A program made the translations under genes and the position numbers. A DNA stretch of 41,646 nucleotides from Burkholderiales bacterium (GTDB lineage: Bacteria; Pseudomonadota; Gammaproteobacteria; Burkholderiales; Burkholderiaceae_C), in assembly GCA_016185015.1 (NCBI GenBank), contig JACPOI010000029.1, positions 1 through 41,646 on the forward strand, given 5' to 3'. The notes below the pieces were generated by a model. The model was not told the DNA's origin, did not search any database, and saw only the letters and a list, made by a program, of their open reading frames with translations. Each line of letters begins with the position of its first letter. Within the stretch, counting starts at the first letter, position 1. Positions 1 through 41,646 of this stretch are shown in pieces.

Positions 1-120
1 CTACTTTGAGCTTGGCAAGGGCTCCCATTGGCCTGTGTTTGTGTTCACCCATGGGGTGAGTGTGCCAAATCCGCGCAAACCTGCGCCCGTGCTTGGTCAG
101 ACAGCCATTACGGAGAGTGA

Positions 121-525
121 ACTGCCGTTTCTAGGTTCAAAAACGGCACCTGGGAAAGTTTTGACGGCGAAGCCACGGTCCACGGCATCCTGGCCGGTGT
201 GGCCAGCGTGGAAGAGCTGCGCATCCCCGCACGCAACTTCAGCGGCACGGGTCTGCGGCTGCTGGATGTGGAACAAAAACTCTGGGCCGACTACTGGGTC
301 AACAGCAAGAGCGGCGTGCTGACACCGCCACCGGCCATGGGCAGCTTTGTCAACGGCGTGGGCACCTGGGATTCGCAGGATGAAGACCACGACAAGAAAC
401 CCATCACCGTGCGCGGCGTATGGGACCGCATCACCCCCAGCAGTTGCCGCTGGTACCAGGCCGTGTCGCGCGACGCTGGCAAGACCTGGCAGGAGAACTG
501 GCTGATGGATTGGACGCGGGTCTAG
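121..525 (+). pseudogene. 5'-truncated DUF1579-like protein remnant
   Basis: The frame is open from 121, just after a TGA at 118-120, to the TAG at 523-525. It encodes about 134 residues. The C-terminal half resembles small conserved hypothetical proteins of the DUF1579-like type: a WESFDG segment, LRLLDVEQKLWADYWV, a GVGTW segment, and an ending GKTWQENWLMDWTRV. These proteins usually begin with a further 30-50 residues containing an FDFxxGxW-like segment, which is missing here. The only start-type codon in frame is GTG at 199, which has no clear ribosome-binding site and would discard the conserved WESFDG stretch. Sequence before 120 does not continue the family in any frame. I read it as a truncated, probably non-functional copy. 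A frameshift joining an upstream segment is the alternative. The family assignment is from memory of conserved patterns. Confidence 0.5.
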
Positions 526-528
526 CTG

Positions 529-625
529 TGTTGCCCCCACGTTCGCCCACTGCGTGTGGCTCTCTGCCCCCGGGGGCGTGTTTGGCAAAACCCCAAGTCC
601 ACACCTTGGGGCGGCCCGGCAGTGA
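529..625 (-). repeat. Long dispersed element, copy 1 (diverged)
   Basis: This is a minus-orientation copy of the roughly 74-bp element described at 23444. It starts GTTGCCCCCACG and ends GGGGCGGCCCGGC. The centre contains a CCCCCGGGGG palindrome and about 15 extra bases. It sits between the convergent ends of the truncated gene and the LysR gene, where its hairpin could act in transcript termination (inference). Confidence 0.7.
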
Positions 626-634
626 AACATCGAC

Positions 635-1534
635 TCACGCTGGCCGCTCACCGGCCAGCAGTGGAGCCTGCTGAGCCAGTTCCTGCAGCAAGGTCTGATA
701 AATAGACTGGATGCGGGCCGTGTGCCGCAGGTCCGGGTGGGTCAGCAGCCAAAGCTCCGAGGCCAGCGTCGGTTCGGGCGCTTGCATGCGCCGCAAGCGG
801 GCCGTGCTGTCGCCCAGAAAGCAGGGGAGCATGGCCAAGCCCAGGCCATCCGCGCAGGCCTGGGCCATACCGGCAAAGCCGTCGATGCGGCAACCCACTT
901 CGTCCAGCGGCTTGATCTTTTGCAGCCACTGCACGGTGGCATGGCGCTCCTGTGCTTCGCCCAGCGCAATCCATTCATGCGCCTCCAGGGCCTTGCCTGT
1001 GTTGGCCGCCAGGTAATGCTGTGAGCCATAGACCGCGAAGGCCAGCGGCGCGATGCGCTTGCCCAGCAGGTGCTCGGGGGGCCGTAGCGACGGGCGCACC
1101 GCGATGTCGGCGTCGCGCTTGGCCAGGTCGAGCATCACGTTGTCGATGACGATCTGCAGCGTGATCTGCGGGTAGCGTTGGCGGCACAGCGCCACGATGG
1201 GGTTGAGCAGGGCCTTGGCCACGCTGTCGGTGCTGGTGATGCGCACCACGCCGCTGGGCCGCAGGTCGCGCCCCGCTACCTTGAGCAGCGATTGCTCCGC
1301 CACGGCCAGCATGGCGGCGCCGGCCGCGGCCAGTTCTTCGCCGGCGGGCGTGGCCACATAGCGGCCGGAGCTGCGCTCGAACAGGCGCACGCCCAGCTCC
1401 TTCTCCAACTGGATGACGCGCCGGAACACCGTGGCATGGTTGACCCCCAGCGCCCGTGCCGCGCCCGACAGGGAGCCCGTTTGGTGCACGGCGGCAACGG
1501 TGCGCAGGTCGTTTAAATCGGTAGCATTGTGCAT
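635..1534 (-). CDS. LysR-family transcriptional regulator
   Basis: The protein has 299 residues, the usual LysR size, if it starts at the ATG at 1534 (MHNATDLNDLRTVAAV). The longer open frame upstream runs through the divergent gene and is not plausible. Residues about 5-64 form the winged helix-turn-helix (GSLSGAARALGVNHATVFRR, then LEKELGVRLFERSSGRYVAT). The rest is the periplasmic-binding-like effector domain. It is transcribed divergently from the exported metallo-beta-lactamase-fold gene at 1626, with 91 bp between the two starts. This is the classic arrangement for a LysR protein controlling its neighbour and itself. The effector is unknown. The target is inferred from position only. 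Confidence 0.9.
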   Translation of the reverse strand: MHNATDLNDLRTVAAVHQTGSLSGAARALGVNHATVFRRVIQLEKELGVRLFERSSGRYVATPAGEELAAAGAAMLAVAEQSLLKVAGRDLRPSGVVRITSTDSVAKALLNPIVALCRQRYPQITLQIVIDNVMLDLAKRDADIAVRPSLRPPEHLLGKRIAPLAFAVYGSQHYLAANTGKALEAHEWIALGEAQERHATVQWLQKIKPLDEVGCRIDGFAGMAQACADGLGLAMLPCFLGDSTARLRRMQAPEPTLASELWLLTHPDLRHTARIQSIYQTLLQELAQQAPLLAGERPA

Positions 1535-1625
1535 ATTTGCAAATCTGGTTTGCAATTTTTTTGAATTTCTTTGCGTAGGTGTAGATATTAAGCTGCAAGC
1601 CTTGCTCAACCACAGGAGAAATTGC
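1535..1625. promoter_or_regulatory. Divergent lysR / MBL-fold intergenic control region
   Basis: This AT-rich 91-bp spacer holds two direct TTTGCAA heptamers at 1536-1542 and 1549-1555. They are 13 bp apart, about 1.2 helical turns, and the first lies in the palindrome ATTTGCAAAT. They are candidates for the LysR binding site. A good ribosome-binding site AGGAGA (1614-1619) precedes the ATG at 1626. I could not assign convincing -35/-10 boxes. Confidence 0.4.
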
Positions 1626-2624
1626 ATGGCAAAACAGACAACATCCACTGCCCGCGCCGCGGCGCTGCTCATCGCTTTGGCCGGCGCGGGGCTGGCGGGC
1701 CAGGGCGCAGCCCAGGCGGGCGAACCCATCTGGGATGGCAACACGGTCCAGATGCACCGCGAAAAGCTGGCCGATGGCGTGTTCGCCTTCTACGCCGACA
1801 ATGCGCGCACGCTCAACGCCCAGGGCGGCGCGGCAGCCACCAGCGGCGGCCTGATCGTGGGCAGCAAGGGAGCCGTGCTGGTAGACACCATGCTGAACCA
1901 GCGCCTGAACCGGCAGGTGCAGGACCTGGGCCGCAAGCTGGGTGGCAAGCCCCTGATTTACGCGGTCAACACCAGCGCGCATGGCGACCACTCCTACGGC
2001 AATATGTTCCTGCCCGCCAGCACCCGTGTCGTGCAGCATGCCAACACCCGCACCTATGTAGACCAGCACCTGGGCGACGACAAGGCCTTCATGATCAAGA
2101 ACTTCGGCACCGGCCGGGGTATCGAGCAGATCAAGGCCCGCACCGGAGACATCCTGGTGGCGCCCATGGCCACGGTGACGTTGGACCTGGGCGGCAAGGC
2201 CGTCGACATCATCGACTTCGGTTTTGCGCAGACGGGTGGCGACCTGTGGGTGTGGGAGCCCCAGTCCAAGGTGCTATGGGCCGGCAACCCGGTGATCGCA
2301 TCCAAGCCGGCCTTGCCCTGGTTGCTGGACGGCCATCTGGTCGCCACGTTGGAGACGCTCAAACGTGTCTACGCCTTCCTGCCCGCCGACGCCCGCATCG
2401 TCCCCGGCCATGGAGTGCCCATGGTGCGCGAAGATTTGAAGTGGCACATTGACTACCTGAGCGCGGTCAAGGACAAGGTGCAGGCCGCGATTGATCAGGG
2501 CCTGACGCTGGAGCAAACGGTGGCACAAACCGCGATGCCGGAGTTTGGTGGTTATGCGCTGTTTGGCTGGGTCCACCCCGGCCTGAATGTGCCCGCCGCT
2601 TACCGCGACCTGGGCAAAAAATAG
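1626..2624 (+). CDS. Exported MBL-fold protein with degenerate zinc ligands
   Basis: The protein has 332 residues. The ATG at 1626 has an AGGAGA site 6 bases upstream. Residues 1-32 look like a Sec signal peptide: MAKQ, then a hydrophobic AALLIALAGAGLAG core, then AQAG. The remainder resembles periplasmic metallo-beta-lactamase-fold hydrolases. GLIVGSKGAVLVDT (about 75-88) and NTSAHGDHSYGN (115-126) match the first strands and the metal loop, and IVPGHG (258-263) matches the last ligand. Against the canonical ligand set, the first His of HxHxDH is Ser117, the His of the xHTxGD motif appears as Gln202 (AQTGGD), and the AGD Asp is Asn221 (AGNP). H119, D121, H122 and H262 remain. A full di-zinc site therefore looks impossible. 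It may be a one-metal enzyme, a binding protein or a divergent subgroup. No substrate can be named. Confidence 0.8.
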   Translation: MAKQTTSTARAAALLIALAGAGLAGQGAAQAGEPIWDGNTVQMHREKLADGVFAFYADNARTLNAQGGAAATSGGLIVGSKGAVLVDTMLNQRLNRQVQDLGRKLGGKPLIYAVNTSAHGDHSYGNMFLPASTRVVQHANTRTYVDQHLGDDKAFMIKNFGTGRGIEQIKARTGDILVAPMATVTLDLGGKAVDIIDFGFAQTGGDLWVWEPQSKVLWAGNPVIASKPALPWLLDGHLVATLETLKRVYAFLPADARIVPGHGVPMVREDLKWHIDYLSAVKDKVQAAIDQGLTLEQTVAQTAMPEFGGYALFGWVHPGLNVPAAYRDLGKK

Positions 2625-2655
2625 ATCCCGCTGCGCAGCCTGGTAAAGGGCCGCA

Positions 2656-4095
2656 TTAGCGGGCCATGCCGATGGCGGCCAGCCGATTGCCCGAGGGCAG
2701 GCGGAACACCGAAACCGCATGTACCTGGTCGCTGGCCAAGGCCTTCAAACTGCTGGGCGCGGCAGCCATCTGCTCCACCAGCGCGGCGTTTTGTTGGGTG
2801 ACCTGGTCCATTTGCATGACCGCCTCGCCGACCTGGCTGACCCCGCTGGCCTGCTCGTTGCTGGCCGCGCTGATCTCACCCATGATGTCGGTCACACGAC
2901 GGATAGAGCTGACCACTTCGGTCATCGTCACCCCGGCCTTGTCCACCAGCACCGTGCCTTGCTCGACCCGTTCCACACTGGCGTTGATCAACTGCTTGAT
3001 CTCCTTGGCGGCCTCGGCGCTGCGCCCGGCCAAGGAACGTACCTCGCTGGCCACGACTGCAAAGCCACGGCCCTGCTCGCCGGCCCGTGCCGCATCCACC
3101 GCAGCGTTCAGCGCCAGGATATTGGTCTGAAAGGCAATGCCGTCGATGACGCTGATGATGTCCGATATCTTGCGGCTGGATTCGTTGATGCCCTTCATGG
3201 TTTCCACCACCTGGCCCACCACGTTGCCGCCCTGGATCGCCACGGTCGATGCACTCTGGGCCAGTTGGTTGGCCTGGCGGGCCGAGTCGGCGTTTTGCTT
3301 GACGGTGGAGCTGAGTTCTTCCATGGACGCGGCGGTCTCTTCCAGCGCACTGGCCTGCTGCTCGGTGCGCATGGACAGGTCGTTGTTGCCCTGCGCAATC
3401 TCTGCGCTGGCACCGGCCACGCTGCGCGCGATGTCCACGACCTGGTTCAAGGGCACGGTGATCGCCTTGATCAGTGTCCAGGCGATGGCACTGCCCACGG
3501 CAATGGCCAGGGCCACGACGACACTGAACAGCACGATGGTTTGCTGGTATTGCAGGGCGGCCCGGTCGTTCTCGGTCTTGGCCTCCTTGAGCTGGATGTC
3601 GACCAGCTTGTCGACCGCGGCGCTCAGCGGGTCCACCGCTTCGTACAGCGGTTTGATCATGCTGCTGACCTTGTCCTTGTCGCCCGACTCCATGGCCGCA
3701 CGCACCTGGGCGATGACGGGTTGCACCTTGGTCATCAGGTCCGCCGTCTGGGCCACGCCGCGCTTTTCTTCCTCGGTCAATGAGGCGCCGGTATAGGCCT
3801 TCCATTGGTCGGCGGCCTGGGTGAGGGCCTCACTGACCAGCTTGACGCCGGCCTTGGCATCCACGACACCGGCAGACACCTTGTTGGTGGCGTTCACCAT
3901 GCCAACCGCATAGGCATCGGCCACGCCCTTGAGCAGCTTGAGCGGCAAGACCCGGTCGTCGTAAATCGTGGAGATGGATTGGTTGGTGCTTTTGACCTTG
4001 AGGAAACCAAAACCGGCCATCAGCGTCACCATGGCCACCAAAATGGCAAAGCCAATGGCCAGACGCGACGCAATCTTCATGTTCCGCAGATCCAT
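2656..4095 (-). CDS. Methyl-accepting chemotaxis protein
   Basis: The protein has 479 residues. A transmembrane helix at about 10-32 is followed by a periplasmic region of about 150 residues that looks like a four-helix-bundle sensor ([20 protein letters not shown]). A second transmembrane helix lies at about 185-208, then a short HAMP segment and the cytoplasmic signalling coiled coil. The hairpin tip reads [20 protein letters not shown], with Asp where most receptors have Glu in AAVEAARAGE. The following [18 protein letters not shown] is standard. It should signal to CheA/CheW at the membrane, but no chemotaxis genes are nearby, so it is an orphan receptor. The ligand is unknown. ATG codons at 4095 and 4080 are both possible starts; the longer form is given. 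It converges with the MBL-fold gene. Confidence 0.92.
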
Positions 4096-4250
4096 GACGA
4101 CGACGCCTTTGTCTTGTTATGTGAAAAACTTTGTAGCGCCACCGCAGACTAGCACTGCGGCGCGGCCCTGCCTAGTGGGCCGCCCCGATCTATGCAAATC
4201 TGCCGCAGGCATGCCGCCGACGTTGCGCGTCTGCCGCACAATCGGTGTCC

Positions 4251-5450
4251 ATGAAAACCATTCGACTACGCGCCGGCAAGGAGCGCTCCCTGCAACGCCG
4301 CCATCCCTGGATCTTTGAATCCGCCATTGCCAAGGGCGGTGGCGACCCCGGTGAGACCGTGCGGGTGGAGTCCGACAGCGGCGCCTTCCTGGGCTGGGCG
4401 GCGTTCAGCCCGAAGTCCAAAATCCGCGCCAGGGTCTGGAGTTTTGACGAGACGCAGCGCATAGACGCTCCGTTTTTTGTAGCTGCTGTCGCACAATCCA
4501 CGAGGGCTAGAGGCCGATTTGACATCAACAGTGATGGCTGCCGGCTGATCCACGGCGAGTCCGATGGCCTGCCCGGCCTGATCGTGGACCGCTATGGCGA
4601 CACGTTGGTGGCGCAGTTCACCAGCGCCGGTGTCGAGCGCTGGAAGGATGTGATTGCCGATGCACTGCTGGCGGCCACCGGGCTAACCAGACTCTACGAG
4701 CGATCCGACGCCAGCAGCCGCGCGCTGGAAGGCTTGAGCGAGGCCACCGGCTGGCTGCGCGGCGAAGGCGCCACCGATCTGGTGCTGCGTGAGCACGACT
4801 GGAAGCTGGCCCTGTCCATCGCCGACGGCCACAAGACCGGCTTCTACCTGGACCAGCGCGACAGTCGCAAGAAGTTTTCCGACTACGCCCGCCGCCTGGG
4901 CTTCCGGCGCGTGCTCAATTGCTACTGCTACACCGGCGGCTTCACCGTGGCGGCGCTGGCCGGGCTGCGTGCCGGGGGCTTCACCGGCTCCGAAGTGATG
5001 TCCATCGATTCGTCCGCGCTGGCGCTGGAGCAGGCGCGGGCCAATCTGGCGTTGAACGGCTTTGACCCCGACCAGGCGCAGTTTCTGGATGCGGATGTGA
5101 ATGCCTCGCTGCGCCGTTTTCTGGACCAGGGCCGGACCTTCGATGCCATCGTGCTCGATCCGCCCAAATTTGCACCCACGATGGCCCATGCCGAGCGGGC
5201 CTCGCGCGCCTACAAGGACATCAACCGCCTGGCACTCAAGCTGCTGGAGCCGGGCGGCGTGCTGTTCACCTATTCCTGTTCGGGCGGCATCAGTGCCGAC
5301 CTGTTCCACAAGATCGTGGCCGGAGCCGGCTCGGATGCTGGCGTGGATGGCTACATCACGGAACGTATGGGCGGTGCCCCGGACCATCCGATGACGATTG
5401 CCTTCCCGGAAGGCGAATACCTCAAGGGGCTGGTGGTCATGCGCAAATAG
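4251..5450 (+). CDS. rlmI: 23S rRNA m5C1962 methyltransferase RlmI
   Basis: The protein has 399 residues from the ATG at 4251 (MKTIRLRAGKERSLQRRHPW). A GTG two codons upstream is the alternative start. An N-terminal PUA domain (about 1-75) precedes the RlmI/YccW methyltransferase core. Visible motifs are HGESDGLPGLIVDRYGD, KTGFYLDQRDSR, the SAM-binding NCYCYTGGFTVAAL, the VLDPPKF loop and the TYSCSGG catalytic Cys segment. It methylates cytosine 1962 (E. coli numbering) of 23S rRNA with SAM. Residues about 72-90 (IDAPFFVAAVAQSTRARGRF) are encoded by a short dispersed repeat element. They replace the helix that normally follows the PUA domain without disturbing the frame. The gene stands alone, with CobW-type GTPase 83 bp downstream. 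Confidence 0.93.
   Translation: MKTIRLRAGKERSLQRRHPWIFESAIAKGGGDPGETVRVESDSGAFLGWAAFSPKSKIRARVWSFDETQRIDAPFFVAAVAQSTRARGRFDINSDGCRLIHGESDGLPGLIVDRYGDTLVAQFTSAGVERWKDVIADALLAATGLTRLYERSDASSRALEGLSEATGWLRGEGATDLVLREHDWKLALSIADGHKTGFYLDQRDSRKKFSDYARRLGFRRVLNCYCYTGGFTVAALAGLRAGGFTGSEVMSIDSSALALEQARANLALNGFDPDQAQFLDADVNASLRRFLDQGRTFDAIVLDPPKFAPTMAHAERASRAYKDINRLALKLLEPGGVLFTYSCSGGISADLFHKIVAGAGSDAGVDGYITERMGGAPDHPMTIAFPEGEYLKGLVVMRK
4466..4523 (+). repeat. Short dispersed element, copy a (in rlmI)
   Basis: The element reads TTTTTTGTAGCTGCTGTCGC, then ACGAGGGCTAGAGGCC, and matches the other short-element copies at 23757, 25324, 36212 and 37968. It is translated in frame as FFVAAVAQSTRARGRF within RlmI. 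It belongs to a roughly 45-bp repeat of a type I associate with Comamonadaceae. Confidence 0.65.
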
Positions 5451-5533
5451 TCCGAAATAGGCGCAAGATAGCTGTAAGCCAGATGGCTTGAATTGACCAG
5501 TACACTCCCCACCTGCTGAATTTTGGATTCCCC

Positions 5534-6604
5534 ATGAGTTTGATTCCCGCGACCATCCTGACCGGCTTTCTCGGTTCGGGCAAAACCACGCTGTTGAAGC
5601 GCGTGCTGGCCGAGGCGCACGGCCAGAAAATCGCCGTCATCGAAAACGAGTTCGGCGAAGAGAACATCGACAGCGATATCCTGGTCAGCGACACCCAGGA
5701 GCAGATCATCCAGATGAGCAATGGCTGCATCTGCTGCACCATCCGCGAAGACCTGCGCGCCACGCTGCAGATGCTGGCGGCCAAGAAGCGCAAGGGTCTG
5801 CTGGAGTTTGAGCGCGTGGTCATCGAGACCACCGGCGTGGCCGACCCCGGCCCGGTGGCCCAGACCTTTTTCATGGATGACGAGATCGCCGAGTCCTTCC
5901 TGCTGGACTCGATCCTGACCCTGGTTGACGCCAAGCACGCCGAAGCGCAGCTCAACGACCGCCAGGAGGCGCGCCGCCAGGTCGGTTTTGCCGACCAGAT
6001 CTTCATCAGCAAGTCGGATCTGGTCAGCCCGGAACAGCTCGACGACCTGATGCACCGGCTCAAGCACATGAACCCGCGCGCGCCGCAGAAGGCGGTGCAC
6101 TTTGGCGAGGTGGCCCTGAGCGAGGTGTTCGACCTGCGCGGCTTCAACCTGAATGCCAAGCTCGACATCGACCCCGACTTCCTCAAGGAAGACGACCACG
6201 ATCACCACCACGGGCACGACCATGATGACCACACCGGCCATGACCATGCGCCGGGCGAGGCCTGCAACCACCCCTCGCATGGCCACGGGCACCACCACCA
6301 TCACGATGACGACGTCAAGAGCTTTGTCTTCAAGTCGGAGCGGCCGTTCGATCCGGCCAAGCTGGAAGACTTTCTGAGCGCCATCGTCAACATCTATGGC
6401 CCGCGCATGCTGCGCTATAAAGGGGTCTTGTACATGAAGGGCACGGACCGGAAAGTGATCTTTCAGGGCGTGCACCAGTTGATGGGTAGCGATCTCGGTC
6501 CACAATGGGCCGAGGGCGAGGCCCGGGGTAGCAAAATGGTGTTCATCGGCATTGATCTGCCCAAGGACATCCTGTTGCAAGGCATGGAGCAGTCACTGGT
6601 ATAG
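5534..6604 (+). CDS. CobW/ZNG1-type GTPase, putative zinc metallochaperone
   Basis: The protein has 356 residues and belongs to the COG0523 family of G3E GTPases. It shows the P-loop GFLGSGKT (11-18), a Walker-B-like ETTGVADPGP, the guanine-specificity SKSD, and the family's metal-binding CxCC motif NGCICC (C65, C67, C68). Residues about 215-262 form a His/Asp-rich linker (DDHDHHHGHDHDDHTGHDH and later HGHGHHHHHDDD). The CobW C-terminal domain follows, starting near VKSFVFKSERPFD. Family members deliver zinc or cobalt to client enzymes using GTP. The His-rich loop and CxCC motif favour zinc or nickel handling, but the metal is not proved. No Zur-like palindrome is evident in the 83 bp upstream. 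The start at 5534 gives a full P-loop domain and has only a weak ribosome-binding site. Confidence 0.88.
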   Translation: MSLIPATILTGFLGSGKTTLLKRVLAEAHGQKIAVIENEFGEENIDSDILVSDTQEQIIQMSNGCICCTIREDLRATLQMLAAKKRKGLLEFERVVIETTGVADPGPVAQTFFMDDEIAESFLLDSILTLVDAKHAEAQLNDRQEARRQVGFADQIFISKSDLVSPEQLDDLMHRLKHMNPRAPQKAVHFGEVALSEVFDLRGFNLNAKLDIDPDFLKEDDHDHHHGHDHDDHTGHDHAPGEACNHPSHGHGHHHHHDDDVKSFVFKSERPFDPAKLEDFLSAIVNIYGPRMLRYKGVLYMKGTDRKVIFQGVHQLMGSDLGPQWAEGEARGSKMVFIGIDLPKDILLQGMEQSLV

Positions 6605-6836
6605 GCAGGTTTTGAGCTGCGGCGTTGGCTGGTCGCACACGTGTCAGCGTTGAAGATTTTTTTTGCGGATTGAAAGCCAAATGATTGTCTCGATTTTGCA
6701 ACTGATGGGTTTTCCGATGGGTAAGCCTGTACACTCGCGCGCCGGAGAAGCCCCGCCGGACAAATCTTCCAAGAGCCGCAGCGGGACTGCGGGCACCACC
6801 GACCATGTGCAGAAGCCATCTGCCAGGAGACAAGAA
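6605..6836 (+). promoter_or_regulatory. Leader region of dksA
   Basis: This 232-bp non-coding stretch follows the CobW gene. A possible -10 (TACACT, 6730-6735) would give a leader of about 95 nt. The leader contains a perfect 6-bp hairpin CCGCAG/CTGCGG at 6776-6792 with a 5-nt loop. A strong AGGAGA site (6825-6830) lies six bases before the GTG start of dksA. The frame is technically open upstream through this region, but the codons there do not resemble protein. No -35 is convincing. Confidence 0.35.
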
Positions 6837-7994
6837 GTGAAAGCGAAACCGGGAAAAAGCAGCAAGGCCACCGCGGCCCCCACCAAAGCGCCAGCAGGCA
6901 GCAAACCCAAGGCCAAGCCGGCAGCCAAGCCCGTCGCTTCAGCGAGTAAGCCCGTAGCCAAGAAGGTCGCCAAGCCGGCACCCAAGGCGGCGGCATCGGC
7001 CAAGCCAGTTGCCACGGCTGCTCCGAAGTCCTTGCCCAAACCCACTGCCAAGCCCACCCTCAAGGCACCGGCCAAACCCGCCGCCAAGCCCGTCGTCAAG
7101 AGCGCGCCCGCAAAGGTTTCCAAACCTGTTGTCAAGCCAACCGCCAAGGTCGCTGCTCCAGCCAAGAAGGCTGCCGTAAAACCGGTTGCCAAAGCGGCCG
7201 CGGTTGCGTCCAAGCCCCAGGCGGCGCCTGCGTCCAAGCCAAAGGTCGCTGCCATTCCTGTTTCCAAGCCCGCTGCCAAAGCGAGCGCCAAGCCAATGCC
7301 GACAACCGTTTCACCCAAGACCAAGACCCCAGTGGCTGCCACGCCACCCGTAGAAAAAATGACTCCTGTTCCCGTTGCACCCGCCGCCGCTCCCGCCAAG
7401 GCTGGTCGTCCGTCCTCCAGACTGGCACAATTGACGGTGCCGTCCATGGCGCAGTCCGTGGCCTCCACCGCCGCCAAGGCCAGCTATACCCAGTCCACAC
7501 CCTCTCCACTCATCGTGCCTGCGCTGCCTTCGTCCATCAAGAAAGACGCCAAATTGGCGAACAACTGGAAAACCACGCCCGCTGGTGAGCTGACGGATGC
7601 GGAGTTGATGGCCATGCCCGATTCCGAGTACATGAATACCGTCCAGTTGGCGGCATTCCGCCTGAAGCTGGCCAAGCTCAAGCTCGACATCCTGAACAGC
7701 GCTGGCGAGACCACCGAGCATTTGCGTGAAGATACCTCGGTCGTGCCCGACCCGGCGGACCGGGCGACGATTGAAGAAGAGCACGCCCTGGAACTGCGCA
7801 CGCGTGACCGCGAGCGCAAGCTGCTGAAGAAGATCGAACAGTCCATTGCCCGCATCGATGCTGGCGACTATGGCTACTGCGACGAAACCGGTGAACCGAT
7901 TGGCGTAGGCCGCCTGCTGGCGCGCCCCACGGCCACCCTTTCGCTGGAAGCGCAACAGCGCCGCGAACTCAAGCAAAAGATGTTCGGGGATTGA
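6837..7994 (+). CDS. dksA: DksA with Lys/Ala/Pro-rich N-terminal tail
   Basis: The protein has 385 residues from the GTG at 6837, chosen because AGGAGA sits six bases upstream. Residues about 1-235 are a low-complexity histone-H1-like tail of repeated AKPxAKPVAK units. They are very basic and probably disordered. The C-terminal 150 residues are DksA: a coiled coil with the tip motif DPADRAT, whose Asp residues act in the RNA polymerase secondary channel, then DAGDYGYCDETGEPIG and RPTATLSLEAQ. Only one of the four zinc-finger cysteines remains, as in other beta- and alphaproteobacterial DksA proteins. DksA works with ppGpp to tune transcription initiation. E. coli DksA is about 151 residues, so the tail more than doubles the protein. 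The tail may bind DNA or RNA (inference). Confidence 0.88.
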   Translation: MKAKPGKSSKATAAPTKAPAGSKPKAKPAAKPVASASKPVAKKVAKPAPKAAASAKPVATAAPKSLPKPTAKPTLKAPAKPAAKPVVKSAPAKVSKPVVKPTAKVAAPAKKAAVKPVAKAAAVASKPQAAPASKPKVAAIPVSKPAAKASAKPMPTTVSPKTKTPVAATPPVEKMTPVPVAPAAAPAKAGRPSSRLAQLTVPSMAQSVASTAAKASYTQSTPSPLIVPALPSSIKKDAKLANNWKTTPAGELTDAELMAMPDSEYMNTVQLAAFRLKLAKLKLDILNSAGETTEHLREDTSVVPDPADRATIEEEHALELRTRDRERKLLKKIEQSIARIDAGDYGYCDETGEPIGVGRLLARPTATLSLEAQQRRELKQKMFGD

Positions 7995-8037
7995 TTGTCG
8001 GGGATGTGAAATCCGCTACGTTCGGTAAACTGAGCTT

Positions 8038-9882
8038 ATGGCCACCAAAGACGATCGCCCCGGACTGCTGTCCAAGATGGCGATGTTCGTTCGCAATCCG
8101 ACCAAGGACTGGTCGGAATTGGAACGTCCCCAGGTGGACCAGGACAGTGGCTACGACAAGCAGGTGCTCAAGCAGATGATTGAGCGCAAGCGCCAGAACG
8201 ATTTCATTCGGAAACGGGAATTTGACCAGTTGCGCAAGCTACGCAGCCGCGGCGTGTCGGCCGTGGCCGGGATGGGCCGGCCTTCGGTGTTCCAGTCCAG
8301 CATGGCAACCGATCCGGACGGCCGGGCCGTCACGCTGAAGAAGATCGACGAGATCGAAGCCCAGATGTCCAAGCAGTGGTGGAAGGGCAAGCAGGACGCC
8401 GCCTCGGCCCCAGGTGTCGGGCTTGCGGCAGCGCAGACCCCTCCCAGGGAGGACGCGGAGCCATCGGCGCCCGCCATGGCTGGTGGCGAACCCACCGTTC
8501 CCGCCCCCATTGGCCTGCGCAACCAGTTTGGCGCCGCTGAACCTTCCGAGTTGCCCAGTGGTGTCCCCACGTCCGACGGGGCAGACTTCCTGGCCACCGA
8601 AATGGGCGATGGCATGGAGCCGCCGCCAGTACCCGCCAAGGCCAAGGCACGGGCGGCCTCCCAAAGCAGTCCGATGATGGGAGTCCTGGTCCAGAGCTAC
8701 GATGGCGCCGAGGTGGGCTTTTCCACGTCCAAACTGTTTGCCATCGATGTCGAGGACATGGCTACCGACCCCGAACTGGAAGAAGCGGCGATCCGCTTTG
8801 CCAATGGTGACGATAGCGGTGCCGAGAGCGGTTTGCTGGAGGCCTTGCGTGCCGGTGCGGTGTCCCATGAGGTCGCCAGTTCCTGGGCGGCCGCCTTGCT
8901 GGATCTGTACCGCGCCACACGGGATCGGGCACGTTTTGACCAGGCGGTCACGGAGTTCGCCTACTGCTTTGAAACCATGGTTCCGCAGTGGTGCGCCATT
9001 GGCGATGAGCCGGAACCCCTGATCGCCACACCCGCTTCGGATGCCGGTTTCGGCCGTGGTGGGGATGCCCGTGACTACTCCGTCGGCGCCATCTGGCGCA
9101 GCCCGCCCGAACTCAATGCGCAGGCCATGGAAGAGCTGCGCGAGGCCATGGCCTCCAATCCGACACCGTGGCATCTGGACTGGTCGCGTCTGGTGCGCAT
9201 TGACGAAGATGCGATGCCGCTCATGGCGGGTCTGTTCAGCAGCCTGTGCAACGAGCCGGTGCCCTTGCGCTTCAGCGGAGCCGCCCGCCTGGTGGAAACC
9301 TTGCGCACCATGATGCCGTCCGGTGACCAGAGTGTGAGTCCCGACTGGTGGGCGATGCGGCTCAATGCCTTGCGCACGCTTCAGTTGCTGGATGATTTTG
9401 AGCTGGCGGCGCTGGATTACTGTGTTACCTACGAAGTCTCACCGCCGGCATGGCAGGAAGCACGCTGCCAGTACGAGAATGTCGAAGACCAGCAGCAGGA
9501 TGCTGCTGCGCAGACCAACCAGGTGCGCGTCGAAGCCGCCAGTGGCTGGGGCTCGGGCTTCAGCCAGATGGCGACGGCGCCCATCGGGCTGGATGGATCG
9601 ACGGCGATCACGCTGGAACTCAAGGGCGATGTGCTCGGTGATGCGACCCAGGCGCTGGAGGGGCTGGACGCGGCGAAGCACGCAGGCGAGGGCATCGTGG
9701 TGTCCTGTCGCGGGCTGGTTCGGGTCGATTTTTCTGCTGCGGGCAGCATACTGAACTGGGTTGCCCTGCGCCAGGCGGAGGGCTGCCATATCCAGTTTCG
9801 GGATGTGCACCGACTGGTGGCCGCTTTCTTCAACGTCATCGGCATCAATGAACACGCCCGGGTCGTTCCGCGTCCCATCTGA
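8038..9882 (+). CDS. Conserved protein with C-terminal STAS-like domain
   Basis: The protein has 614 residues from the ATG at 8038, 43 bp after dksA, and its function is unknown. Residues about 1-75 are charged and helical (NPTKDWSELERPQ, FIRKREFDQLRKL). Residues about 115-210 are a Pro/Ala-rich linker. About 215-320 contain a helical block (ELEEAAIRFANGDDSGAESGLLEAL) reminiscent of TPR or FimV C-terminal repeats. About 355-420 look like one degenerate STAS module (WHLDWSRLVRIDEDAMPL). About 518-605 look like a second one (AITLELKGDVLGDATQALEG, then VSCRGLVRVDFSAAGSILNW). STAS modules bind partner proteins or nucleotides in anti-sigma antagonists and MlaB-like proteins. The gene lies 38 bp before hslV. 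The domain calls are from pattern only and no enzymatic motif is visible. Confidence 0.7.
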   Translation: MATKDDRPGLLSKMAMFVRNPTKDWSELERPQVDQDSGYDKQVLKQMIERKRQNDFIRKREFDQLRKLRSRGVSAVAGMGRPSVFQSSMATDPDGRAVTLKKIDEIEAQMSKQWWKGKQDAASAPGVGLAAAQTPPREDAEPSAPAMAGGEPTVPAPIGLRNQFGAAEPSELPSGVPTSDGADFLATEMGDGMEPPPVPAKAKARAASQSSPMMGVLVQSYDGAEVGFSTSKLFAIDVEDMATDPELEEAAIRFANGDDSGAESGLLEALRAGAVSHEVASSWAAALLDLYRATRDRARFDQAVTEFAYCFETMVPQWCAIGDEPEPLIATPASDAGFGRGGDARDYSVGAIWRSPPELNAQAMEELREAMASNPTPWHLDWSRLVRIDEDAMPLMAGLFSSLCNEPVPLRFSGAARLVETLRTMMPSGDQSVSPDWWAMRLNALRTLQLLDDFELAALDYCVTYEVSPPAWQEARCQYENVEDQQQDAAAQTNQVRVEAASGWGSGFSQMATAPIGLDGSTAITLELKGDVLGDATQALEGLDAAKHAGEGIVVSCRGLVRVDFSAAGSILNWVALRQAEGCHIQFRDVHRLVAAFFNVIGINEHARVVPRPI

Positions 9883-9920
9883 GGCTTGTTTTGGGGCGTT
9901 CGCCCCCTATCTAGGAAACC

Positions 9921-10478
9921 ATGGAAGCATTTCACGGCACCACCATCATCAGTGTGCGGCGCAAGACGCCCCAAGGCGACTCGGTGGCCATAGGCGGCGA
10001 CGGACAGGTCACGCTGGGGAATATCGTCATCAAGGGCACGGCGCGCAAGGTACGCAAGCTCTACCACGGCAAGGTGCTGGCCGGTTTTGCCGGTGCCACG
10101 GCCGACGCCTTCACGCTGTTTGAGCGCTTTGAAGCCAAGTTGGAAAAGCACCAGGGTCATCTGGCACGCGCAGCCATCGAGCTGACCAAGGACTGGCGCA
10201 CCGATCGCGTGTTGCGCCGCCTGGAGGCCATGCTGGCCGTGGCCGACAAGGAATCGTCGTTGATCATCACCGGCAATGGCGATGTGCTGGAGCCGGAAAA
10301 CGGCATCGTGACCATTGGTTCGGGCGGCGCCTATGCGCAGGCCGCTGCCGTCGCGCTGCTGAACCACACGGAATTATCGGCCGCCGACATCGTCAAGCGT
10401 TCGCTGGAAATTGCCGGTGAGCTGTGCATCTACACCAACATGCAGCACACCATCGAAGTGCTTGGGGAGCCGGCATGA
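9921..10478 (+). CDS. hslV: ATP-dependent protease peptidase subunit HslV
   Basis: The protein has 185 residues, close to the family norm, with the ATG at 9921. The short propeptide MEAFHG is followed by the catalytic N-terminal threonine of TTIISVRR. The proteasome-beta-like core includes [32 protein letters not shown] and [19 protein letters not shown]. It forms a double hexamer that is capped and activated by HslU and degrades damaged or regulatory proteins in the cytoplasm. Its stop overlaps the hslU start (ATGA), so the two are translationally coupled. A GGGGC/GCCCC hairpin lies at 9894-9907 in the 38-bp gap before it. Confidence 0.96.
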
Positions 10479-11800
10479 ATCCCCAAGAAATCGTTTCCGA
10501 ACTTGACAAGCACATCGTCGGCCAGGCGCAGGCCAAGCGGGCCGTCGCCATTGCCCTGCGCAACCGCTGGCGGCGCCAGCAGGTCGAAGGGGATCTGCGT
10601 CGCGAAATCACGCCCAAGAATATTTTGATGATTGGCCCCACGGGTGTCGGCAAGACCGAGATCGCCCGCCGTCTGGCGCGGCTGGCCGATGCACCCTTCA
10701 TCAAGGTCGAGGCCACCAAGTTCACCGAGGTCGGCTATGTCGGCAAGGATGTGGACTCCATCATCCGGGATCTGGCCGACATCGCCGTCAAGCAGACCCG
10801 TGAAGCGGAAAAACGCAAGGTCCGCGCACGTGCCGAGGACGCGGCGGAAGAGCGGATCCTGGACATTCTGATACCGCCGGCACGTGGCGAGTTCGGCGTG
10901 ACGTCTGCCAGCGACCAGCCCGAGAACACCGCCCGTCAGGTGTTTCGCAAGAAGCTGCGTGAAGGCCAGTTGGCCGAGCGCGAGATTGAACTGGATGTGG
11001 CGGTGGCTAGCCCCCAACTGGAAGTCATGGGGCCGCCGGGCATGGAAGAAATGACCGAGCAACTGCGCGGCATGTTCGGGCAGTTGGGGCAGACCAAACG
11101 CCAGACCCGCAAGCTCAAGATCAGCGAGGCCCACAAGCTGCTGGCCGATGAGGAAGCGGCCAAGCTCGTCAACGAGGACGACATCAAGTCCCAGGCGGTG
11201 CACATGCTGGAACAAAACGGCATTGTCTTCATTGACGAAATCGACAAGGTGACCTCGCGCAGCGAGGGCAGTGGTGCCGAGGTCTCCCGCCAGGGTGTGC
11301 AGCGCGATCTGCTGCCCTTGGTGGAGGGGACGACCGTGTCCACCAAGTACGGTGTCGTAAAGACCGACCACATCCTGTTCGTCGCCTCCGGTGCCTTCCA
11401 CCTGAGCAAGCCCAGCGACCTGATTCCCGAGTTGCAGGGGCGCTTCCCCATTCGCGTGGAATTGAAGTCGCTGTCGGTCAAGGACTTCGAGGCTATTCTG
11501 ATGCAGACCCATGCGTCGCTGGTCAAGCAATACCAGGCGCTGCTTGCCACCGAGCAGGTCACTTTGGAGTTCACGGCCGAAGGCATTACACGTCTGGCGC
11601 AGATTGCCTTTGATGTGAATGAGCGCACCGAAAACATTGGTGCCCGCCGCCTTGCCACCGTGATGGAGCGGCTGCTGGACGACGTCAGTTTTGATGCCCC
11701 GACGATGGCCGGGCAGACAGTGCGTATTGATGCACCCTATGTGGATGCCCGGTTGAGCGAACTCAGCCAAAACGAAGACCTCTCGCGTTACATCCTGTGA
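10475..11800 (+). CDS. hslU: HslU ATPase subunit of the HslUV protease
   Basis: The protein has 441 residues from the ATG at 10475, which overlaps the hslV stop. The open frame extends farther upstream only as an overlap into hslV. The AAA+ features are Walker [16 protein letters not shown], the pore motif GYVGKD, Walker [11 protein letters not shown], and the sensor/arginine region [12 protein letters not shown] near the C-terminus. The I domain (about 110-230) is a charged helical insertion ([20 protein letters not shown]). HslU unfolds substrates using ATP and feeds them to HslV. The C-terminal DLSRYIL tail inserts into HslV pockets in the family. No clear terminator follows before the mraZ promoter region. 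Confidence 0.97.
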
Positions 11801-12037
11801 CACCGACTCTCAAGCGTTACTTTCATTGCCTGCGCTAAGTCCTTCATTTAGAACGATTTTTGCCACGTTTGCGGCTTCAAAAACGGCTCTAAGTCCTTGA
11901 TTTCATTGGAAAAAATTCTGGTAAGCCCCCTTGCAAGATGGACTTTTGCTGCTAAAGTGCAAAAAAGTGCAATTTAGTGGTGAAAAGTGCCTTAGGTAAG
12001 GTCTTTTTGCCCAGGCGTGCAAAAAAGGTGGTTTGCG
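11801..12037 (+). promoter_or_regulatory. Promoter region of the dcw cluster (Pmra)
   Basis: This 237-bp AT-rich gap separates hslU from mraZ. A candidate sigma-70 promoter is TTGCAA (11931-11936), a 16-bp spacer, then TAAAGT (11953-11958). The start point would fall near 11965, inside the MraZ box array. A 15-bp direct repeat CTAAGTCCTTSATTT occurs at 11835-11849 and 11890-11904, 55 bp apart, with unknown meaning. The AAGGTGG site at 12025-12031 sits six bases before the GTG start at 12038. Confidence 0.5.
11951..11990 (+). promoter_or_regulatory. MraZ operator: four 10-bp-spaced boxes
   Basis: Four consecutive 10-bp units carry the same core: gctAAAGTGC, aaaAAAGTGC, aatTTAGTGG and tgaAAAGTGC. 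MraZ is known to bind direct repeats of GTGG(A/T)G-type (E. coli) or AAAGTG(T/G)-type (Mycoplasma) boxes on a 10-bp period upstream of its own gene. Spacing, core and location all match. The boxes overlap the predicted start point, consistent with repression by MraZ. That they are bound here is inferred. Confidence 0.75.
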
Positions 12038-12466
12038 GTGTTTCAAGGGGCTTCGTCTCTCAGTCTGGATGCTAAAGGTCGGTTGTCTGTGCCGACCCGG
12101 CATCGTGACGTCTTGAGCGCCATCGCCGCTGGCCAATTGACGATTACCAAGCACCCGCACGGTTGCCTCATGGTGTTTCCGCGCCCCGAATGGGAAAAGT
12201 TCCGTGAACGCATTGCCGCCCTGCCGATGTCGGCCCAGTGGTGGAAGCGCATCTTCCTGGGCAATGCCATGGATGTGGAACTGGATGGCACCGGTCGCGT
12301 CCTGGTGTCCCCGGAATTGCGCGAAGCCGCAGGCATCAGCAAGGATGCGATCCTGCTAGGCATGGGCAATCACTTTGAGTTGTGGGACAAGGCAAGCTAC
12401 GACGCCCAGGAGGCCCAGGCCATGCAGGGGGAGATGCCGGATGTCTTCAAGGACTTTTCCTTTTAA
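12038..12466 (+). CDS. mraZ: Transcriptional regulator MraZ
   Basis: The protein has 142 residues from the GTG at 12038 ([20 protein letters not shown]), preceded by AAGGTGG at a good distance. A GTG at 12017 would add seven atypical residues. It has two AbrB-like SpoVT halves: [14 protein letters not shown] in the first, and [18 protein letters not shown] in the second. Both carry the DxxGRhxhP signature that contacts DNA in the ring-shaped oligomer. It represses the cluster it heads by binding the 10-bp-spaced boxes upstream. It is the first gene of the dcw operon, with rsmH 9 bp downstream. Confidence 0.95.
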
Positions 12467-12475
12467 GGCCCGGCG

Positions 12476-13411
12476 GTGGATACTCCATGGACCCACGCCA
12501 CCGTGTTGTTGAACGAGGCAGTGGATGCGTTGTTTGGCAATGACTCGGACCCCACCTCTGCCCTGGCGGACGGCACCTATGTGGACGCCACCTTCGGGCG
12601 TGGTGGACATTCCCGCCTGATTCTGTCCCGTCTGTCGCCTCTAGGGCGGTTGATCGCCTTTGACCGAGACCCGGACGCGGTGGCACAGGCCAACGCGATT
12701 GCGGACGAACGATTTTCCATTCGCCATGAAGCCTTTTCGCATCTGGCCGATCTGGCCGGCGGCAGCGTCGCCGGGGTCCTGATGGACCTGGGCGTGAGCT
12801 CGCCCCAGATCGACAACCCGATGCGGGGATTCAGCTTCCGTTTCGACGGGCCGCTGGACATGCGCATGGACACCACGCGTGGAGAGAGTGTGGCCCAGTG
12901 GCTGGAAACGGCCGAAACCAATCAGATCGCGGAGGTGATACGTGAATATGGTGAAGAACGGTTTGCTGGCCCCATTGCAAAGGCGATTGTTGCTCGCCGA
13001 CAGGAACGGGGCCCAATTTCAACCACCACCGAACTGGCCCAACTCGTGGCTGACACGGTCAAAACCCGCGAGCCGGGCCAGAACCCTGCAACGCGCACAT
13101 TTCAGGCTCTTCGGATTTTCATCAACGCCGAGCTTGAGGAGCTGCAACAAGCGCTAGAAGCCTGTCTGCATGTGCTGCAGCCGGGCGGTCGCCTGGCCGT
13201 CATCAGCTTCCATTCGCTGGAAGACCGCATCGTCAAGCAGTTCATTGCCGAGCACTCACGCGACACCTATGACCGCCGCGCACCGTTTGCGGCACCCAAG
13301 ATCATGAAGCTCAAGGCCCTGGGACGCATCAAGCCGACCGACGCCGAGGTTCGGGGTAACCCGCGTGCCCGCAGTGCCATCATGCGCGTGGCGCAGAGGA
13401 CTGCAGCATGA
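12476..13411 (+). CDS. rsmH: 16S rRNA m4C1402 methyltransferase RsmH
   Basis: The protein has 311 residues and a GTG start at 12476 ([20 protein letters not shown]), nine bases after mraZ. SAM-binding and catalytic motifs are visible: the [16 protein letters not shown] motif [41 protein letters not shown], and [14 protein letters not shown] near the C-terminus. It methylates N4 of C1402 in the 16S rRNA P site, together with RsmI. It overlaps ftsL by four bases (ATGA). Confidence 0.96.
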
Positions 13412-13701
13412 TGCGCCTCAACCTGGTGTTGTTGCTGGCGGTGCTGGCCAGTGCCATGTACCTGGTCGGCGTGCAATACGACTCGCGCCGTCTGTTCACC
13501 GATCTGGACAAGGCCCGCACCGAGGCCCACCGCCTCGAACTGGAGAATGAACGGCTGCAGGTGGAAAAGCGTGCCCAGACCACGCCGGCCCGCGTGGAGC
13601 GCCTGGCCCGCGAGAAGCTGCAGATGCGCCAGGCCAAGCCCGGCATCACGACTTATGTCACCTATTCGGAAGCGGCAACATCCGAGGGGGTTGCACGATG
13701 A
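13408..13701 (+). CDS. ftsL: Cell division protein FtsL
   Basis: The protein has 97 residues and is a small bitopic membrane protein. One N-terminal transmembrane helix (about 3-20, [19 protein letters not shown]) is followed by a periplasmic heptad-rich coiled coil ([20 protein letters not shown]). FtsL assembles with FtsB and FtsQ and helps activate FtsWI septal peptidoglycan synthesis. Identification rests on size, topology and its fixed place between rsmH and ftsI; FtsL sequences are poorly conserved. Its start overlaps the rsmH stop and its stop overlaps the ftsI start, both by ATGA. Confidence 0.92.
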
Positions 13702-15443
13702 GCAGCCGCAGCATCCAGTACACCTCCAGCCCGCTGCTGGCCAGCCGCACGCCGGTATGGCGCAGCAAGCTGGTCGTGGGTGCGATTGCGCTGGCCTTTT
13801 GCGGACTGGCGGCGCGCGCCGCCTACATCCAGGTGGTGGCCAATGACTTTTTCCAGCACCAGGGTGAAGTCCGTTTTGCACGAACCCTGGACCTTCCCGC
13901 CAACCGTGGACGCATCTTGGACCGCAATGGCCTGATCCTGGCATCCAGCGTACCCAGTCCCAGTATCTGGGCCATTCCGGAAGATGTGGAGATTGACAAG
14001 ACCAAGCTGCAGCGGCTGGCCAAGCTGCTGGAAATGCCCGTGTCTGAACTCTCCAAGAAACTGGAAGACGAGGACAAGACCTTTGTCTGGATCAAGCGCC
14101 AGGTGGACGAGAACGTGGCGCGCGAGATTGCCGCGCTGAACATCAAGGGTCTGTATCAGCGCAAGGAGTACAAGCGCCAGTACCCGGAGGGCGAGTCTGC
14201 CGTGCACGTGGTGGGTTTCACCAACGTCGAGGACAAGGGCCAAGAGGGCGTGGAGCTCACGTTCAACAAGGAACTGGCCGGGCGCAACGGTTCCCGTCGC
14301 GTCATCAAGGACCGCCTGGGCCAGGTCGTCGAGGATGTGGGCAACCAGATTCCGCCCGTGGACGGCAAGGACCTGCAGCTCAGCATTGACAGCAAGGTCC
14401 AGTTCTTCGCCTACCAGAAGCTGCGTGAAGCCGTGCTCGAACACAAGGCCAAGGCCGGCAGCGTCGTGGTGCTGGACGCCATCACCGGAGAAGTGCTGGC
14501 GCTGGCCAACTACCCCAGCTACAGCCCGGACAAACGGCGCAACCTCACCGGTGAGCAGCTGCGCAACCGCGCGCTGACTGACACCTTCGAGCCCGGTTCG
14601 GTGATGAAGCCCTTCACCATCGGTCTGGGGCTGGAGACCGGCCGTGTGACGCCGCAGACCATCATCGACACCTCGCCGGGGCGCATCACGATCACCGGCT
14701 CCACGATCTCCGACTCCCACCCCAATGGCGTGTTGACGGTGGAGGGGGTGATCCAGAAGTCCAGCAACGTCGGCACCACCAAGATCGCCATGCAGATGCA
14801 GCCCCATGAAATGTGGGACCTGTTCACCCAGGCCGGGTTTGGCCAAAAGCCGCAGATCGCCTTCCCCGGTGCCGTGTCCGGGCGTCTGCGCCCCTACAAG
14901 ACCTGGCGGCCGATTGAGCAGGCCACGATGTCCTACGGCTATGGCCTGTCCGCCTCCTTGTTCCAGATGGCACGGTCCTACACCGTGTTTTCGCACGACG
15001 GCCAGATCATCCCGGCGACGTTGACCAAGAGCAGTGAGCCCGCCGTTGGCGTTCAGGTGCTCTCCGCACGCACGGCTGGGCAGGTTCGCAAGATGCTGCA
15101 ACTGGCCGCTGGCCCCGGTGGCACCGGCCAAAAGGCGCAAACCATCGGCTACTCGGTGGGCGGCAAGTCGGGCACGGCCTACAAGCTGATCGGCAAGAGT
15201 TACGGCAGTGACAAGAACCGCAAGTACCGCGGCTGGTTTGTCGGCATGGCGCCGATTGACAGTCCGCGCATCGTAGTGGCAGTCATGATTGACGAACCCA
15301 GCAACGGCAAATACTTTGGTGGTGATGTGGCGGCCCCCGTGTTCAGTGAGACGGTGCAGCAGACCCTGCGCATCATGGGCATCCAGCCCGATCTGGCGGT
15401 TCGGCCGCAGATCGTCGCGCAGGCCGCGGAGGAGAGCTTCTGA
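13698..15443 (+). CDS. ftsI: Peptidoglycan transpeptidase FtsI (PBP3)
   Basis: The protein has 581 residues and is a class B penicillin-binding protein. The cytoplasmic tail and one transmembrane helix (about 22-45) precede the pedestal domain, which has the RGRILDRNG motif. The transpeptidase domain carries the active-site S301-V-M-K (FEPGSVMKPF), S355-S-N (QKSSNVG) and K490-S-G-T (GGKSGTAYK). It crosslinks septal peptidoglycan with its polymerase partner FtsW, which is encoded in the same cluster. It overlaps ftsL by ATGA and shares one base with murE (TGATG). Confidence 0.97.
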   Translation: MSSRSIQYTSSPLLASRTPVWRSKLVVGAIALAFCGLAARAAYIQVVANDFFQHQGEVRFARTLDLPANRGRILDRNGLILASSVPSPSIWAIPEDVEIDKTKLQRLAKLLEMPVSELSKKLEDEDKTFVWIKRQVDENVAREIAALNIKGLYQRKEYKRQYPEGESAVHVVGFTNVEDKGQEGVELTFNKELAGRNGSRRVIKDRLGQVVEDVGNQIPPVDGKDLQLSIDSKVQFFAYQKLREAVLEHKAKAGSVVVLDAITGEVLALANYPSYSPDKRRNLTGEQLRNRALTDTFEPGSVMKPFTIGLGLETGRVTPQTIIDTSPGRITITGSTISDSHPNGVLTVEGVIQKSSNVGTTKIAMQMQPHEMWDLFTQAGFGQKPQIAFPGAVSGRLRPYKTWRPIEQATMSYGYGLSASLFQMARSYTVFSHDGQIIPATLTKSSEPAVGVQVLSARTAGQVRKMLQLAAGPGGTGQKAQTIGYSVGGKSGTAYKLIGKSYGSDKNRKYRGWFVGMAPIDSPRIVVAVMIDEPSNGKYFGGDVAAPVFSETVQQTLRIMGIQPDLAVRPQIVAQAAEESF

Positions 15444-16951
15444 TGCTGGAACTCCGCACACCCTCGGAAGCTGCGCAGTGGTTGCGCCAGCATGTCACCG
15501 GTACCTTGTGTCCGGACAGCCGCAAGTTGCGAGCCGGTGACGGTTTCATTGCCTGGCCGGGTGCCGCCGTCGATGCGCGCCAATTTGTGCAGGGTGCCCT
15601 GCAGCAAGGCGCGGCCGCCTGCATGGTGGAGCGTGAGGGCCTGGAGGCATTCGGTCTCGATGGCGAACGCATCGCCTGCTATCCCGGGCTCAAGAGCGAT
15701 ACCGGCGCCATCGCAGCGGAGTTCTTTGGTGCGCCCTCCGCTGCGCTCAAGGTGGTCGCGGTGACCGGAACCAACGGCAAGACCTCGTCAACTTGGTGGC
15801 TGGCGCAGGCCTTGTCGGCCCTGCCGGGTCACCAGCATCTGCCGTGCGGTGTGATTGGTACGCTGGGGGTCGGGCGCCCGGGTGCTTCCGTGTTGGCAAC
15901 CGGTCTGACGACACCGGACCCGGTGCTGTTGCAGCAGACCCTGCGCCAGTTCGCCGACAGTGGCTTGAAGGCCTGTGCCATGGAGGCATCGTCGATCGGT
16001 ATCGAAGAGCACCGCATGGACGGCACGCACATCCAGGTGGCTGTCTTCACCAATCTCACGCAGGACCACCTCGACTACCACGGCAGCATGGAGGCCTACT
16101 GGCAGTCCAAGCTGCGCCTGTTTGCCTGGCCGGGATTGGCCGCGGCCGTCATCAATGTGGACGATGCCTATGGTCTCGAGCTGGCGCAGACCCTGTCTGC
16201 CTCGGCGTTGGATGTGTGGACGGTGTCCTGCCAGCAACCCGATGCCCGCCTGCTGGCGCGTGCCATTGCCTACGATGCAATGGGCCTGCGTTTTGAGGTG
16301 GTGGAAGGCAGCGAAGTCTGTGTGCTGCAAACGCGCACGATTGGCACCTACAACGTCTCCAACCTGTTGGGCGTGCTCGGCGCACTGCGAGCCCTGGGAG
16401 TGCCATTGCAAGCAGCGGTTCAGGCCTGCGGCACGCTGGAGCCGGTGCCCGGTCGCATGGAGTGCCTGGGTGGCCCGAGTGAGCCGCTGGTGGTCGTGGA
16501 CTATGCCCATACCCCCGATGCATTGAGCCAGGCGCTGACGGCGCTGCGCCCCTTGGCCGAACAACGTGGCGGGCGTCTGTGGTGCATCTTCGGCTGCGGC
16601 GGTGACCGCGATGCTTCCAAGCGCCCCCTGATGGGCGCCATCGCCTCGCAGAAGGCGGATCAGGTCGTGGTGACCAGCGACAACCCGCGGCGCGAGAAAC
16701 CCGAAGCCATCATTGCCCACATCCTGCTGGGCCTGACCCAGAACAAGACCGTGGACGTGCAGGGCGACCGTGCCCTGGCTATTGCCGATGCGGTGGCACG
16801 GGCCGATGCCAACGATGTGGTGTTGGTGGCCGGCAAGGGCCATGAAGACTACCAGGACGTTGGCGGCGTGAAGCTCCCCTTTTCTGACCGCGAGCATGCG
16901 GGGCGGGCCCTGCGACACCGCGGGCCACCGCCCCAGGAGGAGCGCACATGA
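15443..16951 (+). CDS. murE: UDP-MurNAc-tripeptide synthetase MurE
   Basis: The protein has 502 residues. It adds meso-diaminopimelate to UDP-MurNAc-L-Ala-D-Glu using ATP in the cytoplasm. The ATP-binding loop is G109-T-N-G-K-T114 (VVAVTGTNGKTSSTWW). The Mur-ligase core shows FTNLTQDHLDYHGSME and VVDYAHTPDAL. The amino-acid specificity motif D413-N-P-R416 (VVTSDNPRREKPEAI) is the meso-DAP type rather than the lysine type, so the cell wall should be DAP-based. The start codon overlaps the ftsI stop, and the stop overlaps the murF start. Confidence 0.97.
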   Translation: MLELRTPSEAAQWLRQHVTGTLCPDSRKLRAGDGFIAWPGAAVDARQFVQGALQQGAAACMVEREGLEAFGLDGERIACYPGLKSDTGAIAAEFFGAPSAALKVVAVTGTNGKTSSTWWLAQALSALPGHQHLPCGVIGTLGVGRPGASVLATGLTTPDPVLLQQTLRQFADSGLKACAMEASSIGIEEHRMDGTHIQVAVFTNLTQDHLDYHGSMEAYWQSKLRLFAWPGLAAAVINVDDAYGLELAQTLSASALDVWTVSCQQPDARLLARAIAYDAMGLRFEVVEGSEVCVLQTRTIGTYNVSNLLGVLGALRALGVPLQAAVQACGTLEPVPGRMECLGGPSEPLVVVDYAHTPDALSQALTALRPLAEQRGGRLWCIFGCGGDRDASKRPLMGAIASQKADQVVVTSDNPRREKPEAIIAHILLGLTQNKTVDVQGDRALAIADAVARADANDVVLVAGKGHEDYQDVGGVKLPFSDREHAGRALRHRGPPPQEERT

Positions 16952-18381
16952 CCGCCATGATGATGACTGCCGCACAGGTCGCCCAATGGCTGCCCGGCTC
17001 CCATCTGGAGGGCCAGGGTGCCGCCGCTATCCTGCGCGTGCATACCGACACCCGCAGCGTCGAGGCTGGTGACCTGTTTGTGGCACTCAAGGGGGAGCGC
17101 TACAACGCCAACGACTTTCTGTTGGAAGCCGAGCAACGCGGCGCCGTCGCCGCCATCTGCCATCCCGACGCCGACCGCAGCGCGCTCAAGACCCTGGCCT
17201 GCATCGTGGTGCCCGACACCCGTGTGGCCCTGGGCACGCTGGCCCATGCCTGGCGTATGCAATTTCAGATTCCGGTGATCGCCGTCACTGGCAGCAACGG
17301 CAAGACCACGGTGACGCAGATGGTGGCTGCCATCCTGGCGGCCTCGCAGCCCGACGGTGGTTCGCTGGCCACGCGCGGCAACCTGAACAACGACATTGGC
17401 GTACCCATGACGCTGCTGCGCCTGCGCGCGCAGCACCGCATCGCCGTGATCGAGATGGGCATGAACCATCCCGGCGAGATTGCCACGCTGGCCGCCATGG
17501 TGCGGCCCACCGTGGCCTTGGTGAACAATGCCCAGCGCGAGCACCTGGAATTCATGCACACCGTGCGTGCCGTGGCGCTGGAGAATGGCTCCGTCATCAC
17601 ACTAGTGGGACCGCAGGGCGCGGTGGTGATCCCCCGCGACGACGAGTTCACGCCACTGTGGCAGACCCTGGCCGGCGTGCGCCGCCAGGTCACCTTTGCG
17701 TTGGACACCCACGGCGGACCGAACGCACTGGCCTGCCTGCAAGCCGACTGGGGTGGCGGTGCCTGGCAGGTGCACGCCAGCGGCATGGGGCAGGACCTGC
17801 GTTACCAACTGGCCATTGCCGGGCGCCACAACGTCAAGAATTCACTGGCTGCGGCCGCCGCCGCCCTGGCGGCCGGGGTCAGCGCGCAGGCCGTGGTGGC
17901 GGGATTGCAGGCGTTCTCGCCGGTCAAGGGGCGCTCGCGGGCGCTGGCGCTGGCGGTGCAAGGGCGTGCGGTCACGCTGGTTGACGACAGCTATAACGCC
18001 AACCCCGATTCCGTGCGCGCCGCCATCGATGTGCTGGCCGATCTGCCCGGCCCGCATCTGCTGGTACTGGGCGACATGGGCGAGGTCGGCCACCAGGGCC
18101 CGCAGTTCCATGCCGAAGCCGGCCGCTATGCCCAGGCACGGGGCATCGAGCACCTGTGCACGCTGGGAGAACTGGCTGCAGTTGCCGCTAACGCCTGCGA
18201 CGGTGCGCAGCACCAGAGCAGCATGGACGATCTGATCCGTGTGGTGCAAGACACCCTGCCCCAGGTGCGCAGTGTGCTGGTCAAGGGCTCGCGCTTCATG
18301 CGCATGGAGCGGGTGGTGGATGCGCTGGCGCCGCTGGTTGCCAGCACCCCGGTTCACCAGGAGCGCCGCCATGCAGAGTAA
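16948..18381 (+). CDS. murF: UDP-MurNAc-pentapeptide synthetase MurF
   Basis: The protein has 477 residues. It joins D-Ala-D-Ala, made by the Ddl encoded downstream, to UDP-MurNAc-tripeptide using ATP. The N-terminal domain includes THTDTRSV-like HTDTRSVEAGDLFVALKGE. The central ATPase has AVTGSNGKTTVTQM and the MurF-type GNLNNDIGVPMTLLRL. The C-terminal domain has VDDSYNANPDSVRAAIDVL and LGDMGEVG. The ATG at 16948 overlaps the murE stop; Met residues a few codons in are alternative starts. mraY begins 21 bp downstream. Confidence 0.97.
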   Translation: MTAMMMTAAQVAQWLPGSHLEGQGAAAILRVHTDTRSVEAGDLFVALKGERYNANDFLLEAEQRGAVAAICHPDADRSALKTLACIVVPDTRVALGTLAHAWRMQFQIPVIAVTGSNGKTTVTQMVAAILAASQPDGGSLATRGNLNNDIGVPMTLLRLRAQHRIAVIEMGMNHPGEIATLAAMVRPTVALVNNAQREHLEFMHTVRAVALENGSVITLVGPQGAVVIPRDDEFTPLWQTLAGVRRQVTFALDTHGGPNALACLQADWGGGAWQVHASGMGQDLRYQLAIAGRHNVKNSLAAAAAALAAGVSAQAVVAGLQAFSPVKGRSRALALAVQGRAVTLVDDSYNANPDSVRAAIDVLADLPGPHLLVLGDMGEVGHQGPQFHAEAGRYAQARGIEHLCTLGELAAVAANACDGAQHQSSMDDLIRVVQDTLPQVRSVLVKGSRFMRMERVVDALAPLVASTPVHQERRHAE

Positions 18382-18402
18382 GTGTTATTGGGGAGTGCAT
18401 CC

Positions 18403-19581
18403 ATGTTGTTGAGTTTGGCCCAATGGTTGCAGACCCTGTCGCCGGAGTTCGGTTTCTTCCGGGTTTTCCAGTACCTGACCTTCCGTGCCGTGATGGCGGC
18501 GCTGACGGCGTTGCTGATTGGTCTGGCGGCCGGTCCCTACGTCATCGTTCGCTTGCGTGAACTGAAGATCGGCCAGCCGGTGCGCGGCTACGGCATGGAG
18601 ACGCATTTGCAAAAGAGTGGCACGCCGACCATGGGCGGCGTGTTGATCCTGCTGGCCATTGCGGCATCGACTTTGCTCTGGGTGGACCTGAGCAACCGCT
18701 TTGTCTGGATTGTGTTGCTGGTCACGCTGGCGTTCGGTGCCATTGGCTGGGTTGATGACTGGCGCAAGGTGGTCTACAAGGACCCCGAAGGCATGCGTTC
18801 GCGGGAAAAGTATTTCTGGCAGTCCGTGATTGGGTTGCTGGCGGCCTTGTACCTGGTGTTCAGCATTTCCGAGAACTCCAACCTGCGGGTGCTGGAGCTG
18901 TTCTTCAACTGGGTGCGTTCCGGGTTTGACGTGAACCTGCCGCCCAAGGCCGGGCTGCTGCTGCCCTTCATCAAGGAAGTCAGCTACCCCCTGGGGGTTT
19001 TGGGCTTTGTGGTGCTGACCTATTTGGTGATCGTGGGATCCAGCAATGCGGTGAACCTGACCGATGGCCTGGATGGCCTGGCCATCATGCCGGTCGTGCT
19101 GGTGGGCTCGGCGCTGGGTGTCTTTGCCTACGTCACCGGCAGTGCCGTCTACTCCAAGTATCTGTTCTTTCCCCACATTCCCGGTTCCGGTGAGCTGATG
19201 GTGTTCTGTGCCGCGATGGCCGGTGCCGGCCTGGCCTTTCTGTGGTTCAACACCCATCCGGCCCAGGTCTTCATGGGCGACGTCGGTGCGCTGGCGCTGG
19301 GGGCCTCGCTGGGCACCATTGCCGTCATCGTGCGCCAGGAAATTGTGCTGGCCATCATGGGCGGCATTTTTGTCGTCGAGGCCCTGTCCGTGATGCTGCA
19401 GGTGAGCTATTTCAAATTCACGAAGAAGAAATTCGGAGAAGGGCGCCGTCTGTTGAAGATGGCGCCGCTGCACCACCATTTTGAAAAGAGCGGATGGAAA
19501 GAGACCCAGGTGGTCGTCCGCTTCTGGATCATCACCATGCTGCTGTGCCTGGTGGGTCTGAGTACCTTGAAACTGCGATGA
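18403..19581 (+). CDS. mraY: Phospho-MurNAc-pentapeptide translocase MraY
   Basis: The protein has 392 residues from the ATG at 18403 ([19 protein letters not shown]), which has GGGGAG seven bases upstream. The GTG at 18382 is the weaker alternative. It is a polytopic membrane enzyme with about ten transmembrane helices. Family motifs are [13 protein letters not shown], the Asp pair in [22 protein letters not shown], and the cytoplasmic [15 protein letters not shown]. It transfers phospho-MurNAc-pentapeptide onto undecaprenyl phosphate to make lipid I, the substrate of MurG. Its stop overlaps the upstream murD start by ATGA. Confidence 0.96.
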
Positions 19582-21467
19582 ATCCTGACGATCTGAACGA
19601 CGCTGGCGCAAGCCCCCAACCGTCTCCGGTGGACGGCGGGGCGGACCTGCGCGTGCCAGATGCGCAGTTCGTGGTTCCGTTGGAGCACGTGGAGCCAGTG
19701 GAGCCAGTGGAGCCAGTGGAGCAGGTAGAACCGATTGAGCCTACGGTTGCGGCCCGGCCGGAAGCCTCGGCGCGGGGTTTGCCCACGACGCTGACCGCGG
19801 CTCGGGATGCCGCTGCATTTGTCGCCCAGATCTTTGCCGAGACGCAGGCAGAAAAGGCACCGGCAGCCCCCGTCGAAACGGTGCCGAGCGAGTCTGCGGA
19901 AGCCGCACCGCAGGAGTCTGCAATGGTGGAAGAAGACACAGCTCCGCTGCAACCCCTGGCAGGGCAGAACGTGCTGATCCTCGGGCTCGGTGCTTCGGGT
20001 CTGGCGATGGCGCGCTGGTGTGCCCGTACCGGCGCGGCCAGCATCACCGTGGCCGACACCCGCGAGGCCCCGCCCCAGTTGGCAAGCCTGCAACAGGAGC
20101 TGCCGCACGTGCGCTTTGTGCCGGGCGCATTCCAGGCCGCGCTGGTGGAAGGGCAGGGCTTGCATGCGGTCTACCGCTCGCCGGGCTTGAGCCCCGCGGA
20201 CGTTGCACCGGTGGTCGACGCCGCGCGCGCCGTTGGCATCCACGTGGGTGGTGAATTGAGCCTGTTCGCGATGGCGTTGCAAGCCTTGCGCAGCGCCCGC
20301 GCCTATGCGCCGGCGGTCCTGGGGATCACCGGCACCAATGGCAAGACCACGGTGACGTCGCTGACCGGCCAGTTGGTGGCCCATGCCGGAAAGAGCGTGG
20401 CGGTAGCCGGCAACATCGGCCCGACGTTGCTGGGTACGTTGACGTCTCACCTGGACGCCGGGACCTTGCCCGAGGTCTGGGTGCTGGAGCTCTCCAGTTT
20501 CCAACTGGACGGCGTGGCCGGCTTTGAGCCCACTGCCGCCGCCGTCCTCAATGTCACGCAAGACCATCTGGACTGGCATGGCAGCATGCAGGATTACGCG
20601 GCTGCCAAGGCGCGCATCTTTGGCCAGCGCGGCCTGATGGTGCTGAATCGGGACGATGCGGCCGTCATGGCCATGCTGCCCGCGCCGCTGCGTGCCAAGC
20701 TGCAGCGCCCCGTGGAGCGCGCCCACGTCACCTTTGGCAGCGACATGCCGCAGCGCCCCGGTGACTTTGGCATGGAAGACCTCAATGGCATGGTCTGGCT
20801 GGTGCGTGCGCTGGAGGCCGACGAGACGCGCAAGAAGCGCAAGGGCGATGAGGAAGAGTTGCACTTCCAGCGCCTGATGCCGGCCGACGCGCTGCGTATC
20901 CGCGGGCGCCACAACGCCAGCAACGCGCTGGCGGCGCTGGCGCTGAGTGCGGCCGCCGGTTGTGCATTGGGCCCGATTCTCTTTGGTTTGCGCGAATACC
21001 GGGGCGAGCCGCACCGCGTGGAGCCGGTGGGCATCATCAACGACGTTGAATTTTTTGACGACAGCAAGGGCACCAATGTGGGTGCTACCGTGGCCGCGCT
21101 GCAGGGACTGGGCGCCGACCGCAAGGTGGTGGTGATCCTGGGCGGCGAAGGCAAGGGGCAGGACTTTGCGCCGCTGGCCGCACCGGTATCCCGCTTTGCC
21201 CGCGCAGTCGTGCTGATCGGGCGCGATGCGCCGCTGATCCGCGAGGCCCTGGCCGGCACCGAGGTGCCGCTGATAGACGCCGATTCCATGCAGGCTGGCG
21301 TGCAGCTAGCCAACCAACGCGCCCATGCGGGCGACGCGGTTCTGATGTCACCCGCCTGCGCCAGTTTTGACATGTTTGATAACTACGAGCACCGCGCCCA
21401 GGTCTTCTGCGCGGCGGTGCGCGACCTGGCCCAGGCCAACGGCATGGACCTGGAGGGCGCACTGTGA
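19578..21467 (+). CDS. murD: UDP-MurNAc-L-Ala:D-Glu ligase MurD, with N-terminal extension
   Basis: The protein has 629 residues from the ATG at 19578, which overlaps the mraY stop. The MurD fold only begins near residue 129 ([18 protein letters not shown]). The first 115 residues are acidic and Pro/Ala/Val-rich, with a VEP repeat. A second start is well supported: ATG at 19923 with AGGAG six bases upstream gives a normal 514-residue MurD ([14 protein letters not shown]). Motifs present are [60 protein letters not shown] and the C-terminal [19 protein letters not shown] charged insert [10 protein letters not shown] lies near residue 420. MurD adds D-glutamate to UDP-MurNAc-L-Ala. It may be made in one or both forms. 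Confidence 0.93.
19689..19731 (+). repeat. 9-bp tandem repeat in the murD 5' region
   Basis: About 4.5 units of GTGGAGCCA occur head to tail, the later ones degenerate, encoding (VEP)n within [19 protein letters not shown]. The 9-bp unit keeps the frame. Copy-number change by slippage would only lengthen or shorten the disordered N-terminal extension of MurD. Confidence 0.8.
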
Positions 21468-22720
21468 GCGCTCTGGGCCAAACCCTGTCGGGCTGGTTCG
21501 CTGGCCGCTCGGCCAAGGCCGGCGGCGCGCTGCCGGTGCGCCTGGGCGGCCACGGTTCGTTTGCCGCCACCAACGCGGTGCCGGAAGTGCGCGGCTTTGA
21601 CCAGCCGCTGGCGTGGGTCGTTGTGGCCCTGCTGCTGTGGGGGCTGGTGATGGTGTATTCGGCGTCGATCGCGATGCCGGACAACCCGCGCTTTGCCAAG
21701 TACACCCACGCCTACTTCCTGGTGCGCCATGCCATGTGGCTGGTCATCGCCTTTGTCGGCGCGTTGATGGCCTTCCAGGTGCCGATTGCCACGTGGGAGA
21801 AATACGCGCCCTGGTTGTTCGTGATCTCGCTGGTGTTGCTGATCGCGGTGCTGATCCCCGGCGTGGGCAAGGTGGTGTACGGCGCGCGGCGCTGGATTTC
21901 GCTGGGGCCGCTGAGTTTTCAGCCGTCGGAGCTGGCCAAGTTTGCCGTGCTGCTGTATGCCGCGGACTACATGGTGCGCAAGATGGAGGTGAAGGAGCGC
22001 TTCTTTCGCGCCGTCATGCCGATGGCGGGGGCCGTGGCGGTGATCGGCCTGCTGCTGCTGGCCGAACCGGACATGGGCGGCTTCATGGTGATCGCGGTGA
22101 TTGCCATGGGCATTCTGTTCCTGGGTGGCGTCAATGCCCGCATGTTCTTCCTGATCGCCGCCGTGCTGCTGATCGCATTCGGTCTGATGATTGCGCTCTC
22201 CGAGTGGCGGCGTGAGCGTATCTTTGCCTACCTCAATCCCTGGGACGAAAAATACGCACTGGGCAAGGGCTACCAGCTGTCGCACTCGCTGATCGCCATC
22301 GGGCGCGGTGAGATTTTTGGTGTCGGACTGGGCGGCAGCGTCGAGAAGTTGCACTGGCTGCCCGAGGCGCATACCGACTTCCTGCTGGCCGTGATCGGCG
22401 AGGAGTTCGGCCTGGTCGGCGTGGTCGTGGTGATTGGCCTGTTCCTGTGGCTGACCCGGCGCATCATGCACATCGGCCGCCAGGCGATTGCGCTGGACCG
22501 CGTCTTTGCCGGCCTGGTGGCGCAGGGCGTGGGCATCTGGATGGGCTTCCAGTCCTTCATCAACATGGGTGTGAACCTGGGTGCCCTGCCGACCAAGGGC
22601 CTGACGTTGCCGCTGATGAGCTACGGCGGCTCGGCCATCCTGATCAACCTGATGGCGATTGCTGTGGTGCTGCGGATCGACTACGAGAACAGACAGTTGA
22701 TGCATGGGGGGCGGGTATGA
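21464..22720 (+). CDS. ftsW: Septal peptidoglycan glycosyltransferase FtsW
   Basis: The protein has 418 residues and a GTG start that overlaps the murD stop (GTGA). It is a SEDS-family polytopic membrane protein with about ten transmembrane helices after a cytoplasmic N-terminus of about 50 residues. Landmarks are the first helix with [47 protein letters not shown], the large periplasmic loop [22 protein letters not shown], and [20 protein letters not shown]. It polymerises lipid II at the septum with FtsI. A second SEDS protein, RodA, is at 40202. The two are distinguished by context and by closer resemblance to each subfamily. Confidence 0.96.
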
Positions 22721-23871
22721 GCCAACAGCCCAAATGTGCATTGATCATGGCCGGCGGCACCGGCGGCCATATCTTCCCGGGTCTGGCCGTGGCCCAGGCG
22801 CTGCGTGACAAGGGCTGGCGCGTGCACTGGCTGGGCGCGCCCAACAGCATGGAAAGCCGCCTCGTGCCACCCAAGGGCTTTGCGCTGGAGACGGTGGACT
22901 TCTCCGGCGTGCGCGGCAAGGGCCTGCGCACCCTGCTGGCGCTGCCGCTGCGCCTGGGCCGCGCGCTGCTGCAAAGCCGCCAGGTGCTGCGCCGCGTGCG
23001 CCCCGACGTGCTGGTGGGCCTGGGCGGCTACATCACGCTGCCGGGGGGCGTCATGGGCGCGCTGATGGGCAAGCCGCTGGTGCTGCACGAGCAGAACTCC
23101 GTGGCCGGCATGGCCAACCGCGTGCTGGCCAAACTGGCGCGCCGCGTCTTCACCGCCTTCCCGCGGGTGTTGGCCAAGGGCCAGTGGGTCGGCAACCCGT
23201 TGCGCGCCGAGTTCCTGCAACAGGCCTCGCCCGAGCAGCGCTTTGCCGGCCGCAGCGGCCCCCTGCGCCTGCTGGTCGTGGGTGGCAGCCTGGGTGCCCG
23301 CGCGCTGAACACCATCGTGCCGCAGGCGCTGGCGCTGAGTCCCTCCGACCAACGGCCCGTGGTCACACACCAGAGTGGCGAGAAACAAATCGACGAGTTG
23401 CGCGCCAACTATGCGGCCGCCGGAATCGCGGTGAACTTGAGCGTCGCCGGGCCGTCCCAAGACGCGAAGGCCCCCTCGGGGGGCAGCGCAGTACGCGAAG
23501 CGACAAGCGTGGGGGTCACTGTCACGCCATTCATCGACAACACGGCCCAGGCCTTTGCCGAGGCTGACCTGGTGGTCTGCCGCGCCGGTGCCAGCACCGT
23601 GACCGAGATCGCCGCCGTCGGCGCGCCGGCGCTGTTCGTGCCCTTCCCGTCGGCGGTGGACGACCACCAGACCCACAACGCCCGCTTCCTGGTCGACCAG
23701 GGTGGCGGCTGGCTCGTGCCCCAGGCCGAGCTGACACCCGGCCATTTGGCTGAAATGCTACAAAAAACGGAGCGCTCTACGCTGCTGGCACGAGGGCTGG
23801 CGGCCCAAAAGCTGAGGCAAGCTCAGGCCACCGAGGCCGTGGTGGCCGCCTGCGAGGAGCTGTGCGCATGA
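22717..23871 (+). CDS. murG: Lipid II synthase MurG, with in-frame repeat insertion
   Basis: The protein has 384 residues, starting at the ATG that overlaps the ftsW stop. It is a GT-B glycosyltransferase that adds GlcNAc to lipid I at the inner membrane face. The N-domain has [16 protein letters not shown] and [13 protein letters not shown]. The C-domain has [23 protein letters not shown] and the donor-binding [21 protein letters not shown] with [11 protein letters not shown]. Residues about 243-267 ([14 protein letters not shown], then [11 protein letters not shown]) are encoded by the long dispersed element. They fall in the loop between YAAAG and VTPFIDN, where other MurG proteins have only a few residues. 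The C-terminal helix region ([15 protein letters not shown]) overlaps a short element. All catalytic motifs remain, so the protein should be active with an enlarged surface loop. Confidence 0.94.
23444..23517 (+). repeat. Long dispersed element, copy 2 (inside murG)
   Basis: This plus-orientation copy of about 74 bp begins TCGCCGGGCCGTCCCAA. It has a central GGCCCCCTCGGGGGGC hairpin and ends AAGCGTGGGGGTC. It is read in frame as [15 protein letters not shown] within MurG. Because conserved MurG motifs lie on both sides, this copy must be translated. Confidence 0.92.
23757..23806 (+). repeat. Short dispersed element, copy b (murG 3' part)
   Basis: The element reads GCTACAAAAAACGGAGCGC, then TCTACGCTGCTGGCACGAGG, then GCTGGCGGCCC. 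It resembles the other short-element copies, and its left part is the reverse complement of the left part of copy a, reflecting the palindromic nature of the unit. It encodes [16 protein letters not shown] near the MurG C-terminus. Confidence 0.55.
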
Positions 23872-23935
23872 AACACGCAATCCACACATTCCCTTCGTCG
23901 TGCATCAGGAATGCCGCCGAAATGAAAGCTGCATC

Positions 23936-25369
23936 ATGAAGCACGCCATCAAACACATTCATTTCGTCGGCGTGGGCGGTTCCGGCATGTCCGGCATCGC
24001 CGAGGTGCTGTGCAACCTGGGCTACACCATCTCGGGTTCCGACCTGGCCGATAGCGCCACGCTCAAGCGCCTGGCCTCGCTGGGCATCCGCACCCATGTG
24101 GGCCATGGACCCGAGCACGTGGCTGGCGCCGATGCGGTGGTCACATCCACCGCCGTGCACGCCGACAACCCCGAGGTCGTCAAGGCGCGGGAGATGAAGA
24201 TCCCCATCGTGCCGCGCGCGCTGATGCTGGCCGAGCTGATGCGCCTGAAGCAGGGCATCGCCATTGCCGGCACGCACGGCAAGACCACCACCACCAGCCT
24301 GGTGGCCAGCGTGCTGGCGGAAGGCCAACTGGACCCGACCTTCGTCATCGGCGGTCGGCTGAACAGCGCCGGCGCCAACGCCCGATTGGGTGGCGGCGAC
24401 TACATCGTGGTCGAGGCCGACGAGTCCGACGCCTCGTTCCTGAACCTGCTGCCGGTGATGGCCGTGGTGACCAACATCGACGCCGACCACATGGAGACCT
24501 ACGGCCAGGACTTCGGCCGCCTGAAGAAGGCGTTTGTCGATTTCCTGCACCGCATGCCGTTCTATGGCGTGGCCATCCTGTGCACCGACGACGCGGCGGT
24601 GCGCGAGATCGTCGACCAGGTGACGTGCCCGGTGACCAGCTACGGCCTGAACGAACAGGCCCAGGTGCGCGCCATCAACGTGCGCGCCGTCGGCGGCCAG
24701 ATGCACTTCACGGTGCAGCGACGCAACGGCGTGGTGCTGCCCGACCTGGACGTGGTGCTCAACCTGGCCGGCCTGCACAACGTGCTGAATGCGCTGTCGG
24801 CCATCGCCGTGGCGGTGGAGCTGAACGTTCCCGACGCGGCGGTGCAAAAGGCCCTGGCCGAGTTCAAGGGCGTGGGCCGGCGCTTCCAGCACTATGGCGA
24901 CCTGCCGCTGCCACAGGGCGGCACGGTGACGGTGATTGACGACTACGGCCACCACCCGGTGGAAATGGCCGCCACGCTGGCTGCCGCGCGCGGCGCCTTT
25001 CCGGGGCGGCGTCTGGTGCTGGCCTTCCAGCCACACCGCTACACGCGCACCCGCGACTGCTTCGAGGACTTCGTCAAGGTCATGGGCCATGCCGACTCGG
25101 TGCTGCTGGGCGAGGTCTACGCCGCGGGCGAGCCGCCCATCGTGGCCGCCGACGGCCGCGCACTGGCCCGTGCCGTGCGCATCGCCGGCAAGGTGGAGCC
25201 AATTTTTGTGGACGAGATTGCGGCCATGCCGCAGGCGATTGTGGACAACGCACAGCCCGGCGACGTGGTCATGTGCATGGGCGCCGGCTCGATCGGAGCG
25301 GTACCCGCCAAGGTGGTTGACTTGCTACAAAATAGTGAGCGCGCTACGCAAGAAGGGCGAGGGCTATGA
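23936..25369 (+). CDS. murC: UDP-MurNAc:L-Ala ligase MurC
   Basis: The protein has 477 residues from the ATG at 23936 ([20 protein letters not shown]). The open frame begins 12 codons earlier at a GTG, but the family starts here. It catalyses the first ATP-dependent amino-acid addition to UDP-MurNAc. Motifs are [16 protein letters not shown] (Rossmann), [13 protein letters not shown] (P-loop), [36 protein letters not shown] and FQPHRYTRT. The last 15 residues ([15 protein letters not shown]) come from a short dispersed element that also supplies the stop codon and the overlapping ATG of ddl. A 64-bp gap separates it from murG. Confidence 0.96.
25324..25368 (+). repeat. Short dispersed element, copy c (murC end / ddl start)
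   Basis: The element reads GCTACAAAATAGTGAGCGCG, then CTACGCAAGAAGGGCGAGGG, then CTATGA. It matches copy b at its left end and the GAGGGCTA core at its right end. It encodes the MurC C-terminus and contains the ATGA overlap with ddl. Confidence 0.6.
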
Positions 25370-26400
25370 CGGATAAATTGAGTGCCGCCGGGCCGTCCCA
25401 AGGCGCGAAGGCCCCCTTGGGGGGCAGCGCAGTACACGCAGTGACAAGCGTGGGGGCGACATTTGGCAAAGTTGCGGTGCTGATGGGCGGAACCTCGGCC
25501 GAGCGCGAGGTGTCGCTCATGTCCGGCGGCGGCGTGCTCAAGGCGCTGCTGTCCAAGGGTGTGGACGCCCATGCCTTCGACCCGGCCGAGCGCGCGATGG
25601 ACGAGCTCAAGCGCGACGGCTTTGCCCGCTGCTTCATCGCGCTGCACGGCCGCCATGGCGAGGACGGCACGGTGCAGGGTGCGCTGGAGCTGCTGGGCAT
25701 TCCCTACACCGGCTCCGGCGTCATGGCGTCCGCCATTTCGATGGACAAGGTCATGACCAAGCGCATCTGGCTGCATGAGGGCATCCCCACGCCGCGCTAC
25801 CAGCTGCTGCGCCGCGGCGCGTTCGACCGCCAGCAGGTCATCCAGGTGCCCGATGTACTGGGCCTGCCCATCATCGTCAAGCCGGCCTGCGAGGGCTCCT
25901 CCATTGGCGTGACCAAGGTGACCGGTTACTCCGGCATGGTGGCCGCGGTGGAGGCCGCCAGCCAGATGCCCGACGACATCCTGTGCGAGGCCTGCATCGA
26001 GGGCGACGAGGTGACCTGCCCGGTGCTGGGCGAGGGCGACAGTGCCCACGCGCTGCCGCTGATCCGCATCGTGGCGCCGGAAGGCAACTACGACTACCAG
26101 AACAAGTACTTCACGGATGTGACCCAGTACATCGTGCCGGCCGGCCTGCCCGCCGGCGAGGAAGAGGCCATCCAGGCCCTGGTGGTCAAGGCCTACCGCG
26201 TGCTGGGTTGCCGCGGCTGGGGCCGCGTGGACGTGATGATAGACCGCATCACCCGCTTGCCCTACCTGCTGGAGATCAACACCTCGCCCGGCATGACCGG
26301 GCACTCGCTGGTGCCCATGTCGGCCAAGGCCGCCGGCATCAGCTACGAAGACCTGTGCGTGCGCCTGCTGGAAGACGCCGCGCTGGATGGAGGACGCTGA
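25366..26400 (+). CDS. ddl: D-alanine--D-alanine ligase, N-terminus from a repeat
   Basis: The protein has 344 residues from the ATG at 25366, which overlaps the murC stop. It is an ATP-grasp enzyme that makes D-Ala-D-Ala for MurF. Conserved sequence starts at residue 33 ([20 protein letters not shown]). Later motifs are [59 protein letters not shown] and [18 protein letters not shown]. Residues 7-31 ([16 protein letters not shown], then VHAVTSVGA) are encoded by the long dispersed element, so the enzyme carries an extra tail. A GTG at 25450 could start a normal-length form but has no ribosome-binding site, and the ATGA coupling favours the long form. Confidence 0.95.
25384..25457 (+). repeat. 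Long dispersed element, copy 3 (5' end of ddl)
   Basis: This is a plus-orientation copy: GCCGCCGGGCCGTCCCAAGG, a central GGCCCCCTTGGGGGGC hairpin, and an ending AAGCGTGGGGGC. It is translated in the same frame as the murG copy, giving [16 protein letters not shown]. Confidence 0.92.
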
Positions 26401-26402
26401 GG

Positions 26403-26495
26403 ATGAACATGAACGCCGCCGGGCCGTCCCAAGGCGTGAGGGCCCCCTCGGGGGGCAGCGCAGCATACGCAGTAGCAAGCGTGGGGGCTCTATGA
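26403..26495 (+). other. Repeat-encoded 30-codon leader ORF before ftsQ
   Basis: The ORF begins at an ATG three bases after the ddl stop and is preceded by GCTGAGG. It encodes MNMNAAGPSQGVRAPSGGSA and ten more residues. Its TGA (26493-26495) overlaps the ftsQ ATG (26492-26494). The reading frame of the element is the same as in MurG and Ddl. It could keep ribosomes moving from ddl into ftsQ by translational coupling. That the peptide is made is an inference. Confidence 0.4.
26415..26488 (+). repeat. Long dispersed element, copy 4 (ddl-ftsQ gap)
   Basis: This plus-orientation copy fills nearly all of the 91-bp gap between ddl and ftsQ. Its terminal GTGGGGGC lies three bases before the ftsQ ATG and overlaps the place where a ribosome-binding site should be. 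The element therefore occupies the ftsQ initiation region. Confidence 0.92.
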
Positions 26496-27280
26496 ACACC
26501 GTGGCCGCGCCGCTGGACGTCAAGCTGATGAACATGACCGCAACGGTCCTGTTCGTGGGCCTGCTCGTCTATGGCGCCGTGGCCACGACGCGCTGGGTGG
26601 TGCGCCTGCCGGCGTTTGACATCAAGGGCATTGTCGTGAGCGGCGATGTGGCCCACAACAACGCGCTGACGCTGCGCGCCAACGTGGCGCCGCGCCTGGC
26701 GGGCACCTTCTTCAGCATCGACCTGGCGCGCGTGCGGGCCGCCTTTGAGTCCGTGCCCTGGGTGCGCCAGGCCGTGGTGCGCCGGGAATTCCCGAACCGT
26801 CTGCAGGTGGCATTGCAGGAGCACCAGGCCGTCGCCTACTGGGGCAAGGAGGGTGAGTACCGCCTGATCAACAGATTTGGCGAAGTGTTCGAGGCCAATG
26901 TCGATGAGGTGGATCAGGATGCGCTGCCCAGCCTGAACGGACCCGAAGGGCAGGGCGCCGAGGTGCTGGCGATGTTCCGCGTGCTGCAGCCGCTGTTTGC
27001 ACAGATGGAGCTGCCGGTCGATGCGCTGGTCTTGTCCAGCGGCGGCAGCTGGCAGTTGCGCCTGGACACCGGCGCCGAGATTGAACTGGGGCGTGGCAGC
27101 ACGCCCGACATCGTGGCCCGTGTGCAGCGGTTCCTGAAGACCCTGACGCAGGTCACGTCCCGTTATGCACGGCGCCCGAATGCCGTGGAGTCGGCGGACC
27201 TGCGTCATGACAACGGTTACGCCATCCGGTTGCGCGGCGTCAGTACCACCGCGCCCACCGCCGTGACGGCCAAGAAATAA
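26492..27280 (+). CDS. ftsQ: Cell division protein FtsQ
   Basis: The protein has 262 residues from the ATG at 26492. The frame is open upstream through ddl and the repeat, but those codons are not FtsQ-like. A short cytoplasmic tail leads to one transmembrane helix (about 14-34, TATVLFVGLLVYGAVATTRW). The periplasmic POTRA domain follows (FDIKGIVVSGDVAHNN, then LARVRAAFESVPWVRQAVVR), and then the FtsQ beta-domain (YWGKEGEYRLINRFGEVFEA). It recruits FtsB/FtsL and links early and late divisome proteins. Its initiation region is formed by the long element; GTGGGGGC is the only purine-rich run nearby. Confidence 0.94.
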   Translation: MNTVAAPLDVKLMNMTATVLFVGLLVYGAVATTRWVVRLPAFDIKGIVVSGDVAHNNALTLRANVAPRLAGTFFSIDLARVRAAFESVPWVRQAVVRREFPNRLQVALQEHQAVAYWGKEGEYRLINRFGEVFEANVDEVDQDALPSLNGPEGQGAEVLAMFRVLQPLFAQMELPVDALVLSSGGSWQLRLDTGAEIELGRGSTPDIVARVQRFLKTLTQVTSRYARRPNAVESADLRHDNGYAIRLRGVSTTAPTAVTAKK

Positions 27281-27309
27281 GCGAAAGACGAAAGCAGCAG
27301 GTAAACCAT

Positions 27310-28539
27310 ATGGCAAAAGAATACAAGGACCTGGTCGTGGGACTGGACATCGGAACCGCCAAGGTCATGGTGGTGGTGGCCGAGGTGTTGCCTGGCGGCG
27401 AGCTGAAGCTGGCCGGCCTGGGTGTGGCGCCGAGCAACGGCATCAAGCGCGGCGTGGTCGTGAACATTGACGCCACGGTGGCCAGCATCCAGCAGGCGCT
27501 GCGCGAGGCCGAGCTGATGGCCGACTGCAAGATCACCCGGGTCTACACCGGCATCACCGGCAGCCACATACGCGGCATCAATTCCAGCGGCATGGTGGCG
27601 GTGAAGGACCGCGAGGTGACCGCCACCGACGTGGCCCGTGTCGTCGAGACGGCCAAGGCCATCAACATCTCCACCGACCAGCGCCTGTTGCTGGTGGAGC
27701 CGCAGGAATTCATCATCGACGGCCAGGATGTGCGCCAACCGATTGGCATGAGCGGCATCCGCCTGGAGGCCAAGGTGCACATCGTGACCGGCGCCCAGAG
27801 CGCGGCGGAAAACATTCTCAAGTGCGTGCGCCGCTGTGGCCTGGAGGTGGAGCACCTGATGCTGAACCCGCTGGCCAGCAGCCTGTCGGTGCTGACCGAG
27901 GACGAGCGCGAACTGGGTGTGGCCCTGGTCGACATTGGGGCCGGCACCACCGACATCGCCATCTTCACCAACGGCGCCATCCGCCACACGGCGGTGATCC
28001 CGATTGCCGGCGACCTGATCACCAGCGATATCGCCATGGCGCTGCGCACACCGACCAAGGACGCCGAGGACATCAAGGTCGAAAGCGGCCACGCCAAGCA
28101 ATTGCTGGTGGACCCTGAAACGCAAGTGGAAGTGCCAGGACTGGGCGACCGCGGCCCGCGCATGCTGAGCCGCCAGGCGCTGGCCGGCGTCATCGAGCCG
28201 CGCATCGAAGAGATTTTCAGCCTGGTCAACCAGGTCATGCGCGAGTCGGGCTACGAGGAGGTGCTGTCCTCCGGCATCGTGCTCACCGGTGGCAGCTGCA
28301 TCATGCCCGGCATGGTGGAGCTGGGCGAGGACATCTTCCTCAAACCCGTGCGCCGCGGCATACCCAAGTATTCCAGTGCGCTGGCCGACATGGTCGCCCA
28401 GCCGCGCGCGGCCACCGTCATGGGGCTCTTGGAAGAGGCGCGCATGGCACGCCTGCGGGGCTACAAGGTGTCGCAGAAGAACGGTTCGATGAAGACCGCC
28501 TTCAGCTCCGTCAAAGACTGGTTTATCGGGAACTTCTGA
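27310..28539 (+). CDS. ftsA: Cell division protein FtsA
   Basis: The protein has 409 residues and is an actin-like ATPase that anchors FtsZ to the membrane. It shows LVVGLDIGTAKVMVVVAEVL (phosphate 1), the 1C-domain region GVAPSNGIKRGVVVNIDATV, LVDIGAGTTDIAIF (phosphate 2) and GIVLTGGSCIMPGMVEL (adenosine motif). The C-terminal amphipathic tail (MKTAFSSVKDWFIGNF) fits the membrane-targeting helix of the family. AGCAGGT precedes the ATG at 27310. It is followed by a 217-bp gap containing a long element before ftsZ. Confidence 0.97.
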   Translation: MAKEYKDLVVGLDIGTAKVMVVVAEVLPGGELKLAGLGVAPSNGIKRGVVVNIDATVASIQQALREAELMADCKITRVYTGITGSHIRGINSSGMVAVKDREVTATDVARVVETAKAINISTDQRLLLVEPQEFIIDGQDVRQPIGMSGIRLEAKVHIVTGAQSAAENILKCVRRCGLEVEHLMLNPLASSLSVLTEDERELGVALVDIGAGTTDIAIFTNGAIRHTAVIPIAGDLITSDIAMALRTPTKDAEDIKVESGHAKQLLVDPETQVEVPGLGDRGPRMLSRQALAGVIEPRIEEIFSLVNQVMRESGYEEVLSSGIVLTGGSCIMPGMVELGEDIFLKPVRRGIPKYSSALADMVAQPRAATVMGLLEEARMARLRGYKVSQKNGSMKTAFSSVKDWFIGNF

Positions 28540-28541
28540 TC

Positions 28542-28700
28542 ATGCGGACCAACACCACAATGAGCGCCGCCGGGCCGTCCCAAGGCGCGAAGGCCCCCTC
28601 GGGGGGCAGCGCAGCACGCGCAGCGGCAAGCGTGGGGGCGCGTGCCAGCCCCCATTGGCGATGGCGATGTATCGACCCGCCGTCACGGGTGGGTCCTTAA
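28542..28700 (+). other. Possible 52-codon ORF through the ftsA-ftsZ repeat
   Basis: An ORF from the ATG at 28542 to the TAA at 28698 reads [20 protein letters not shown] and continues through the element in its usual open frame. It begins three bases after the ftsA stop, mirroring the leader ORF before ftsQ. It ends 56 bp before ftsZ. There is no strong ribosome-binding site, and expression is doubtful. Confidence 0.25.
28566..28639 (+). repeat. Long dispersed element, copy 5 (ftsA-ftsZ gap)
   Basis: This is a plus-orientation copy: GCCGCCGGGCCGTCCCAAGG, a GGCCCCCTCGGGGGGC hairpin and AAGCGTGGGGGCG. Downstream, 28690-28756 is unusually AT-rich and probably holds a ftsZ promoter, though I could not fix its boxes. 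Confidence 0.92.
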
Positions 28701-28756
28701 ATAAGAACTATCGGCAACTGCATTTGAAATATCGTATTGAAAACAAGGAGAACCAC

Positions 28757-29986
28757 ATGGCCATCGAAATGATTGAAGAAGAGGCGTTTAACCAAGGCAC
28801 ACAGATCAAGGTGATTGGCGTGGGCGGTGGCGGCGGCAATGCCGTGGAGCACATGATTTGTTCCGCCGTCGGTGGGGTGGAATTCATTACCGCCAACACG
28901 GACTCCCAGGCGCTGTCGCGCAGCACGGCGCACAAGACCATCCAACTGGGCATCGGCGGCCTGGGTGCTGGCAGCAAGCCCGACAAGGGGCGTGAGGCCG
29001 CGTTGCTGGCCGAAGCCGACATCCGCACCGCCATCGAAGGCGCGCACATGCTGTTCATCACCGCCGGCATGGGCGGTGGCACCGGCACTGGCGCTGCCCC
29101 GGTGATCGCCCGTGTCGCCAAGGAAATGGGCATCCTGACGGTGGGCGTGGTGACCAAGCCATTCGACTTCGAAGGCGGCCGCCGCATGAGCAATGCCGAC
29201 GCTGGCCTGACCGAGCTGGAAGCCAATGTCGATTCGCTGATCGTCGTGCTCAACGAGAAACTGCTCGAAGTGCTGGGCGACGATGTGTCGCAGGACGAAG
29301 CCTTTGCCCATGCCAATGACGTGCTGAAGAACGCCGTCGGCGGGATTGCCGAAATCATCAATGTGCCCGGCCATGTGAACGTCGACTTCGAAGACGTGCG
29401 CACCGTCATGGGTGAGCCCGGCAAGGCCATGATGGGTACCGCGCTGGCCAACGGCCCGGACCGTGCCCGCATCGCCGCAGAGCAGGCCGTGGCCTGCCCG
29501 CTGCTGGAAGGCATCGACCTGTCCGGTGCCAAGGGCGTGCTGGTGCTGATCACGGCGGCCAAGGGTTCGCTGAAACTGAGCGAGTCCAAGCTGGCCATGA
29601 ACACCATCCGCGCCTACGCCTCGCCCGACGCGCATGTCATCTACGGCACCGCCTACGACGACGCACTGGGTGACGACATTCGGGTGACCGTGGTCGCCAC
29701 CGGCTTGTCCCGCCACGGCGTGCGCCGCACGGCGCCTCCGCTGCAGGTCCTGCGCACGGGGACCGACAACGTGCCATTCCAGGTGCCCACGCTGAACAAC
29801 GCCGTGGGTGGCCCGGCCATGGCCAGTGCCGCTCCCGTGGGCATTGCACAGCCCGATTACGCCGGCATGGGTACACCGGCCGTCTGGCGCGGCCGTACCT
29901 CGGCCGCGGCCAAGGTCGATGCGCTGTCCAACGGCGGCATGGATGACTACGAAATCCCTGCGTTCCTCCGAAAGCAGGCGGATTGA
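28757..29986 (+). CDS. ftsZ: Cell division GTPase FtsZ
   Basis: The protein has 409 residues from the ATG at 28757, six bases after AAGGAG; the frame upstream is not FtsZ. The tubulin-like GTPase domain has IKVIGVGGGGGNAVEHM, the signature GMGGGTGTGAAPVIA, and the T7/catalytic NVDFEDVRTVM region. A linker of about 70 residues leads to the conserved C-terminal peptide DYEIPAFLRKQAD that binds FtsA and other partners. It polymerises into the Z ring. The gene is bracketed by long elements in opposite orientation (28566-28639 and 29988-30069). Confidence 0.98.
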   Translation: MAIEMIEEEAFNQGTQIKVIGVGGGGGNAVEHMICSAVGGVEFITANTDSQALSRSTAHKTIQLGIGGLGAGSKPDKGREAALLAEADIRTAIEGAHMLFITAGMGGGTGTGAAPVIARVAKEMGILTVGVVTKPFDFEGGRRMSNADAGLTELEANVDSLIVVLNEKLLEVLGDDVSQDEAFAHANDVLKNAVGGIAEIINVPGHVNVDFEDVRTVMGEPGKAMMGTALANGPDRARIAAEQAVACPLLEGIDLSGAKGVLVLITAAKGSLKLSESKLAMNTIRAYASPDAHVIYGTAYDDALGDDIRVTVVATGLSRHGVRRTAPPLQVLRTGTDNVPFQVPTLNNAVGGPAMASAAPVGIAQPDYAGMGTPAVWRGRTSAAAKVDALSNGGMDDYEIPAFLRKQAD

Positions 29987-29987
29987 T

Positions 29988-30069
29988 GTTGCCCCCACGG
30001 TCGCCCATTGCATGTGGCTCCCTGCCCCCCACGGGGGCCGCAGTCGCCTTGGGGCGGCCCGGCGGCGAC
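29988..30069 (-). repeat. Long dispersed element, copy 6 (ftsZ-lpxC gap)
   Basis: This minus-orientation copy starts one base after the ftsZ stop: GTTGCCCCCACGG, then CCTGCCCCCCACGGGGGCC, then GGGGCGGCCCGGCGGC. It occupies most of the 95-bp ftsZ-lpxC gap and ends 12 bp before the lpxC GTG. Its central hairpin could attenuate or stabilise the ftsZ transcript (inference). Confidence 0.88.
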
Positions 30070-30081
30070 TAAAATAATCGA

Positions 30082-31005
30082 GTGCTCAAACAACGAACGC
30101 TCAAATCCCTGACCCGCGCCGTGGGTGTGGGGCTGCACAGCGGGCAGCGCGTGGAACTCACGCTGCGGCCCGCGCAGCCGGATACCGGCATCGTGTTCCG
30201 GCGCGTGGACCTGCCGGTGCCGGTGGACATTCCGGTGTCGGCGCCGTCGGTGACCGACACGCGCATGGCCTCCACGCTGTCCAGTGGCGATGCCAAGGTG
30301 CAGACCGTTGAGCACCTGATGTCGGCCTGTGCCGGCCTGGGGCTGGACAATCTGTACGTGGACATCACGGCGGAAGAGATTCCGATTCTGGACGGCTCGG
30401 CCGCCTCCTTCGTGTTCCTGCTGCAGAGCGCCGGCATCGAGCTGCAAAACGCACCCAAGCGCTTCATCCGGATCAAGCGCCCGGTGGAGGTGCGCGAAGG
30501 CGAAGGCCCCAACCTGAAGTGGGCGCGCCTGGAGCCCTACAACGGTTACAAGCTCAGTTTTGAAATCGTGTTCGACCACCCGGCGGTGGATTCCACCGGC
30601 CAGCGGGTGGAGTTCGACATGGGCAAGGATTCCTACTCGCGTGACATTGCGCGCGCCCGCACCTTCGGCTTTACCAAGGATGTGGAAATGATGCGCACCA
30701 ACGGGCTGGCCCTGGGCGGTGGTCTGGACAATGCCATCGTCATGGACGACTACCGGGTTCTCAATGCCGAAGGCCTGCGCTACGACGACGAGTTCGTCAA
30801 GCACAAGCTGCTGGATGCGATTGGTGACCTGTACTGCGTTGGCAAGCCCCTGCTGGCCAGCTACAGCGCCTTCCGCTCCGGCCACGCGCTAAACAACAAG
30901 CTGTTGCGCGAACTGCTGGCCCACGCGGACGCCTGGGATGTCGTCACTTTCGACGACGAGAGCCAGGCGCCCAGTGGCTTTGCGCAACTGGCGCGCGCCT
31001 GGTAG
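30082..31005 (+). CDS. lpxC: UDP-3-O-acyl-GlcNAc deacetylase LpxC
   Basis: The protein has 307 residues and a GTG start at 30082 ([21 protein letters not shown]). It catalyses the committed step of lipid A synthesis and is zinc-dependent. The visible zinc and catalytic segments are [10 protein letters not shown], with Glu and the first His ligand, and [12 protein letters not shown], with the second His and Asp ligands. The catalytic His lies in [13 protein letters not shown]. Other landmarks are [14 protein letters not shown] and [13 protein letters not shown]. It closes the dcw cluster, as in most proteobacteria. Confidence 0.97.
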
Positions 31006-31028
31006 TCCACGTCCGGGTCACGGCAAGC

Positions 31029-31205
31029 ATGCCATTCCTGCGCTGGCTGATCCTGCTACTACTGCTTAGTGCGGCGGTGTCGTTTGCCTGCTTTGCCGTG
31101 ACGGGGCAGGTGCGATTCAAACGATACGGTCTCACGGTCCTGAAGTGGACCATGGCCGGTGCGTTTGTATTCTTCGGCGTGCTGATCCTGGAGCGCATCG
31201 TCTAG
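31029..31205 (+). CDS. Small two-helix membrane protein
   Basis: The protein has 58 residues: ATG at 31029, TAG at 31203. It begins MPFLRWLILLLLLSAAVSFA and ends FVFFGVLILERIV. Two hydrophobic segments (about 3-24 and 42-54) flank a short basic loop (QVRFKRYGLTVLKW), so the loop is probably cytoplasmic. It lies 23 bp after lpxC on the same strand and converges with ruvC. I do not recognise a family. Codon choice and the clean hydrophobic pattern suggest a real gene. A role in the envelope is only inferred from position. Confidence 0.6.
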   Translation: MPFLRWLILLLLLSAAVSFACFAVTGQVRFKRYGLTVLKWTMAGAFVFFGVLILERIV

Positions 31206-31219
31206 CGCTTGGATCCGGG

Positions 31220-31768
31220 TCAGCGACTCCGCCCCGCCCGGTAATTCCCGCCAACTTTTCCGCCCAGCCCGCCGGCCTTGGCCAGGCGCGCCATCGCGGT
31301 ACCTGCATGCGCGTGGGTGATGGCCAGCCCCAGCGCGTCGGCCGCGTCCGTGCCGGGCAGACCCGGCAGGCTCAAGAGGCGCTGCACCATGGACTGGATC
31401 TGCGCTTTGTCGGCCCGTCCATGGCCGGTGACCGCCTGCTTCATCTGCAGGGCCGTGTACTCGGCCACCGGCAGATCGCCGGTCACCAGGGCCGTGATGC
31501 ATGCGCCGCGGGCCTGGCCCAGCAGCAGCGTGGACTGCGGGTTGACGTTGACGAACACGATTTCGACACAGGCGCAATCGGGTTCATAGCGGCGCACCAC
31601 CTCGCCAATGCTGTCAAACAGCACCTTCAGCCGCTGCGGCAGTGCACCGGTGTCCAGGTGCTGGGTGCTGATGGTGCCGCTGGCCACATAGCGCAGGGCC
31701 GCTCCCTCGACGTCGATCACGCCAAAGCCGGTCGTGCGCAGGCCGGGATCAATGCCGAGGATTCGCAT
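31220..31768 (-). CDS. ruvC: Holliday junction endonuclease RuvC
   Basis: The protein has 182 residues from the ATG at 31768 ([20 protein letters not shown]); the frame extends upstream only as overlap with the preceding gene. It resolves Holliday junctions as a dimer with RuvAB. The acidic catalytic residues are D7 (GIDPG), E69 (CVEIVFVN), D141 and D144 ([12 protein letters not shown]). It starts one base after the stop of the cytidylyltransferase-like gene, so it is the third gene of the plsC-cdsA-ruvC operon. ruvA and ruvB are not in the window. The C-terminus ([12 protein letters not shown]) is short and basic. Confidence 0.96.
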
Positions 31769-31769
31769 G

Positions 31770-32768
31770 CTAGACGCCGAAGTACCACCTGGCGGAGTGG
31801 AAGAACACCGGGGCCGCAAAGCACAGCCCGTCCACGCGGTCCAGCAGACCGCCGGCACCGGTGACCGACTCGCCTTGGCTGCCCCAGCTGGGAATGCCGC
31901 GATCCCGCTTCAGTGCCTTCATGACCAGATGCCCCAACGAGCCTGCCATGCAGGCCACAAAGGCCGCGGCAAAGGCCGTGCCCGGCACCCAGGGGGTGAT
32001 GCCGGCCAGCAGTGCGCCCATCAGGCTGCCGGCCAGCACGCCCAGGCCCCAGCTATCCCAGTTGAAACTCTGGCTGATGGCCGGCGCCACCGGCGGGCGC
32101 GGCCGACGCCGCGATGCAAAATGCTGGGTCAGCATGCAGACCTGCACCACCAGCACCAGGAAGAACACCAGAAAGGCGTTACGGTTGTCGTAGCCAGGGA
32201 ACTTGAGCAGCAACAACGCTGGTACATGGCTCATGCCGTAGATGCAGACCATGATGCCCCACTGCAGCTTGGCGTTGCGCTCCAGAAAGCGCACCGGGTC
32301 ATTGGCCAGCGCGCTGGCCAGTGGCAGGGCCAGGAACACGTAGACCGGTATGAAAACGGTGAACAGGTCGAAGTGACCATTGCCTATGAGGCCATACTGC
32401 GTGGGCAGGACCACAAAAAAAGCCAGCACCAGGCTGCGGTGGTCGCCCAGGCGGGTGGGTGACAGCGTCAGAAACTCGCGCAGGCAGAAGAACGATACGA
32501 ATCCGAACAGCGTCAGCGCCACCCAGTCGCCGGCCACCCAGCCAATCCAGAACACCAGCAGCATCAGCCAGCTGGTGCGGATGATGGCGTCCACCCAGCG
32601 GTGCTCCTTGTGCTGCCGTTCGGCGTCAGGGCCATCGCCGCGTTCCCGCACGGAGTACAGAAAGGACACCACGCTGGCCAGCAGCAGCAGGCCGAACACG
32701 ATGATGAACAGCGTGCCGATCTGCTGGGTCGGGGTCAGGTTTTTGAGGTAGTAGTACATCTGAAACAT
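31770..32768 (-). CDS. CdsA-like phosphatidate cytidylyltransferase
   Basis: The protein has 332 residues with about eight transmembrane helices. The first is [20 protein letters not shown]. The C-terminal signature of CTP-transferase family 1 is present in variant form: [12 protein letters not shown], then [20 protein letters not shown], whose GG-x-x-DRxD core binds CTP and metal. It would make CDP-diacylglycerol from phosphatidate and CTP in the membrane. It sits 9 bp after a plsC-type acyltransferase, which makes phosphatidate. It may be a secondary CdsA paralogue (YnbB-like), because the housekeeping cdsA usually lies in the frr-uppS-dxr cluster. No symbol is given for that reason. Confidence 0.82.
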
Positions 32769-32777
32769 GGCCAGGTC

Positions 32778-33389
32778 TTAGACGTCGCGCAGCGCCACCA
32801 CGGCGGCGCGGGCGCGTTCCAGAAAGACCTTGCGGTCTTCACCGTCGCCGAGTTGCAGGGGCGCACCAAACGTCACCGAGCACAGCACCGGCACAGGCAC
32901 CACCTCGCCCTTGGGCAATACGTGCTGCACATTGTTGATCCAGGCCGGCACCAACACGACATTCGGAAACTTGAGCGCCAGGTTGTACAGACCGGCCTTG
33001 AACGGCTGCGGCTCACCGGTGAAGCCGCGCGTGCCTTCGGGGAACAGGATGATGGAGTCGCCGTTTTGCAGCGCCTCGAACAGCGGCTCCAGCGGGTCCT
33101 CGTCGGAGCTGCGGTCGCGCGAGACGTAGATCACGTTGAACACCGCCGTGGTCAGCCATTGCTTGAAGGGTGTCTTGGTCCAGTAGTCCTTGGCGGCAAT
33201 GGCCCGCGTCACGCTGCGCAGTTCCTGGGGCAGCGCCGCCCAGATCATCACCAGGTCGGCGTGGCTCTGGTGGTTGGCAAAGTAGATGCGTTGCTCGGCC
33301 TTGGGCGGGCAGCCATGCCAGCGCGCCTGTGAGCCGGTCAGCACGCGGATCAGCCCAAGCAGAAACAGACTCATGATCTTGGCAAGCAT
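32778..33389 (-). CDS. PlsC-like 1-acylglycerol-3-phosphate acyltransferase
   Basis: The protein has 203 residues with an N-terminal hydrophobic helix (MLAKIMSLFLLGLIRVL). Family motifs are HX4D as NHQSHADLV (motif I), FNVIYVSRDR (motif II), ILFPEGTRG (motif III) and VPAWINN (motif IV region). It would acylate lysophosphatidate to phosphatidate, feeding the adjacent cytidylyltransferase-like enzyme. ATG codons at 33389 and 33374 are both possible starts, and neither has a strong ribosome-binding site. It is short compared with E. coli PlsC (245 residues), though this size is common. The gene-free repeat block lies directly upstream. Confidence 0.88.
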   Translation of the reverse strand: MLAKIMSLFLLGLIRVLTGSQARWHGCPPKAEQRIYFANHQSHADLVMIWAALPQELRSVTRAIAAKDYWTKTPFKQWLTTAVFNVIYVSRDRSSDEDPLEPLFEALQNGDSIILFPEGTRGFTGEPQPFKAGLYNLALKFPNVVLVPAWINNVQHVLPKGEVVPVPVLCSVTFGAPLQLGDGEDRKVFLERARAAVVALRDV

Positions 33390-33740
33390 GGCTGCGATGA
33401 TACAGAGCTACATGACGTTTTCTTTGTGGGTGCTTATGCGCTCGGGGTCTGCCGGTTTGCGCTGGATGCGGAGGCTGGGTGCTCTACTGCGCTCATGTCC
33501 CCCGGCCGCAAGCGGCCTCCTCTTTTACTTCGCTCCGCAGAGCACCCAGCCCCCGCATCCGGGACGGCGGGTGCTCAGAGGTATTTCCAAGTGCGTGGGG
33601 GCTTGAGCGTGAACGCCTACGACCGTAGCAGAAGGCCAAGGGCGTATGCCAGAGCGAGGTAAAGGAGGAGGCCGAAGGCCGGGGGACACGAGCGCCGGCA
33701 TGCGCCCTTGGCCTTGTGCGGACCGAGGCAACCAACCCCG
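33390..33740. repeat. Gene-free block with three inverted-repeat pairs
   Basis: No protein-like frame exists in these 351 bp. Pair 1: 33464-33485 (GGATGCGGAGGCTGGGTGCTCT) with 33539-33560. Pair 2: 33496-33534 (TGTCCCCCGGCCGCAAGCGG, then CCTCCTCTTTTACTTCGCT) with 33653-33688. Pair 3: 33634-33650 (GGCCAAGGGCGTATGCC) with 33697-33713. Each pair is nearly perfect over 17-39 bp. The block lies between the starts of plsC and the end of mtgA, both on the minus strand. It looks like a complex dispersed palindromic element. Whether it is transcribed, or ends the mtgA transcript, cannot be told. Confidence 0.75.
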
Positions 33741-34481
33741 TCAAGGCAGCTGCGCACTCCCCATCCGCCCCACAATCACGTCCGCCCGGCTGGCCAGATA
33801 GCCCGAGTTGGGCAGCTTCTCGTAATAGCGGGGACGCGGCAACATCACCGCCAGCCGTGCTGCTTCAAAAGAGCCGAGTTGTGAGGCCGGCTTGTGGAAG
33901 TAATGCTGGGCCGCTGCCTCGGCGCCGAACACGCCTTCACCCCACTCCACGCTGTTGAGATAAATCTCCAGAATGCGCTGCTTGGTCAGCAGGTGCTCCA
34001 GCATCAGCGTCAGCACAAATTCCTGGCCCTTGCGCACCAGCGTGCGCTCGCCGGACAGGAACAGGTTCTTGGCCAGTTGCTGGGTGATCGTCGAGCCGCC
34101 AACGATCTTGGGCGGCTTGGGCGCGGGTTTGCCGGGTTTGACGGGCAGCTTTTGCGCAGCCGCCTTTTGCTCGGCCTTGGCGTTTTTCTCCCAGGCCTTC
34201 TCCAGCGCGTCCCAGTCCACGCCCTCGTGGTTGGTGAAGCCGTCATCCTCGGAGGCGATCACCGCGCGCTTGAGGTGGTCCGAAATCTGGCTGTACGGCA
34301 CCCACTGCTGGCGCCAGCGCAGATTGCCCTTTTCATTGGCAATGCGCCAGGCCTCGGAGCGCTGGAAACTGGTGGATTGCGGTGCCACCACGGCCATCAT
34401 GGCGATGCGCGCCACGAAGAACAACTGCAGCGCCACCAGCGCCATGGCCAGCAGGGCCAGCCAGCGGAGCAGCGCCTTCAT
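33741..34481 (-). CDS. mtgA: Monofunctional peptidoglycan glycosyltransferase MtgA
   Basis: The protein has 246 residues, with one N-terminal transmembrane helix (about 8-35) and a GT51 domain. Motifs are ASEDDGFTNHEGVDW with catalytic Glu78, GGSTITQQLAKNLFLSGERT, RKGQEFVLTLMLE with the second acidic region, and ILEIYLNSVEWGEGVFGAEA. It polymerises lipid II in the periplasm without transpeptidation. A Lys/Pro/Ala-rich insert (KLPVKPGKPAPKPPK) lies just before GGSTITQQL, where shorter family members have only a few residues. The start overlaps the stop of the TonB-like gene (ATGA). Confidence 0.95.
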   Translation of the reverse strand: MKALLRWLALLAMALVALQLFFVARIAMMAVVAPQSTSFQRSEAWRIANEKGNLRWRQQWVPYSQISDHLKRAVIASEDDGFTNHEGVDWDALEKAWEKNAKAEQKAAAQKLPVKPGKPAPKPPKIVGGSTITQQLAKNLFLSGERTLVRKGQEFVLTLMLEHLLTKQRILEIYLNSVEWGEGVFGAEAAAQHYFHKPASQLGSFEAARLAVMLPRPRYYEKLPNSGYLASRADVIVGRMGSAQLP

Positions 34482-35338
34482 GGGCGGGCGGAAACGGCTG
34501 CCTCCAGCGTTTCGTCGCGGGTGAACTTGAAGCGGGAGACGACGACGATCTGGTCGGCCTGGCGCCGCATGGCCGAGCTGAAGTGGCCGAAGGGCCCGGC
34601 CGACTTGGCAATCGTGGCGGCCTGGCGATCCAGCGTGTGGTTGCCCGAGCTTTCCACCACCTCGGTGTCAATGACGCGGCCGTTGTGGTTGACGGTGACG
34701 ATCATCGTCAGCTCGCCATACAGCTTCTTGCCGGCCGCATGCGGGAAGTTCTCGGTGCCCTTGTCCTCGATGGCGCGGCGCAGCGCGTCGTAGTACACGG
34801 CGTACACCTCTTCGCGCGCCGACGGGCTGACGTAGCGTTTCTTGGGCTTGGCGTTCTGCTGGTTGATGCGGCGCTCGATCTCGGCCAGCACCTTGATCAA
34901 CTGGCGCCGCTTTTCCTCGCGCTCCTGCTGCTCGGCCTTGGTGGCGGTGTGGTTGGGGTCGGGCGGGGGCAGGGCGGCGAGCTGGTTCTTGACCTGGGCC
35001 AGCAGCAGCGCTTGCTGCTCGTGCAGGGTTTGCACCTTGCGTGCGGCTTCTTCTTCGGAGGCATCGCCGAATTCGGTCAGTGCCGAAGGCGGCAGCGGGC
35101 TGGTGGCGCGGCCTTTTTCGGCATCGCCGCCACCGGCCAGCGAGAACTGGGCGATGGCCTTGGCCTTGTCGGGCTTTTCATTGGTCCGGGCGTTGACGAG
35201 GATGACCTCCATCGGCGTGTCCTCGAACACGCGGTTGAAGGCTTCGGGGTCGACAAAGCGCACCGTCAGCAGCGCCGCATGCACCGCAACGGATACAAAC
35301 AGCGCGATCTGGAGGGTGCTGAAATGCCGCAGTTTCAC
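34478..35338 (-). CDS. TonB-family energy transducer-like protein
   Basis: The protein has 286 residues and a GTG start overlapping the RNase gene stop (GTGA). It has an N-terminal transmembrane helix (about 9-27, LQIALFVSVAVHAALLTVRF). A charged helical middle follows (EEEAARKVQTLHEQQALLLA, then KAEQQEREEKRRQLIKVLAE). The C-terminal TonB-like domain (about 190-275) has GELTMIVTVNHNGRVIDTEV and VESSGNHTLDRQA. Unlike classical TonB, the middle is coiled-coil-like rather than Pro-rich, and no exbB/exbD is adjacent. It spans the periplasm in the family, passing energy to outer-membrane receptors. Here coupling with mtgA suggests a possible envelope role (inference). Confidence 0.85.
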   Translation of the reverse strand: MKLRHFSTLQIALFVSVAVHAALLTVRFVDPEAFNRVFEDTPMEVILVNARTNEKPDKAKAIAQFSLAGGGDAEKGRATSPLPPSALTEFGDASEEEAARKVQTLHEQQALLLAQVKNQLAALPPPDPNHTATKAEQQEREEKRRQLIKVLAEIERRINQQNAKPKKRYVSPSAREEVYAVYYDALRRAIEDKGTENFPHAAGKKLYGELTMIVTVNHNGRVIDTEVVESSGNHTLDRQAATIAKSAGPFGHFSSAMRRQADQIVVVSRFKFTRDETLEAAVSARP

Positions 35339-37419
35339 GAGGCAGGATTATCGTTGGTCGCGTCCACCGGTTCGTTGACGTCCACGGCGATGGCAATCGG
35401 GCCGGCGACTTCGTCATCCTCCACGTCCTCTTCTTCGGCATCCGCCACCGTCGGGTCCGCGGTTGGCGTGTCCAGGCGCTCGACCACGGTGCCGGTGATG
35501 TCCAGCGTGATCAGGTCCATCTCGCCTAAGCGGACGCGCACCCGTGCGCCGCGCGGCAGGTTTTGCCAGCCCATGACCGGCAGCACCAGCGGCAGCGTGT
35601 CGGCGCGCACCATGTTGTCCTTGAAGAGGGTGGCCTCCAGCTCGGTGATGGCGTTCTGCTGCAAATACTTCAGCGTCCAGAAGCGCTCCATCGCGCCCTG
35701 GTAGCCGTTGTAGGCGCTGTAGGCTTCGTCGAAGCTGGAGATGATGGCAAACAGGCTGGCGTCCTTGGGCTTGAACGGCGCCACCAGCGCGGCGGTCTTG
35801 CCATGGCGCACGCAGGCGATGATCTGCCACTGGTTGACCAGGTCCACGTAGCGGCGCAGCGGTGAGCTGCTCCAGGCATAGCTCTTGACGCCAATGCCGG
35901 CATGCGGCTGCGCCTTGGTGCCCATGCGCACCTTGATGCCCGGCGCAAGAGAAGCCTGGCTGCGGTAGATGCCGGGCACGCCCAGCTCGGCCAGCCATCC
36001 GCCCCAGGTGCTGTTGGCCAGGATCATGGCCTCGGCCACGATCAGGTCCAGCGGCGCGCCGCGCTGGCGGGTGCTGATCTGTACCGTCTCAGAACCTTGC
36101 GGCTCGTTGCCGTCATTGCCGACCAGGCGGAAGTTGTAGTCCGGGCGGTTGAAGGTCTCGGGCCTGCCGCGCACAATCTCGCGCTTGGCCTTCAGGTCTT
36201 TTGCCAGGCGGTATAAAAATGATAGCTGCTCACGCAGCATCGACGAGGGCTGGAGCGGGTTTTCTTCGGTGACCGTTGTGCCGGACAGCCAGGCCTCGGT
36301 GACCACGCTGTCGAGCTGGTCGTGGCGCAGGTTGTGGGCGATCGGCACGCGCTCGATCTTGGACTCGTGGCCCTGGATTTCCAGCGTGGCCGCATCCAGC
36401 GTCACATACAAGGAGAGCGCCGGGCAATCGCGCCCGGCCTGCAGCGTGTAGGTCTGCACCAGCGTGTCGGGCAGCATCGTGACCTTGTAGCCAGGCATGT
36501 AGACGGTGGACAGGCGGTTGCGCCCGACCTGGTCCACGGCGTCACCGGGTTGGATGGCCAGGCCCGGCGCGGCGATGTGGATGCCCACGGTGATGGTGCC
36601 GCTGCCCAGGCCCTGCACGGACAAGGCGTCGTCGATCTCGGTGGTCTGCGAATCGTCGACGGAAAAGGCCTGCACGCCGGCCAGCGGCAGCGCGGATTCG
36701 TCAATGGCTGGTGCCGCCAGCGCGGCCGGAAAGCCGGTTCCCTTGGGGAAGTTCTCCAGCAGGAAGCGCTTCCAGTGGAACAGGTAGGGCGAGGCGATGG
36801 CGCCGGCTTTCTGCAACAGCGCCAGCGGTGCGGTGTGGGTGGTGCGTGCCGCCTCGACCACTGCCTTGTACTCGGGCGCGTTCTTGTCGGGCTTGAACAG
36901 GATCTTGTACAACTGCTCGCGAATCGGCTCCGGGCACTGGCCGTTTGCCAGCTCCGTGGCCCACTGCGTGATTTGCTGGGCAATGAGCTTTTTCTTCTCG
37001 ATGGCGGCCAGCGCCTGGGCGATCACGTCGGCAGATGCCTTGCGAAAACGGCCCTTGCCGGCGCGGCGGAAGTAGTGCGGTGACTCGAACAGCCGGAACA
37101 GCATGGCAGCCTGCTCGGACAGCGGGGCCTGGGCCGAGAAGTATTCGCGCGCCAGGTCGGCAAAGCCAAACTCCTCCTCCGGCGCAAACTCCCAGGCCAT
37201 GTCCAGCTCGATGTGCTGGCTGCCCGCCTGGGCCGCCGCCAGGAATTCGGCGGGCGCCGGTTTTTCGAACCGCAACAGCATGTTGGCGGCTTTCACCTTG
37301 ACCCGCTTGCCGCTGTCCAGTTCCACCTGGGCCGAGCTTTCGGCCTCCGACAATATCCGGCCGGCCATGAATTTTCCGGCTTCATCAAACAATACAAACA
37401 TAGTCCGGCATTGTCCCAT
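35335..37419 (-). CDS. RNase II/R (RNB) family exoribonuclease
   Basis: The protein has 694 residues. The RNB catalytic centre is FSVDDSQTTEIDDALSV, with its cluster of metal-binding aspartates, followed by IHIAAPG and VYMPGYKVTMLP. The YAWSSSPLRRYVDLVNQWQI segment and the RxR substrate region are intact. The C-terminal 90 residues look S1-like (ARVRVRLGEMDLITLDI), with an acidic tail. It degrades RNA 3' to 5'. The ATG at 37419 has GGGGGGAG upstream; the ATG at 37401 (MFVLFDEAGKF) matches many relatives' starts. Residues near SSMLREQLSFLY are encoded by a short dispersed element. It is the first gene of the RNase-tonB-mtgA operon. Confidence 0.92.
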   Translation of the reverse strand: MGQCRTMFVLFDEAGKFMAGRILSEAESSAQVELDSGKRVKVKAANMLLRFEKPAPAEFLAAAQAGSQHIELDMAWEFAPEEEFGFADLAREYFSAQAPLSEQAAMLFRLFESPHYFRRAGKGRFRKASADVIAQALAAIEKKKLIAQQITQWATELANGQCPEPIREQLYKILFKPDKNAPEYKAVVEAARTTHTAPLALLQKAGAIASPYLFHWKRFLLENFPKGTGFPAALAAPAIDESALPLAGVQAFSVDDSQTTEIDDALSVQGLGSGTITVGIHIAAPGLAIQPGDAVDQVGRNRLSTVYMPGYKVTMLPDTLVQTYTLQAGRDCPALSLYVTLDAATLEIQGHESKIERVPIAHNLRHDQLDSVVTEAWLSGTTVTEENPLQPSSMLREQLSFLYRLAKDLKAKREIVRGRPETFNRPDYNFRLVGNDGNEPQGSETVQISTRQRGAPLDLIVAEAMILANSTWGGWLAELGVPGIYRSQASLAPGIKVRMGTKAQPHAGIGVKSYAWSSSPLRRYVDLVNQWQIIACVRHGKTAALVAPFKPKDASLFAIISSFDEAYSAYNGYQGAMERFWTLKYLQQNAITELEATLFKDNMVRADTLPLVLPVMGWQNLPRGARVRVRLGEMDLITLDITGTVVERLDTPTADPTVADAEEEDVEDDEVAGPIAIAVDVNEPVDATNDNPAS
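36212..36256 (+). repeat. Short dispersed element, copy d (in RNase gene)
   Basis: The element reads TATAAAAATGATAGCTGCTC, then ACGCAGCATCGACGAGGGCT, then GGAGC. It matches copy a over TAGCTGCT, CGCA and ACGAGGGCT. It lies antisense to the RNase gene, which reads it in frame as PSSMLREQLSFLY. Confidence 0.65.
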
Positions 37420-37535
37420 GCCGCTCCCCCCTGTTTATGGGAGGTTGCGGCAGGCCAGTTGCCGATATGCTCGGGGGGTTACAGAACCAGCGGCGGCATG
37501 GCGCTGGAAAAATGAAAATACACGGGGAGACCAGC
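37420..37535. promoter_or_regulatory. Divergent gap between RNase and response regulator
   Basis: This 116-bp spacer lies between divergently transcribed genes and must hold both promoters. The ribosome-binding sites GGGGGGAG (minus strand, for the RNase) and GGGGAG (37524-37529, for the response regulator) are clear. I could not identify reliable -35/-10 boxes. Confidence 0.35.
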
Positions 37536-38258
37536 ATGTGGCGAGTATTGATTGTTGAGGATGATCCACAGATGCGTGAATTCTTCGCGGCCAGCGTGCT
37601 GCGTTCACCGGAGTTGCGTCTGGAGTCCTGCGCGGCCAGTGTGGGCGAGGCCAAGGCCTGCCTGGACCATGCCGGCAACGGTGTCGACGTGCTGCTGACC
37701 GACCTGGGCCTGCCCGATGGCAGCGGCCTGGAGGTGATCCGCTACGCCCGCCAGCGCCACCCGGCCTGCGAGGCGCTGGTGATCTCCATGTTTGGCGACG
37801 AGGACAATGTGCTGGCAAGCATCGAGGCCGGTGCTCTAGGCTACATCCACAAGGACGCCGCGCCGGACGACATCGCCAATACCATCCTGGAGATGAAGGC
37901 CGGGGCCTCGCCGATCTCGCCGATGATCGCCCGGCGGGTGCTCTCCAAATACCGTTCCATGCAGGGAAATAGCGCGCCAGCCCCCTTGTATGCAACGCCG
38001 GCAGCTATCAAAAACGAAGCTTTTGAACCCGAAAAAGGCCTGCTGTCGCGGCGCGAGCAGGAGGTGCTGGAGCTGATTGCGCGGGGTTTTTCCTACTCCG
38101 AGATTGCCGACCTCAAAAATCTGAGTGTGCACACCGTACAGACCCACGTCAGGAGCCTGTATGGCAAGCTGGAGGTGCATTCCAAGATGGAGGCGGTGAT
38201 GGAGGCCACCCGCATGTGCCTGCTGCCGCAGCAGGCGCCGGCAGCCGTGCCCAGATGA
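37536..38258 (+). CDS. NarL/FixJ-family response regulator
   Basis: The protein has 240 residues from the ATG at 37536, six bases after GGGGAG; the ATG at 37512 is a weaker alternative. The receiver domain (1-120) has the acidic pair in LIVEDDPQM, phosphoacceptor D56 (LLTDLGLPDGSG), the switch Ser in ALVISMFGDED and the Lys in GYIHKDA. A LuxR-type helix-turn-helix (about 172-232) has LLSRREQEVLELIARGFSYS and SVHTVQTHVRSLYGKL. The linker (SAPAPLYATPAAIKNEAF) is encoded by a short dispersed element on the opposite strand. The stop overlaps the downstream histidine kinase start (ATGA), so the two form a two-component pair. Target genes are unknown. Confidence 0.95.
   Translation: MWRVLIVEDDPQMREFFAASVLRSPELRLESCAASVGEAKACLDHAGNGVDVLLTDLGLPDGSGLEVIRYARQRHPACEALVISMFGDEDNVLASIEAGALGYIHKDAAPDDIANTILEMKAGASPISPMIARRVLSKYRSMQGNSAPAPLYATPAAIKNEAFEPEKGLLSRREQEVLELIARGFSYSEIADLKNLSVHTVQTHVRSLYGKLEVHSKMEAVMEATRMCLLPQQAPAAVPR
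37968..38020 (-). repeat. Short dispersed element, copy e (in response regulator)
   Basis: The reverse complement reads GTTTTTGATAGCTGCCGGCG, then TTGCATACAAGGGGGCTGGC. It matches copies a and d over TTTTTGATAGCTGC and the GGGGCT core. It is read in frame as the inter-domain linker of the response regulator. Confidence 0.6.
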
Positions 38259-40153
38259 CACTGCGGCGCGGTCAGTCCTGGATGGGTGGCGGCGCGGGGT
38301 GGCTGGTGCTGCTGGTCTGGCTGCTGGGGTGCGCCAACGCTGTTGCTGCGACCAACACGCTGACCCTGACGCAGGCGCGGGCCACGGTCATCGCGGACGG
38401 CGAAACCCTGCGCCAAAATGTGAACCTGCCTTACCACTGGGACAGCGCCAATCCCGGCCATCGCGGTGAGGCCATTTTCGATTTCGAGTTTGCGCTGCCA
38501 GAAGCGCCCGACGATGTCTGGGGCGTCTACCTGCCCAGTGTGGGCAATGCCTATGCGGTCTGGCTCAATGGCACGCTGTTGCAGCGCAATGGCGCGTTGG
38601 TGCGCGAGCTTGGCGACGCCCAGCTCTACAACGGCTCGGACTCGACACGGGTGCCACGCTACATTTCGGTGGACGCCGGCCACCTGCGGCAAAACAACCA
38701 GATTCGTGTGCACGTCCGGGCCGACATCGGGCGCCATGGCGGCCTGGGACCGCTGCTGATCGGGCCGCAGGATGCGGTCTACCCGGAATACGCGCGCAGC
38801 TACCGCTGGCGCGCCACCGGGTCGGTCGGTCTGGTGGCGTTCAGCCTGGTGGTCGGCCTGACGGCTCTCGCGCTGTGGAGTTCCGGGTCTGGCGGGCACA
38901 CGATCGGGCGCCCGGGCCGCGACCCGCTGTACCTGTTTGCCGCCGTCGCCCAGCTGTTCTGGGCGGTCTACGTCGGCGACGCCCTGGTGGATGACCCTCC
39001 ACTTGCCTGGCCCTGGTGGGGCATGCTGCAGGTGTTTTCGCTGGGTGTTTGGGGCACCAGCATGTCGTTGGCCTGCATGGAACTGGCGGATTGGCGCCAG
39101 CAGCGCTGGGCGCAGCGTTTCCGTTGGTGGCTGTTGGCGCTGATGGTCGTCTGTCCGGGCTTTGCCTGGCTGTCCATGGGGGCTGGCAAGCCGCCGGCCC
39201 TGACGCTTTGGGATGGCGTCTTTGCGCTAAGCGTGCTGGCGTTTGTGCTGGCATTCCTGTGGAGCGCGTTGCACCAGTCACGACCGGAGCCGCGCATCGT
39301 GGCCTTGGCCGCCCTGGTCAACATCGTGGTGGGCCTGCGCGATCTCTATGTGTCGCGCATCGATCCGGTCTTCGGCGCCAACGCCTGGTTGCGCTACTCG
39401 TCGGTGCTGTTCGGATTGGCCATGGGCTATGTGATCCTGTTGCGGTTCCGGGCGACGAGCATGCAACTGAACGAGTTGCTGTCCACGCTGGAGGCCCGGG
39501 TGGCGAACAAGGAGCAGGCCCTGCGCGACAGCTATGACCGGCTGGAGGCGCTGGCCCGCCATCAGGAGCGCAGCGCCGAGCGCAGCCGTATCCTGCGCAA
39601 TATGCATGACGGAGTAGGTGCACACATTAGCTCTGCGATGCGTCAACTTGACGGGGTGACCGAAGGCGCCCCGGTGCCGGTGCGCGACGAAGTGCTGCGC
39701 ACGCTGCGCGATGCGATGGACCAGCTCAAGCTGTCGATCGACGCCATCCACCTGGTGCCGGGCGACGTCACGGCGCTGTTGGCCAATCTTCGTTACCGCC
39801 TGGGGCCGCGTTTCAAGGCCATGGGCATTGAACTGCAATGGGACGTCGACCTGCTGCCGCCGTGTCCGCGGCTGGACGCCGCCGCCATGAGCGAGCTGCA
39901 GTTCATGCTGTTTGAGGCCCTGTCCAACGTGCTGCAGCACGCGCAGACGCATCTGCTGCGGATCGAGGGCCATGTGCAGGATGGCGAGCGGATTTTTATC
40001 CGGGTCATCGACGATGGTCGTGGCTTTGACACCCAGGCCGCAGAAAAGAAGGGCCTGGCCAGCCTGCGCGAGCGCGCCAAGGCCATTGGCGCGCAACTGC
40101 AGATCAGCAGCCAGCCCGGCAGGACCGTGGTCGAGATCCAGCTCCCGGTTTGA
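38255..40153 (+). CDS. Membrane histidine kinase with 7TMR-type sensor
   Basis: The protein has 632 residues, with an ATG overlapping the response regulator stop. An N-terminal signal segment (WLVLLVWLLGCANAVAA) precedes a periplasmic beta-rich domain (about 35-190; WGVYLPSVGNAYAVWLNGTL) of the 7TMR-DISM extracellular type. About seven transmembrane helices (200-405) follow, then a coiled coil (LNELLSTLEARVANKEQALR). The HisKA_3-type dimerisation box is ILRNMHDGVGAHISSAMRQL, with phosphoacceptor His451. The HATPase domain has FEALSNVLQHAQ (N box) and VIDDGRGFD (G1), then GLASLRERAKAIGA. It should phosphorylate the NarL-type regulator encoded just upstream. The signal is unknown; the periplasmic fold suggests a carbohydrate or cell-wall fragment (inference). 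Confidence 0.9.
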   Translation: MTLRRGQSWMGGGAGWLVLLVWLLGCANAVAATNTLTLTQARATVIADGETLRQNVNLPYHWDSANPGHRGEAIFDFEFALPEAPDDVWGVYLPSVGNAYAVWLNGTLLQRNGALVRELGDAQLYNGSDSTRVPRYISVDAGHLRQNNQIRVHVRADIGRHGGLGPLLIGPQDAVYPEYARSYRWRATGSVGLVAFSLVVGLTALALWSSGSGGHTIGRPGRDPLYLFAAVAQLFWAVYVGDALVDDPPLAWPWWGMLQVFSLGVWGTSMSLACMELADWRQQRWAQRFRWWLLALMVVCPGFAWLSMGAGKPPALTLWDGVFALSVLAFVLAFLWSALHQSRPEPRIVALAALVNIVVGLRDLYVSRIDPVFGANAWLRYSSVLFGLAMGYVILLRFRATSMQLNELLSTLEARVANKEQALRDSYDRLEALARHQERSAERSRILRNMHDGVGAHISSAMRQLDGVTEGAPVPVRDEVLRTLRDAMDQLKLSIDAIHLVPGDVTALLANLRYRLGPRFKAMGIELQWDVDLLPPCPRLDAAAMSELQFMLFEALSNVLQHAQTHLLRIEGHVQDGERIFIRVIDDGRGFDTQAAEKKGLASLRERAKAIGAQLQISSQPGRTVVEIQLPV

Positions 40154-40201
40154 CCGGCCACCCGCGCCGGGTCGGCCGGGCTGGGATAATTGCGTTCCTG
40201 T

Positions 40202-41356
40202 ATGGCATCCGTTTTCGATAAACCCCCCGTTTGGCGGCGCATTGCGCCCTGGTTGCAAGGCTTTGACGGTCCGCTGGCCTTTGCCGTGTTCCTGCTGGCC
40301 TGCGCCGGTCTGCTGACCATGTATTCGTCGGGCTTTGACCACGGCACGCGCTTCGAGGACCATGCCCGCAACATGCTGATTGCCGCCAGCATCATGTTCG
40401 TCGTGGCCCAGGTGCCGCCACAGCGGCTGATGGCGCTGGCCGTGCCGCTGTACATGGCCGGTGTCGCGCTGCTGGTGGCGGTGGCGGTGTTTGGCATCAC
40501 CAAGAAGGGGGCCCGGCGCTGGATCAACATCGGCATCACCATCCAGCCCAGTGAAATCCTGAAGATCGCCATGCCGTTGATGTTGGCCTGGTGGTTCCAG
40601 AAGCGCGAGGGCCAGTTGCGACCACTGGACTTTGGCGTCGCCGCCCTGCTGCTGGGCGCACCGGTGGCGCTGATCATGAAGCAGCCGGATCTGGGCACGG
40701 CGCTGTTGATCCTGGCTGCCGGCCTGTCGGTGATCTTTTACGCCGGCATGAGCTGGAAGCTGGTGATTCCGCCGCTGGCGCTGGGGGTGGTCGGTGTTGG
40801 GTTGATTGTCGCGTTTGAGCCGGCCCTGTGTGCCGACGGTGTGCGTTGGCCTGTTCTGCACGACTACCAGCAGCAGCGCATCTGCACGCTGCTGGACCCG
40901 ACGCGTGACCCACTGGGCAAGGGCTTTCACATCATCCAGGGCATGATCGCCATTGGGTCCGGCGGGGTCACCGGCATGGGCTTCATGAAGGGCACTCAGA
41001 CCCACCTGGAATTCATCCCCGAGCGCACCACCGACTTCATCTTTGCCGCGTTTTCCGAGGAGTTCGGCCTGTTGGGCAATCTTTGCCTGATCGCAGCCTT
41101 CGTGTTCCTGATCCTGCGCGGCCTGGCCATCGCGCTGGAGGCGCCGACGCTGTTCTCGCGCCTCTTGGCCGGCAGCGTGACCATGATTTTCTTCACCTAC
41201 GCCTTTGTCAACATGGGCATGGTCAGCGGCATCCTGCCGGTGGTGGGCGTGCCCTTGCCCTTCATCAGCTACGGTGGCACCGCGATGGTGACCCTGGGGC
41301 TGGCGGTGGGCATCCTGATGGCGATCGCCAATTCCAAGCGGCTGGTGCAATCTTGA
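40202..41356 (+). CDS. rodA: Rod-shape peptidoglycan glycosyltransferase RodA
   Basis: The protein has 384 residues from the ATG at 40202 (MASVFDKPPVWRRIAPWLQG); a TTG at 40190 would add four residues. It is a SEDS-family membrane glycosyltransferase for lateral wall growth, normally paired with PBP2. Landmarks are LLTMYSSGFDHGTRFEDHAR, GARRWINIGITIQPSEILKI, LIMKQPDLGTALLILAAGLS, the periplasmic loop LLDPTRDPLGKGFHIIQG, and PLPFISYGGTAMVTLGLAVG. The VLHDYQQQRICTLLDP segment is typical of RodA. mrdA and mreBCD, its usual partners, are not next to it; a histidine kinase precedes it instead. The gene is intact, but the sequence right after its stop is degenerate. Confidence 0.95.
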   Translation: MASVFDKPPVWRRIAPWLQGFDGPLAFAVFLLACAGLLTMYSSGFDHGTRFEDHARNMLIAASIMFVVAQVPPQRLMALAVPLYMAGVALLVAVAVFGITKKGARRWINIGITIQPSEILKIAMPLMLAWWFQKREGQLRPLDFGVAALLLGAPVALIMKQPDLGTALLILAAGLSVIFYAGMSWKLVIPPLALGVVGVGLIVAFEPALCADGVRWPVLHDYQQQRICTLLDPTRDPLGKGFHIIQGMIAIGSGGVTGMGFMKGTQTHLEFIPERTTDFIFAAFSEEFGLLGNLCLIAAFVFLILRGLAIALEAPTLFSRLLAGSVTMIFFTYAFVNMGMVSGILPVVGVPLPFISYGGTAMVTLGLAVGILMAIANSKRLVQS

Positions 41357-41362
41357 CTTGGA

Positions 41363-41512
41363 GTCAGCATCATCGGCGTCGGCAATATGGGCGGCGCCAT
41401 GGCCGAGCGCCTGGCCGCGCTGGGCTGGGCGCCGTGGGTGCATGACCTGGAACCCGCCAAGGTCCAACGCCTATTGCCTTTTGGGGCTGTGGCCCTCGTC
41501 GATTGTGCCTAG
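41363..41512 (+). pseudogene. N-terminal remnant of an NAD-binding dehydrogenase
   Basis: The frame gives VSIIGVGNMGGAMAERLAAL, then GWAPWVHDLEPAKVQRL, and stops at the TAG at 41510. GVGNMGGAMA is the dinucleotide-binding motif of the 6-phosphogluconate/3-hydroxyisobutyrate dehydrogenase family, whose members run to about 290 residues. There is no start codon in frame after the rodA stop, except ATG at 41387, which lies inside the motif. About 50 residues survive. Loss of the rest is probably due to the insertion sequence that follows. Confidence 0.65.
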
Positions 41513-41646
41513 GAGTCTGCGCGGCAGAAATGAGGTCATCGCCAAACTGGGCACAGGCGTTGATGGCAAATGCCAATCAGTTACCAGCCCTATCTGCCTG
41601 ACCAGGATTTTCTGTTGCCGCACTCCATGCGCGAGTGGCTACCTGA
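41513..41646 (+). mobile_element. Left part of a probable IS1182-type insertion sequence
   Basis: Coding similarity to the dehydrogenase ends near 41510, and transposase-like sequence starts at 41570. The left boundary is therefore placed around TAGGAGTCTGCGCGGCAGAA (41510-41529), which would contain the terminal inverted repeat. The right end is outside the window, so the boundary is an inference. Confidence 0.45.
41570..41646 (+). CDS. Transposase, N-terminal fragment (runs off the window)
   Basis: The ATG at 41570 opens a frame that runs to the window edge. It gives 25 residues that include YQPYLPDQDFLLP and MREWLP. The pattern PDQ-x-x-LLPxSxREWLP is typical of the start of IS1182-group (DDE) transposases, from memory of the family. 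Catalytic residues would lie beyond the window. No good ribosome-binding site is visible. Confidence 0.55.
   Translation, partial: MPISYQPYLPDQDFLLPHSMREWLP

Follow-up and report, generated by a model that had tools for sequence, protein, structure and literature searches.

The murG gene on a contig assigned to the Burkholderiales contains, in frame, a copy of a dispersed element of about 80 bp. The insert is best explained, with a probability of about 0.85, as a non-autonomous mobile repeat that is selected as a three-hairpin fold and tolerated in a loop of MurG. According to this explanation, the selected unit would be a nucleic acid fold of three hairpins, and copies would land widely, some of them within genes and others at the 5' end of an operon gene. 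A copy within a gene would survive only if it kept the frame, contained no stop codon and encoded a short, little-charged peptide placed in a loop or at a terminus. The window, meaning the whole stretch of 41,646 nucleotides that was analysed, is an entire contig (C26).

The murG insert and its copies

The murG coding sequence that hosts the insert (384 aa) occupies positions 22717..23871 of the forward strand, with the stop codon following 23868. Its product scored 318.6 bits against TIGR01133 (cut-off 250.25), with residues 1-377 matched. A BRE-like element copy of 78 nt, read in its +0 frame, was identified at 23438..23515 of the forward strand using nhmmer, and the match spans model positions 1-78. 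Compared with insert-free MurG, the window MurG has a net gain of 28 codons (84 nt) between NYAAAG and TPFID. This exceeds the 78-nt copy because a few flanking codons differ too; in the codon alignment the window has 33 codons where non-carriers have five. The preliminary description, a reading of the sequence that preceded this analysis, had proposed a repeat element in frame within MurG, and the open frame, the TIGR01133 score and the repeat matches elsewhere bear this out. Its placement at 23444..23517, with 74 bp and about 25 residues, was close and is replaced by the limits and net gain given above.

Alignment with a solved MurG structure (chain 3s2u_A) covers residues 8-235 and 264-382 of the window MurG, which places the insert between residues 233 and 234 of that chain. 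Together with the length variability of the site, this alignment gap suggests that the insert fills a loop before the strand leading to FIDNTAQAF. Since the element is in frame, has conserved MurG on both sides and contains no stop codon, it would be translated as about 28 extra residues unless bypassed. The conserved flanks had been taken as proof of translation; they are present, and they make translation in vivo probable rather than proven.

The insert is real and not a matter of chance, because the repeat recurs in the window and in the assembly. Four strong and two weak matches were found in the window. Besides the murG copy, the strong profile matches, all on the forward strand, are a copy at 25379..25456, in frame just after the ddl start (the match to the top Ddl model begins at residue 32); a copy at 26410..26487 in the gap separating ddl from ftsQ, where it probably belongs to the 5' leader of the latter gene, whose product scored under the FtsQ cut-off; and a copy at 28561..28637 between genes that we take, from sequence and gene order, to be ftsA and ftsZ. 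Two diverged copies lie on the reverse strand at 29993..30068 (41 bits with nhmmer) and 534..624 (33 bits). No Rfam family reached its gathering score within the window.

A search of the window's own assembly generated 18 matches at E<=0.001. The single-contig genomes G018 and G264 contain 32 matches at E<=0.01 and 29 matches at E<=0.001, respectively. Across 60 genomes, own included, the repeat was matched in 31, all of the window's family, and no match came from the 24 genomes that belong to other families within the order. Six plasmid records matched at E<=1e-4, from Variovorax (2), Burkholderia, Paraburkholderia, Rhodoferax and Azoarcus, while the phage records searched gave no match at the same threshold.

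Copies are 78-84 nt long and the model has 78 nt. Most full copies begin with TGAGCG and end with GTGGGGGC; these ends are not inverted repeats of each other, and no terminal inverted repeat was found. Four tandem copies in L223 (2996-3325) repeat every 84 nt exactly, a length divisible by three. Two tandem copies also lead in frame into MurG at L054 (9005-9166), where they form or precede the N-terminus, and at L061 (2-133), a locus that starts inside the first copy. For the analyses below, 176 profile hits were reduced to 162 copies by leaving out loci L001-L009 and copies with identical flanks. Several sets of loci were drawn from the best matches listed per genome; for G018, 25/32 were fetched and seven shorter or weaker ones omitted. 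Many copies are related by descent, so shuffles and p-values overstate the evidence.

Host proteins and reading frame

MurG was present in 59/60 genomes searched, own included. Among the matches listed, only that of the window spans the insert; the others that reach the site stop near residue 241 and resume near residue 268, and in most relatives the two MurG pieces (approximately residues 5-241 and 268-383) abut or slightly overlap. Among 80 named loci, four have an insert at the same site (L054, L056, L057 and L062). A family-wide search with the MurG site matched 258/299 genomes, and three of the matches listed (best first) cross the insert, namely the window, G264 and G173. The open frame of G173 (771 aa) equals that of L062, so the two are probably the same genome. 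The insert residues were thus seen in six MurG genes (window, L054, L056, L057, L062 and G264). The DNA of all six is matched by the repeat profile, although the scores are low for L054 (27 bits) and L062 (21 bits), and these residues were found in no MurG that lacks the element.

The carriers share altered flanking codons at one position, with GIAV before the insert and VT[VI]T after it. The insert itself varies in length. It is eroded by nearly half in L062 (net 15 codons vs 28), has lost two codons in L057 and has a similar 7-codon expansion at the tip of hairpin 2 in L054, L056 and G264. Five carriers (window, L054, L056, L057 and L062) are scattered on the MurG tree and need five changes, two of which are forced by well-supported branches. 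The inserts are 82-91% identical in 6/7 carrier pairs computed and 76% identical between the window and L054, and the flanking windows of carrier pairs are 63-92% identical. Insert identity is thus above the expectation from simple vertical descent with neutral drift, and was counted against the best explanation. The history of the site may be one origin with recombination, repeated insertion, or one gain with losses. The alignment of relatives that had been proposed for dating the insertion yielded filled and empty sites, and with the carriers so scattered it did not establish a single vertical insertion.

Internal copies were also sought in other proteins. The 162 copies were classified by the codon-usage scores of their flanks, which replaced an underpowered classifier based on 50-codon windows. 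Both flanks were coding in one frame for 41 copies, 38 of them stop-free and three with a stop; three of the remaining copies lie at locus edges and the others between or beside genes. The 38 stop-free copies are read in the +0 (29), +2 (2), -0 (3) and -1 (4) frames. Pfam was run on 30/38 of these frames, all except those of the window, L054:8959, L056, L057 and L062 (MurG), L091 and L116 (MurD), and L180, a near twin of L179. Domain matches lay on both sides of or across the element in 19 frames and on one side in seven; four (L170, L224, L226 and L164) had none. The 19 hosts, whose gene names are our interpretation of the Pfam domains, are RecJ, PGM/PMM, UvrA (three), PurL, MurD (five), biotin carboxylase, an RND pump, PheS, acyl-CoA dehydrogenase, a CobB/CobQ-like protein, GlnD, PEP carboxylase and GloB.

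Filled and empty sites are found in other hosts as well. An alignment of 73 MurD proteins identified one loop filled in L072, L091, L092 and L116, in the +0 frame, and in L102 in the opposite orientation. Among 25 genus members with a PheS match, G018 and G023 carry an insert and the matches of 22 others skip the site; G007 PheS lacks the insert in a nucleotide alignment of 16 loci. The single-contig genome G264 has 7/29 copies within recognisable proteins: MurG, identified by orthology, and by Pfam UvrA, a RadA-like protein, SpoT/Rel twice, a PF01636 protein and a P-type ATPase. Its SpoT/Rel-like gene (L294, L298) holds two copies in opposite orientations. Ten G264 frames were submitted to Pfam, and six proved internal, two had no family (L289 and L290) and two were C-terminal in ABC proteins. 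MurG, which had been singled out as the host, is confirmed as one, yet it is not a special host, and the unit of interest is the element. The preliminary call for a genome search with a count of in-frame copies is addressed by the 18 assembly matches and by these in-frame copies in many proteins across relatives.

The choice of frame was compared with what open frames allow. Among 104 full-length non-internal copies, 99 are stop-free in +0, 97 in -0, 94 in -2, 91 in -1, 84 in +2 and 61 in +1. Open frames alone predict 19% of internal copies in +0, and 29/38 were observed (p about 2e-14); at the gene level the figure is 13/19 (p about 3e-6), or 16/24 with G264 added. These p-values are overstated by shared ancestry of copies and by one-sided Pfam cases in the gene-level lists. 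Charge is lowest in the peptides of the +0 and -1 frames, whereas those of the other four frames contain 4 to 9 Arg or Lys. Most internal copies are read in one of these two low-charge frames, which points to a filter by tolerance. No purifying selection on the element peptide was seen: relative to the consensus, 25 coding copies show 168/33 nonsynonymous/synonymous differences and 44 others show 268/94, where 93/162 copies belong to neither group and subfamily structure may inflate the ratio of the coding copies.

Copies also occur at the 5' ends of genes. An N-terminal element extension of MurG was identified in 15/113 rows, at least two of which are one gene, and a genome may stand in both sets that make up the rows. 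The usual ATG lies upstream of the element in MurG of L078, L091, L087, L127, L062, L055, L070 and L109 and overlaps the TGA of the preceding gene. Because this ATG precedes the element, translation from it would run through the element. The sequences suggest that MurG, Ddl, HisI, IspH, MiaA and PyrR have been extended at the N-terminus by the element, with a predicted start codon for those other than MurG. NCBIfam models were applied to 10/42 candidate N-terminal frames, several of the 42 looking spurious by eye. Seven scored over the cut-off (HisI, heptosyltransferase I, IspH, FPP synthase, MiaA, MogA and PyrR), and L178 (rubredoxin/reductase-like), L222 (LysR-like) and L168 (AmiC-like) scored under it.

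Additional sequence of another kind, roughly 75-100 nt long, precedes murG in L108, L110, L095, L111, L087 and L271 (720-820). In some of these it ends with a second GGGGGGCGG...ATGA-like junction and looks duplicated or otherwise inserted.

Fold, movement and alternative explanations

A fold of three hairpins with four helices was drawn by eye from 30 aligned copies. On the forward strand of the murG copy, hairpin 1 (23441..23465) has a GCGTC/GACGC stem and an inner GGG/CCC stem, hairpin 2 (23470..23484) pairs GCCCCC with GGGGGC, and hairpin 3 (23491..23504) has the form GTaCGC-GAA-GCGAC. Hairpins 1 and 3 contain covarying pairs. Hairpin 2 is almost invariant (98.3% of cells paired) and lacks covariation support because its helix, the third of the four, hardly varies. 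In the 30 copies, 97.4% of cells are paired and 8/19 pairs have double-sided changes, which 0/500 shuffles reach. The 124 copies outside the proposal set, many of them kin of the 30, are 96.1% paired and have 167 double-change cells vs 31 in shuffles (0/300). The fold is thus backed by strong covariation, also in copies outside the proposal set. Pairing is alike in 27 internal +0 copies (97.4%) and 118 others (96.3%). RNAalifold proposes another partner for the 5' arm of hairpin 2, namely the 3' end, and four single copies folded no better than their own shuffles (z -0.73 to 0.43); single-copy MFE folding was uninformative. The V and D of the window MurG copy, where A and G are usual, correspond to opposite sides of a single compensated U-A pair, so the nucleic acid fold explains these residues without the peptide.

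The element presumably moves as DNA. No clear target-site duplication was found at the PheS, MurD and MurG sites, whose empty counterparts are diverged, and at PheS the filled and empty sites show a further difference of about 8 nt at their 3' end. One possible mover is a resident RAYT-like Y1 transposase, acting on the repeat as on a REP. The repeat is rich in hairpins, a Y1_Tnp gene was found in 24/25 genus members searched (own included), and the remaining member, G014, has neither the gene nor a detected repeat. However, 30 Y1_Tnp loci (22 from the genus, 98.7 kb in all) contained no copy at E<=10, and G016, G019 and G022 have the gene with no repeat detected. The transposase was rejected as mover on the 0/30 loci, and we regard this source of mobility as improbable. 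The gene, mostly of about 240 aa, is single-copy in most genus members searched, with none of the present repeats nearby (e.g. L139-L145, L147-L150, L152-L159).

Assembly contamination is 4.58%, and a second dcw cluster on contig C17 (L051, C17:486000-504500), in which the repeat profile found no copy, is 73-84% identical to the window over eight aligned pieces. The window MurG groups with L062, L054 and L055 on the tree, apart from the C17 copy, and the contig was probably co-binned from another Rhodoferax-like species. MurG had been called essential, which holds for the species owning the contig and not for the assembly as binned, with its second dcw cluster. The doubt extends to the binning alone. 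The chance that the insertion itself is an assembly or binning artefact is negligible, since independent assemblies (L054, L056, L057, L062) and the single-contig G264 have the same site filled, which also rules out the misassembly that the preliminary description had named as a danger. The element could instead be skipped by the ribosome or excised from the RNA, leaving a normal protein; hairpin-rich mobile inserts in genes of some yeast mitochondria are bypassed. This is very unlikely here, given that 38/41 copies flanked by one coding frame are stop-free. By eye, of the three with a stop, one resembles a normal gene junction and two resemble wrong-strand frame calls, and nothing among them requires bypass.

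A stronger role for the peptide would be domestication, in which protein selection keeps a functional loop that contacts the membrane or a partner. In most carrier pairs, much of the MurG DNA around the insert is less conserved than the insert, which is still in frame in six genomes. Against this, the insert has shrunk in L062 and L057 and grown in L054, L056 and G264, the close relatives L066 and L063 manage without it, and coding copies are relatively more, not less, nonsynonymous (with the caveat on subfamilies given above). We hold domestication to be distinctly unlikely and prefer tolerance to benefit. The origin of the filled MurG sites is more evenly balanced. There is about an even chance that they stem from repeated insertions of a close subfamily, or from recombination of murG segments between species, and not from one vertically inherited insertion. 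At least two of the five tree changes are forced, insert identity is high for its surroundings in most pairs, and one MurD loop was filled in four genomes in +0 and in another in the opposite orientation; the common flanking codons and the shared expansion in L054, L056 and G264 nevertheless point to one segment origin. The mobile, tolerated three-hairpin repeat, which we regard as selfish, is the reading we retain, and we count against it that no mover and no clear target duplication were found, that carriers are scattered, and the result of single-copy folding.

Comparison with known repeats

Rickettsia is the best-known setting for in-frame repeats within conserved proteins, and there genome decay offers a ready excuse. 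Here such repeats occur in betaproteobacteria from the environment, where they have entered proteins of repair, translation and the cell wall in either orientation, with filled and empty sites among relatives. One might speculate, tentatively, that the element is shaped for protein invasion. The sequence that carries its fold would, in one frame of each orientation, encode a nearly neutral linker, and the element would colonise the coding DNA of compact genomes, repeatedly donating linkers and N-terminal extensions to housekeeping proteins (UvrA, PheS, SpoT/Rel, RadA-like, MurG, MurD) of free-living bacteria. If so, nature has set up in these lineages an experiment on how loops tolerate insertions and how protein segments are born. 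The in-frame copies make it directly testable how new segments come to be accepted by proteins and whether readability evolves in hairpin elements. For annotation, a repeat can be the source of MSAAGPSQG-type N-terminal extensions and of unusual loops in proteins of Comamonadaceae.

MITEs have terminal inverted repeats and target-site duplications; in the window element no terminal inverted repeat was found and, by comparison with diverged empty sites, no clear duplication. REP/BIME sequences with their RAYTs are, like the window element, short hairpin repeats. REPs measure 20-40 bp in the available part of one account (PMC3733652); the window element is longer, and its copies do not flank the RAYT-like gene (0/30 loci). 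ERIC/RU-1, YPAL/RU-2 and the Correia 107-bp element are small non-autonomous repeats with open frames fused to genes, and most have terminal inverted repeats and target-site duplications, according to an excerpt of PMC2229807. They are likened to the window element by description, and their hosts and ends are different.

A search of open PMC papers for the name of the element returned only PMC3110155 (BMC Genomics, 2011), and matching on description (size, hosts and tandem copies), the element is probably the Beta-proteobacterial repeat element (BRE). As far as the available text of that paper goes, full-length BREs are 75-91 bp in Bordetella, also occur in Rhodoferax, Polaromonas, Acidovorax, Delftia and Azoarcus, form tandem copies and are usually intergenic, with some overlapping gene ends and some wholly within coding sequences. 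The window element is likewise a dispersed betaproteobacterial repeat, with a 78-nt model, matches in 31/60 genomes and six plasmid records, and tandem copies in L223 and at the MurG N-terminus of L054. The same portion of the BRE account describes neither a fold nor a reading frame, and it names no translated peptide and does not list the proteins invaded.

In the part of PMC2229807 available, the Rickettsia palindromic element (RPE) measures 105-146 bp, forms long stem-loops and has terminal inverted repeats. There it is described as fused in frame into conserved protein genes, with 19 reading frames named, and as also intergenic, and an RPE-bearing Gmk stays active with altered substrate affinity. 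By description, the window element differs in size (78-84 nt), in its three successive hairpins and missing terminal inverted repeat, and in its betaproteobacterial hosts. The parallel with RPE drawn in the preliminary description therefore fails as membership, on size, fold and host, and stands as an analogy between hairpin repeats in conserved proteins. Repeats within betaproteobacterial coding sequences were thus already noted in 2011 (BRE), and in-frame repeat fusions are already known in RPE, ERIC, YPAL and Correia elements; like RPE, the window element lies in frame within conserved protein genes.
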